A program made the position numbers and the translations under genes. The notes beneath the pieces were generated by a model. It was not told where the DNA came from. It did no database searches and saw nothing but the letters and a program-made list of their open reading frames with translations. Below, piece by piece: positions 1-36,159 of a DNA stretch of 36,159 nt. This stretch comes from a virus: positions 1 to 36,159 of the IMG/VR virus record IMGVR_UViG_3300045970_001208; one strand, written 5' to 3'. The stretch's first letter is position 1. Each line of letters begins with the position of its first letter.

Positions 1-124
1 CCCCCGCGTACCCCGCAGCATTTTGCCCAGGTAGTACCTACGGCCCCCAGGGGGGCCACAGGTAGGCGTCCGGGCGCGCGTGGGCGCCGACGGGCGCGCC
101 CCCCGTCACCTGGGGCGGCGGCAG
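1..124. repeat. Terminal direct repeat, left copy (circular overlap)
   Basis: The first 124 bases are identical to 36036-36159. The large terminase belongs to the lambda GpA family, which normally cuts at cos and does not generate long terminal repeats. The repeat is therefore most simply an assembly overlap of a circular or circularly sequenced molecule. It contains a strong hairpin: GGCCCC (42-47) pairs with GGGGCC (52-57), and CCTAC (37-41) pairs with GTAGG (62-66) across a 4-nt bulge. Confidence 0.95.
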
Positions 125-392
125 GCACTCGGCGCCCACGCGGCGCCGGGGCGCGCCTCCTGGCTCGGGCCCGTGCCTCCACGTCTGCGGCCCACCGACG
201 GTCGCAGTCATCTGGGTCCAGGCGTCCAGCCCGGCAGCGATCGGGGCAGGCCACGTGGGTCGAGCAGACCCGTCGGATCACGCCGCGCCTCAACCTCTCC
301 TCGACGCAGGTGATCGACGCCCCCCCCAGGCCACGTGCACGACGCCACACAACGTATTGGCGGATGCTCAGGTGTGCCTCGGCATGCTTCAT
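1..392 (-). CDS. Nu1-like helix-turn-helix DNA-binding protein (5' part; continues across the circle junction)
   Basis: The minus-strand ATG at 392 is preceded by GGAGGG with 7-nt spacing. The first ~75 residues closely resemble the N-terminal winged helix-turn-helix of the terminase small subunit encoded at 34054-34605: an LSIRQY helix, a recognition-helix segment, then GRLDPDDCDRRWAAD, parallel to GRIDPARADAEW in the terminase protein. The protein is therefore probably a DNA-binding factor of the Nu1/terminase-small-subunit type. The same frame is open to position 1 and, on the circle, to a TAG at 36020-36022, giving about 135 aa. The C-terminal half is Arg/Pro/Ala-rich. An overlapping frame (ATG at 211, stop at 38-40, 57 aa) has third positions that are almost all G or C, so either a frameshift or a second overlapping gene is possible here. 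The DNA-binding domain is clear; the true C-terminus is not. Confidence 0.6.
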   Translation of the reverse strand, partial: MKHAEAHLSIRQYVVWRRARGLGGASITCVEERLRRGVIRRVCSTHVACPDRCRAGRLDPDDCDRRWAADVEARARARRRAPAPRGRRVPAAAPGDGGRARRRPRAPGRLPVAPLGAVGTTWAKCCGVRG

Positions 393-583
393 TGCGTTGC
401 CCTCCGACCGTACCGAACGCCAGTTCTTGCGACCGACCCGCATAGCTTCTATATCGTTGTACCAGCATCATTTAGCTTTCAATCATCGCAAGAGCAATGG
501 CTTCATTCGGACGTACCTGGAGATGGACCAGGTGGAGATGGAGAACGGACATAGGCCACCAACGGGCCAGGAGGAACAAGAAG
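393..583. promoter_or_regulatory. Divergent intergenic control region between the late/packaging operon and alpA-like gene
   Basis: This 191-bp gap separates the leftward HTH/packaging operon (start 392) from the rightward AlpA-like gene (start 584), so it should carry promoters in both directions. Positions 445-490 are clearly richer in A+T than the surroundings. On the minus strand a weak pair, TTGCTC then TAAATG with 17-nt spacing, can be picked out near 495-470. Positions 515-533 form an inverted repeat (ACCTGG, 7-nt loop, CCAGGT). The position next to the packaging genes would also suit a cos region, but I see no signature that proves it. Confidence 0.4.
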
Positions 584-901
584 ATGAAAGAACTACCGGC
601 AGAGAGACATGTACGGAGGCCGCTAGGAAAGATCCTGGACGCGGCGCTGTACCTCAGGATCGCTCCAGTGACGGTGTACCGGATCCACGCGGCCGACCCG
701 ACCTTCCCACGCCTGATTCGGATCGGGCCGCAGTCCACCCGCATCGACATGGACGAGCTCGAGGCGTGGGCGGCCAGCCAGCCCCGCGGTACGGGGATCC
801 GTCGCCGGGGACAGGGAGCCAAGCGAGTGCTACGCACCTGCGAAGCATCTGATGAGCACATGCGAAGCGAGCGCGAAGCAGGCGCGGAACGTTCTAACTG
901 A
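584..901 (+). CDS. AlpA/excisionase-family helix-turn-helix regulator
   Basis: This 105-aa protein starts at ATG 584 behind a consensus AGGAGG (569-574, 9-nt spacing). An upstream in-frame start at 497 would add a Trp/Arg-rich stretch and has no ribosome site. Residues ~15-60 fit the AlpA/MerR-like excisionase fold: a first helix, the turn LRIAPVTVYR, then FPRLIRIG and RIDMDELEAW, matching the family pattern of FPxPxxIG followed by a hairpin and ExW. AlpA-type proteins control integrase genes or act as recombination directionality factors. Here it is the first gene rightward from the divergent region and could regulate the lytic/lysogenic choice or assist the serine integrase. The C-terminal ~40 residues are basic and unstructured. 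Confidence 0.75.
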   Translation: MKELPAERHVRRPLGKILDAALYLRIAPVTVYRIHAADPTFPRLIRIGPQSTRIDMDELEAWAASQPRGTGIRRRGQGAKRVLRTCEASDEHMRSEREAGAERSN

Positions 902-921
902 ACGCGGCAACGGGGGCCACG

Positions 922-1629
922 ATGTACGACGAACGGATCCGCGAGACCCTCGCGCACTACGGGAAGACCGGGGTCGACGCGCGCTGGGTAGAGGGATGGA
1001 TGCGCCTGGCGAACGGGACGCTCGACCAGCTGCGCCCGCGCGCCTGGAAGCGTGAGGTTCGGGGCGCGGTTCGGTTGGTCGAGAGTTCCAGCTTCGAACT
1101 GAACGAGGCGAACGCCCGATCCATCATGGGCCCCGCCAACCACCAGACGACGCGGGGTGACGCCCCGCGGGAAGGAGACCACGCCATGTCGAAGACCAAG
1201 ACCGCCACCAAGACCTCGACGAAGACGAAGACCGCGGACGGGTTGCCGCCTCGGCGCACCAAGAAGGTCGACCCGATCGCGCTCGCCCACGAGCCCACCG
1301 TCGAACTTCTGATCGACCAGGATGGGATCCACAACCTGACCGAGCACGCGACCGTCCGGCCAACGTCCGCCGACCCGACCGAGCACGATGACGCGACGAC
1401 GGATTTGCAGGCTCTTACGCCCGCGGAGACCGTCCGCCGAGCGTCCGGCGAATCGCAGGACCTGGTGGTGTTCGCGATCCGCCTCACGAAGGCGGAACGG
1501 GATTCCATCCACGCCGCGGCCGGCCCGGGGAAGGCGACGCAGTTCGTGCGGCGGCTCGCGGTGGCAGCCTCGCGCGGCGACGGACCGACCGTTCTCGGGA
1601 TCCTGGACACCGTCCAGGCCGCGCAGTAA
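922..1629 (+). CDS. Composite ORF: conserved phage small-protein domain plus ribbon-helix-helix-like C-terminus
   Basis: The frame is 235 aa and opens 20 bp after the AlpA-like gene with only a weak ribosome site. Residues 1-72 read as a compact helical domain (WVEGWMRLANGTLD, then REVRGAVRLVES and ARS) that I associate with a recurrent small phage protein of unknown function. A second start, ATG 1186, lies in the same frame. It has a good AAGGAG at 1172-1177 and sits just after a 7-bp hairpin (1151-1169). The part from 1186 (147 aa) begins with Lys/Thr repeats and ends with a segment, FAIRLTKAERDSIHAAAG and onward, reminiscent of a ribbon-helix-helix. Either this is one fused protein or the upstream gene has lost its stop codon and the two are translated separately. 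Functions are unassigned. Confidence 0.65.
   Translation: MYDERIRETLAHYGKTGVDARWVEGWMRLANGTLDQLRPRAWKREVRGAVRLVESSSFELNEANARSIMGPANHQTTRGDAPREGDHAMSKTKTATKTSTKTKTADGLPPRRTKKVDPIALAHEPTVELLIDQDGIHNLTEHATVRPTSADPTEHDDATTDLQALTPAETVRRASGESQDLVVFAIRLTKAERDSIHAAAGPGKATQFVRRLAVAASRGDGPTVLGILDTVQAAQ
1151..1188 (+). promoter_or_regulatory. Hairpin plus ribosome-binding site ahead of internal start ATG 1186
   Basis: CGCGGGG (1151-1157) and CCCCGCG (1163-1169) form a perfect 7-bp stem with loop TGACG. It is followed by AAGGAG (1172-1177) and ATG 1186 at 8-nt spacing. The arrangement suggests independent translation of the second half of the 922-1629 frame. The hairpin ends 2 bases before the Shine-Dalgarno and may insulate it from upstream ribosomes. 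Confidence 0.5.
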
Positions 1630-1651
1630 CCCACGCGAGACAGCACGAGAC

Positions 1652-1686
1652 ACCCCCCCGGGCGCCTGGTCGCCGGGGGGGTTCTT
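1652..1686. terminator. Bidirectional intrinsic terminator between convergent operons
   Basis: A C-tract (1653-1659) followed by GG pairs with CC followed by a G-tract (about 1673-1681). The stem is about 9 bp with an ~11-nt loop and is followed by TTCTT on the plus strand. It lies between the ends of the rightward gene (1629) and the leftward early operon (1694), as expected for a shared terminator. Confidence 0.75.
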
Positions 1687-1693
1687 CGTGCGC

Positions 1694-2056
1694 CTAACGC
1701 GTGTCAGCGGATCCATCTTTGCCTTCGGAACAGATCTTCCGCAACTTCCTGCGGCACTCGAGGATTCGCGGGTCGTCCTGATCAGGTTTCTCCTCGATAA
1801 GCCTGCGTTGTTCGAGCACTGCGCGCCGGCGAGCCCGCTCCTCCATGATGGAGATGCCCAAGCCGCGGATCTCACTGATCGCCGGGAAGAACTTGCTGGA
1901 GCGCCGAAGCCTGATCGCGGCTTCGGCCAGGGATTTCCGATCAATCTCGATGAGGTCGGTCACGTACGCCCTGGTGGACTCAGCGCTCAGCAGGAAGTTG
2001 GGGTAGCCCGCCGCCAGCTCCACCAACACCTGCGTTACTTCCGCCTTGGTTGCCAT
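1694..2056 (-). CDS. Replicative helicase loader/inhibitor-like protein (G39P-type)
   Basis: This 120-aa protein starts at ATG 2056 behind GGAGG. Its N-terminal ~70 residues show the pattern of phage helicase loaders such as SPP1 G39P: an alternating helical domain with ELAAGYPNF, a middle Tyr/Asp-containing helix, and SSKFFPAISEIRGL, where SKFFPTIxEI is the family's most recognisable feature. The C-terminal half is charged and helical. Such proteins deliver a DnaB-type helicase to the phage origin. No helicase is encoded in the window, so it would have to work on the host DnaB. It is the last gene of the early operon. It overlaps the 3' end of the replication-initiator gene by 77 bp, an unusually long overlap for this genome. 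Confidence 0.65.
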   Translation of the reverse strand: MATKAEVTQVLVELAAGYPNFLLSAESTRAYVTDLIEIDRKSLAEAAIRLRRSSKFFPAISEIRGLGISIMEERARRRAVLEQRRLIEEKPDQDDPRILECRRKLRKICSEGKDGSADTR

Positions 2057-2906
2057 AGAAGTCCTCCGAAATCCCGTCCTGCCTCAGGTACTCCCGAATC
2101 CCCGCGAACGCCGCTGGCTCGGTCCGAACCGCGCCTCCGTGGCCCCGCGGGCCGGCGCGGGGTGCGTCCTGCGCCCGGCCGATCCACCCCGTCAAGAAGC
2201 GCCGCATGCCGCGAGCTGTCTTGCGCCGTTCGGGCGAGGCGCGGATCCAGGCCAGCGCCTTCCGCGCCTCCCCGAGGATGTCCTGGCTGGGGAATGCCTC
2301 GTGGAGTTCCTGCGCGATGCTTGGGGTGAGTGCCCAGCGGCCCGGATCGCCGTCGCATGGGAATTCCACGAGGGGAAGCTCCACCGGCGTCGAGCGCGCG
2401 TCTTCGCGCGTCTCGGCGCACTCCGAGTCTGAAGGCCCTGAAGGTCCTGAAGGTCCTGAAGGTCCTGAAGGTCCTGCCGGGTCGCGCGTACCCTTTTCAC
2501 GGCACGGCGCGACCTTTTCCCGGCTGGGTACTACCTTTTCACGGCTCGCTGATACGTCGTCTCGCGAATCGTTCGCCGTGGCCCGTTCCGGAGCGGGGAT
2601 AACGCTCGGCCGCTCCTTCGGATGCGGGTGCTGGTGCTCCTTGAACTTGGTGACCTCGAGGTAGCCTGCGCCCTCGACGGTGTACCGGGTGACGAACCCG
2701 CGCACCGCCAGCTCGTCGATGAGCGCGCCGCAGTCGAGCATCTCGTACGGGAAGACCTCGGCGCGGATGCGCGACGGTCTGTCCTCGAGCCTTCCCTCCC
2801 GGTCTGCGATGCACCAGAGGCCGGCGAACAGGATGCGTGCATGCGGCGAGCATTCTGCCAGCCCCTCGTTGATGAAGAAGCCTGGCCTGATCTCTCGGGC
2901 TCTCAT
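1980..2906 (-). CDS. Phage replication initiator-like protein (winged-helix N-terminus)
   Basis: This 308-aa protein begins MRAREIRPGFF. The pattern RPGFFxNExLAExxPxARxLFxGLWCxADREGRLEDRP, visible in pieces over residues 6-45, is the N-terminal winged-helix of a phage replication protein family often found beside helicase loaders. Residues ~145-159 are a Gly-Pro-Ser repeat coded by a 9-bp tandem repeat and act as a linker. The C-terminal part (~185-280) is helical with AxAWIRASPERRKTARGMRRFLTGWI, a DnaD-like or RepO-like tail. It probably binds the origin and recruits the loader encoded next. The last ~25 residues (Gly/Ala-rich) overlap the loader gene. The original stop may have been lost, because the sequence before this tail looks like a natural end. 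Its start overlaps the VRR-NUC stop as ATGA. Confidence 0.7.
   Translation of the reverse strand: MRAREIRPGFFINEGLAECSPHARILFAGLWCIADREGRLEDRPSRIRAEVFPYEMLDCGALIDELAVRGFVTRYTVEGAGYLEVTKFKEHQHPHPKERPSVIPAPERATANDSRDDVSASREKVVPSREKVAPCREKGTRDPAGPSGPSGPSGPSGPSDSECAETREDARSTPVELPLVEFPCDGDPGRWALTPSIAQELHEAFPSQDILGEARKALAWIRASPERRKTARGMRRFLTGWIGRAQDAPRAGPRGHGGAVRTEPAAFAGIREYLRQDGISEDFYGNQGGSNAGVGGAGGGLPQLPAER
2430..2474. repeat. Five-copy 9-bp tandem repeat coding a Gly-Pro-Ser linker
   Basis: Five head-to-tail copies of TGAAGGTCC occur here, the first with one change (TGAAGGCCC). They lie in frame inside the replication protein, where they give Gly-Pro-Ser units on the minus strand. Copy number can change by slippage without breaking the frame. 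Confidence 0.95.
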
Positions 2907-3307
2907 CGTTGGCTCTCCTTTCCATTGCCCGAGCGCACACTTACCTTTCCCGTTATCCCGTTAGCAAGTCGACAGTTACGGGTCTCGGCATCAATCCGAA
3001 CTTCGACCTCCCGCAGGGACCGCGCGAAGAACCCGACGCCGCCCGAAGCATTCAGGTCGTCGATGAAGATCTGCTGCGACGTCCGCTCCACTGTGCGGCC
3101 CCTCTCCCGTTTGCATTCGATCGCGAGAAACCGCCCGTCGGGCGGGTACCCGATGATGTCCGGGGTGCCTCCCGGGGCTCCCCGGATGTGGTGCCCTCCC
3201 CGGTGGAAGACACCGCAGTTAGTTCTCCATGCGCGAACGTGGACCAGCTCGAGGTATCGCAGGATGATCCCCTGGACGTCGGTCTCCTGCGTGTCAGGCA
3301 GGGCCAT
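2903..3307 (-). CDS. VRR-NUC domain nuclease
   Basis: This 134-aa protein starts at ATG 3307, chosen because it has GAGG at suitable spacing. The longer open frame upstream (to 3508) overlaps the membrane-protein gene and is Arg-rich nonsense. The catalytic core is plain: GGTPDIIG with Asp50, a short strand, then AIECK with Glu64 and Lys66, i.e. the PD-(D/E)xK pattern of VRR-NUC nucleases, followed by the typical Q-x-F-x-x-x-L helix and a GGVGFF strand. Stand-alone phage VRR-NUC proteins are Holliday-junction or flap-type nucleases linked to replication and recombination, which fits the position directly before the initiator gene (4-bp ATGA overlap). Confidence 0.85.
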   Translation of the reverse strand: MALPDTQETDVQGIILRYLELVHVRAWRTNCGVFHRGGHHIRGAPGGTPDIIGYPPDGRFLAIECKRERGRTVERTSQQIFIDDLNASGGVGFFARSLREVEVRIDAETRNCRLANGITGKVSVRSGNGKESQR

Positions 3308-3336
3308 CGGAAACCTCGCGCGCCGCGTCGCCACTG

Positions 3337-3627
3337 CTACATCCCCCGCGCGAACCAGATAGCGGCGGCGAGGGCCCCGATCGGGAACGCGGCTGCTGCG
3401 AGGGGGTCTGCCTTGCGAGACCAGTTCCACCCGGGGCGCAGGTCGGCGACGACCGCCTGGATGACGTACTCCCACGCGAGGCCCCAAAGAGCGAAGAGCA
3501 CGCAGCATCGAATCTCCAGCTGGCGGAGATCGAACGGGGTGGAGACGTGCTGTTGGGAGAGCAAAGCTGCGCCGGTTCCGGCGAGCCCGACAGCCGCATG
3601 GACGGTGCGGGACAGCCAGAGCCTCAT
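3337..3627 (-). CDS. Small putative membrane protein
   Basis: This 96-aa protein has three hydrophobic stretches: residues ~9-25, ~41-60 and ~76-94. They are separated by short polar loops, so an inner-membrane protein with two or three passes is likely. No family is recognised. ATG 3627 has no clear Shine-Dalgarno of its own, but it overlaps the TGA of a 27-codon frame just upstream (ATGA, 3624-3627). That points to translational coupling. The function is unknown; membrane proteins in early phage regions sometimes act in superinfection exclusion, but nothing here proves that. Confidence 0.55.
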   Translation of the reverse strand: MRLWLSRTVHAAVGLAGTGAALLSQQHVSTPFDLRQLEIRCCVLFALWGLAWEYVIQAVVADLRPGWNWSRKADPLAAAAFPIGALAAAIWFARGM

Positions 3628-3707
3628 CTTGAGCGCTCGCGCTTGTAGTGGGCCCGGGGACGGACCTCGGGGCGGGACTGGCGACCGGTGCCGGCTTGGA
3701 TCGACAA
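3624..3707 (-). CDS. Micro-ORF, 27 aa, coupled to the membrane-protein gene
   Basis: A perfect AGGAGG (complement at 3713-3718) lies 5 nt before a TTG start at 3707. The frame encodes 27 residues, rich in Arg and ending KRERSR, and stops with a TGA that overlaps the ATG of the next gene (ATGA). The strong ribosome site and exact 4-bp overlap match the style of neighbouring genes. It may be a true small basic peptide or a leader that couples translation. No homology can be claimed. Confidence 0.4.
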   Translation of the reverse strand: MSIQAGTGRQSRPEVRPRAHYKRERSR

Positions 3708-3743
3708 CGTTGCCTCCTGATTATGTTGTAAGCCCATGGAACG

Positions 3744-3911
3744 TCAGCGGCAGACTCGGGGCGATGCCTCCTTGCTTCTCCTGGCCCGAACCGCCAGACA
3801 GATTCCGCAGCAGCAGACCAGGCGGGTGAACATCGAGATCATCCGGTGGTCCGCCTCCACCCGCTCTGCAGGGGTAGAGAGTGTTGCTTTCGGGGTCGCT
3901 TCACTTGCCAT
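3744..3911 (-). CDS. Small hypothetical protein with a hydrophobic Cys-rich segment
   Basis: This 55-aa protein starts at ATG 3911 with GGAGG 6 nt upstream, which is better than the upstream start at 3959. The first ~25 residues are polar, residues ~27-40 (FTRLVCCCGICLAV) are hydrophobic and Cys-rich, and the end is basic. This looks like a single membrane-anchored or palmitoylation-like segment with a positive cytoplasmic tail. It overlaps the preceding gene by 11 bp. The family and function are not recognised. Confidence 0.5.
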   Translation of the reverse strand: MASEATPKATLSTPAERVEADHRMISMFTRLVCCCGICLAVRARRSKEASPRVCR

Positions 3912-4080
3912 GGGGAACCTCCACCACGACGACGCGGGCGACGCGCAAACCCCCGGCACGCCCGCGAACGAACGGAAGGTCCCGGTTGACTAGAAAGCCG
4001 AACCCGTCATCGCCGACCAGTGCCCATGCCCTGTACGGACGCATCGGTGCACCCTTGGGCTTTTCCTTCGGCGCGGTCAC
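3901..4080 (-). CDS. Small conserved phage protein (59 aa)
   Basis: It starts at GTG 4080, overlapping the stop of the preceding gene as GTGA, with GAGGAG 6-7 nt upstream. An alternative ATG at 4044 has only a weak site. The core MRPYRAWALVGDDG, followed by a short strand and RVVVVEVPH, forms a small beta-rich protein of a kind that recurs in phage early regions with unknown function. The frame extends further upstream only as a shadow of the zinc-motif gene. Confidence 0.6.
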   Translation of the reverse strand: MTAPKEKPKGAPMRPYRAWALVGDDGFGFLVNRDLPFVRGRAGGLRVARVVVVEVPHGK

Positions 4081-4394
4081 TGCTTCTCCTCGGGAGGGAC
4101 AACCGGCTTCGGCCGCTCCGCGCGCTCCGTCCCGTTGAGGTTCGCGCAGGCGGTGCACTCGTCCGCCGAATTCGCAGACGGAAATCCATTGTTGCCGCAC
4201 CTCGGGCAGAAGTATTCGAACAGGCCGGGAAACTGGTGTCTCGCCCGCCTGAATTCTCCACACCACAAGACACCGGACGTAACGTCGGGCCAAATCGCTA
4301 GGTCGACTCCGCCGACAACTACTACGGACGGAGGGTACCGGTGGCACTCCCCGAAGACGCAGAAGTGGCACTCGATGCACACTGGCCTGCTCAT
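4077..4394 (-). CDS. Cys/His-rich small protein, probable double zinc site
   Basis: This 105-aa protein starts at ATG 4394 with GGAGGG just upstream. The GTG at 4406 precedes that ribosome site, so it is unlikely. The N-terminus has CIECHFC and GECHRYPP, followed by LWCGEFR, the usual layout of a small phage protein with one CxxC-C/H-WCGEF metal site. The second half has CPRCG and ECTAC, a second zinc-ribbon-like pair. It probably binds zinc and may contact nucleic acid or protein. No biochemical role can be stated. Its start shares one base with the stop of the preceding gene (TGATG). Confidence 0.65.
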   Translation of the reverse strand: MSRPVCIECHFCVFGECHRYPPSVVVVGGVDLAIWPDVTSGVLWCGEFRRARHQFPGLFEYFCPRCGNNGFPSANSADECTACANLNGTERAERPKPVVPPEEKQ

Positions 4395-4684
4395 CAGTCC
4401 CTCCACAGGCTGGCAACTGGCAAGAAAGTGTCGGGTCTGCCGGCCGGGCCCAGAAAGAGCCTCCGGAGGCCCACGGCGCCAGGCGGACCCGGGGTAACCT
4501 CGACGATCGCGGTGGGTATCAGGACGGGATCGGCGGGTCGATACGCCAATCGGATCCGATCCCGCCGCTGGTAGAGTTCCTCGATGGCGTCTTCCAACTC
4601 CCGGATCTCCTCCGTGACGCTTCGCGGCTCCCGCAGACGGATCTTTCTGGGGTCGCCCTTGAGGAAACGCAGGATGGCGTTCAT
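4394..4684 (-). CDS. Hypothetical protein with central coiled coil
   Basis: This 96-aa protein starts at ATG 4684, which overlaps the preceding TGA (ATGA). Residues ~23-45 (VTEEIRELEDAIEELYQRRD) form a charged heptad-like helix, so a short coiled coil and dimer formation are likely. The C-terminal part is Pro/Gly-rich. No family is recognised. The longer upstream frame overlaps the 44-aa gene and is rejected. Confidence 0.55.
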   Translation of the reverse strand: MNAILRFLKGDPRKIRLREPRSVTEEIRELEDAIEELYQRRDRIRLAYRPADPVLIPTAIVEVTPGPPGAVGLRRLFLGPAGRPDTFLPVASLWRD

Positions 4685-4815
4685 CGGCCGCCCCGCTTCG
4701 AGATCGCGCGATAGCACACCTCGCACAGGAATACGGGCCGGTTCCGAATCGTGACCCGGTACACGGGCGGCCGGCCGCTCCGGCAGGCTGCCGCTGCGCA
4801 CTTCTTCGGGGTCAC
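4681..4815 (-). CDS. Tiny zinc-knuckle-like protein (44 aa)
   Basis: It starts at GTG 4815 overlapping the upstream stop (GTGA) and ends in ATGA with the next gene. Four cysteines are spaced as C-x4-C near the N-terminus and C-x2-C (CEVC) near the C-terminus, around a basic RVTIRNRP strand. This is a minimal zinc-binding fold. It is part of a chain of overlapping very small genes. The function is unknown. Confidence 0.5.
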   Translation of the reverse strand: MTPKKCAAAACRSGRPPVYRVTIRNRPVFLCEVCYRAISKRGGR

Positions 4816-5087
4816 CCGCGCACCTCCCGGTTGGCGCGCACCGAGGCCACGATCCGTTGGGCCGCGATGCTTCGCCTCTCCATGTCGGGCGCGTCCGCGT
4901 ACGCCTCCGCCGCCTTGACCACCTCCTGCACCAGGGGACGGTTCAGGGTGATGGCGTTCCACAAGACCATGGGAATGCGCATCTTCCCGAAGGCGCACTC
5001 CGCATCCCGGCACGAGTATCCCCCGTTCGCGTGCTGAAACGCCGGCTCCCGGCACAACGGGCAGCACTTGGGGGTCGCTTCGGTCAC
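4812..5087 (-). CDS. Zinc-ribbon protein resembling Lar-type restriction alleviation proteins
   Basis: This 91-aa protein starts at GTG 5087 (GTGA overlap). Residues 8-45 show CCPLC, GGYSC, DAEC and then a WNAI motif. The order CPxC, a beta turn, a C-x4-C pair and a Trp-Asn is the layout of Lar-like small zinc proteins. Lar of the Rac prophage reduces restriction by the host EcoKI system, but many similar phage proteins have no tested role. The C-terminal ~45 residues are helical. An anti-restriction role is an inference from a short motif only. Confidence 0.5.
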   Translation of the reverse strand: MTEATPKCCPLCREPAFQHANGGYSCRDAECAFGKMRIPMVLWNAITLNRPLVQEVVKAAEAYADAPDMERRSIAAQRIVASVRANREVRG

Positions 5088-5266
5088 CCGACCTCCTTCG
5101 CTGACGCCTCGGTGAAGTGATCCGCGAGCCAGCAGAAGAGCGACTCCTTCGACTCGAACACGTGAATGGACCGGACCTCGGTCATCCCGTTGCCCTGATA
5201 GAAAGGCTTCACGATGTAGCCGTTGGCGACCCGGGTGACCTCGACGGGGTCGTCCACGGGGATCAC
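5084..5266 (-). CDS. Small hypothetical protein (60 aa)
   Basis: It starts at GTG 5266, which overlaps the TGA of the preceding gene (GTGA), with GGGAGG upstream. The sequence is an alternating strand/helix pattern (VEVTRVANGYIVKPF, then HVFESKESLFCWLADHF), compatible with one small alpha/beta domain like other phage early proteins of about 60 aa. I do not recognise it. Confidence 0.55.
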   Translation of the reverse strand: MIPVDDPVEVTRVANGYIVKPFYQGNGMTEVRSIHVFESKESLFCWLADHFTEASAKEVG

Positions 5267-5568
5267 AGCGGCCTCCCTTCAAAAGCTGCTAGGGCCTGAA
5301 GGACCCGCGTCGCTTCAGGCGTGATTGCCAGGACCTCCCCGAACTGGCGGACCAGCGCCTCCTTCCACTCGCGCACCGCGTCTGCCAGTTCGTGCCCTCG
5401 CCCTACCTCGTCTAGGAGTTTCGGCACGGCGAGCTTGACCAACTGGACGGCGCACTCGCGCTTCTGGTCCATCTCCACCATGCAGTTGTAGCCGGCCACC
5501 TCTTTGGGAGGCTGGTTCACGAAACCCGTCTGGTTGCGCCAGACCTCCAGGACAGCCGAGGGGATCAT
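5263..5568 (-). CDS. Hypothetical helical protein (101 aa)
   Basis: It starts at ATG 5568 with GGAGGTG at 6-nt spacing and an ATGA overlap with the MazG-like gene. The protein is mostly helical with a C-terminal half rich in Leu, Ala and Glu (ELADAVREWKEALVRQFG). It contains no catalytic motif that I can name. Tight linkage to the MazG-like gene suggests co-expression in the nucleotide/replication module. The longer frame up to 5892 is a shadow. Confidence 0.6.
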   Translation of the reverse strand: MIPSAVLEVWRNQTGFVNQPPKEVAGYNCMVEMDQKRECAVQLVKLAVPKLLDEVGRGHELADAVREWKEALVRQFGEVLAITPEATRVLQALAAFEGRPL

Positions 5569-5882
5569 TCGCACACCTCCCGCCCAGGCACGGGCATCCG
5601 CGGGGGCGTCCCGTCGACCGGCCACTCCACGCGGTCGCCGAAGCAGTCGACCAAGAACGCGATCGCCATGGCGGCGACCTGGACCGCCTCCTCCTCCATA
5701 CCAGATCCGCCCGTCTTGACCTCGTCCCAGAGCTCGTCGACCTCCTCGAGGAGAACCGCGTAGCCCTCGTGGGCGGAGTTGAACGGCGGGTGCAGGTGTC
5801 GGGCCCGCCACAGTTCGTGGAAGACGCGGGCGATGACGGTGCTCAGACGGTCCTCGAAGGCCGTGACTTCGGTCTTTCCCAT
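5565..5882 (-). CDS. MazG-like nucleotide pyrophosphohydrolase (all-alpha NTP-PPase family)
   Basis: This 105-aa protein starts at ATG 5882. The segment HEGYAVLLEEVDELWDEVK (residues 38-56) supplies the ExxE/EExxE metal-binding helix, and EEAVQVAAMAIAFLVD (64-79) supplies the second ExxxD-type helix of the all-alpha MazG/dUTPase superfamily. Such enzymes hydrolyse (d)NTPs or lower (p)ppGpp and are common in phage nucleotide metabolism. The length is close to a minimal one-domain family member. A large inverted repeat lies just upstream (5905-5941), so expression may be partly separated from the gene before it. Confidence 0.7.
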   Translation of the reverse strand: MGKTEVTAFEDRLSTVIARVFHELWRARHLHPPFNSAHEGYAVLLEEVDELWDEVKTGGSGMEEEAVQVAAMAIAFLVDCFGDRVEWPVDGTPPRMPVPGREVCE

Positions 5883-5904
5883 GCTCCTCCATTCTTTGTT
5901 ATCT

Positions 5905-5941
5905 CCCCGGGGCGGCTCATCCGCACGAAACCGCCCCGGGG
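5905..5941. terminator. 11-bp perfect inverted repeat in an intergenic gap
   Basis: CCCCGGGGCGG (5905-5915) pairs exactly with CCGCCCCGGGG (5931-5941) across a 15-nt loop. It lies between the genes ending at 5960 and starting at 5882 on the minus strand. No U-tract follows on the minus strand (AGATAACAAAG), so it may be an attenuator, an RNA-processing or stabilising hairpin, or a weak terminator. Confidence 0.5.
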
Positions 5942-5959
5942 CGCGCGACCATCCGCGCT

Positions 5960-6490
5960 TCAGTGACCGGGACCGACACCCGTGTTGACAGGCTTCACCA
6001 CAGGGTCCGCAGCGTCGGCCCCGGCCGTTGGCATCCGTTCGAGGGGTTCTTCGATCACGAGGAGGCAATACTGGGCACCCATGGACTTCCGGAACGCCCC
6101 GGGATGGTCGTCGCCATCGACGGTCACATGGAACAGGCGAACCTCTTGCCAGTCGCTCCAGTGAGGCTCTCCGTCCAGGTACTGCCAGCCGGAAAAGATG
6201 CGCCTGCGCTGGGCCCACAGACCGACGCAGTTCGGCGGATCAAAGGTCCAACGGAGGCGCGGCGCCCGACCGATCAGGCGGTCGTTCATTCCAGCTTCGA
6301 TGCGGACCTTGACGGTCAGGTCTTCCACCTGCTCGCGAAGCTTCGCGCAGCCCGGGCACGCGACGGTCGCGAAGTCCTTGGGGTGCGGGAACGCAAACGC
6401 CAGGCGCTTCGAGATCGCTCCGAGCGACTCCGCGATGCTCGCCAGGTGCGGCGGATCCTTGTACGGGGGCGGTATCCAGTGGGCCATCAT
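5960..6490 (-). CDS. Hypothetical protein (176 aa)
   Basis: It begins MMAHWIPPPY; ATG 6490 and ATG 6487 are both possible, and AAGGAGG upstream fits the second slightly better. Residues ~44-60 include CPGCAKLREQVEDL, a CxxC followed by a coiled-coil-like helix. The middle is Trp-rich (RWTF, GLWAQRR, SGWQYLDGEPHWSDWQEV) and beta-like. It may be a small zinc-containing beta domain. No family is recognised. It follows the tRNA gene in the operon. Confidence 0.55.
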   Translation of the reverse strand: MMAHWIPPPYKDPPHLASIAESLGAISKRLAFAFPHPKDFATVACPGCAKLREQVEDLTVKVRIEAGMNDRLIGRAPRLRWTFDPPNCVGLWAQRRRIFSGWQYLDGEPHWSDWQEVRLFHVTVDGDDHPGAFRKSMGAQYCLLVIEEPLERMPTAGADAADPVVKPVNTGVGPGH

Positions 6491-6566
6491 TCGCCTCCTT
6501 CGGATCGCCCCGACCCCTCCGCGCCCGCGTGGTGCACGAAGCTATTTCGGAAAGGCCGGGGCATCT

Positions 6567-6641
6567 TGGTAGCGGCGGCGGGATTCGAACCCGCGACCCC
6601 CGGGGTATGAACCCAGTGCGCTTCCACTGCGCTACGCCGCA
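6567..6641 (-). tRNA. tRNA-Met (anticodon CAU), CCA encoded, initiator-like features
   Basis: On the minus strand, 75 nt fold into a cloverleaf. The acceptor stem is GCGGCG/CGCCGC with the first pair unpaired (T1-T72). The D stem is GCGC/GCGC with a 7-nt loop carrying GG. The anticodon stem ends in three G-C pairs (GGG/CCC) around loop TTCATAC with anticodon CAT, but has one T-C mismatch. The variable loop has 5 nt. The T arm is GCGGG-TTCGAAT-CCCGC, then discriminator A and encoded CCA. An unpaired 1-72 position and three G-C pairs next to the anticodon loop are hallmarks of initiator tRNA. The C11-G24 pair is elongator-like, so the identity is mixed. Confidence 0.9.
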
Positions 6642-6654
6642 TCAATCCTCCTGG

Positions 6655-7119
6655 TCACGGCCGGGGCCGCAGGACACAACGACTAGCGTTTCGTGCCTGC
6701 CGCCCCGGCGTGATCGTTGTGGCTCCCTGCCGCCGGAATTCGGCATTGATATCGGTCTGCTCCAACTGACCTTCCGGCACGCCGCAGGAAGCCACACCCG
6801 TTCGGCCGTCGGTGGCCCCAGCCGGCCGCGCCAGCTGGTCCCGCCACACCCAGACCGAGTAATGCGTTTTGGTGGATCGGACGAGCCACTTGTCGGGACT
6901 CGCCCCGATCACCCAGACGCGGTCCCCCGCCCGTAGGGGGATGACGTCCGCTCCGAGGATCCAGAACTCCCCCAGGCCGGGGGATGTGCTCGGCCGCTCC
7001 GCCGGCCGGGGCGCCAGGGGGCGCGCGAGGGGAGCCTCCTCACGCACGACCTCGACGGTGGAACCGCCGGTGCCGGGCGTTGGATCGAAGAGGCCCCCCT
7101 GGTCGTCCAGGCAACTCAC
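6655..7119 (-). CDS. Hypothetical protein with a C-terminal beta domain (154 aa)
   Basis: It starts at GTG 7119, overlapping the upstream TGA (GTGA). The first ~60 residues are Pro/Glu/Arg-rich and probably disordered. Residues ~60-105 (VIPLRAGDRVWVIGASPDKWLVRSTK in pieces, then YSVWVWRDQL) form a run of short strands like an SH3-type or KOW-like barrel. No known family is identified. It is the last protein gene before the tRNA. Confidence 0.5.
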   Translation of the reverse strand: MSCLDDQGGLFDPTPGTGGSTVEVVREEAPLARPLAPRPAERPSTSPGLGEFWILGADVIPLRAGDRVWVIGASPDKWLVRSTKTHYSVWVWRDQLARPAGATDGRTGVASCGVPEGQLEQTDINAEFRRQGATTITPGRQARNASRCVLRPRP

Positions 7120-7541
7120 GCGCGCCGCCCCACGTCGAGACGGGAGAGGCACTCCCGCAGATCGCACAACAGCTCGTAGTTCACGGTCGCAATCGTCTCT
7201 CGTGAGTCCCCGAAATCAGGGATCGGCCATCCATATCCGTCGTCCACGACTGCCCTGGCGCTCTTGATGACCTCCATCAGCCGCTCTAGTTCCAATGAGA
7301 GGAGAAAGTTCGTCCGAAGCAGCTTCGCCGTATCCGATCCCGGCTTGGGCAGTTCGATTTCACACACCTCGGCCAGATCCGCGAGGTCAGCCTTGTGACG
7401 CGCAACAACCTCGTTCGCCACTTCGACAGCCGCATCGTCGCACAATCCGCATCTCGTCATTAGCACCCCGTGGACAACGCACTTCTCAGTCGAAACACCA
7501 ATGGCATTGAGCAGTGCATCCTCGAATTCGCTCCCCCTCAT
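7116..7541 (-). CDS. Hypothetical protein, downstream member of a tandem paralog pair
   Basis: This 141-aa protein starts at ATG 7541 (ATGA overlap with the previous gene). The N-terminal part has HGVLMTRCGLC, a small Cys/His cluster. The C-terminal ~55 residues (VIKSARAVVDDGYGW, then GDSRETIATVNYELLCDLRE, then LSRL) match the C-terminus of the gene directly upstream (7538-8089), where the same positions read VIKSALALVEEGEKY, GDTRLTVAEVDYNLVCDLRE and LSRF. The two clearly arose by duplication while their N-termini diverged. The function is unknown; the acidic helical tail might be an oligomerisation module. Confidence 0.6.
   Translation of the reverse strand: MRGSEFEDALLNAIGVSTEKCVVHGVLMTRCGLCDDAAVEVANEVVARHKADLADLAEVCEIELPKPGSDTAKLLRTNFLLSLELERLMEVIKSARAVVDDGYGWPIPDFGDSRETIATVNYELLCDLRECLSRLDVGRRA
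7121..7194. repeat. DNA-level copy of the duplicated gene end (partner at 7543-7617)
   Basis: This stretch and 7543-7617 are about three-quarters identical, including CGGGAG, a 5-nt loop, CTCCCG (7141-7157 and 7563-7579) and a shared CCGCAGATCGCACA block. They code the same protein C-terminus (CDLRE, LSR) on the minus strand and mark a tandem duplication. Confidence 0.75.
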
Positions 7542-8089
7542 GCGCGCCGATCCGAGTTGAAACGGGAGAGGTGCTCCCGCAGATCGCACACCAGGTTGTA
7601 GTCCACCTCCGCGACCGTCAGCCTTGTGTCCCCGACGTCATCAACCGTGTATTTCTCGCCCTCTTCCACGAGTGCCAAGGCGCTCTTGATGACATCCCCT
7701 ACCCGCTGGCAACTGGGACAAGGAATCGGATATGCGCGCCGCTCCGCCGAGTCCATGTTTTCGATCCCGAATTGAACCGTGGCCTCGATTCGCCCGACCG
7801 CCCTCGCCACTGCCTCGCCCATCTTGTGCCGGTGCTCCGCAGCCTCGGCAGCGCTGATCCCGACGGACTGCAGGCGCCAATCCTCGAGAGTCGCCCAGAG
7901 GCCGGACGCCGCGCCGCGGGCCTCCTCGAGCGCCCGGCGAACCCTGCGGGCGTCCTCCATGGACAGGCGCGAGGGGCAAACCAGGTCCGAGGCCAGCGGG
8001 CGGGTGGCGTCAGCCTCGACGCGGGTGACCAGCGGCAGGACGTCGGGGTGGGGGATCCTCTGTGCGCAGTCGGTTGCCTGTTTGGACAT
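7538..8089 (-). CDS. Hypothetical protein, upstream member of a tandem paralog pair
   Basis: This 183-aa protein starts at ATG 8089 with GAGAGG upstream. Residues ~44-115 are strongly helical (MEDARRVRRALEEARGAASG, then a second long helix), followed by IPCPSCQR, a CxxC that may bind metal. The final ~55 residues are shared with the next gene. The 47-bp gap upstream and moderate ribosome site suggest it is read on the transcript from the regulatory genes at 8598-8884. No family is recognised. Confidence 0.6.
   Translation of the reverse strand: MSKQATDCAQRIPHPDVLPLVTRVEADATRPLASDLVCPSRLSMEDARRVRRALEEARGAASGLWATLEDWRLQSVGISAAEAAEHRHKMGEAVARAVGRIEATVQFGIENMDSAERRAYPIPCPSCQRVGDVIKSALALVEEGEKYTVDDVGDTRLTVAEVDYNLVCDLREHLSRFNSDRRA
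7543..7617. repeat. DNA-level copy of the duplicated gene end (partner at 7121-7194)
   Basis: This is the second copy of the duplicated segment. The hairpin arms CGGGAG and CTCCCG are unchanged, while the 5-nt loop differs (AGGTG against AGGCA). Confidence 0.75.
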
Positions 8090-8136
8090 GGCGTACCTCT
8101 CGGTCGCGATACCGCGCGACGTTGGTACCGTTGGCG

Positions 8137-8598
8137 TTATGAGGAAGCGACCGGCCGCGGTATCGGCCGGCCGCTCCCCGTCGGGACCTCGTCAGCTGTA
8201 CGGGGGACGAGGTCCCTCCCCTTGGCCCGCTCCTCCGCCGCCTTCTCGAGCTCGTCGAGAAAGAACAGCAGGGTGCGGGAGGCCGCGGCGGCCCGGCGCG
8301 GCGAGATCCGGCCGAGGTAGGCGAACTCGGTCGGGGCCCGCCTGCCGCGCTGCGAACGCGTCTTGGTAGTGATTGATGAAGTGGAAGGATTTTGATCGGG
8401 AATCGCGACGAGCCTCGGAACCGGAGAACGCTTCGAGAGTTTCTTGACCAGCGACTCCCCAAGCGACTGAGTCAATCCCTGGGGAGCCGGCACCGACACT
8501 GAATCCGGGCCTTCGGGGGCGGGGCAAACCCCAGCGGGCTCGACCGAGAACCGTGCGACTCCGGATGGAGCGCGCCTGGGGCAGGCGTGGCTACTCAT
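8137..8598 (-). CDS. Hypothetical basic/acidic two-part protein (153 aa)
   Basis: It starts at ATG 8598, with a G-rich ribosome site, and overlaps the preceding gene by 8 bp. The TTG at 8628 is less likely. The first ~85 residues are Pro/Ser-rich and probably disordered, ending in a basic SITTKTRSQRGRR stretch. Residues ~92-125 form a helical part (SPRRAAAASRTLLFFLDELEKAAEERAK). Being co-transcribed with the ribbon-helix-helix gene upstream suggests an early regulatory or host-interaction role, but there is no recognisable domain. Confidence 0.5.
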   Translation of the reverse strand: MSSHACPRRAPSGVARFSVEPAGVCPAPEGPDSVSVPAPQGLTQSLGESLVKKLSKRSPVPRLVAIPDQNPSTSSITTKTRSQRGRRAPTEFAYLGRISPRRAAAASRTLLFFLDELEKAAEERAKGRDLVPRTADEVPTGSGRPIPRPVASS

Positions 8599-8884
8599 GG
8601 ACGTCCCCCGCCCCTGACTCATCCACAACTCTTACCCTCGGCCTCCGAGCGGAAGGTTCCTTGGCGCGATCGATCTGGGTTGCTGGCTTCCCCACCTGCG
8701 TGGCACCTGCCTGCCCCGAACGGGGACGACCACGTCTGCCAGACTCTGCCGCCGCTTCGTACGCAGGCGGGAGGTGTCGATCGAGAAGAGCCTGGAGCGT
8801 TAGCTCCTGGTTCATGGCCGATCGCCGAAGACGCTGCTTCAGGCTCTTCGGGACGCGATGAAGAATCGGAACGAATTGGCGCAT
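8591..8884 (-). CDS. Ribbon-helix-helix (Arc/CopG-type) DNA-binding protein, leftward
   Basis: This 97-aa protein starts at ATG 8884. Residues ~8-40 show the ribbon-helix-helix layout: a short strand (ILHRVP), a first helix (SLKQRLRRSAM), a turn, then LTLQALLDRHL, where TLQxLLxxxL is the typical second helix. The C-terminal half is basic with RRGRPR, AT-hook-like, so it may touch the minor groove as well. No good Shine-Dalgarno is present and a palindrome cluster ends only 4 bp before the start, so the leader is very short. It lies head-to-head with another ribbon-helix-helix gene (9023), which makes it a candidate repressor of one or both promoters. Confidence 0.7.
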   Translation of the reverse strand: MRQFVPILHRVPKSLKQRLRRSAMNQELTLQALLDRHLPPAYEAAAESGRRGRPRSGQAGATQVGKPATQIDRAKEPSARRPRVRVVDESGAGDVHE

Positions 8885-9022
8885 GTCGCAACTTTAGGTT
8901 GCATGCGCATGCCCGTGCAAGTGGTATTTTGTTTCTTGTTGCAGTTTCTTCGGCGGCAGCCGTACCGTCTCAGGCGCCAGATTCTGCCGCCGGCCACACC
9001 AACGGAAGTTCAGGAGGCACCA
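8885..9022. promoter_or_regulatory. Palindrome-rich divergent operator/promoter region
   Basis: This 138-bp gap lies between two divergent ribbon-helix-helix genes. It has a 5-bp inverted repeat GCAAC-TTTAG-GTTGC (8888-8902), directly joined to a perfect 12-bp palindrome GCATGCGCATGC (8901-8912). TTGC (8899-8902) and GCAA (8917-8920) add an outer dyad. A T-rich patch with TATTTT (8925-8930) could be a rightward -10 element. Leftward, TTGCAC followed 17 nt later by CTAAAG is a poor match. Dyads next to autoregulated ribbon-helix-helix genes are usual operators. Confidence 0.55.
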
Positions 9023-9346
9023 ATGGCTGCGCGGATCGACAACCTCTGGGAGGTATTCCAGATGCCGAAACACCAGCCCCCTGGGAGCGCCGATGACGAT
9101 CTTCCGCCGTTCACCCCGAAGGTCAAGAAGCCCACTACCCATGGCAGAGATGGGACAGGGGTCCAGACGCACCTGGGCCCGAAGGAAAAGGAGGGCCTCG
9201 ACGATTTGGTCGAGCAGTCGCTGATGTCCCAGAAGGACTACCTGCGCTGCCTGATCCGCTACGCCATCCGACAGCACCTGGTCCTGGACGGAAATTCCGA
9301 GGCGGTGGCCGAACCTCCGAAGCGCAAAGACAGGAGGGAAAGATAG
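9023..9346 (+). CDS. Ribbon-helix-helix-like DNA-binding protein, rightward
   Basis: This 107-aa protein starts at ATG 9023 with AGGAGG at 6-nt spacing; an upstream frame to 8858 would run through the operator region. The first ~55 residues are polar and probably disordered. Residues ~55-90 read as a ribbon-helix-helix: TGVQTHLGP strand, KEKEGLDDLVEQS helix, then MSQKDYLRCLIRYAIRQHL. The tail is basic (PKRKDRRER). It is the first gene of the operon that also carries the methyltransferase and integrase, so it may regulate lysogeny genes and oppose the leftward ribbon-helix-helix protein. Confidence 0.6.
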   Translation: MAARIDNLWEVFQMPKHQPPGSADDDLPPFTPKVKKPTTHGRDGTGVQTHLGPKEKEGLDDLVEQSLMSQKDYLRCLIRYAIRQHLVLDGNSEAVAEPPKRKDRRER

Positions 9347-9347
9347 A

Positions 9348-9656
9348 ATGGGCGCTTACTTACCCGCCGTCGTTCTGGTGTGGGTCGCCGGATCCGTCAT
9401 GGTCACGATGGTCGCACGTGAGAAGGGACGGACTCCGGTGTGGGCGTTGGTCTGCTCACTCGTCTTCAGCCCGATCCTGGCCTATGGGTACTACCTGGCC
9501 GTTCCCGCCCAGTCCCGAGTCGACCAGAACGCGCGGCAGGTGTACCCAACCCGACCGGGGACGTGGGTCTGTTCCCGTTGTCAGGGATCGAACCAGAAGG
9601 AAGCTACCAGTTGCGCATCCTGCGGAACGCCCAACCGGAGCGCGCCCCATGCATAG
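9348..9656 (+). CDS. Membrane protein with C-terminal zinc ribbon
   Basis: This 102-aa protein starts at ATG 9348, one base after the preceding stop. Residues ~4-22 and ~31-52 are two hydrophobic transmembrane segments joined by a short basic loop (REKGRTP). Residues ~72-94 hold a zinc ribbon: CSRC, 12 residues, then CASC. The two-helix plus zinc-ribbon layout is common in uncharacterised bacterial and phage membrane proteins. The ribbon would sit in the cytoplasm by the positive-inside rule. A role in exclusion or signalling is possible but not shown. Confidence 0.6.
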   Translation: MGAYLPAVVLVWVAGSVMVTMVAREKGRTPVWALVCSLVFSPILAYGYYLAVPAQSRVDQNARQVYPTRPGTWVCSRCQGSNQKEATSCASCGTPNRSAPHA

Positions 9657-9687
9657 CTCAACGGGGCAACCGGGGAGGGGTCGATAG

Positions 9688-11343
<1,656 letters not shown>

Positions 11344-11349
11344 GACACC

Positions 11350-12912
11350 ATGCGCGCAGCTCTGTCCGCCCGCGTCTCCACTCAGGAGCAGGCGGAGAAA
11401 ATCGCCCCCATCGCGGACCAGCTGGCCTGCGGACGCGCGTTCTGTGCGTCGCACGAGTGGCCCGTCGCCCTCGAGGAGGTCGACGAGGGGATCTCCGGAT
11501 CCGTCTGGCCCCGGCCGGGCCTGATGTCCCTCCTCGAGGCCGCCCGCCGCGGGGAGTTCGAGATCCTCGTCGTCTGGGCGTACTCACGCGTCGGAAGGGA
11601 CGAAAACCTCGAGCTATTCGGCCACATCATGTGGGAGTTCCGGCAGGCCGGCGTCCGGGTGGTCTCGGTCACGGAGGAGGGCGCCTCGCCCATCGAGACC
11701 AACGTCCAGGGCATGATGGCGGGGATCGCGCTCCAGAAGCTGAAGGACGACGTCAACCGGGGCATGCGACAGAAGGCCGGGCGCCGGGAGTACACCGGGG
11801 GCCGAGCCCTCTTCGGCTACAACTGGACCTCGCGCACCGAACGGGTCGTGGTTCCGGAGGAGGCAGCCATTGTCGCTCGTGTCTACGAGATGGCCGACCC
11901 GGCCGGGGAGTGCCGCCAGCTGGCCACCATCGCCAGGGAACTGGGCCTCGAGCTTCAGCGAGTGCGCCGGATGCTCCGCCACCCTGGGTACGCCGGGGCC
12001 TACACCTACTCCCGGTTCACCTTCGCCGGCGCAGGGAGCCGTAAGAAGATGGCGCGGCCGGCCCCCCTCGATCGCCAGATCATCACCTGGGGTGCCCACG
12101 AGGAAATCGTTCCCCGGGACCTCTGGGACCGCGTCCAGCAGCGATTGGACGAGCAGGCGGAACGGCGCCCGAACAACAACGGCCAGGCCAGCCTCCCCCT
12201 CACGGGACTCGTCCGGTGCGGCGTCTGCAGTCGGCCGCTCCGCGTGACCGGCTTCCATCGGCCTCCGGGGGACGTCCCCGTTCGGTACTACTACCGATGC
12301 GACACGGACGGGTGCCCAGGCATCGGCAACGCCTGCGTGGCCGGATGGACGACCGACGTCGTCCGAGCGGTGATGGAGCAGCTGCGCCGGCCGGACATCG
12401 CGGACGCGATCGTCGCGGAGATCCGACGGGCCTACGACGATGGCCGACGGTCCGGGGCCTGGGAGGCGGAGGTCCGGAGGCTCGAGAAGGCGGAGGCGTC
12501 CATCCGGGCCGTGATCTCCTCCGGGGAGATCTCCGACACGCGCGCCTTGGCCCGGGATTACGAGGCCACGCGGAGGGGGCTGGAACGCGCACGGGCGTCG
12601 CTGGAGCGCGACCGGCGGAAGGCGGGGCTACGGATATCCCCCGCGTCGATTCGGGCGCGCCTGGCGCGCGCGTGTGCGCTCCTGGGGGCTTTGGAGGACC
12701 GCACCGAGGCCGACAAAGCGGTCCGCCCGCTCTTGGCCCATTTCGTCGAGTCGATCACCGTGGAACCGGGCGCGGAACGTGCGACGGTGCAACTGCGTAG
12801 CGACGTCGTGGACGTTCCCCCACAGCCGTATCTATCGGGTGGACGCGAGATACGACCGTTGAGTTTCCCGATGGTGCTCCCGCCTCGGGCGCTAAGTCGC
12901 AGGCGTGGATAG
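11350..12912 (+). CDS. int: Large serine recombinase (phage integrase)
   Basis: This 520-aa protein starts at ATG 11350, 6 bp after the methyltransferase stop. The N-terminal resolvase domain (1 to ~150) has Arg8 and nucleophile Ser10 (ARVS), the GISG turn (47-50), and SRVGRD (79-84), all standard active-site landmarks. A recombinase/zinc-ribbon part follows. It has LTGLVRCGVCSRPLR and a second Cys cluster (CDTDGCPGIGNAC), with four or more cysteines placed as in large serine integrases, then a coiled-coil segment (~375-425). It catalyses attP x attB integration through a covalent 5'-phosphoserine. The attachment site is normally beside the gene; see the dyad at 13161-13198. It shows that the phage is temperate. 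Confidence 0.92.
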   Translation: MRAALSARVSTQEQAEKIAPIADQLACGRAFCASHEWPVALEEVDEGISGSVWPRPGLMSLLEAARRGEFEILVVWAYSRVGRDENLELFGHIMWEFRQAGVRVVSVTEEGASPIETNVQGMMAGIALQKLKDDVNRGMRQKAGRREYTGGRALFGYNWTSRTERVVVPEEAAIVARVYEMADPAGECRQLATIARELGLELQRVRRMLRHPGYAGAYTYSRFTFAGAGSRKKMARPAPLDRQIITWGAHEEIVPRDLWDRVQQRLDEQAERRPNNNGQASLPLTGLVRCGVCSRPLRVTGFHRPPGDVPVRYYYRCDTDGCPGIGNACVAGWTTDVVRAVMEQLRRPDIADAIVAEIRRAYDDGRRSGAWEAEVRRLEKAEASIRAVISSGEISDTRALARDYEATRRGLERARASLERDRRKAGLRISPASIRARLARACALLGALEDRTEADKAVRPLLAHFVESITVEPGAERATVQLRSDVVDVPPQPYLSGGREIRPLSFPMVLPPRALSRRRG

Positions 12913-13160
12913 TGGTAGCCTGATCGATCGAGAGCGAAACGGCCCCGTGGGCACTCTCCCACCACTTTACACTAGGCGTAAAGACGTAAACTCCCGATAA
13001 CGCGGGCGCGACGCCGCAAGTACCGGGCGCGACGCCCGAAGCCGCGGGAGCGCCCGAGACGTCGAAATTTCACGTACAGAAAAGCTGCACCTGCAACCCA
13101 TTGCCATTCGCCACGTTGCGAGTTAATTTCACTTGCAGATAACTGCTTAAACTGCAATTC

Positions 13161-13198
13161 GGGACACGGTTTGTCCCGCGCGGGACAAATGGTGTCCC
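13161..13198. repeat. 38-bp near-perfect inverted repeat
   Basis: The inner half-sites TTTGTCCCGC (13170-13179) and GCGGGACAAA (13180-13189) form a perfect 20-bp palindrome. The outer arms GGGACAC (13161-13167) and GTGTCCC (13192-13198) extend it. Only two of nineteen symmetric pairs fail. GGGAC therefore occurs four times in alternating orientation. Candidate roles are attP core, repressor operator or cruciform. The central dinucleotide is CG, which is itself symmetric, a point against simple directional serine-integrase crossover exactly at the centre. Confidence 0.85.
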
Positions 13199-13247
13199 AA
13201 GACCTGGGTCGTTGCGCTCCGATCGGTCGCGGGCGCCGCACATGAAA

Positions 13248-13275
13248 CGGCCCCGGGGAGTGATCCTCGGGGCCG
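13248..13275 (-). terminator. Intrinsic terminator of the late (leftward) operon
   Basis: On the minus strand, CGGCCCCG and CGGGGCCG form a perfect 8-bp stem with a 12-nt loop, followed by TTTC. It lies 24 bp after the last late gene (stop at 13299). The run of T is short, but the stem is very stable. Confidence 0.7.
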
Positions 13276-13298
13276 CTTGGGATGGGGCAGGGAAAGGG

Positions 13299-13520
13299 TC
13301 ACTTCCCAACCTTACCCGGATCCCAGGTCGCGATCCTCCGCAGGACGCCAGCCAGCCCGATGAGAGCGGGGACCAGGATCCACTTCCAGAGCCACTCGTC
13401 GGTGGTGCCCGTGGGGTGGAACGACGGAACGGTCGCCAGCAGGTACGCCGCGAGCAGCCCCGCGATGCCGTAGAGAGCCTTCAAACCAAAGGTCTTCAAG
13501 AGGTTCAGGAACACGGACAT
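13299..13520 (-). CDS. Putative holin (small two-helix membrane protein)
   Basis: This 73-aa protein starts at ATG 13520 with GGAGGG upstream. Two hydrophobic helices (about 12-31 and 46-62) are separated by a polar loop (FHPTGTTDEW), and the C-terminus is basic. Size, topology and position at the end of the late operon near the endolysin fit a class II holin, which forms lesions in the inner membrane to start lysis. No specific holin family is claimed. Confidence 0.6.
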   Translation of the reverse strand: MSVFLNLLKTFGLKALYGIAGLLAAYLLATVPSFHPTGTTDEWLWKWILVPALIGLAGVLRRIATWDPGKVGK

Positions 13521-13530
13521 GGGGTCCCTC

Positions 13531-13986
13531 CTACTGACACTGCATCCCAGCGGGAAGCAGCAGGTACAGTTCCCTCGCCAGCGTCCGCCGGCGGGGGTCG
13601 TCCACGAATCGAACCGGGATCAGGGAGAACACGGCCGCTCCGCCCGCGGCGTCCTCCTGGGCGTAGCCCATCGTTCCCAGGACCTCGAGCGGGCCGGCGG
13701 AATCCGCGAGGGATGGTTCCGCCAGGCACTCCACAGTCCCGAGCGAGGAGCGCACGAGGACGGACGAGGTCGAACACGTCCAGGCGCCGGCCGTCCACTC
13801 GTCGCGGTGGCAGGGCACGGTCCGCCAGACGGCAGAGTCCCCAGCCGCGGCGGACCACCCGGACCGGTTCGTCGTCAACTCGTGTTGCACCGCGTAACAC
13901 GCCCACTCCAGGCGCACCGGAATCGGACGGGCGGGGTTGGCTCCGAACAGGAGCGCGAGGACGCACAGGGCGGTCGGCAGGTTCAT
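13531..13986 (-). CDS. Exported hypothetical protein in the lysis region
   Basis: This 151-aa protein has a plausible signal peptide: MNLPTALCVLALLFGANPA, with a hydrophobic core at 4-15 and small residues before ~20. The mature part has several cysteines (positions near 30, 59, 70 and 86), which suggests disulfides formed in the periplasm. No lipobox is seen, so it is not a typical outer-membrane spanin. It lies between the putative holin and the 66-aa basic protein. It could be a periplasmic lysis accessory or an exported host-modifying protein. Confidence 0.55.
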   Translation of the reverse strand: MNLPTALCVLALLFGANPARPIPVRLEWACYAVQHELTTNRSGWSAAAGDSAVWRTVPCHRDEWTAGAWTCSTSSVLVRSSLGTVECLAEPSLADSAGPLEVLGTMGYAQEDAAGGAAVFSLIPVRFVDDPRRRTLARELYLLLPAGMQCQ

Positions 13987-13990
13987 GGGC

Positions 13991-14191
13991 CTACCACCAA
14001 TCGCACAGGTCGCGGCGTTTGAACGGCTGGGGTTCCTCGCCCCGGGCCAGGGCGTCCCGGGCGCGGGCCCGTTCCCGCTGCCTCCGGATGCGCCGGAACC
14101 AGCCCGGGGGACCGTGCCCGAAGGCGAACCACCCGGTCAGCTTCGCCCCCGCCTCGCGGTAGGCCTTCGTGTCCTTCCGGGTCCGGCTCAC
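13991..14191 (-). CDS. Small basic conserved phage protein (66 aa)
   Basis: It starts at GTG 14191, overlapping the endolysin TGA as GTGA. The protein is highly basic: it begins SRTRKDTKAYREAG and has RRIRRQRERARARDAL before the end GEEPQPFKRRDLCDWW. That last motif (ExPQPFKRRDLYDW-like) recurs in small phage proteins of unknown function near lysis or tail genes. It may bind nucleic acid or contact another late protein. Confidence 0.6.
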   Translation of the reverse strand: MSRTRKDTKAYREAGAKLTGWFAFGHGPPGWFRRIRRQRERARARDALARGEEPQPFKRRDLCDWW

Positions 14192-14628
14192 GCGGCTCCC
14201 CCGTCGGGCCAGGCCGGGGTCTTGCCCTCGCGGGCGTCCGCAAGCGAGATCGGGGCCTGGGCGTGCCCCGGGTCGCACGGATCGTGCCACCGGCCACCCC
14301 ACGTGAAACCCAGGGCCTCGAGCTCAATCCCCACCTTCTCGTATTCCAGCCATTCCGCATGGGTCTTGCCCTCCAGGACGTCTCCCGCCGTCGTGTCAAC
14401 CAGGACGAAGTCCGCCGCGTAGCAGGGGTGGAAGTTGTGGTAGCTCGTTCCCCACGGCTTCTGGCTGGCCCCGTCAGCCACCGCCTTGGCCTGCGCCGCG
14501 GACCCGCGGAAGGTGGTCGTGATGCGGGTCTCGATGCGCCGTCCGTGCTTCTCGTGGTACGCCGCGAAGGCGGCCTGCAGGTGATCCCGCGTGGTGCGCT
14601 CGAGGTCGAGGGTGTTCGGCTTGGTCAT
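14188..14628 (-). CDS. Endolysin, M15-family L-alanyl-D-glutamate/D-Ala carboxypeptidase-like
   Basis: This 146-aa protein starts at ATG 14628 (ATGA overlap). It cuts peptide cross-bridges of peptidoglycan as a zinc peptidase. Visible family features are RITTTFRGSAAQAKA (equivalent to the R-S/T-x-x-x-Q region), SYHNFHPCYAADF (His64, His67, Asp73, the first zinc ligands in the SxH...AxD block, with two extra residues compared with the usual spacing), then GFTWGGRW and DPGHAQ (His122 as third ligand). There is no signal peptide, so it needs the holin. It sits among the holin-like and membrane-anchored genes of the lysis cassette. The much longer open frame upstream is a shadow. Confidence 0.82.
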   Translation of the reverse strand: MTKPNTLDLERTTRDHLQAAFAAYHEKHGRRIETRITTTFRGSAAQAKAVADGASQKPWGTSYHNFHPCYAADFVLVDTTAGDVLEGKTHAEWLEYEKVGIELEALGFTWGGRWHDPCDPGHAQAPISLADAREGKTPAWPDGGAA

Positions 14629-15008
14629 TTCGGCACCGCCGCGACCGCGTTGACCGCGCGCATCAGCCTCTCGAATCCGATCCAGACGAAGATCCCACCG
14701 ACGATCGAGAGCAAACTCATTGCTCCGATGATCTTTAGATGGGCGTCGCGCAGCCCGCCGACCGTGCCCTTGAGTCCGTCCACCGTCTGGCCCATGTCCA
14801 CGGCCTCCTTCTCCACCCGGTCCATCCGCATGAGGAGCCCGCGGTCGTCCCCGTAAAGCGTCTGCTCGTGGTGGGCAACGGTCTTGTCGATCCCGTTTAA
14901 CTCGCGAAGCCTCTTGGCCGAGGACCCAATCTCTGTCAGGTTCGGGCAGCACTTCGCGTGGTCCGCGATCGCCAGTTTGAGCTTCAGTTCCTCGGGGTTG
15001 TCGGGCAC
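14625..15008 (-). CDS. Coiled-coil protein with C-terminal membrane anchor (XhlA-like)
   Basis: This 127-aa protein starts at GTG 15008 with AGGAGG upstream. Residues ~30-90 form a polar helix/coiled coil (LLMRMDRVEKEAVDMGQTV). Residues ~93-113 are a single hydrophobic helix (IIGAMSLLSIVGGIFVWIGF), and the C-terminus is short. This topology matches haemolysin XhlA-like phage proteins that sit next to endolysin genes. It could serve as a holin partner. The assignment rests on topology and position only. Confidence 0.55.
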   Translation of the reverse strand: MPDNPEELKLKLAIADHAKCCPNLTEIGSSAKRLRELNGIDKTVAHHEQTLYGDDRGLLMRMDRVEKEAVDMGQTVDGLKGTVGGLRDAHLKIIGAMSLLSIVGGIFVWIGFERLMRAVNAVAAVPK

Positions 15009-15047
15009 GTGGCGTCCTCCTCTGATCAGGCGGTCGTTCGCTTTTCC

Positions 15048-15452
15048 TTACCAGCCTTCCGGCGCGTCGTAGGTCACCCCGACTCGCACGTCCTTCAACT
15101 TCACGCTGCCATGGGTGTTGGCCACGATGATCCGGTATTGGAGGTTGTCCGGTAGGGGGGCGTCCCACCCGCATCCCGCGACGGGCCTCGATCCCGAAGA
15201 CGATCCGGACGCGGACCAGGCCTGCATCCACGAGCTCGCCCCGATCCGGTACTGAAGCGTGATCGCGAAGCTCATCCCGGAGTTGGCCTGCACGAGCACG
15301 TCCACCCGGGTGCAGCCCACGGGAAGGCTCAGAGTCGCCGTGGTGTCGGCGACGCCCGGCGCGATCTCCTGGTAGACCACCTGCCTCGGGGTTGACCCCG
15401 CGTGAACTGGGGTGGCGAGCAGGAACAGGGCGAGGAGCAACAGCCGGCGCAT
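15048..15452 (-). CDS. Exported hypothetical protein (134 aa)
   Basis: It starts at ATG 15452 with GGAGGT. There is a clear signal peptide: MRRLLLLALFLLATPVHAG, with predicted cleavage after HA at about residue 18. The mature part is beta-rich (VDVLVQANSGMSFAITLQYR), resembling a small jelly-roll or Ig-like domain, with two cysteines. Export signals are unusual on tail components, which assemble in the cytoplasm. It is 3 bp downstream of another exported protein gene, and the two may work together outside the cell or at the cell surface. Confidence 0.6.
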   Translation of the reverse strand: MRRLLLLALFLLATPVHAGSTPRQVVYQEIAPGVADTTATLSLPVGCTRVDVLVQANSGMSFAITLQYRIGASSWMQAWSASGSSSGSRPVAGCGWDAPLPDNLQYRIIVANTHGSVKLKDVRVGVTYDAPEGW

Positions 15453-15455
15453 GGG

Positions 15456-16667
15456 TTACCTCCACCAGGTGTAGGTTAGGTTGACCGCCGACGCCGTCGC
15501 GGCGTAGACGATGATCGAGTCCGTCTTCGCGGTGCACCCGCACCCGACCGCGGTGAACGTTCCAGTGATCGAACCGGGGTCGTAGCCAGCGATGCAGCCT
15601 CCGGCCGTGCTCATGCCGGGGACGTAGATGGCTTTCCGGTGCGTCGTCACCGCCTTGGCTGCCACACCGGTGACCATCATCCGGGCCGTGTTGTTTCCGG
15701 TCACTCGGGGCGGGAGGAAGGTGCACGTCCCCGTGCCCCCGATGTTCTTGTAGACGTTCTGGTTCGCGTCCGCCGCGGACCACGTGCCCTTCGGGTTCAG
15801 GGAGTCCGCGCGGGCATCCCCCAGGGTGGCGCTCAGGGAGACCGTCAGGACGCGAGCGGAGAAGTCGTTCGTCCACTGGGTGTATGAGTTACTCGCCACC
15901 CACTGCAGCTGGGCCCCGTCGCTCGGGGCGTTGCCGGGAAGCGGGAACGGGCGGTCCGCCGCGCAGGTCGCGCCGGGCCCGGTGATGATCGCTCCCGGTT
16001 CTCCCGGGTGGCCGATGCGAGTAAACCGGAGGCCGACCGTGCCGGCCCGGTCGGACGCTATGCTCCCGTTGACCGTCACCGTGTCGGCCATCGTTACACC
16101 GAGTTGCGTCGCGCCTCCGGCTCCGACCACGAGGACCCGGGTATCCACATCGTCGGCCAGGACGCCCGTCGCGGTGAGGTCACCGCCGACCACCATGTTC
16201 CCGGCCGCGGTGAGCACTCCGGTGACAACCATCGTCCCGGCCACTGTCGCGTCGGTGCCGACCGTGATCGCCCCGCTCGTATTGAGGGAGAGCGCTTTGA
16301 TGGCGCCCGTCATCTCCCGCGAGGTCGCGAGAGTCGGCCCCGCGATCCACACCGCATCCATGCTGTATAGCGCAGAGTCCGGGCCTGCCCCTCCGACTTC
16401 GACCGCGAAGTAGACGTAGGTCGAGTCGGCCACGAACAGCCAGCGCTTGTCCGCACCCCCGACATAGTTGCAGTCGACGCCCAGGCCCGTGGTGTCCGCG
16501 ACGAAAGGGAACATCCGGATTTGGGCGTTGAGGTCGGTCAGAACCTCGCGCCCGCCGGAGAGCGTCGGCCGCTCCGCCGAGAAGTAGCACTTCGACAGAA
16601 GGGGGCCCGCCTGGGCCACCGAGACAGCGAGCAGCAACCCGAAGACCGTCAGGACTATGCGCCGCAT
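15456..16667 (-). CDS. Tail-fibre-like repeat protein carrying a signal peptide (403 aa)
   Basis: It starts at ATG 16667 with AGGAGG. The N-terminus MRRIVLTVFGLLLAVSVAQAG is a textbook signal peptide. Residues ~120-200 consist of short repeats alternating Gly/Thr/Val (AITVGTDATVAGTMVV, LTAAGNMVVGGDLTATG), as in beta-helical phage fibres and trimeric adhesin stalks. The C-terminal part is Cys-containing and beta-rich (~335-403). By position after the large tail protein it could be a receptor-binding fibre, but a Sec signal would remove it from cytoplasmic virion assembly. A displayed or secreted adhesin or decoy is the alternative. Function is uncertain; the repeat and signal features are plain. 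Confidence 0.6.
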   Translation of the reverse strand: MRRIVLTVFGLLLAVSVAQAGPLLSKCYFSAERPTLSGGREVLTDLNAQIRMFPFVADTTGLGVDCNYVGGADKRWLFVADSTYVYFAVEVGGAGPDSALYSMDAVWIAGPTLATSREMTGAIKALSLNTSGAITVGTDATVAGTMVVTGVLTAAGNMVVGGDLTATGVLADDVDTRVLVVGAGGATQLGVTMADTVTVNGSIASDRAGTVGLRFTRIGHPGEPGAIITGPGATCAADRPFPLPGNAPSDGAQLQWVASNSYTQWTNDFSARVLTVSLSATLGDARADSLNPKGTWSAADANQNVYKNIGGTGTCTFLPPRVTGNNTARMMVTGVAAKAVTTHRKAIYVPGMSTAGGCIAGYDPGSITGTFTAVGCGCTAKTDSIIVYAATASAVNLTYTWWR

Positions 16668-16676
16668 GAAACCCTC

Positions 16677-19592
16677 CTAGCCCACCTTGGCCGAGACTCC
16701 GAACGCCAGCTCGCCCGTCATGGTGTCCTCGCCCTCCGCCGGAGGCCCACCGAGCAGGGTCTCGGGGGCGGGTCCCCCGTCCTCGGACGCCTTTCCGGAG
16801 ACCATCTCCTGGTTGAAGTCCTTCGGGAGAACGACCCCGCTCATGACTTGGATCGACCCGCGGGACGCGCGGTGCTCCGACTCCTCGACGAGGAAGAACT
16901 TGTCGGACCACTTCCCGTAGGTGGATCCGTCCAGGGGAAACCGGAAGTTCGCGCGGGACAGGACCTCGTCGTCGAACCGCAGGATGTGCCCCGGCCAGGC
17001 GTCCAGAAGTCCGACGTTGCAGGTCGCCCGCCACTGCCACTCGGGGCGATACTTCCGGCAGAGGTAATAGAGACCGATCTGGACGGCCACCTGGGGGTTG
17101 TCCACGCCGGGCAGGTCGAGACGCAGGGGCTCCGGGGCTTCCCCGAACGACTGCACCGACCACTGGCACAGCTGCTGGGCGGTCAGGCCTCCGGAAAACG
17201 GGACGACCCCGTTGTAGCCCCACGGCAACCCTGTGCCGTCGTCGCTGCCGTCCTTATCACACTCTGCGAGGCCGAAGAGACCCGATCCGTACCGGATCTG
17301 GATCCGATTGACGACCTCGCGGAAGGGGCTCGACCACAGTTCCATCGAGAACCCGCTGGGGTCCGCGATCACCTGCTTGCCGGTGATGATCGCCCGCTCC
17401 GGCGCGGCCGGAGTCCCCACGGTGGTCCGCGTGCCGGCCGCTCCCGAGACGTAGGCATAATTGTCCACGCCGTTGAGGTCGATCGGAGCCCAGACGAAGA
17501 ACCCATACTTCCCCGAAGGCATCCGCCGGACCTTCAGGTCGAGGCAGTGCTCTCCCAACGCCTGGACCCACGCGTCGACGGAGTCGTCGGCAGTGAGCGA
17601 CACGTTCATCGGCCATCCCACCGGGTCGGCCACGCCACCACGCCACCACCTCGAGAGGAGATCCCGAGCGATGACGACGCTCCCGAAGTCCCCGGCCCCC
17701 GTCGCCATGTCCGCCACGGGGATCTTTCCCTCGGTCGCCATGAGGAACATCGCGTGGTGGATCGGGTCGGTGATTCCCCTCGAGGCGGACCCTGTGTAAG
17801 TCCCGCTCGCGTCGTCCACGTAGTACTGGAAGCACGTGTAGATCGACGACACGGGCGGCTTTTCCAGCTTCCGCTGGTCGTACATGGCTCCCCATGACTC
17901 CGGAAGCTCGATCTTATAGCCAGCGCGTCGTTTGTGGACACGAAACGGGGAGAACCCAGCCAATAGGTGACGGTGCCTCTTGTAGCTGAACGTCACCACC
18001 TGGTCCGCCGGATCCATCGCCATACGGCAGCCGGCAATCAGCTTCACTGAGACCAGATAGATTGGGGCCGACGATTCGAGGTTTTTGATGGCCACCTTGA
18101 ATGGTTTGGTTTGGTTCGCCACGTAGAAGAGGGTCGCGTCCGCGCCAGTCGATGACGGGCTGGTCGTGAAGTCCCCGTCCGCGAACTTCGTGTTTACCCA
18201 TCCCGCACCCGCGTTGCCAGGAGCGAGCCCCGTGTCGTAGGGCAGGTTGATCTCGAAGGTCTTGATCTGGATGGCGTCGAAGGTCTTGGGCGGAGTGAAG
18301 CTCCTGGTCGTGTACGAGGCCAGCCACGTGGTCTCGTCCGGGAAGCAGAACTTCACCTCGACCGTGTTCGTTCCGGTCGGGTTGACGATGCCGGGCGCGT
18401 TCGGGAGAGCGGCGAGGACCACCAATTTCAGGCCAACCGGAAGACCCGTTCCCTCATAGTCCTTCGGCTGAACCGTGGCGTTCGTGCCGGCGTCCGTGCT
18501 GTTGCAGCACAGTCTTCCGGGGAGGCTCTTCGGGTTGATGATCTCGAAGGTCAGGCGCTTGCCCGACGGAAGAACTGCCCAGGTGTTCGGGTTCCCGTCC
18601 TGGGTCTTCTTCCCCTCTGCGATGCCCTGATCCTGGACGAGGTTGGCCCCCTCGACCGGGTTCAGGCTGATCGGGACCTGCACCCAGGGGAATCTGTTGT
18701 GGGTGACCCACCGTTGCGGTCCGTGCGTGTCGTCGACCGCCCAACCGCGTCCGGTCCACCAGTTGCCGTTGTCCGCCCAGCTGGAGTAGATGCGCGCCAT
18801 GACCCCGTCGCCCGCGTCGATGAACGCGCCCCCCCATCCCGGGGTAGGGTCCGCCAGGCCGATCCTCTTGGTCACGCAGTGCCCCAGGCGCGAGACCAGG
18901 TTGTTCGCTCCCGTCAGGAACCACGGGACGGTCTGCGCCACCGGCTGCTTCAGGCCGAAGACCGCCATGTTGCGGTTGTACCACCAGGAAAGGTCGTCAT
19001 CGATGCCGGCCAGTTTCGACCGGAAGGCGCCGAGGTGGATCGGGATCGTCGCCCCCGACGCGGCGGGGATGATCACCGCATCGGAGATCGTCGGTGGCGC
19101 GACGGTCAGGGTCTCCGTCGGGGTCCGCGCGTCCGTGAGCGCGTTCCGCTGCTCCCCCTCGAAGACGAATGCGGTTGGGGTCGCACTCGCGGGGCGGCTG
19201 ATGGTTCCCTTGAAGAGCTCCTGCAGGGTGACGGCCCCGAGCTCGTCCCTCTCCTCGCAGTACAGCTGGACGACTCCGCCGATGGCCAGGCTGGGGTAGG
19301 CCTTCAGGGCGAGGCCTAGGTTGTCGTACGACTCCCACGTCGCGGATGCTCCCAGGTAGACCGGGATCCGAGCGTTGTTGACGATGGTGAAGGTGCAGGT
19401 GCTCTTGCCCTGCGAGTCGTAGACCACGTCCGCCACTTCGGACAGGCGGGGAGTGTAGTAGTCGTACGACTTGAGGATGCGCCCCGCCGTGTTGATGTAG
19501 ATCCGGGCGTCGACCCCGACCGACGTCCGGATGTAGGCGGCGTACTGAACGTCGACCGAGATCCGGTCCTTCACCGAGGCGGGGGTGGTCAC
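16677..19592 (-). CDS. Large tail protein, probable tail-tip/hub component (971 aa)
   Basis: It starts at GTG 19592, overlapping the upstream TGA (GTGA); the frame before that point is a shadow. The long beta-rich sequence begins with strands typical of a tail-tip protein (RISVDVQYAAYIRTSVGVDA) and has many Trp/Gly-rich segments in the middle (TGRGWAVDDTHG, PWVQVPISL). It contains a region ~690-790 with repeated YxRxxPEWQWRA-like strands reminiscent of hub proteins. It follows the tape-measure gene and one other tail gene, the usual place for the distal-tail/hub proteins that contact the host. The exact family is not recognised. Confidence 0.65.
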   Translation of the reverse strand: MTTPASVKDRISVDVQYAAYIRTSVGVDARIYINTAGRILKSYDYYTPRLSEVADVVYDSQGKSTCTFTIVNNARIPVYLGASATWESYDNLGLALKAYPSLAIGGVVQLYCEERDELGAVTLQELFKGTISRPASATPTAFVFEGEQRNALTDARTPTETLTVAPPTISDAVIIPAASGATIPIHLGAFRSKLAGIDDDLSWWYNRNMAVFGLKQPVAQTVPWFLTGANNLVSRLGHCVTKRIGLADPTPGWGGAFIDAGDGVMARIYSSWADNGNWWTGRGWAVDDTHGPQRWVTHNRFPWVQVPISLNPVEGANLVQDQGIAEGKKTQDGNPNTWAVLPSGKRLTFEIINPKSLPGRLCCNSTDAGTNATVQPKDYEGTGLPVGLKLVVLAALPNAPGIVNPTGTNTVEVKFCFPDETTWLASYTTRSFTPPKTFDAIQIKTFEINLPYDTGLAPGNAGAGWVNTKFADGDFTTSPSSTGADATLFYVANQTKPFKVAIKNLESSAPIYLVSVKLIAGCRMAMDPADQVVTFSYKRHRHLLAGFSPFRVHKRRAGYKIELPESWGAMYDQRKLEKPPVSSIYTCFQYYVDDASGTYTGSASRGITDPIHHAMFLMATEGKIPVADMATGAGDFGSVVIARDLLSRWWRGGVADPVGWPMNVSLTADDSVDAWVQALGEHCLDLKVRRMPSGKYGFFVWAPIDLNGVDNYAYVSGAAGTRTTVGTPAAPERAIITGKQVIADPSGFSMELWSSPFREVVNRIQIRYGSGLFGLAECDKDGSDDGTGLPWGYNGVVPFSGGLTAQQLCQWSVQSFGEAPEPLRLDLPGVDNPQVAVQIGLYYLCRKYRPEWQWRATCNVGLLDAWPGHILRFDDEVLSRANFRFPLDGSTYGKWSDKFFLVEESEHRASRGSIQVMSGVVLPKDFNQEMVSGKASEDGGPAPETLLGGPPAEGEDTMTGELAFGVSAKVG

Positions 19593-20452
19593 GCCACAGG
19601 CTCCCGGGGAATGACCCGCATGGACAGGTGGATCCAGATCCGGCCACCCTCGGCGGCGACCTGCTTCGCCATCGGGTCCTCCGGGATCCCCGTGACGTAG
19701 TAGGCGTTCGGGACCGCCAGCGACCATTCATCCGTGAACAGCCAGGCGCCGCGGAAGAACAGCGTGTTGCAGTACTGGTCCGCCCGCGGAGGGTAGTAGG
19801 CGTTCCAGATCTTCCACCCGGCCGAGTCGAGGGCCCCCTTCATCCAGGCGATGGTTATGCTGATGACCTCGTCCGGAAATCCCACCCGCTGCAGCTGCCG
19901 GAACCCGGTCGGTCCCCCCAGCCCCACGATCCCGGTGGATCGGCTTACCGAAGAGATGGGCAGCTCGAGGCCGCCCTCGTCCTCGAGGGCCACGGCCCCG
20001 AGTCCGGACCCGCTGGTCAGGACGCCCGCCGCGTTGTAGCCGTAGTCCGTCAGGATGGAGATGCACCCGATCTTGATCGCGGTCGCGCCGTTCGTGAATG
20101 ACAGGCGCCACTTCATGCAGCTCCCGACCGGGGTAACCTCGATACCCAAGTCCCGGCTGGTAGCTACGGTCCGGGTGTTGTCGATGGTGACCCACGCGCT
20201 CCCGTTCCACCCCTCGAACTTCACCGTCCCCGAGCCCGGGATCAGGTTGTGATTGGCCAGTGCGTAGCCGCGGACCGTCGACGATCCACCCATGTCGAGG
20301 GTCCACACCGCCGAGGCCGCGCCGGGGGCGTAGATGCTGGCCGGATCACCGTCGACGGCGTTCTTCGCCGACAGGGCGACGTCGGGAACGGACGACACCT
20401 GTCCGTAGTAGCCCCGCGCCAGGTCGTGGACGAACAGCTTCGGCACGCCCAT
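19589..20452 (-). CDS. Tail protein with discoidin-like (F5/8 type C) fold, probable distal tail component
   Basis: This 287-aa protein starts at ATG 20452 with GGAGGT. Residues ~25-130 follow a discoidin/galactose-binding pattern: DGDPASIYAPGAASAVWTLDMGG, a ladder of strands (VRGYALANHNL, VKFEGWNGSAWVTID) and SCMKWRLSFTNG. That is a carbohydrate-binding beta-sandwich. The rest is beta-rich. Lying between the tape measure and the large tip protein, it is the likely distal-tail or tail-tip gene with a sugar-binding surface for host recognition. Confidence 0.6.
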   Translation of the reverse strand: MGVPKLFVHDLARGYYGQVSSVPDVALSAKNAVDGDPASIYAPGAASAVWTLDMGGSSTVRGYALANHNLIPGSGTVKFEGWNGSAWVTIDNTRTVATSRDLGIEVTPVGSCMKWRLSFTNGATAIKIGCISILTDYGYNAAGVLTSGSGLGAVALEDEGGLELPISSVSRSTGIVGLGGPTGFRQLQRVGFPDEVISITIAWMKGALDSAGWKIWNAYYPPRADQYCNTLFFRGAWLFTDEWSLAVPNAYYVTGIPEDPMAKQVAAEGGRIWIHLSMRVIPREPVA

Positions 20453-20455
20453 GGC

Positions 20456-21760
20456 CTACCTCCCCGCCCGTCGCTTCAGGTTGGCGAACCGCGCCCCCGG
20501 GGCGCCGTACGGATCCATGGACTTCCCGTAGTTCCCACCGGAGTCCGGGGTCGGGACGGTCCATCCGTCTCCGCCGGTACCGATGTCGCCCCCGGTTCCG
20601 GAACCGATGGCGGTGCCCAGTCCAGGCAGCACCGCGTTCGCGAACAGGAGCGCCGCCTTCTTGGCCGCGAGGTCGAACAGCATGTTCTCGAAGTAGACGC
20701 TCATCGCGTCCGCCATCCCCTTGAACCCGTGCAGCGACGCGGCGAAGAACGACTTGAAGGCGCCCTCCGCGTAGCCGGCGACGCTGGCGATGGTCGACTG
20801 GTACTCCGCCATCTTCTTCTTCCGCTCCTCGGCGAGCTCCTTCTCGGAGGCGCGGACACCGTCGATCGCCTTCTGGAGGTCGAACATCGGCGCGATGTCG
20901 TCGCGGAAGACGCCCGGGCGAGCCCCGCCGAGGTCGAAGGCGTGACTCCCCTGGTCCGGCTGTTCCGGCCCCTGCCACCACTGGGAGGGCATTCCCCACT
21001 GCTCCGGATCCTTCGGTTTCGGGGGGGTGTAGAGGTTGGGGATCCCCGTCGTGGGGTATCCGTAGAACGCCTCGTCCAGCTTTTCCTTGGCCGAGCGCGC
21101 CGCGTCGAGTTGGACCGTAAGGTCATTCAGCTCGGTGGTCAGTTTCGCCACCTGAATGTCCGGCCGATGAAGGAAGTGTGCCGCGGGAGAGAAGTTCTGG
21201 TCTTCCCGTATCTCGTGGCCCCGCTCCATGCTCTTGTCCGAGATCTTGGATTCCAGGTCCCCAATGTCCTTCTTCAGCCGCTCACGCTCGATGTTCAGCG
21301 TCACCCGCGAGGAGGAGGAGACATTCGGATCGACCTTCAGCTTGGAATACTCGATCAGCAGGTCGAGGTACGTCCGGGTCGACTTGGACGCCTCTCCCGC
21401 CTTCTGCTCTGCCTTGATGAACTCCCCGGCCAGCGCACCGACGGCGCCGACGGCCAGTGAGATCGCCCCGCCGGGCCCGGCCGCTCCGCTCAGGATGTCG
21501 CCGAACACCGTCAGGGACTTCGACACCAGTCCGCTCTTGATCCCGAGGGTGTCCAGGTTGCCGGACAGCTGGGCGGGGAGCATCGCGTACTTCGCCCACT
21601 TCTCCCCGGAGAAGGCGAGACCCCGGTTGACCGACTCGTTCATCCTGGCGAACTGGGACGCCACGTCCGCGTTCATCCGGCCGAGGTTGCGGGTGAGGTC
21701 CGCTGATCCGGCCGTGGCCTCCGACCCGTCCCACCGGACCTTTACCCGATACTCGGTCAC
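20456..21760 (-). CDS. Tail tape measure protein (short, lambda-H-like C-terminus)
   Basis: This 434-aa protein starts at GTG 21760, overlapping the chaperone stop (GTGA). It has long helices, a hydrophobic stretch (~95-113, GPGGAISLAVGAVGALAG), a charged coiled-coil middle (LNIERERLKKDIGDLESKI and following), and a C-terminal SFFAASLHGFKGMADAMSV segment followed by a hydrophobic LLFANAVLPGLG. This is the pattern of the C-terminal domain of lambda-type tape measures. Its length sets tail length; at roughly 1.5 angstrom per residue a short tail of about 65 nm is inferred. It belongs to the tail assembly block with the two chaperone genes upstream. Confidence 0.8.
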   Translation of the reverse strand: MTEYRVKVRWDGSEATAGSADLTRNLGRMNADVASQFARMNESVNRGLAFSGEKWAKYAMLPAQLSGNLDTLGIKSGLVSKSLTVFGDILSGAAGPGGAISLAVGAVGALAGEFIKAEQKAGEASKSTRTYLDLLIEYSKLKVDPNVSSSSRVTLNIERERLKKDIGDLESKISDKSMERGHEIREDQNFSPAAHFLHRPDIQVAKLTTELNDLTVQLDAARSAKEKLDEAFYGYPTTGIPNLYTPPKPKDPEQWGMPSQWWQGPEQPDQGSHAFDLGGARPGVFRDDIAPMFDLQKAIDGVRASEKELAEERKKKMAEYQSTIASVAGYAEGAFKSFFAASLHGFKGMADAMSVYFENMLFDLAAKKAALLFANAVLPGLGTAIGSGTGGDIGTGGDGWTVPTPDSGGNYGKSMDPYGAPGARFANLKRRAGR

Positions 21761-22086
21761 CGGATGCCACCGACGAGGGCGGAGGCTGCTCGCTTCTGGA
21801 CGTCGTCACGAAGATTCAGCTCGCCGATGATCTCCCACTGGACCGCGGCGAGGTCCTCCGCCGCCATGGGCATCCCCCCGCGGAGAGCGGCGTGGAGTTC
21901 GATGATCGCCAGGGTATTCGCGCTGGGTCCCGCCTTCTTCCCGCAGGCCGCGCACTTCCGGCTCTTCCGAAAGTCGCAGAGCGAGGGGCAGGCGCACGGC
22001 CGCTCCTGGTGAATCATCCGCAGGCCGGCCGGCTTGTTCTCCCGGATCACTGCCCGGTCGTGGTCCATGTCCGCGATGTCAGCCAT
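21757..22086 (-). CDS. Tail assembly chaperone, second frame (gpT-like)
   Basis: This 109-aa protein has a possible ATG at 22086, with an alternative GTG at 22089. It overlaps the end of the preceding chaperone gene by 8 bp in a different reading frame. It has a Cys-rich segment (ACPSLCDFRKSRKCAACG), unusual for this role, followed by helices. Position between the first chaperone and the tape measure matches the lambda G/T pair. In lambda the second is made by programmed frameshift. Here the second frame is +1 relative to the first, and I find no convincing slippery heptamer, so independent start or frameshift remains open. Confidence 0.55.
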   Translation of the reverse strand: MADIADMDHDRAVIRENKPAGLRMIHQERPCACPSLCDFRKSRKCAACGKKAGPSANTLAIIELHAALRGGMPMAAEDLAAVQWEIIGELNLRDDVQKRAASALVGGIR

Positions 22087-22432
22087 CACTTCCGACCGAT
22101 ACAGTCGCGGCGCCTCGAAAGCACACCCCCTTGAGGATCTCCGTGGCGTTCCAGCCCGCGACCACCGGACTCGCCACCAGTTCGTCCCGCCAGTCGTCCA
22201 CGGGGGCGCCGTCCAACTCCACCCCGACGATCAGGTCCATGAGCATCTCGTGAGCCTCCCGAACCAGGTCGCCGGCCTCGGAGACCGTCAGGTCGCCTCG
22301 AGACCGGAACATCTGGGTCGCCTGGTGGTTCTGCTTGGCGTCCATCGCCGTGACCAACAGGACCAGTCCGGGAAATCCGTCGACGGTGACCCGGGCCACC
22401 GGACGCATCGTTCTCAAGCTCAAACGGGACAC
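22079..22432 (-). CDS. Tail assembly chaperone, first frame (gpG-like)
   Basis: This 117-aa protein starts at GTG 22432 with AGGAGG 4-5 nt upstream; ATG 22408 is possible but lacks a site. It is a small alpha/beta protein with an acidic helix (TVSEAGDLVREAHEMLMDLIVGVELDG), lying between the tail tube and tape measure as all siphovirus chaperones do. It would bind the tape measure and the tube protein during tail assembly. The open frame upstream to 24295 is antisense shadow. Confidence 0.6.
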   Translation of the reverse strand: MSRLSLRTMRPVARVTVDGFPGLVLLVTAMDAKQNHQATQMFRSRGDLTVSEAGDLVREAHEMLMDLIVGVELDGAPVDDWRDELVASPVVAGWNATEILKGVCFRGAATVSVGSDG

Positions 22433-22440
22433 GGAACCTC

Positions 22441-23580
22441 CTATGCGTAGTCGATGTTGTCGCCGTTGACGCAGTAGGACGAAAGGATCTTCCGGTCCGT
22501 CCCCACCGACGTCTTCCGCCACTGGAAGGTGACGGTCATGAGTTGCTCTCCCGTCCCGGTCAGGCCCGCGGGAGTCTGGGATACCGTCGTGATCGGAAGC
22601 ACCGCCTGGAACCCCTGCCCGTCGACGGGCCCCGCGATGTCCAGGTAGGCGGCATATTCGATCTGCGTCGTCCAGCTGGACCCGGAACGCGCCTTCTTGA
22701 ACTGCTCGGTGGCATCGTCCAGGACGAGGGTCATCTCGAGTTCGGCGTACCGCGCCTTGGCCCGGGGCGAGCTCCCGTAGTAACCGACATCGTTCGAGCT
22801 TCCGGCCCCGCGCTGGGGCGCCGAGATTCCGCTTTTCACGCGGAGTTTGTACCCACGACACTCCGCGCTGACGTCGGTGGCCCCCGCCTCCAGGCTGGGG
22901 AAGTTGCCCGCGGTCGCCCCCACGGCGTGCGACCCGCTCCAGGGCGAGGTCCCGCGCGACCCGTCGGCGATCGGTCCCTCGAACGAGAGTCGGCTCTTGG
23001 CGAGGGTGCAGAAGTCCATGGGGATCACGAGACCCGTCTCGGTGATCGTCCCGACCGATCCCTCCCGCCCCGACAGCACGGTCTTGAGGTTCAGGACGCC
23101 GAAGTCGGTGTCGCCGACCGCCAGTTCCCACTCGTCGATGGCAACCCCGAGCGGCTTCGTGTCCCGGCTGGAGTCGCCGATCCGGCCGCCCATGTGTTCC
23201 TCGACCGTCCAACCGGGCAGGAATCCGGGCAGGTCGTCGAAGGTCATGGTGTGGGAGTAGTTGCTCCCGGCCACCGCCTTCGTGTCGTTCCCGAGGATCT
23301 TCGAGAGCGTGATCCCGATGGCCTCGAGGCTGGCCATGAAGTTCGGGGTCCAGACGCCGCCCTTTGCCTTTACGAGGTGGCGGGTCGGAGCGTCGGTCAG
23401 GATCCCGCTGGAGAACTTGTTGTTTTCGACGACATCCGGGGTCACCTCCGCCGGCTCGAAGTCGCACATGTGCATGAGCACGTGGGTCAGCGTCGCCGCG
23501 GATCCGAACGTCGCCTCCGCGGCCGCCGCGACGTAGGTGCGCCTCCCCTGGCCCTGGGCGGGATTCGTGTAGCTCGGCAT
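22441..23580 (-). CDS. Major tail tube protein
   Basis: This 379-aa protein starts at ATG 23580 with AGGAGGG. It has alternating beta segments and Gly-rich loops: a conserved N-terminal QGRRTYVAAAAEATFGSAAT stretch, then PAEVTPDVVENNKFSSGILT, a mid-region with SHTMTFDDLPGFLPGW, and a C-terminal beta block (TAGNFPSLEAGATDVSAECRG and on). This is the plan of long-tail tube proteins with an extra Ig-like or decoration domain. Position ahead of the chaperones and tape measure is decisive. Subunits stack as hexameric rings to build the tail tube. Confidence 0.75.
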   Translation of the reverse strand: MPSYTNPAQGQGRRTYVAAAAEATFGSAATLTHVLMHMCDFEPAEVTPDVVENNKFSSGILTDAPTRHLVKAKGGVWTPNFMASLEAIGITLSKILGNDTKAVAGSNYSHTMTFDDLPGFLPGWTVEEHMGGRIGDSSRDTKPLGVAIDEWELAVGDTDFGVLNLKTVLSGREGSVGTITETGLVIPMDFCTLAKSRLSFEGPIADGSRGTSPWSGSHAVGATAGNFPSLEAGATDVSAECRGYKLRVKSGISAPQRGAGSSNDVGYYGSSPRAKARYAELEMTLVLDDATEQFKKARSGSSWTTQIEYAAYLDIAGPVDGQGFQAVLPITTVSQTPAGLTGTGEQLMTVTFQWRKTSVGTDRKILSSYCVNGDNIDYA

Positions 23581-23589
23581 GGGTCCCTC

Positions 23590-24069
23590 CTAGGTCGTCT
23601 CGTAGTGGAACGCTTCGACGACGGCCGAAACGGTCACGCTGGACAGCAGTTTCTCGTCCTCGTCCCCCGTGGGCTGCGACACCTTGACCTCCGCCACCAT
23701 CGCGGAGTGACCCGACGCGCCCGGCGCCCGCCCGTGCATGCTCCACACCAGGAAGCCGGCGCGGCTCGCCATCGCCACCGCCAGCGTCCGGGCCGCCTCC
23801 GGCGTTGCGTCGATCGCCACACAGACCGCCTGGAGGTCCACCTTGATCTTGAACATCGACCCGTGGGCGCTCGGGGCGGCCCCGGACCCGACGGCGCCGA
23901 TGTAGGGCATCTCCGAGTCGTTCAGGAGCAGCTCGTCGGTGATCGCGGGGAGCGTCTCCCGCGTCACGACCCCGAGGGTGCCGGTGGTCCCGATCTCGGC
24001 GTCCGTGCCCATGGCGGTCAGCCACGCGGTGCAGAGTTCCGAGGCGAAGTCGGTCCACGGCTGCGACAT
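23590..24069 (-). CDS. Minor tail/neck protein (159 aa)
   Basis: It starts at ATG 24069, sharing one base with the preceding stop (TGATG). The sequence is mixed helix and strand (an N-terminal TDFASELCTAWLTAMG helix, then KIKVDLQAVCVAIDATPEAARTLAVAMA). It lies just before the tail tube gene and after the tail-terminator-like gene. Such mid-size proteins complete the neck or tail. I recognise no specific family. Confidence 0.5.
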   Translation of the reverse strand: MSQPWTDFASELCTAWLTAMGTDAEIGTTGTLGVVTRETLPAITDELLLNDSEMPYIGAVGSGAAPSAHGSMFKIKVDLQAVCVAIDATPEAARTLAVAMASRAGFLVWSMHGRAPGASGHSAMVAEVKVSQPTGDEDEKLLSSVTVSAVVEAFHYETT

Positions 24070-24530
24070 CAGACTGCCCCCGCGGGAAGGACGTCCGGGG
24101 CGTCGGCGGCCACCTTGTAGGCGCAGGCCCAGGCCAACTTCGCCACCCCGACCGGTCGCTCGAGCTTTCCGGACAGGGAGATGCTCGTCTCCTGGAGATC
24201 CGACCAGGACACCAGCCCGCCGAGGGTCGGATCGGTCGCCAGCGCGACCTCCACCTCGGCGGCGATGGTGTCGAGTTGGGCGTCGACGTCGACACCGGAC
24301 GGGGGCTTGACTCGCGCCTCGATCACCAGGGTCAGCTCACGCTTCTGGAGTTTCCGGCCGCTGTCACCGGACGCGGAGCGCTTCTCGTTCAAAGTGTAGA
24401 TGCACAGGCCCGGTACGGTTCCGGACCCGCTGGGGTAGACCCGGCTGGGATAGACCCTGCTTCCGGTGGTCGTGAGACCGGTCACGAGGGTCCGGACGGC
24501 GTCCCGGATCTGCTGCCGCGCGTGGGCCAT
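24069..24530 (-). CDS. Tail terminator-like protein (lambda gpU-type)
   Basis: This 153-aa protein starts at ATG 24530 (one-base overlap, TGATG). It begins MAHARQQIRDAVRTLVTGL, an amphipathic helix typical of gpU-like terminators, followed by SRVYPSRVYPSG (a short in-frame direct repeat) and beta strands (LTLVIEARVK). In lambda-like phages gpU caps the tail tube and joins it to the head. The position between the Z-like gene and the tube gene fits. Confidence 0.6.
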   Translation of the reverse strand: MAHARQQIRDAVRTLVTGLTTTGSRVYPSRVYPSGSGTVPGLCIYTLNEKRSASGDSGRKLQKRELTLVIEARVKPPSGVDVDAQLDTIAAEVEVALATDPTLGGLVSWSDLQETSISLSGKLERPVGVAKLAWACAYKVAADAPDVLPAGAV

Positions 24531-25162
24531 CAGAGGCGCCCCATCCGCTTGTCGACCCGGTATTGCAGGTCCCGGTCCGCGAGCTCGCGGGTGGCCTCCG
24601 CGGCGACCGCAGCATGCCGGTTCAGGGCGGAGATGGCCTCCGCCTGGATGTCGATCTTCACGGCTTCGATCGGGCGCCGACCGGGGCCTTTCCGGCGGAA
24701 CACCATGGTGTGGCCGCCGATCCCCTCCTCGATGAACGCATCGGGCCAGTGGAACCCGCCCGGGGCCGTGACGCCGGACCCCACGTTGACCCGCAGGTTC
24801 TTCCCGACCCTCCGCTCGCCCCACTTGCGACCGCCCGAGCGACGATCGCTGCCGGTGTCCCGGATCCCCGCCAGGCGGATCGCGGGGACCGGGTTGGTCA
24901 TGATCCGGATCGTGGCTGCGGGCCGGCCGAGCTTGGCCCGGTTGAGGCGGATCCGCTTCCGGATGACCTTCTTGGGAGAGATCTTCAGGAGCCCCGAGAC
25001 TTCCCCCACGATGTCACCGATCGCGCTCGTGGACGCCCGGTTCAGGGCGTAGCAGGCCGCCAACTCAGCCTCCCGCGGCAGGGCCCCCAGCTCGCGCACG
25101 AGGTCCTGGTACTGCTGGTCCGCCCGCAGAAGGCTTTTCGGTTGAAACTGCATGGGGATCAC
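24530..25162 (-). CDS. Minor tail protein Z-like (head-tail neck)
   Basis: This 210-aa protein starts at GTG 25162, overlapping the stop of the previous gene (GTGA). It is helical, with an N-terminal leucine-rich stretch (ADQQYQDLVRELGALPREAELA). It has the pattern of minor-tail-Z: KKVIRKRIRLNRA, AIRLAGIRDTG, a central GGFHWPDAFIEEG segment and basic KGPGRRPIEAVKIDI. The gpZ family connects the tail to the capsid. Gene order FII-like, unknown, Z-like, U-like matches lambda. Confidence 0.7.
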   Translation of the reverse strand: MIPMQFQPKSLLRADQQYQDLVRELGALPREAELAACYALNRASTSAIGDIVGEVSGLLKISPKKVIRKRIRLNRAKLGRPAATIRIMTNPVPAIRLAGIRDTGSDRRSGGRKWGERRVGKNLRVNVGSGVTAPGGFHWPDAFIEEGIGGHTMVFRRKGPGRRPIEAVKIDIQAEAISALNRHAAVAAEATRELADRDLQYRVDKRMGRL

Positions 25163-26034
25163 ACCCTCGGGAGCGTGTAGCGGACACGCAGGAAGGGCCG
25201 GTTGCCGCCGTTGTCGCCGAGTTCGGAGTAGAACCGCGCGGTCGCATTTGCCCCGCTCGCGCGGAGGAGGTAGGGCACCAGCGCGGTCTTGTTCGCATCG
25301 AGATCCGCCCCCAGCGGGGTGCCATACTCCGCACCGCCCAGGAGGCGCGTCTGGCCGGCAGTGACGCCGAGCCGACGGCCGAACTCACCTTCCCCGTAGT
25401 CCAGGCCGACGCTGGAGGCCCCCGGAGCACTCCACGCCTTCCCGCTGGCGCGTTGGGTCCAGGTCGCCCAGGCTGGATCGAGGCCTTTCAGGATCCGGTG
25501 GGCGGAGATGGTCGGCCCCCCGTAGCTGGCGTCCCCGGTCACGAAGAGCGCCGCCCAGTCGATCCGCGCGGCAGCGGGGATCCCGACGGGGCACAGCGGG
25601 CCGATGACGACGATGCCGTGGGCTTTCGTGGGGCCGCTCCGGACATACGTGAACTCGGGTTCGTTCGTCTCGGGATCTACGATCACGGGGAAGGTCGGGT
25701 TGGCCTCGTCGATCCAGAACACCTGCAGGTGCCCGTCCATCGCGTAGAGGTCGACCTGGTGCCCGAGGCTGGAGAGCACGAGGGTCAACAGGGCCCGCGA
25801 TGGGTCCGGCTGGAGGGAGACGACCTCGAGGCGTTCGGTCCCCCGGAGGAGAACGTCACTGACGGCCGGAGCGCCGGAGGTCGGGACGGTCAGGCGGATC
25901 ACCGAGCCGGTGACCCCGAGGTCTTCCGCGGACTGCCAGTCGAGAACGCCCCGGATGGTCGCGGTGTCGCTCTCCCGGGTCAGGTCTTCCGCCCACTCGC
26001 AGAAGAACGCCGTGGTGTCGCCGACGACCGTCAT
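25159..26034 (-). CDS. Hypothetical virion-associated protein with a DNRLRE-like C-terminal domain
   Basis: This 291-aa protein starts at ATG 26034 (ATGA overlap). The first half is beta-rich with no clear family. Residues ~165-290 look like a DNRLRE/carbohydrate-binding beta-sandwich: AALFVTGDASYGGPTISAHR, then ATWTQRASGKAWSAPGA, where TW-x-W spacing is typical, then a closing RFYSELGDN strand. It sits in the neck block between the FII-like joining protein and gpZ. A carbohydrate-binding decoration or neck appendage is a reasonable reading, but the assignment is weak. Confidence 0.45.
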   Translation of the reverse strand: MTVVGDTTAFFCEWAEDLTRESDTATIRGVLDWQSAEDLGVTGSVIRLTVPTSGAPAVSDVLLRGTERLEVVSLQPDPSRALLTLVLSSLGHQVDLYAMDGHLQVFWIDEANPTFPVIVDPETNEPEFTYVRSGPTKAHGIVVIGPLCPVGIPAAARIDWAALFVTGDASYGGPTISAHRILKGLDPAWATWTQRASGKAWSAPGASSVGLDYGEGEFGRRLGVTAGQTRLLGGAEYGTPLGADLDANKTALVPYLLRASGANATARFYSELGDNGGNRPFLRVRYTLPRV

Positions 26035-26321
26035 CCGCTGACGTACTCCAACTCGAGCACGGTGACACCCGTTCCGTCCGGTTGGATGGTCGTGACCGAG
26101 TAGGTCTTCCCGGCCACCGTCGCCGCATCGCCCTCGTCCAGGGTCCCGGGGAGGTCCGAGGACCGGCAGGTGAGCTTGGGGCTGGTCCCCTCGATGTCGT
26201 CCTGCTCGGCGTAGCCGTCGTCGAAGATCGCGAGAATCGCGACGCCGGCCACGGTGGCCGGTTCCGCGAACTCCCTCTCGACGAAGAACGGCGAGAGGTC
26301 CTCGGTGAACTCCAGCGTCAT
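26031..26321 (-). CDS. Head-tail joining protein, lambda FII-like
   Basis: This 96-aa protein starts at ATG 26321 (ATGA overlap with the GT9 gene). It has the FII beta-barrel pattern: an N-terminal acidic segment, IFDDGYAEQDDIEGTSPKL, RSSDLPGTLDEGDAATV and GKTYSVTTIQPDGTG. Each part lines up with the lambda protein's FDDP, SSPSL, RRGDTLTIGxxxF and VSPDDGG segments. It would sit at the portal end of the head to accept the tail. Its position downstream of the inserted glycosyltransferase shows that gene is a late addition. Confidence 0.8.
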   Translation of the reverse strand: MTLEFTEDLSPFFVEREFAEPATVAGVAILAIFDDGYAEQDDIEGTSPKLTCRSSDLPGTLDEGDAATVAGKTYSVTTIQPDGTGVTVLELEYVSG

Positions 26322-27844
26322 CGAACCTCCGCCAGCTCCGCGACGACCGGAGCCGAGAGGTACTGATCAATGAGACCGATGATCAGGTCGGGGCGCGCGG
26401 CGGCGTGGCAGGCTGCCGCCTTGGTGCCTTCGTCGATCGTGCAGAAGTGGGGCGTCAGGTGGATCCGGTGGCATGGGTAGCAGTCCAGGCCCTGCGGCTC
26501 GATCGCCACCGAGTTGATCCAGTGCTTCGTGAGATTCTCGTCCGTGGAGTGCCCGAGGAGGCAGATGGTCAGCTGCTCCTCAAAGGCGGAGGCGTTGGTA
26601 AACACGGACTCGCACCCGACCACGACGTCCGCCACCATCGCCAGGGCGAGCGCCCTCCTGATCGGGAGGTCGAGGCCGATGATCCGGCCCGGGGGCGCAT
26701 CGAACTTGGCGTCCCGGATGTCCCCCAGGACGAACGTGATCCATCCCTTGCCCGCCGCCATGTCCAGGAACCTCTGCGTGTGGGGATACCACTTCACGCA
26801 GGAGGACCCGCTCGGCGCCAGGATCACCATCGGCCCGCCGCCGGCCGCGGCCCGGACCGACCGGGCCTCCTCGAGTTCCGCCTCCGTGGGGTAGAACTTC
26901 TGGCGAAACTTGTGGGGCACGCCCGCGAAGTCGTGGTACGCCTCGAGGTAGTTCTGGTTCATGAACAGGTGGCGGACCCGGTCGGGCCAGTGGAACCCCC
27001 CGTCCGACGGCGCCGGGAGCAGGCGCGTCTCGACCGCCCCGACCAGGTTCACGAACCGGTCGTACTTCCGCGCCATCCACATCCAGTAAGCGAGCATTTC
27101 CGAGCCCGCGATCATGCCGGAGTCCTGGATCACGAACCGGTCGATGTGGGGATCGTTGGCGAGAACCATCGCGCCGCCGTGCTCGGTGCAGACCGTCACG
27201 TGGTAGCCCTCTGCCTTCAGGGCCGGGAGGATCGAGGAAGCCCACAGGGCGTCTCCCAGGCCGCCGTACCGGACCACGCAGGCGGTCTTCGTCGGCTTGG
27301 GGTTCATCCACGACTCCAGCTGGCCGGCGCCCGCCTCCCGCTTCCGGTAGGCCTGCAGGAATGAGTACTCCATGCCCAGATTCCGTTCCTCGTTGTCCAC
27401 GAGGTCCCAGTCTGGGGCGGCTTCGCGCATGAGGGCGACGACGTCCGAGGGGTGGAAGTCGCTCTTGTGATCCGGGTTGGCGCCCGGCTGACCCATGCGC
27501 GGATAGAAGTCCCGGTGCGGCAGGTACAGAACGAGGTGGCCCCCGGGCTTCACCAGGGACAGCCAGTGGCGCAGGACGGCCCCGGGATCCTCCATGTGTT
27601 CGAGCACGTGCGACGAGAACACGAAGTCGAGCGACTCGGGCGAGAAGAACTCCAGCTTCCGGCAGTCCGCCACGACGTCCGGTGACCCGTTGCTGAACCG
27701 GTGGACGTCGACCCCGATCATGTGCGGGAGCGCCTTGGCCGGGCCGCATCCGATGTCGATACCACGCCCGCGGACGTAGGGGACCAGGTCCCAGCGCACC
27801 TTCGCCGACTCGTTTCCCTGGGGATCCTCGGGCCTCCAAACCAT
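26318..27844 (-). CDS. Fusion of SAM-dependent methyltransferase and GT9 (heptosyltransferase-like) glycosyltransferase
   Basis: This 508-aa protein starts at ATG 27844, 75 bp after the capsid stop. Residues ~15-170 are a class I methyltransferase: GIDIGCGPAK (28-37) as the SAM loop, GVDVH as acidic end of strand 2, and FSSHVLEHMEDP (77-88) as the post-I region. Residues ~187-495 match GT9: CVVRYGGLGDALWASSILPAL (189-209), corresponding to the heptosyltransferase Gly-rich start, then PMVILAPSGSSCVKWYP and ALAMVADVVVGCESVFTNASAF for nucleotide-sugar binding. GT9 enzymes transfer ADP-heptose in LPS core synthesis. A methylating glycosylator of virion or host surface sugar is inferred. No such gene occurs at this site in lambda-type heads, so it is an inserted cargo (moron). 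Confidence 0.85.
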   Translation of the reverse strand: MVWRPEDPQGNESAKVRWDLVPYVRGRGIDIGCGPAKALPHMIGVDVHRFSNGSPDVVADCRKLEFFSPESLDFVFSSHVLEHMEDPGAVLRHWLSLVKPGGHLVLYLPHRDFYPRMGQPGANPDHKSDFHPSDVVALMREAAPDWDLVDNEERNLGMEYSFLQAYRKREAGAGQLESWMNPKPTKTACVVRYGGLGDALWASSILPALKAEGYHVTVCTEHGGAMVLANDPHIDRFVIQDSGMIAGSEMLAYWMWMARKYDRFVNLVGAVETRLLPAPSDGGFHWPDRVRHLFMNQNYLEAYHDFAGVPHKFRQKFYPTEAELEEARSVRAAAGGGPMVILAPSGSSCVKWYPHTQRFLDMAAGKGWITFVLGDIRDAKFDAPPGRIIGLDLPIRRALALAMVADVVVGCESVFTNASAFEEQLTICLLGHSTDENLTKHWINSVAIEPQGLDCYPCHRIHLTPHFCTIDEGTKAAACHAAARPDLIIGLIDQYLSAPVVAELAEVR

Positions 27845-27871
27845 TTCGATGGGACTCCTCTTGGTGGTGGA

Positions 27872-27897
27872 GGGGAGACCTCTCGCGAGGCCTCCCC
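27872..27897 (-). terminator. Hairpin after the capsid gene
   Basis: GGGGAGACCTC (27872-27882) and GAGGCCTCCCC (27887-27897) pair over 10 of 11 positions with a 4-nt loop. It lies between the capsid stop (27920) and the glycosyltransferase start (27844). There is no U-run on the minus strand, so it may limit read-through or stabilise the capsid mRNA. Confidence 0.5.
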
Positions 27898-27919
27898 CGT
27901 GGGTGTCAGTTCGCCAGGA

Positions 27920-29905
27920 TCAGGAGATCCCGAGCAGCTTGTTGAACGACGCCGTCTGCCGGAACGCGATGTCGACGTCCTGGAGGGCGACGATGCGGAC
28001 GGTGCCGGAGGAACTCCCGGTGAACGGGTCCACCAGGATGTCGACGCCCGACCAGAGGCCGATCAGCAGGTCCGACCAGTTGCCGAAGATCGCGCACTTG
28101 GCGGACCCCGTGGTCGTGCCGTACGTGAGGTTCACCGGCACCTGGTTGGTGACGTAGGCCGGATAGCCGTTGACCGAGCCGTCGTTCTCCATGATGAAGC
28201 CGAGCGACCCGGCGGTGCCCTTGACCGTGGTCTTGAGCGTCCCCCGGACCTGCGGACTCAGCATGTAGGCCATCTTGCCCATGTCCGCGTTGCCCGCCGC
28301 GATCGCGGTCTCGCAGGCGACGATGCCCGCCCACGTCGGCGCCGCGGCCTGCGCGCCCATCGAACTCGTCCCGATCGCGGTGCTGGTGACGATCCCGAGG
28401 GGGGTCGCCGCCGTCCCCGCGCCGGCGATGCACGCGGCGTCGACGCCCAGGCCGAGAACCGCGAACAGATCGCTCCGCATGAGGTTCTCGACGCTGAGAG
28501 CCGGCTGGAGCAGCGTCTTCCGGGAGTAGTCCACGAACGCACCGACCGTCTTCGGGGACAGCGTGACCTGGTCGAAGGTCACGGCCGTCGACTCCGTCGG
28601 CGAGTTCCCTTCCGTGATCCAGTAGGCCACCGACGCGCCGGTCCGCCGCGGGATCGCGACGTTCCCCTGGAGACCATTGAGGACGGTGGCGCCGGCCGCG
28701 ATGACCATCGCCTTGTTCCTCAGGATCTCGATGAACGAGTCGGAGAGCACGTCCGTCTGCACGAGGTTCCCGCCCAGCGATCCGGTCCCGACGATGACGT
28801 CGCGCTGCCCGAACACCTCCGGAGGGATCGAGATCTGCGCGCCCTCGCGGAGACCGCGGTTGGCCACCTTCAGGGCGGCCTCGGAGACCTCGAACTCGAA
28901 CTCCGCCGCGGCCTGGGCCCGGCGGTCGGTCGGGTTCGCGAGGGCGTGCACCACCCGCATGAGCGAGTAGCGCTTCACTTCCTTCCGGCTGAGGCCGACC
29001 ACGGGCTCGACCACGGGGGCCCGGCCGCTGTTGCCGTACAGCTTGGCGAACAGCGCCTCGCGGAACTGGTCCACCGATCCGCCGTTGTCGACGAACTGGC
29101 GCGCGAGCTCCGGGCCGCCCTTGTCCCGCGCCTGGTCACCGATCGCGAGGATCTCCCGGGTCCGGTCGCGCTCGGCCCGACGGCCGTCGCTCTCCATCCC
29201 CCGGATCTCCGGAGGAGGATTGGGGATCGTGGCCGCGGCAGCGGCCGGCTCGGAGCCGTCCGCCCCCGGCAGGTTCAGGGTCTGAGTGGGGTCCATTGGG
29301 ACCTCCTTTCGCTCATTTCCAGGTGCGGTCGGTGGGGTGACAACGCTCCGCCCGACGCCGACACGCGTATCCGCCGGGATGGAGCACAGTGAAGCCTCAA
29401 ACGGACGCCACCGCGTGACCCGGTAGACCGGGGGCGCGCCCTTCTTCTCGGACTCGAGTTGGAGGTCGAGGATCTCGTAGCCGATGGAGACGTTCCCGCG
29501 GATGCCGTCGATGACGTCCTTCCACGCGTACTCCTGGGCCGGCGACGCGGACCCGAAGCGAACAGTCGCATCACACTTCTTCCGCCCCTCGTTCACCTCG
29601 GCGCTTTCGATCACGCCCAGCTGGATGCGCGGGTCGTGGTTCTCGAGGAACGGACCGAACCGGCCCGAGGTGAGGCGCGCCAGGTCCACGGACTTCGCCT
29701 GGTGGTCCAGGATCTCCACGCCCCACCACCGCTCGACCGGGGTCTCGGAACTGATGGATAGGCTGATCCGGCGGTTCTCCTCGTCGATGTTGGCGCGCTC
29801 GATCGGCTGGAGGATCCGCGGAAGATCCCGCTGGCCTCCGTCGCCGGAGTTGATCCGGTCCAGGAGATTCCGCTTGGCCTGCGGGGTCAGGTCATTCGTT
29901 TCCAT
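27920..29905 (-). CDS. Fusion of prohead protease (S78) and HK97-type major capsid protein
   Basis: This 661-aa protein starts at ATG 29905 behind AAGGAGG, overlapping the portal stop by 14 bp. Residues ~50-185 are the protease: His90 in FLENHD, Ser140 in NVSIGY, Glu170 in RPFEASLCSIP. From ~204 the HK97 fold begins. The first part (204 to ~300) is helical and Ala/Glu-rich, the scaffolding delta domain, and residues ~325-661 form the capsid (a motif-bearing NLVQTDVLSDSFIEILRNKAM and a C-terminal FNKLLG). The protease should cut itself free and process capsid. An internal start with its own Shine-Dalgarno at ATG 29296 would make capsid alone (458 aa). It is the most highly expressed late product. 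Confidence 0.9.
   Translation of the reverse strand: METNDLTPQAKRNLLDRINSGDGGQRDLPRILQPIERANIDEENRRISLSISSETPVERWWGVEILDHQAKSVDLARLTSGRFGPFLENHDPRIQLGVIESAEVNEGRKKCDATVRFGSASPAQEYAWKDVIDGIRGNVSIGYEILDLQLESEKKGAPPVYRVTRWRPFEASLCSIPADTRVGVGRSVVTPPTAPGNERKEVPMDPTQTLNLPGADGSEPAAAAATIPNPPPEIRGMESDGRRAERDRTREILAIGDQARDKGGPELARQFVDNGGSVDQFREALFAKLYGNSGRAPVVEPVVGLSRKEVKRYSLMRVVHALANPTDRRAQAAAEFEFEVSEAALKVANRGLREGAQISIPPEVFGQRDVIVGTGSLGGNLVQTDVLSDSFIEILRNKAMVIAAGATVLNGLQGNVAIPRRTGASVAYWITEGNSPTESTAVTFDQVTLSPKTVGAFVDYSRKTLLQPALSVENLMRSDLFAVLGLGVDAACIAGAGTAATPLGIVTSTAIGTSSMGAQAAAPTWAGIVACETAIAAGNADMGKMAYMLSPQVRGTLKTTVKGTAGSLGFIMENDGSVNGYPAYVTNQVPVNLTYGTTTGSAKCAIFGNWSDLLIGLWSGVDILVDPFTGSSSGTVRIVALQDVDIAFRQTASFNKLLGIS
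29294..29309 (-). promoter_or_regulatory. Internal ribosome-binding site for separate capsid synthesis
   Basis: On the minus strand, AAAGGAGGT (complement 29301-29309) matches the 16S 3' end over 9 bases and is 4 nt before ATG 29296. Methionine 204 of the fusion thus starts a 458-aa delta-plus-capsid protein in the same frame. The sequence supports two products: full fusion and capsid only. Confidence 0.75.
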
Positions 29906-31472
29906 CGACGTTGTCCTCCTTCGCGGGATCGGACTGTGAACCGGACGCCGGCGCGGTCGCCGCGGGGGCGGTCGCTCCGGCCGCGGGCCAGTCCAGGCCC
30001 TTCGCCTTGACGTAGTCGCGGGCCTCGGCGACCTCGTCGACGATCCCGAAGAAGTCGTGTCCAGCCTCGCGGGCCAGCTTCTGCGGAGACGTCTGGAACG
30101 TGTCGAGGGCGAGCTTGTTCGCCTGCTGGTCCTTGATCGGATCGACCCACGGCCAGCGCCGGGCCTGCCACGAGACCTGGTGGTATTTCTCCTCGCGGTT
30201 CACGGAGAGCGGCATCGGGCCGGTGGAGGTGGGCACCATGATCGTTCCGAACCGGAGGTTGAAGCGCAGCCAGCGCCGGTAGACCTCGGACACGAACGCC
30301 TCGATGAACCACTCCTGCAGCGCCTTCCACACCTCGCGCTCCTCGAGGACGCCCGCGCGGATCGACGAGTAGTTGACCCCCTCGAGGTCGGAGGCGAGGA
30401 GGTTGTAGGAGCAGCTGACGGACGAGGCGAACTTCCGAAGGCACGCCTTGACGAACGGGTCGAACTCCCCGTTCGGATACTTGTTGTCGTGGGCCACCAG
30501 CTCCTGGTTGTACGCCAGGTGCCCATACTCCCCGGGCTCGGACGGGAGCACGACGTTCCCCTGGGCGTCCTTGCCTTCCCCGGCGAACTTCGCCTCCTCG
30601 GAGTCCCGGATGAACATGGGGCTGTTGGCGCCCACCCGGGCCGCGACGAGCGCCGCCTCGCCATACTTCGCGATCAGATGGGCGTCCCACAGACCGGCCG
30701 TCGCCCAGGGCATCCCGCGCGACTGGCCGATCAGTTCCGGAATGTAGGCATGGATGACCCGGTCCGCTTCGATGCGCACCGGCTGGGTCGTCGCGTACGC
30801 CTGGGACGTCGCGGAGTAGGTGTCCGGGCGGGTCGTCAGGTGGTAGGCCACCACTGCCCCGAGCGCGTCCATCTCTATGCCCATGACGATCCGGCCGCCG
30901 TTGCGCAGGGGCTCGTTGCGGTTGATGTCCAGCAGCTCCGGGTCGATGAGTCGGACGGAGAAGTGGTATCCCGTGTCGTCCTTCGTCTCGTCCGTCAGCG
31001 CCAGGATCTCGCCGTCGATCGCGCCGTTCGACGCGGCCTGCCGCTGGATGCCCGTCCAGGTGAGGCGCCGGCGGGAGTCGCACGTCTTGAGTTGGCCCCA
31101 CTTCTGCCAGGCGGATTCGACCGCCTGGCTCGCCAGGGGATCCGGCGTGCCCGTCTCGTCCTTGAACCGGGCCTGCAGGATGACGCCCTTGGCTCCGACG
31201 AGGTTCGTCTCGACCATCCGCACGAACCGACGGATGTAGCCGTTGTTGTAGTAATCACTCCGGGACCGCGCGCGGGTGGCGCGCTGGTTGCGGAGGACGA
31301 GATCGTCCGCGGCGACCGGGTACGTCGGCCAGTCCCCGGAGAGCCGGTCCAGCCGGGCGGCGGACACGAGGTTTCGGACGGCGGAGGAACGCTGGGACCG
31401 CGGGGCCCGGCCGGCCATGGAACTTCCCAGGCGCTCGAGGGCACTCCCGAGGGCCCGGCCGACGCGGGACAC
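29892..31472 (-). CDS. Portal protein (lambda gpB family)
   Basis: This 526-aa protein starts at GTG 31472, sharing one base with the preceding TAG. It has the lambda portal pattern: an N-terminal Arg/Ser stretch, DYYNNGYIRRFVRMVETNLVG, then WTGIQRQAASNGAIDGEILALT and VRLIDPELLDI, and the C-terminal WxxFNLRFGTIMVPTS crown region. The portal forms the dodecameric ring at one vertex for DNA entry. Order terminase, connector, portal, protease/capsid follows lambda. Confidence 0.88.
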   Translation of the reverse strand: MSRVGRALGSALERLGSSMAGRAPRSQRSSAVRNLVSAARLDRLSGDWPTYPVAADDLVLRNQRATRARSRSDYYNNGYIRRFVRMVETNLVGAKGVILQARFKDETGTPDPLASQAVESAWQKWGQLKTCDSRRRLTWTGIQRQAASNGAIDGEILALTDETKDDTGYHFSVRLIDPELLDINRNEPLRNGGRIVMGIEMDALGAVVAYHLTTRPDTYSATSQAYATTQPVRIEADRVIHAYIPELIGQSRGMPWATAGLWDAHLIAKYGEAALVAARVGANSPMFIRDSEEAKFAGEGKDAQGNVVLPSEPGEYGHLAYNQELVAHDNKYPNGEFDPFVKACLRKFASSVSCSYNLLASDLEGVNYSSIRAGVLEEREVWKALQEWFIEAFVSEVYRRWLRFNLRFGTIMVPTSTGPMPLSVNREEKYHQVSWQARRWPWVDPIKDQQANKLALDTFQTSPQKLAREAGHDFFGIVDEVAEARDYVKAKGLDWPAAGATAPAATAPASGSQSDPAKEDNVDGNE

Positions 31473-32032
31473 TACCGGAACTCCACGCGGATGCGGCTGC
31501 CCGTGCCCTGTCCCTTGGAGATCTTGTCTGCCTGGCGTTCCGCCTCGTACTCCCGGCGCCAGCGGTTGCGTTCGGCGTGCAGCTGGTCATAGGTCCAGTT
31601 CTGCAGCGACCGGCCGTTGATCGCGTAGGAGGCGACGGTCGGGCTGTTCTGCAGCTTGAGGCGGATCCCTTCCTCGACGAGGTCGAGCATCTCCTTCGCG
31701 AAGCTGCGCCCCTCGGAGGCGGATCCGAACGACGCCTCGACGGTCAGCGTTCCCGTGTCGACCTCGTAGACATCAGATCCCTTCGTGACGATCGCGGAGT
31801 AGGGCCAGTCGCCCGCGGCCATCGCGCCACTGACGGTGGCGGAGACGGTGACGAGGAAGGTGCCGTCGGTGTTGTCGGTGCCCGCGACGGTGGTGAGCGC
31901 CGTGCCGTTGTTGAACCGATACGACAAAGTCCACCCGGCGGCCGGGCGGTAGTCGTCTCCGGGGTCCAGTGTCCACTTGGAGGTGGTGCCGGCGCGGATC
32001 TTGTCGGGGGCGACCGTCGGGGTGCTCGACAT
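31472..32032 (-). CDS. Ig-like domain fused to gpW-like head-tail connector
   Basis: This 186-aa protein starts at ATG 32032 behind GAAGGAGGG. Residues 1-100 form a beta-sandwich (AGTTSKWTLDPGDDYRPAAG, LTTVAGTDNTDGTFLVTVSA, VTKGSDVYEVDTGTLTVEA), resembling small phage Ig-like modules. From ~125 on a helical gpW-like part follows: AINGRSLQNWTYDQLHAERN and a basic tail. gpW closes the portal channel in lambda. The position between large terminase and portal is exactly where lambda carries gpW. Fusion of a surface-like beta domain to gpW is noteworthy. Confidence 0.65.
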   Translation of the reverse strand: MSSTPTVAPDKIRAGTTSKWTLDPGDDYRPAAGWTLSYRFNNGTALTTVAGTDNTDGTFLVTVSATVSGAMAAGDWPYSAIVTKGSDVYEVDTGTLTVEASFGSASEGRSFAKEMLDLVEEGIRLKLQNSPTVASYAINGRSLQNWTYDQLHAERNRWRREYEAERQADKISKGQGTGSRIRVEFR

Positions 32033-32125
32033 GGAGCCCTCCTTCGGTCAGGAACATCGAACAACGTGCCCGTTCAAAATCAAGAACGAATTGCGATGCT
32101 CGCATTCATGTCGGCACCGAGGCGG

Positions 32126-34057
32126 TCAGGAGCGCCAGCCGCTGACCCAGTTCCCACCCCCTCGGCGGCGGGTGAAAGGAGACCGCCGGACGGGCGCGGA
32201 CGCCTGCGGAGGAGGGCTGGGGGGGGCCGCGGGAGGCGCGGTCGGCTCCTCGGGGGCGGCCGGTGGCCGGCCCGCAACCTGGTCCGCCCAGCGCTGCCGG
32301 TTGGCGGCGAGGGGCACCCAGTCCGGGTTCAGGATGTAGAGGGCGGCCAGGGCATACTTCCGGGCGTCGAACGCCTCGTTGCGGCGGCCCTTGATCAGCA
32401 CCCACTCCCGCCGCGGCAGCCCCCGGTGGGCCCGGACCTGCGCCTTCATCGAGGTGATCTGGGCGAAGTAGTTGCGGTCGTAGCCATACCCTTCGGCGGG
32501 GAAGTGGCAGTAACCCGGCCCCGATTCCTCGATCTTCAGGCGGGAGTGCACCAGGTTGGACGCCTGGTCGTCGCCCACGACCCACAACTCCACGTGGCGT
32601 TGGCCCCGACCGGTGCGCTTCTTCCGGGGGGCCTCGAGCACACCCGTCCCGAAGGCGCCGGACCCCTTGACCGCGTAGGCCCGTCCCTTGCGGGACTGGC
32701 AGAACCGGTAGACCTCTCGGGTGCGGTGTCCGGAGTCGACGCATGCGATCTGGACCGCGAGGGGAAACCCGTGCTCGTGCTGCCAGGTGAGGTCCAGGAA
32801 CTGGCCGAACCGCTCCCAGACGTCGCCCCGGCTGGTGTCCCCGCGGATCACCCGGTACTCCACGCCCCACGACTCTTCCCCGGGGCCCCACGCGACGACC
32901 TCGACCTCGATGCGGTCGTCCTGGATGTCCGCCCCGGCGGTCAGGACCAGGCCCCCGGCCGGCACCCGCGCGGGGTAGTCTTCCGCCCGGGCGGCCACTG
33001 ACGTCTCGTCGACGGCGTCGCCGTCCTCCTCCCAGGTCTCCGCGATGACGGTGTTGACCCACACCTTGAGTTCCTCGCGGCCAGCGGCCTTGGCCTTCAG
33101 GAACTCCGTCGCCGCGTCCGCCCACGAATACCACCCGAGGGGGCTGTAGAGGCCCGAGAGATGGAACCCCACCGTCCGGCCGTCCCCGGTGGCAGTCGGA
33201 ACCCACTCCCCGGCGGCCAGCATCTCGGTCTTCCGGCCCTCCTGGATGAGGCGCTCGCAGGCCTGGCACTTCATTGCGGCGAGGCGAGGCTCCCCCTCCG
33301 GCCACTGGATCGCGCTCCAGGTGATCGGCTGGAAGACCCCGCAGTAGGGACACGGCACGTGGTAGTAGCGCTGGTCGGTCTCGAGAAACGCCCGCTCGAT
33401 CCGGCTGATCCCCTTCAGTTTGGGCGTGGAGACCAGGAAGATCTTCCGGTTCCTCCGGAAGTTGCTGGTGCGCCGGCGCGCCAGCTCGACCGGGTCACCC
33501 TCCTCCTCGACGTCGGAGTCGAAGGCGTCGATCTCGTCCATGAAGAGGTAGCGGGCCGGCATCGACCGCAAACCGACCGCGCTGTTCGCCCCGGTCATAA
33601 CGAGGATCCCGCCCGGAAACTCCTTCGCGAGGATCGTGTTCCCCGAGTCCCGGCTGCGGGACTCGCGGACCCGTTCCCGCAGGGCCGGGCACGCCTCGAT
33701 CATGTGGGCGATCCGCTGCTTCGAGGTCCGCTTCACCATCTCGACGGTCGGCTGGACGTACAGCATCGGGCCGGGAGCCTGGTGGATGACGTACCCCAGC
33801 CAGTTGTTTCCGGCCTCCGTACCGCCCAACTGGGATCCCTTCATGAAGATCACGGTTTCGATGGGCGACGACGGCGAGAGCGCGTCCATGATCGCGCGCA
33901 GGTACGGGGTCCGGCCGGTGTCCCAGCGCCAGGCTTCCGCGCTGGACTGCTGGGACAACTCCCGGTAGCGGTCCGCCCACTCGCTCACGGTGAGGCGCGG
34001 GTCCGGCCGCAGCCCCTCGGACCAGCCGGCCCGGTAGACGGTGGCGGCGTCGGTCAT
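32126..34057 (-). CDS. Terminase large subunit (lambda GpA family)
   Basis: This 643-aa protein starts at ATG 34057 (ATGA overlap). The ATPase has a Walker A-like MKGSQLGGTEAG (72-83) and Walker B LFMDEID (171-177). A CPYC (236-239) and CQAC (264-267) pair gives a zinc site. The nuclease half carries TAGADIQDDRIEVEVVAWG, the GpA-type first acidic motif. The enzyme cleaves concatemers and drives DNA into the prohead. The family points to cos-type packaging. The last ~35 residues are Pro/Ala/Arg-rich. A 93-bp non-coding gap follows before the gpW-like gene. Confidence 0.92.
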   Translation of the reverse strand: MTDAATVYRAGWSEGLRPDPRLTVSEWADRYRELSQQSSAEAWRWDTGRTPYLRAIMDALSPSSPIETVIFMKGSQLGGTEAGNNWLGYVIHQAPGPMLYVQPTVEMVKRTSKQRIAHMIEACPALRERVRESRSRDSGNTILAKEFPGGILVMTGANSAVGLRSMPARYLFMDEIDAFDSDVEEEGDPVELARRRTSNFRRNRKIFLVSTPKLKGISRIERAFLETDQRYYHVPCPYCGVFQPITWSAIQWPEGEPRLAAMKCQACERLIQEGRKTEMLAAGEWVPTATGDGRTVGFHLSGLYSPLGWYSWADAATEFLKAKAAGREELKVWVNTVIAETWEEDGDAVDETSVAARAEDYPARVPAGGLVLTAGADIQDDRIEVEVVAWGPGEESWGVEYRVIRGDTSRGDVWERFGQFLDLTWQHEHGFPLAVQIACVDSGHRTREVYRFCQSRKGRAYAVKGSGAFGTGVLEAPRKKRTGRGQRHVELWVVGDDQASNLVHSRLKIEESGPGYCHFPAEGYGYDRNYFAQITSMKAQVRAHRGLPRREWVLIKGRRNEAFDARKYALAALYILNPDWVPLAANRQRWADQVAGRPPAAPEEPTAPPAAPPSPPPQASAPVRRSPFTRRRGGGNWVSGWRS

Positions 34058-34605
34058 GGCTCGATCGACTCCGCCTCGAGGGCTGTAGCTATTGCTTCCT
34101 GAAGCAGCTGTTCAACAGTGTGCGGGTCCGTCTCCTGGGCGAGGGTTCCGGCGACCCGCGCCGGGATCGAGAGCATCCGATCCCGGATGGACCGGGCCCT
34201 CCGGAAGGCCTCGAGCTTGACGTCGTCCGCCGGGATCAGCTTCCCGGCCTTGGTCTCGTAGGAGAGCTTCTTGAGCTTGGCCTCGTAGGCCTCCCGGACG
34301 GACCGGGACTGGCTGTAGGTCAGGCCCTCCCCTCGGCCGGACCCCTTGGCTGCGACCGCGACTGCAGCCGCCGCCGGCGCTGGCGCCGGCCGGTCCAGTT
34401 CCCGATTCGGGGGCACCGTGGCCCGCTCCCATTCAGCGTCCGCCCGGGCGGGATCGATCCGGCCAGCCGTGTTGGAACGGATCCTCCCGGACTGCAGTGC
34501 CTTCTGGATTGCGGAGGTGTTGGCGCCCCGGTAGCCCAGGGCGCGCCGGTGTTCCGCGTAGGCGCGGATGCTGAGGCCCTTGGAGTCATCACGCTTCCGC
34601 GCCAT
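34054..34605 (-). CDS. Terminase small subunit (Nu1-like)
   Basis: This 183-aa protein starts at ATG 34605 with a GAGGCGGG region upstream; the frame up to 34692 is shadow. Residues ~10-65 carry the winged HTH: LSIRAYAEHRRALGYRGA, SAIQKALQSGRI, then GRIDPARADAEW. An Ala/Pro linker follows. Residues ~100-180 form the helical oligomerisation part (VREAYEAKLKKLSYETKAGKL in pieces, ending RVAGTLAQE). It would bind cos and recruit GpA. The DNA-binding half is shared with the protein encoded at 392. Confidence 0.82.
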   Translation of the reverse strand: MARKRDDSKGLSIRAYAEHRRALGYRGANTSAIQKALQSGRIRSNTAGRIDPARADAEWERATVPPNRELDRPAPAPAAAAVAVAAKGSGRGEGLTYSQSRSVREAYEAKLKKLSYETKAGKLIPADDVKLEAFRRARSIRDRMLSIPARVAGTLAQETDPHTVEQLLQEAIATALEAESIEP

Positions 34606-35971
34606 CCGCACCCGCCTCAACCGGCGACTCGTCGCGCGCCGCCGCGGCCGCCGCGAAGGCGGTCCCCTGCCCCTCGAGCTCCGCGACCCCACCCGTGGCG
34701 GTCTGCCACCGCTCGACGATCACGTCACAGTAGGCCGGGTCCAGTTCCATAAGGAAGGCGTGCCGGCCCGTCTCCTCCGCTCCCATGAGCGTGCTCCCGC
34801 TGCCGCCGAAGAAGTCGAGGACGTTCTCCCCGGGCTTGGACGAGTATTGGATCGCCCGCACCGCGAGCTCGACGGGCTTCTCTGTTAGGTGGACCATCGC
34901 GGTCGGGGTGACCTTCTTGATCGCCCACAGGTCCGGGACGTTCGCGGGGCCGAAGAACCGGTGCGCCGCGCCTTCCTTCCATCCGTAGAAGCACCACTCG
35001 TGGGCGCCCATGAAGTCCTTCCGCGTGAGGACGGGGTGTTGCTTGTCCCAGATGATCGACTGGCTAAAGTAGAGTCCGGACGCCTTCAGGGCCGGTGGGT
35101 AGTTGGCGCAGTTGGCGTATCCGCCCCAGATGTAGAACCCACCGCCTGGGATGAGGACCGTGGCCATGTTGCCGAACCAGGCCAGGAGCAGCTCGTCGAA
35201 CGCCTCGTCCGTGACGAAGTCGTTCAGCAGGGGGCGGTCCTTCGCGCGCATCTTTCCCGTGGGCTTCGACTTCTCGGGATGGCGCGAGAGGTCGAGCGAC
35301 TGGTGGTGCTTCGGTCCCGCGAACGACGAGAGGCCGGCGTTGATGGCGTTGTTGGACCGCGGCTCGACCTTCACGTTGTAGGGCGGGTCAGCGTTCACGA
35401 GGTGAATCTGCCCCCCCCCGACGAGACGATGTACGTCGTTGACATTAGCGGAGTTACCGCACAGCAGACGATGGTTTCCGAGGATCCAGAGATCCCCGGG
35501 GCGGGAGACGGGATCGTCGGGCGGGGCCGGCGCAGCGACCTCCTCGACGGTCTCGTCGTCGAGCAGGTCGTGCAGCTCGTCCAGGTCGAAGCCGATCAAC
35601 TCGAGGTCGAAGTCGAGATCCTTGAGGGCCCGCAGCTCCTCGACCAGGAGGTCCTCGTCCCACCCCGCGTCCAGGGCGAGCTGGTTGTCCGCGATGATGT
35701 AGGCCCGCTTCTGCGCGGGCGTGAGGTGGGTGAGCTCGATCACGGGGACCGTGGCCATCCCGAGTTTCTGTGCTGCCAGCAGCCGGCCGTGCCCCGCGAT
35801 GATCCCGGCCTCGCCATCGATGAGGATCGGGTTGGTCCACCCGAACTCGACGAGGCTCGCCGCGATCTTGGAAATCTGTTCATCGCTGTGCGTTCGGGGG
35901 TTCCGGTCGTAGGGGCGGAGACCATCGACCGGCCACATGCGGATCTCGCGGGCCGAGGGGACGTCGGACAT
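34589..35971 (-). CDS. ParB-like domain fused to adenine-specific DNA methyltransferase
   Basis: This 460-aa protein starts at ATG 35971 behind AAGGTGG; a GTG at 36004 is alternative. Residues ~10-140 are the ParB/Srx-like domain: DGLRPYDRNPRTHSDEQ and AGHGRLLAA (GHGR 60-63, the nucleotide-binding box), followed by the acidic helix (DLLVEELRALKDLDFD). The methyltransferase has NADPPY (193-198) as motif IV and LDFFGGSGST (385-394) as motif I, so beta class, probably N6-adenine. This ParB-MTase architecture is common in phages near terminase genes and may methylate cos-adjacent DNA or protect from restriction. Confidence 0.88.
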   Translation of the reverse strand: MSDVPSAREIRMWPVDGLRPYDRNPRTHSDEQISKIAASLVEFGWTNPILIDGEAGIIAGHGRLLAAQKLGMATVPVIELTHLTPAQKRAYIIADNQLALDAGWDEDLLVEELRALKDLDFDLELIGFDLDELHDLLDDETVEEVAAPAPPDDPVSRPGDLWILGNHRLLCGNSANVNDVHRLVGGGQIHLVNADPPYNVKVEPRSNNAINAGLSSFAGPKHHQSLDLSRHPEKSKPTGKMRAKDRPLLNDFVTDEAFDELLLAWFGNMATVLIPGGGFYIWGGYANCANYPPALKASGLYFSQSIIWDKQHPVLTRKDFMGAHEWCFYGWKEGAAHRFFGPANVPDLWAIKKVTPTAMVHLTEKPVELAVRAIQYSSKPGENVLDFFGGSGSTLMGAEETGRHAFLMELDPAYCDVIVERWQTATGGVAELEGQGTAFAAAAAARDESPVEAGADGAEA

Positions 35972-36019
35972 TTTCGTACCACCTTTCGGATTCCGTACCA
36001 CCACAGATTCCCTTTGTCG

Positions 36020-36159
36020 CTAGCGAGAAGCCGCGCCCCCGCGTACCCCGCAGCATTTTGCCCAGGTAGTACCTACGGCCCCCAGGGGGGCCACAGGTAG
36101 GCGTCCGGGCGCGCGTGGGCGCCGACGGGCGCGCCCCCCGTCACCTGGGGCGGCGGCAG
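36020..36159 (-). CDS. 3' end of the junction-spanning Nu1-like HTH protein (contains the second copy of 1-124)
   Basis: This is the downstream part of the frame beginning at 392. It ends at a TAG (36020-36022) that lies inside the 10-bp palindrome TCGCTAGCGA (36017-36026). The segment is GC-rich and low in complexity, and it codes for no domain I recognise. It ends 48 bp before the ATG of the ParB-methyltransferase gene, so the two are probably co-transcribed. If the overlapping 57-aa frame at 38-211 is the real one, this stretch would be non-coding leader. Confidence 0.4.
   Translation of the reverse strand, partial: AAAPGDGGRARRRPRAPGRLPVAPLGAVGTTWAKCCGVRGGAASR
36036..36159. repeat. Terminal direct repeat, right copy (circular overlap)
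   Basis: This is an exact copy of positions 1-124. Removing one copy gives a 36,035-bp circle in which position 36035 is followed by position 1. A minus-strand reading frame that starts at 392 stays open across this join and stops at 36020-36022. Confidence 0.95.

What the first reader, a model, noticed from the sequence alone, without database searches (positions are those of the whole stretch)
26318..27844. Methyltransferase-GT9 glycosyltransferase fusion inserted inside the head operon
A heptosyltransferase-type GT9 domain is fused to an N-terminal SAM methyltransferase and sits between the capsid gene and the FII-like head-tail joining gene. The surrounding order is otherwise lambda-like. 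A hairpin (27872-27897) isolates it from the capsid message. It could glycosylate and methylate virion proteins during assembly, modify host LPS core to change phage adsorption, or make a sugar cap that hides the particle. The single-chain MTase-GT9 arrangement in the morphogenesis block is, as far as I know, unusual.
Basis: partly seen in the sequence, partly recalled or inferred. Interest (0 to 1): 0.75.

Follow-up and report, generated by a model that had tools for sequence, protein, structure and literature searches.

The report
Phage capsid-operon sugar-and-methyl writer enzyme
A gene next to a virus's shell gene makes one protein with two enzyme halves, one predicted to attach a sugar and one to methylate it, and the same protein sits beside the shell genes of about a hundred other environmental phage contigs, so these phages probably chemically decorate their own particles.

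Summary
Window 26318-27844 (minus) encodes 508 aa: a class I SAM methyltransferase (residues ~5-172) fused to a GT9-type GT-B glycosyltransferase (184-501). The AlphaFold2 model is confident (pLDDT 92.7); the C-terminal half matches GT9 structures (Z 22.6) and the N-terminal half methyltransferases (Z 15.9). The gene lies between the fused protease-capsid gene and head-closure Hc1 and overlaps Hc1 by ATGA.

It is not a one-off. 126 viral stretches encode relatives. Of 100 loci examined, 92 have a capsid gene upstream, of two different head types; in one type 46 of 55 capsid loci carry both domains downstream, four times as two genes. Cultured capsid relatives lack it, so it is accessory there. 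The slot sometimes also holds TylF, FkbM or GT2 genes. Distant methyltransferase-TPR-GT9 fusions in Burkholderiaceae lie beside HMW1C and two-partner-secretion genes, which points to a protein-linked acceptor.

Best reading (inferred, ~0.6): it adds a host-derived sugar to a virion protein and O-methylates it. Donor, acceptor and catalysis are untested; canonical GT9 residues are changed (D to E, H to N), so heptose is not assured. The hairpin is real but lacks a U-run. Verdict: a new, widespread variant of phage virion-glycosylation modules.

The parts
26318..27844 (-). MTase-GT9 fusion gene, 508 aa (P0001)
27329..27844 (-). N-terminal class I SAM methyltransferase domain (residues 1-172; SAM-motif residues D30, G32, G34, D46; conserved LPH..YP..G....NPDHK..D)
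27290..27328 (-). linker, residues 173-185
   Evidence: inference from domain limits
26342..27289 (-). C-terminal GT9-like GT-B domain (residues 186-501); D198 and K351 invariant, E412 invariant, N417 in 52 of 53
26408..26482 (-). Cys/His cluster C455-x2-C458-H459-x2-H462-x5-C468-x10-C479, invariant in 53 of 53; a similar four-Cys motif is seen in host GT9 proteins and TibC
26318..26321 (-). ATGA overlap: MTase-GT9 stop and Hc1 start (likely translational coupling)
27855..27862 (-). RBS-like AAGAGGAG, ten bases before the ATG
   Evidence: sequence
27871..27898 (-). 12-bp GC-rich hairpin, GCGA loop, in the capsid to MTase-GT9 gap; no U-run
27920..29905 (-). fused head-maturation protease and HK97-type major capsid protein
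26031..26321 (-). head-closure protein Hc1

Best explanation
The gene encodes a two-step glycan writer made late in infection with the head proteins. The GT9-like half transfers a sugar from a host nucleotide-sugar pool to a protein, or protein-bound glycan, of the virion; the methyltransferase half O-methylates that sugar, capping it. Shown here: the two domains, conserved catalytic-type residues, conserved position next to capsid and connector genes in two head types, exchange between fused and split forms, and absence of epimerase and nucleotidyltransferase matches from 20 relative contigs tested. Inferred: catalysis, donor, that the acceptor is a virion protein, that the methyl goes on the sugar, and the benefit (protection, altered surface or adsorption).
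For: Fold of both halves. D198, aligning to the GxGD motif that carries the TibC/WaaC catalytic Asp, and the S347-x3-K351 pair, spaced as TibC T226/K230, are invariant or nearly so (PMC4358343). Position: of 100 loci, 49 have capsid type A upstream, 43 type B, 2 have the gene just upstream of portal and capsid; Hc1 follows in 37, often overlapping by ATGA. In type B, 46 of 55 capsid loci with enough downstream sequence carry MT and GT, four as separate genes. The fusion tree splits by head type with one change; fusion and capsid distances correlate (Mantel r 0.73 and 0.42). Extra TylF, FkbM, GT2 genes in the slot. Burkholderiaceae MTase-TPR-GT9 fusions, MTase half homologous (hhalign 99%, E 4e-18), lie beside HMW1C and/or TPS genes in 8 of 12 distinct loci. 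Precedents: PBCV-1 A064R (PMC9614988), Corndog (PMC4351075), WsaE (PMC2943079). Four prophage-host genomes carry GT9 and HldE-type genes.
Against: No biochemical or mass-spectrometry evidence. Canonical GT9 D-[ST]-G-x-x-H is E-[ST]-x-x-x-N, so donor or chemistry may differ. The GT half of the bacterial exoprotein-associated fusions does not align to the phage GT half, so their acceptor is only suggestive. The closest capsid relatives lack the gene, so it is not needed for assembly as such. One relative (L099) has only the GT9 half.
Confidence: 0.6

Rival explanations
1. Host envelope modification: the enzyme alters LPS core or another surface glycan during lysogeny or late infection, changing receptor availability or excluding other phages.
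For: GT9 enzymes include LPS core heptosyltransferases WaaC and WaaF; the carrier prophage hosts have GT9 and HldE-type genes.
Against: The gene lies in the late head operon, coupled to Hc1 by ATGA, not in a lysogeny-expressed moron position; bacterial MTase-GT9 fusions lie by exoprotein-glycosylation genes; the conserved residue changes differ from the host GT9s seen here.
Confidence: 0.17
2. The protein modifies something else (a host protein, small molecule, tRNA, or a defence component), and the head-operon slot is only a tolerated insertion site for accessory genes.
For: The slot is variable and empty in many capsid relatives.
Against: In head type B the gene is near-universal and in the same block; co-inheritance with capsid; accompanying slot genes are sugar-type methyltransferases, GT2 and surface-type proteins.
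Confidence: 0.15
3. DNA modification, as suggested in PMC10449497 for a GT9 plus SAM-methyltransferase pair in Pseudomonas prophages.
For: Phages do glycosylate DNA with GT-B enzymes (general knowledge); PMC10449497 reads a similar gene pair this way.
Against: The MTase half is Methyltransf_11/23 type, not N6_N4_Mtase, and the window has separate N6_N4 DNA methyltransferases; late head position; best structural matches are GT9 enzymes acting on glycans or proteins.
Confidence: 0.04

Closest known systems
GT9 heptosyltransferases (WaaF 1psw, WaaC 2h1h, Veillonella 3tov)
   Same: GT-B fold, N-terminal GxGD Asp, phosphate-binding Lys, C-terminal four-Cys motif found in several host GT9s
   Different: fused to a methyltransferase; D-[ST]-G-x-x-H replaced by E-[ST]-x-x-x-N; encoded in a phage head operon
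TibC / bacterial autotransporter heptosyltransferases (4rap, 4rb4)
   Same: GT9-like protein-modifying fold, Cys finger, S/T-x3-K spacing (Z 19; PMC4358343)
   Different: no N-terminal beta-barrel; W305 position appears to be Asn (alignment by eye); methyltransferase instead; acceptor unknown
PBCV-1 A064R (GT-GT-MTase; builds and O-methylates the end of the major capsid protein glycan; PMC9614988)
   Same: virus-encoded glycosyltransferase fused to a methyltransferase
   Different: algal virus, GT-A plus a novel GT, N-glycan; domain order reversed; no sequence relation tested
WsaE of Geobacillus (N-terminal MTase plus two rhamnosyltransferases, S-layer glycan cap; PMC2943079)
   Same: N-terminal methyltransferase fused to glycosyltransferase, methyl cap
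   Different: rhamnosyltransferase, bacterial S-layer glycan export pathway; no sequence relation tested
Mycobacteriophage Corndog and Che8 virion-modification genes (PMC4351075; Che8 via PMC11256854)
   Same: Corndog has an O-methyltransferase and glycosyltransferases within the head operon; capsid glycosylation is reported for Che8
   Different: separate genes, different position (Corndog: between portal and protease), mycobacterial hosts
Burkholderiaceae MTase-TPR-GT9 proteins beside HMW1C and TPS genes (L293, L294, L312-L315, L317, L318)
   Same: MTase and GT9 on one chain; MTase half homologous (43% over 115 aa; hhalign 99%)
   Different: TPR region between the domains; GT half not alignable by sequence; cellular
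Pseudomonas prophage vB_PaeS-D14C GT9 and methyltransferase pair (BK061477)
   Same: GT9-annotated gene and Methyltransf_23 gene adjacent, in the head-tail connector region
   Different: separate genes, very weak sequence relation; its GT had no Pfam hit here

Membership tests
Class I SAM methyltransferase (Methyltransf_11/23) | Pfam profile above cut-off | tested here: met
   53 of 53 relatives match
Class I SAM methyltransferase (Methyltransf_11/23) | Rossmann-type MTase fold with GxG motif and acidic residue at the end of strand 2 | tested here: met
   (G32, G34, D46; Z 15.9 to 3dli)
Class I SAM methyltransferase (Methyltransf_11/23) | SAM-dependent methyl transfer | not testable with these tools
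   needs an enzyme assay
GT9 | PF01075 profile match | tested here: inconclusive
   window protein: none; 23 of 53 relatives match at E up to 1, best 6.8e-8
GT9 | GT-B fold closest to GT9 structures | tested here: met
   3tov Z 22.6, 1psw Z 22.4
GT9 | GxGD catalytic-type Asp and phosphate-binding Lys | tested here: met
   D198 and K351 in 53 of 53
GT9 heptosyltransferases | D-[ST]-G-x-x-H nucleotide-sugar motif | tested here: not met
   E412 in 53/53 and N417 in 52/53; host GT9s have D..H. Hence called GT9-like, not filed as a heptosyltransferase
GT9 heptosyltransferases | ADP-heptose donor | not testable with these tools
   needs an enzyme assay
TibC/BAHT protein heptosyltransferases | four-Cys iron finger | tested here: inconclusive
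   four invariant Cys with similar spacing, but plain host GT9s have similar motifs
TibC/BAHT protein heptosyltransferases | N-terminal beta-barrel domain | tested here: not met
   the N-terminal domain is a methyltransferase
Phage virion-glycosylation module | genes in the structural operon | tested here: met
Phage virion-glycosylation module | glycan on a virion protein | not testable with these tools
   needs virion mass spectrometry

The most novel reading that the evidence does not exclude
Tailed phages with different head types share a dedicated sugar-plus-methyl capping enzyme coupled to capsid expression, and in part of the family its acceptor or partner is a tiny Pro/Ala-rich, Trp-tailed protein (about 24-51 aa) encoded between the capsid gene and the fusion, in some loci overlapping the capsid stop and/or the fusion start.
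Probability: 0.12. Interest if true: 0.85.

Novelty: new variant of a known kind. Interest (0 to 1): 0.6.

Why it matters
Glycosylated phage capsids are known from only a few systems. If this reading holds, a single two-domain enzyme family marks virion decoration in many environmental phages, makes it searchable by sequence, and offers carriers in cultured hosts (Aromatoleum, Paraburkholderia, Pseudothauera prophages) in which to test what capsid sugars do for a phage.

Tried and rejected
A four-Cys motif as proof of a TibC-like protein glycosyltransferase: rejected, because host GT9 proteins carry a similar motif. A terminator at the window hairpin: not supported, no U-run. Cultured phages with the fusion: none found; tblastn of P0001, of L093 and of a split GT9 found only methyltransferase-half matches or nothing. 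Phage-encoded sugar supply: no PF01370 or PF12804 match in 20 relative contigs, though these may be fragments. The Pseudomonas D14C pair as a close homologue: sequence relation very weak. An Hc1 profile built by iteration was contaminated by an out-of-frame ORF overlapping the fusion gene and was rebuilt. The capsid tree places the window among phages lacking the gene, but several nodes are unsupported, so independent gain versus loss elsewhere is open. VIA-align lists are limited to Foldseek's top chains; families missing from them are not excluded.

Full report
What is there. The window is a 36,159-base virus record. The ORF at 26318-27844, minus strand, encodes 508 aa. Upstream lie TerL (32126-34057), a head-tail joining protein (31472-32032), portal (29892-31472) and a fused protease-capsid (27920-29905); downstream lie Hc1 (26031-26321) and a neck protein (24530-25162). 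The stop codon overlaps the Hc1 start as ATGA.

Domains. Pfam puts Methyltransf_23/11 on residues 25-119. The C-terminal half of the window protein alone has no Pfam GT9 hit, but 23 of 53 relatives match PF01075 (best 6.8e-8), and family profiles find GT9 structures 3tov and 1psw. An AlphaFold2 model built on 53 sequences has pLDDT 92.7 and pTM 0.90. Residues 184-501 align with GT9 structures at Z 22.6 (3tov) and 22.4 (WaaF), and residues 5-172 with class I methyltransferases at Z about 16. D198, K351, E412 and four Cys are invariant in 53 sequences. The heptosyltransferase motif D-[ST]-G-x-x-H reads E-[ST]-x-x-x-N here, so GT9-like is the safe label and the donor is open.

Relatives and position. 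Viral scans found 126 stretches encoding relatives; 80 were kept. Counting 100 loci including prophages and the window, 49 have the type A capsid upstream (mostly within about 140 bases; a few gaps are 192-672 bases), 43 the type B capsid (395 to 4,357 bases upstream, with cement-type and small genes between), 2 have the gene just upstream of portal and capsid, and the rest are too short or unresolved. Type B capsids belong to phages with a different portal and capsid family. In a capsid-based scan, 46 of 55 type B loci with at least 2.5 kb downstream carry both domains; in L137, L141, L162 and L194 they are separate neighbouring genes. In type A, the 53 loci of the capsid scan nearest the window's capsid carry none of the fusion and one a methyltransferase alone. 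Cultured relatives (Roseobacter CRP-811, Rhodobacter RcRhea, E. coli ep3, Vibrio D65, E. coli PTXU04) lack it. So it is near-core in one group and clade-restricted in another.

Evolution. The fusion tree splits by head type with a single change. Fusion and capsid distances correlate (Mantel r 0.73 in A, 0.42 in B). On the type A capsid tree carriers form one clade plus the window, which falls among non-carriers (2 changes against about 30 in shuffles), but some nodes are unsupported: the window may be an independent gain into the same slot or a lineage that kept the gene.

Hints about function. The slot sometimes also holds TylF and FkbM sugar-type methyltransferases, a GT2, and pectate-lyase-like or lectin-like surface proteins. 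The nearest cellular relatives seen are Burkholderiaceae MTase-TPR-GT9 proteins; of 12 distinct loci (L294 and L309 are the same), 8 lie beside HMW1C and/or TPS genes. Their methyltransferase half is homologous, their GT half is not alignable. HMW1C is a protein glycosyltransferase of secreted adhesins (PMC3012730). A Pseudomonas siphoprophage carries a GT9-annotated gene and a methyltransferase side by side in its connector region. Four prophage-host genomes hold GT9 and HldE-type genes, and 20 relative contigs show no epimerase or nucleotidyltransferase match, consistent with borrowing a host sugar nucleotide.

The hairpin. It is real (12 bp, GCGA loop, about 27871-27898), without a U-run. 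Many type A relatives have strong hairpins in the same gap, several with U-runs (L011, L012, L014, L033, L038, L042, L086), so a post-capsid attenuator is plausible in the group and undemonstrated in the window.

A companion seen on the way. In eleven type A relatives (twelve counting the near-identical pair L034/L035) a short ORF lies between capsid and fusion: about 24-51 aa, basic start, Pro/Ala-rich, ending in a Trp-rich tail. In L031, L037, L041, L047, L085 and L092 its start overlaps the last base of the capsid stop; in L029, L031, L034 and L085 its end overlaps the fusion start by ATGA; in L011, L040 and L050 neither holds. Loose scans of 66 type A loci without the fusion gave three unrelated-looking hits. 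The window lacks it. It may be a partner or acceptor; this is speculation.

Mechanism, steps marked. Shown: two domains on one chain; conserved position; conserved catalytic-type residues. Inferred: the GT9-like half moves a sugar from a host nucleotide-sugar onto a virion protein or a glycan already on it; the methyltransferase half, held beside it, methylates the new sugar; the cap stops further extension or changes the surface. The order (sugar first, then methyl) is taken from WsaE and A064R by analogy, not from data here.

Known systems. Virus-encoded GT-MTase fusions exist (PBCV-1 A064R, PMC9614988), bacterial ones too (WsaE, PMC2943079), and mycobacteriophages carry separate O-methyltransferase and glycosyltransferase genes in the head block (PMC4351075), with capsid glycans reported for Che8 (cited in PMC11256854). 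No paper found in ten searches of the open-access library describes this MTase-GT9 phage family; subscription papers were not searched.

Noticed in passing
L011, L029, L031, L034, L035, L037, L040, L041, L047, L050, L085, L092, between capsid and MTase-GT9 genes: A short Pro/Ala-rich, Trp-tailed ORF (about 24-51 aa). Its start overlaps the capsid stop in six loci and its end overlaps the fusion start in some; not seen in 66 type A capsid loci without the fusion apart from three unrelated-looking hits.
   Followed up: partly
L088:7103-9100: The type B capsid gene of the Aromatoleum prophage is interrupted by about 1 kb holding an opposite-strand HNH endonuclease ORF, perhaps a homing intron.
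   Followed up: partly
window 11350-12912 (+): Large serine recombinase (Resolvase and Recombinase domains), so the phage is probably temperate.
   Followed up: partly
window 9688-11343 (+): N6_N4 DNA methyltransferase with an Mrr-like C-terminal stretch, next to the recombinase.
   Followed up: no
window 34589-36004 (-): ParB-N plus N6_N4 DNA methyltransferase upstream of TerL; homologues in several relatives.
   Followed up: no
window 6567-6641 (-): tRNA-Met (CAT) found by ARAGORN.
   Followed up: no
L091:3367-6058: A full MTase-GT9 fusion followed by a second, separate methyltransferase and the start of a separate GT9 gene, so the pair occurs fused and split in one locus.
   Followed up: partly
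L099:9959-11047: GT9 half alone, without the methyltransferase, at the usual place in a Methylophaga MAG prophage.
   Followed up: partly
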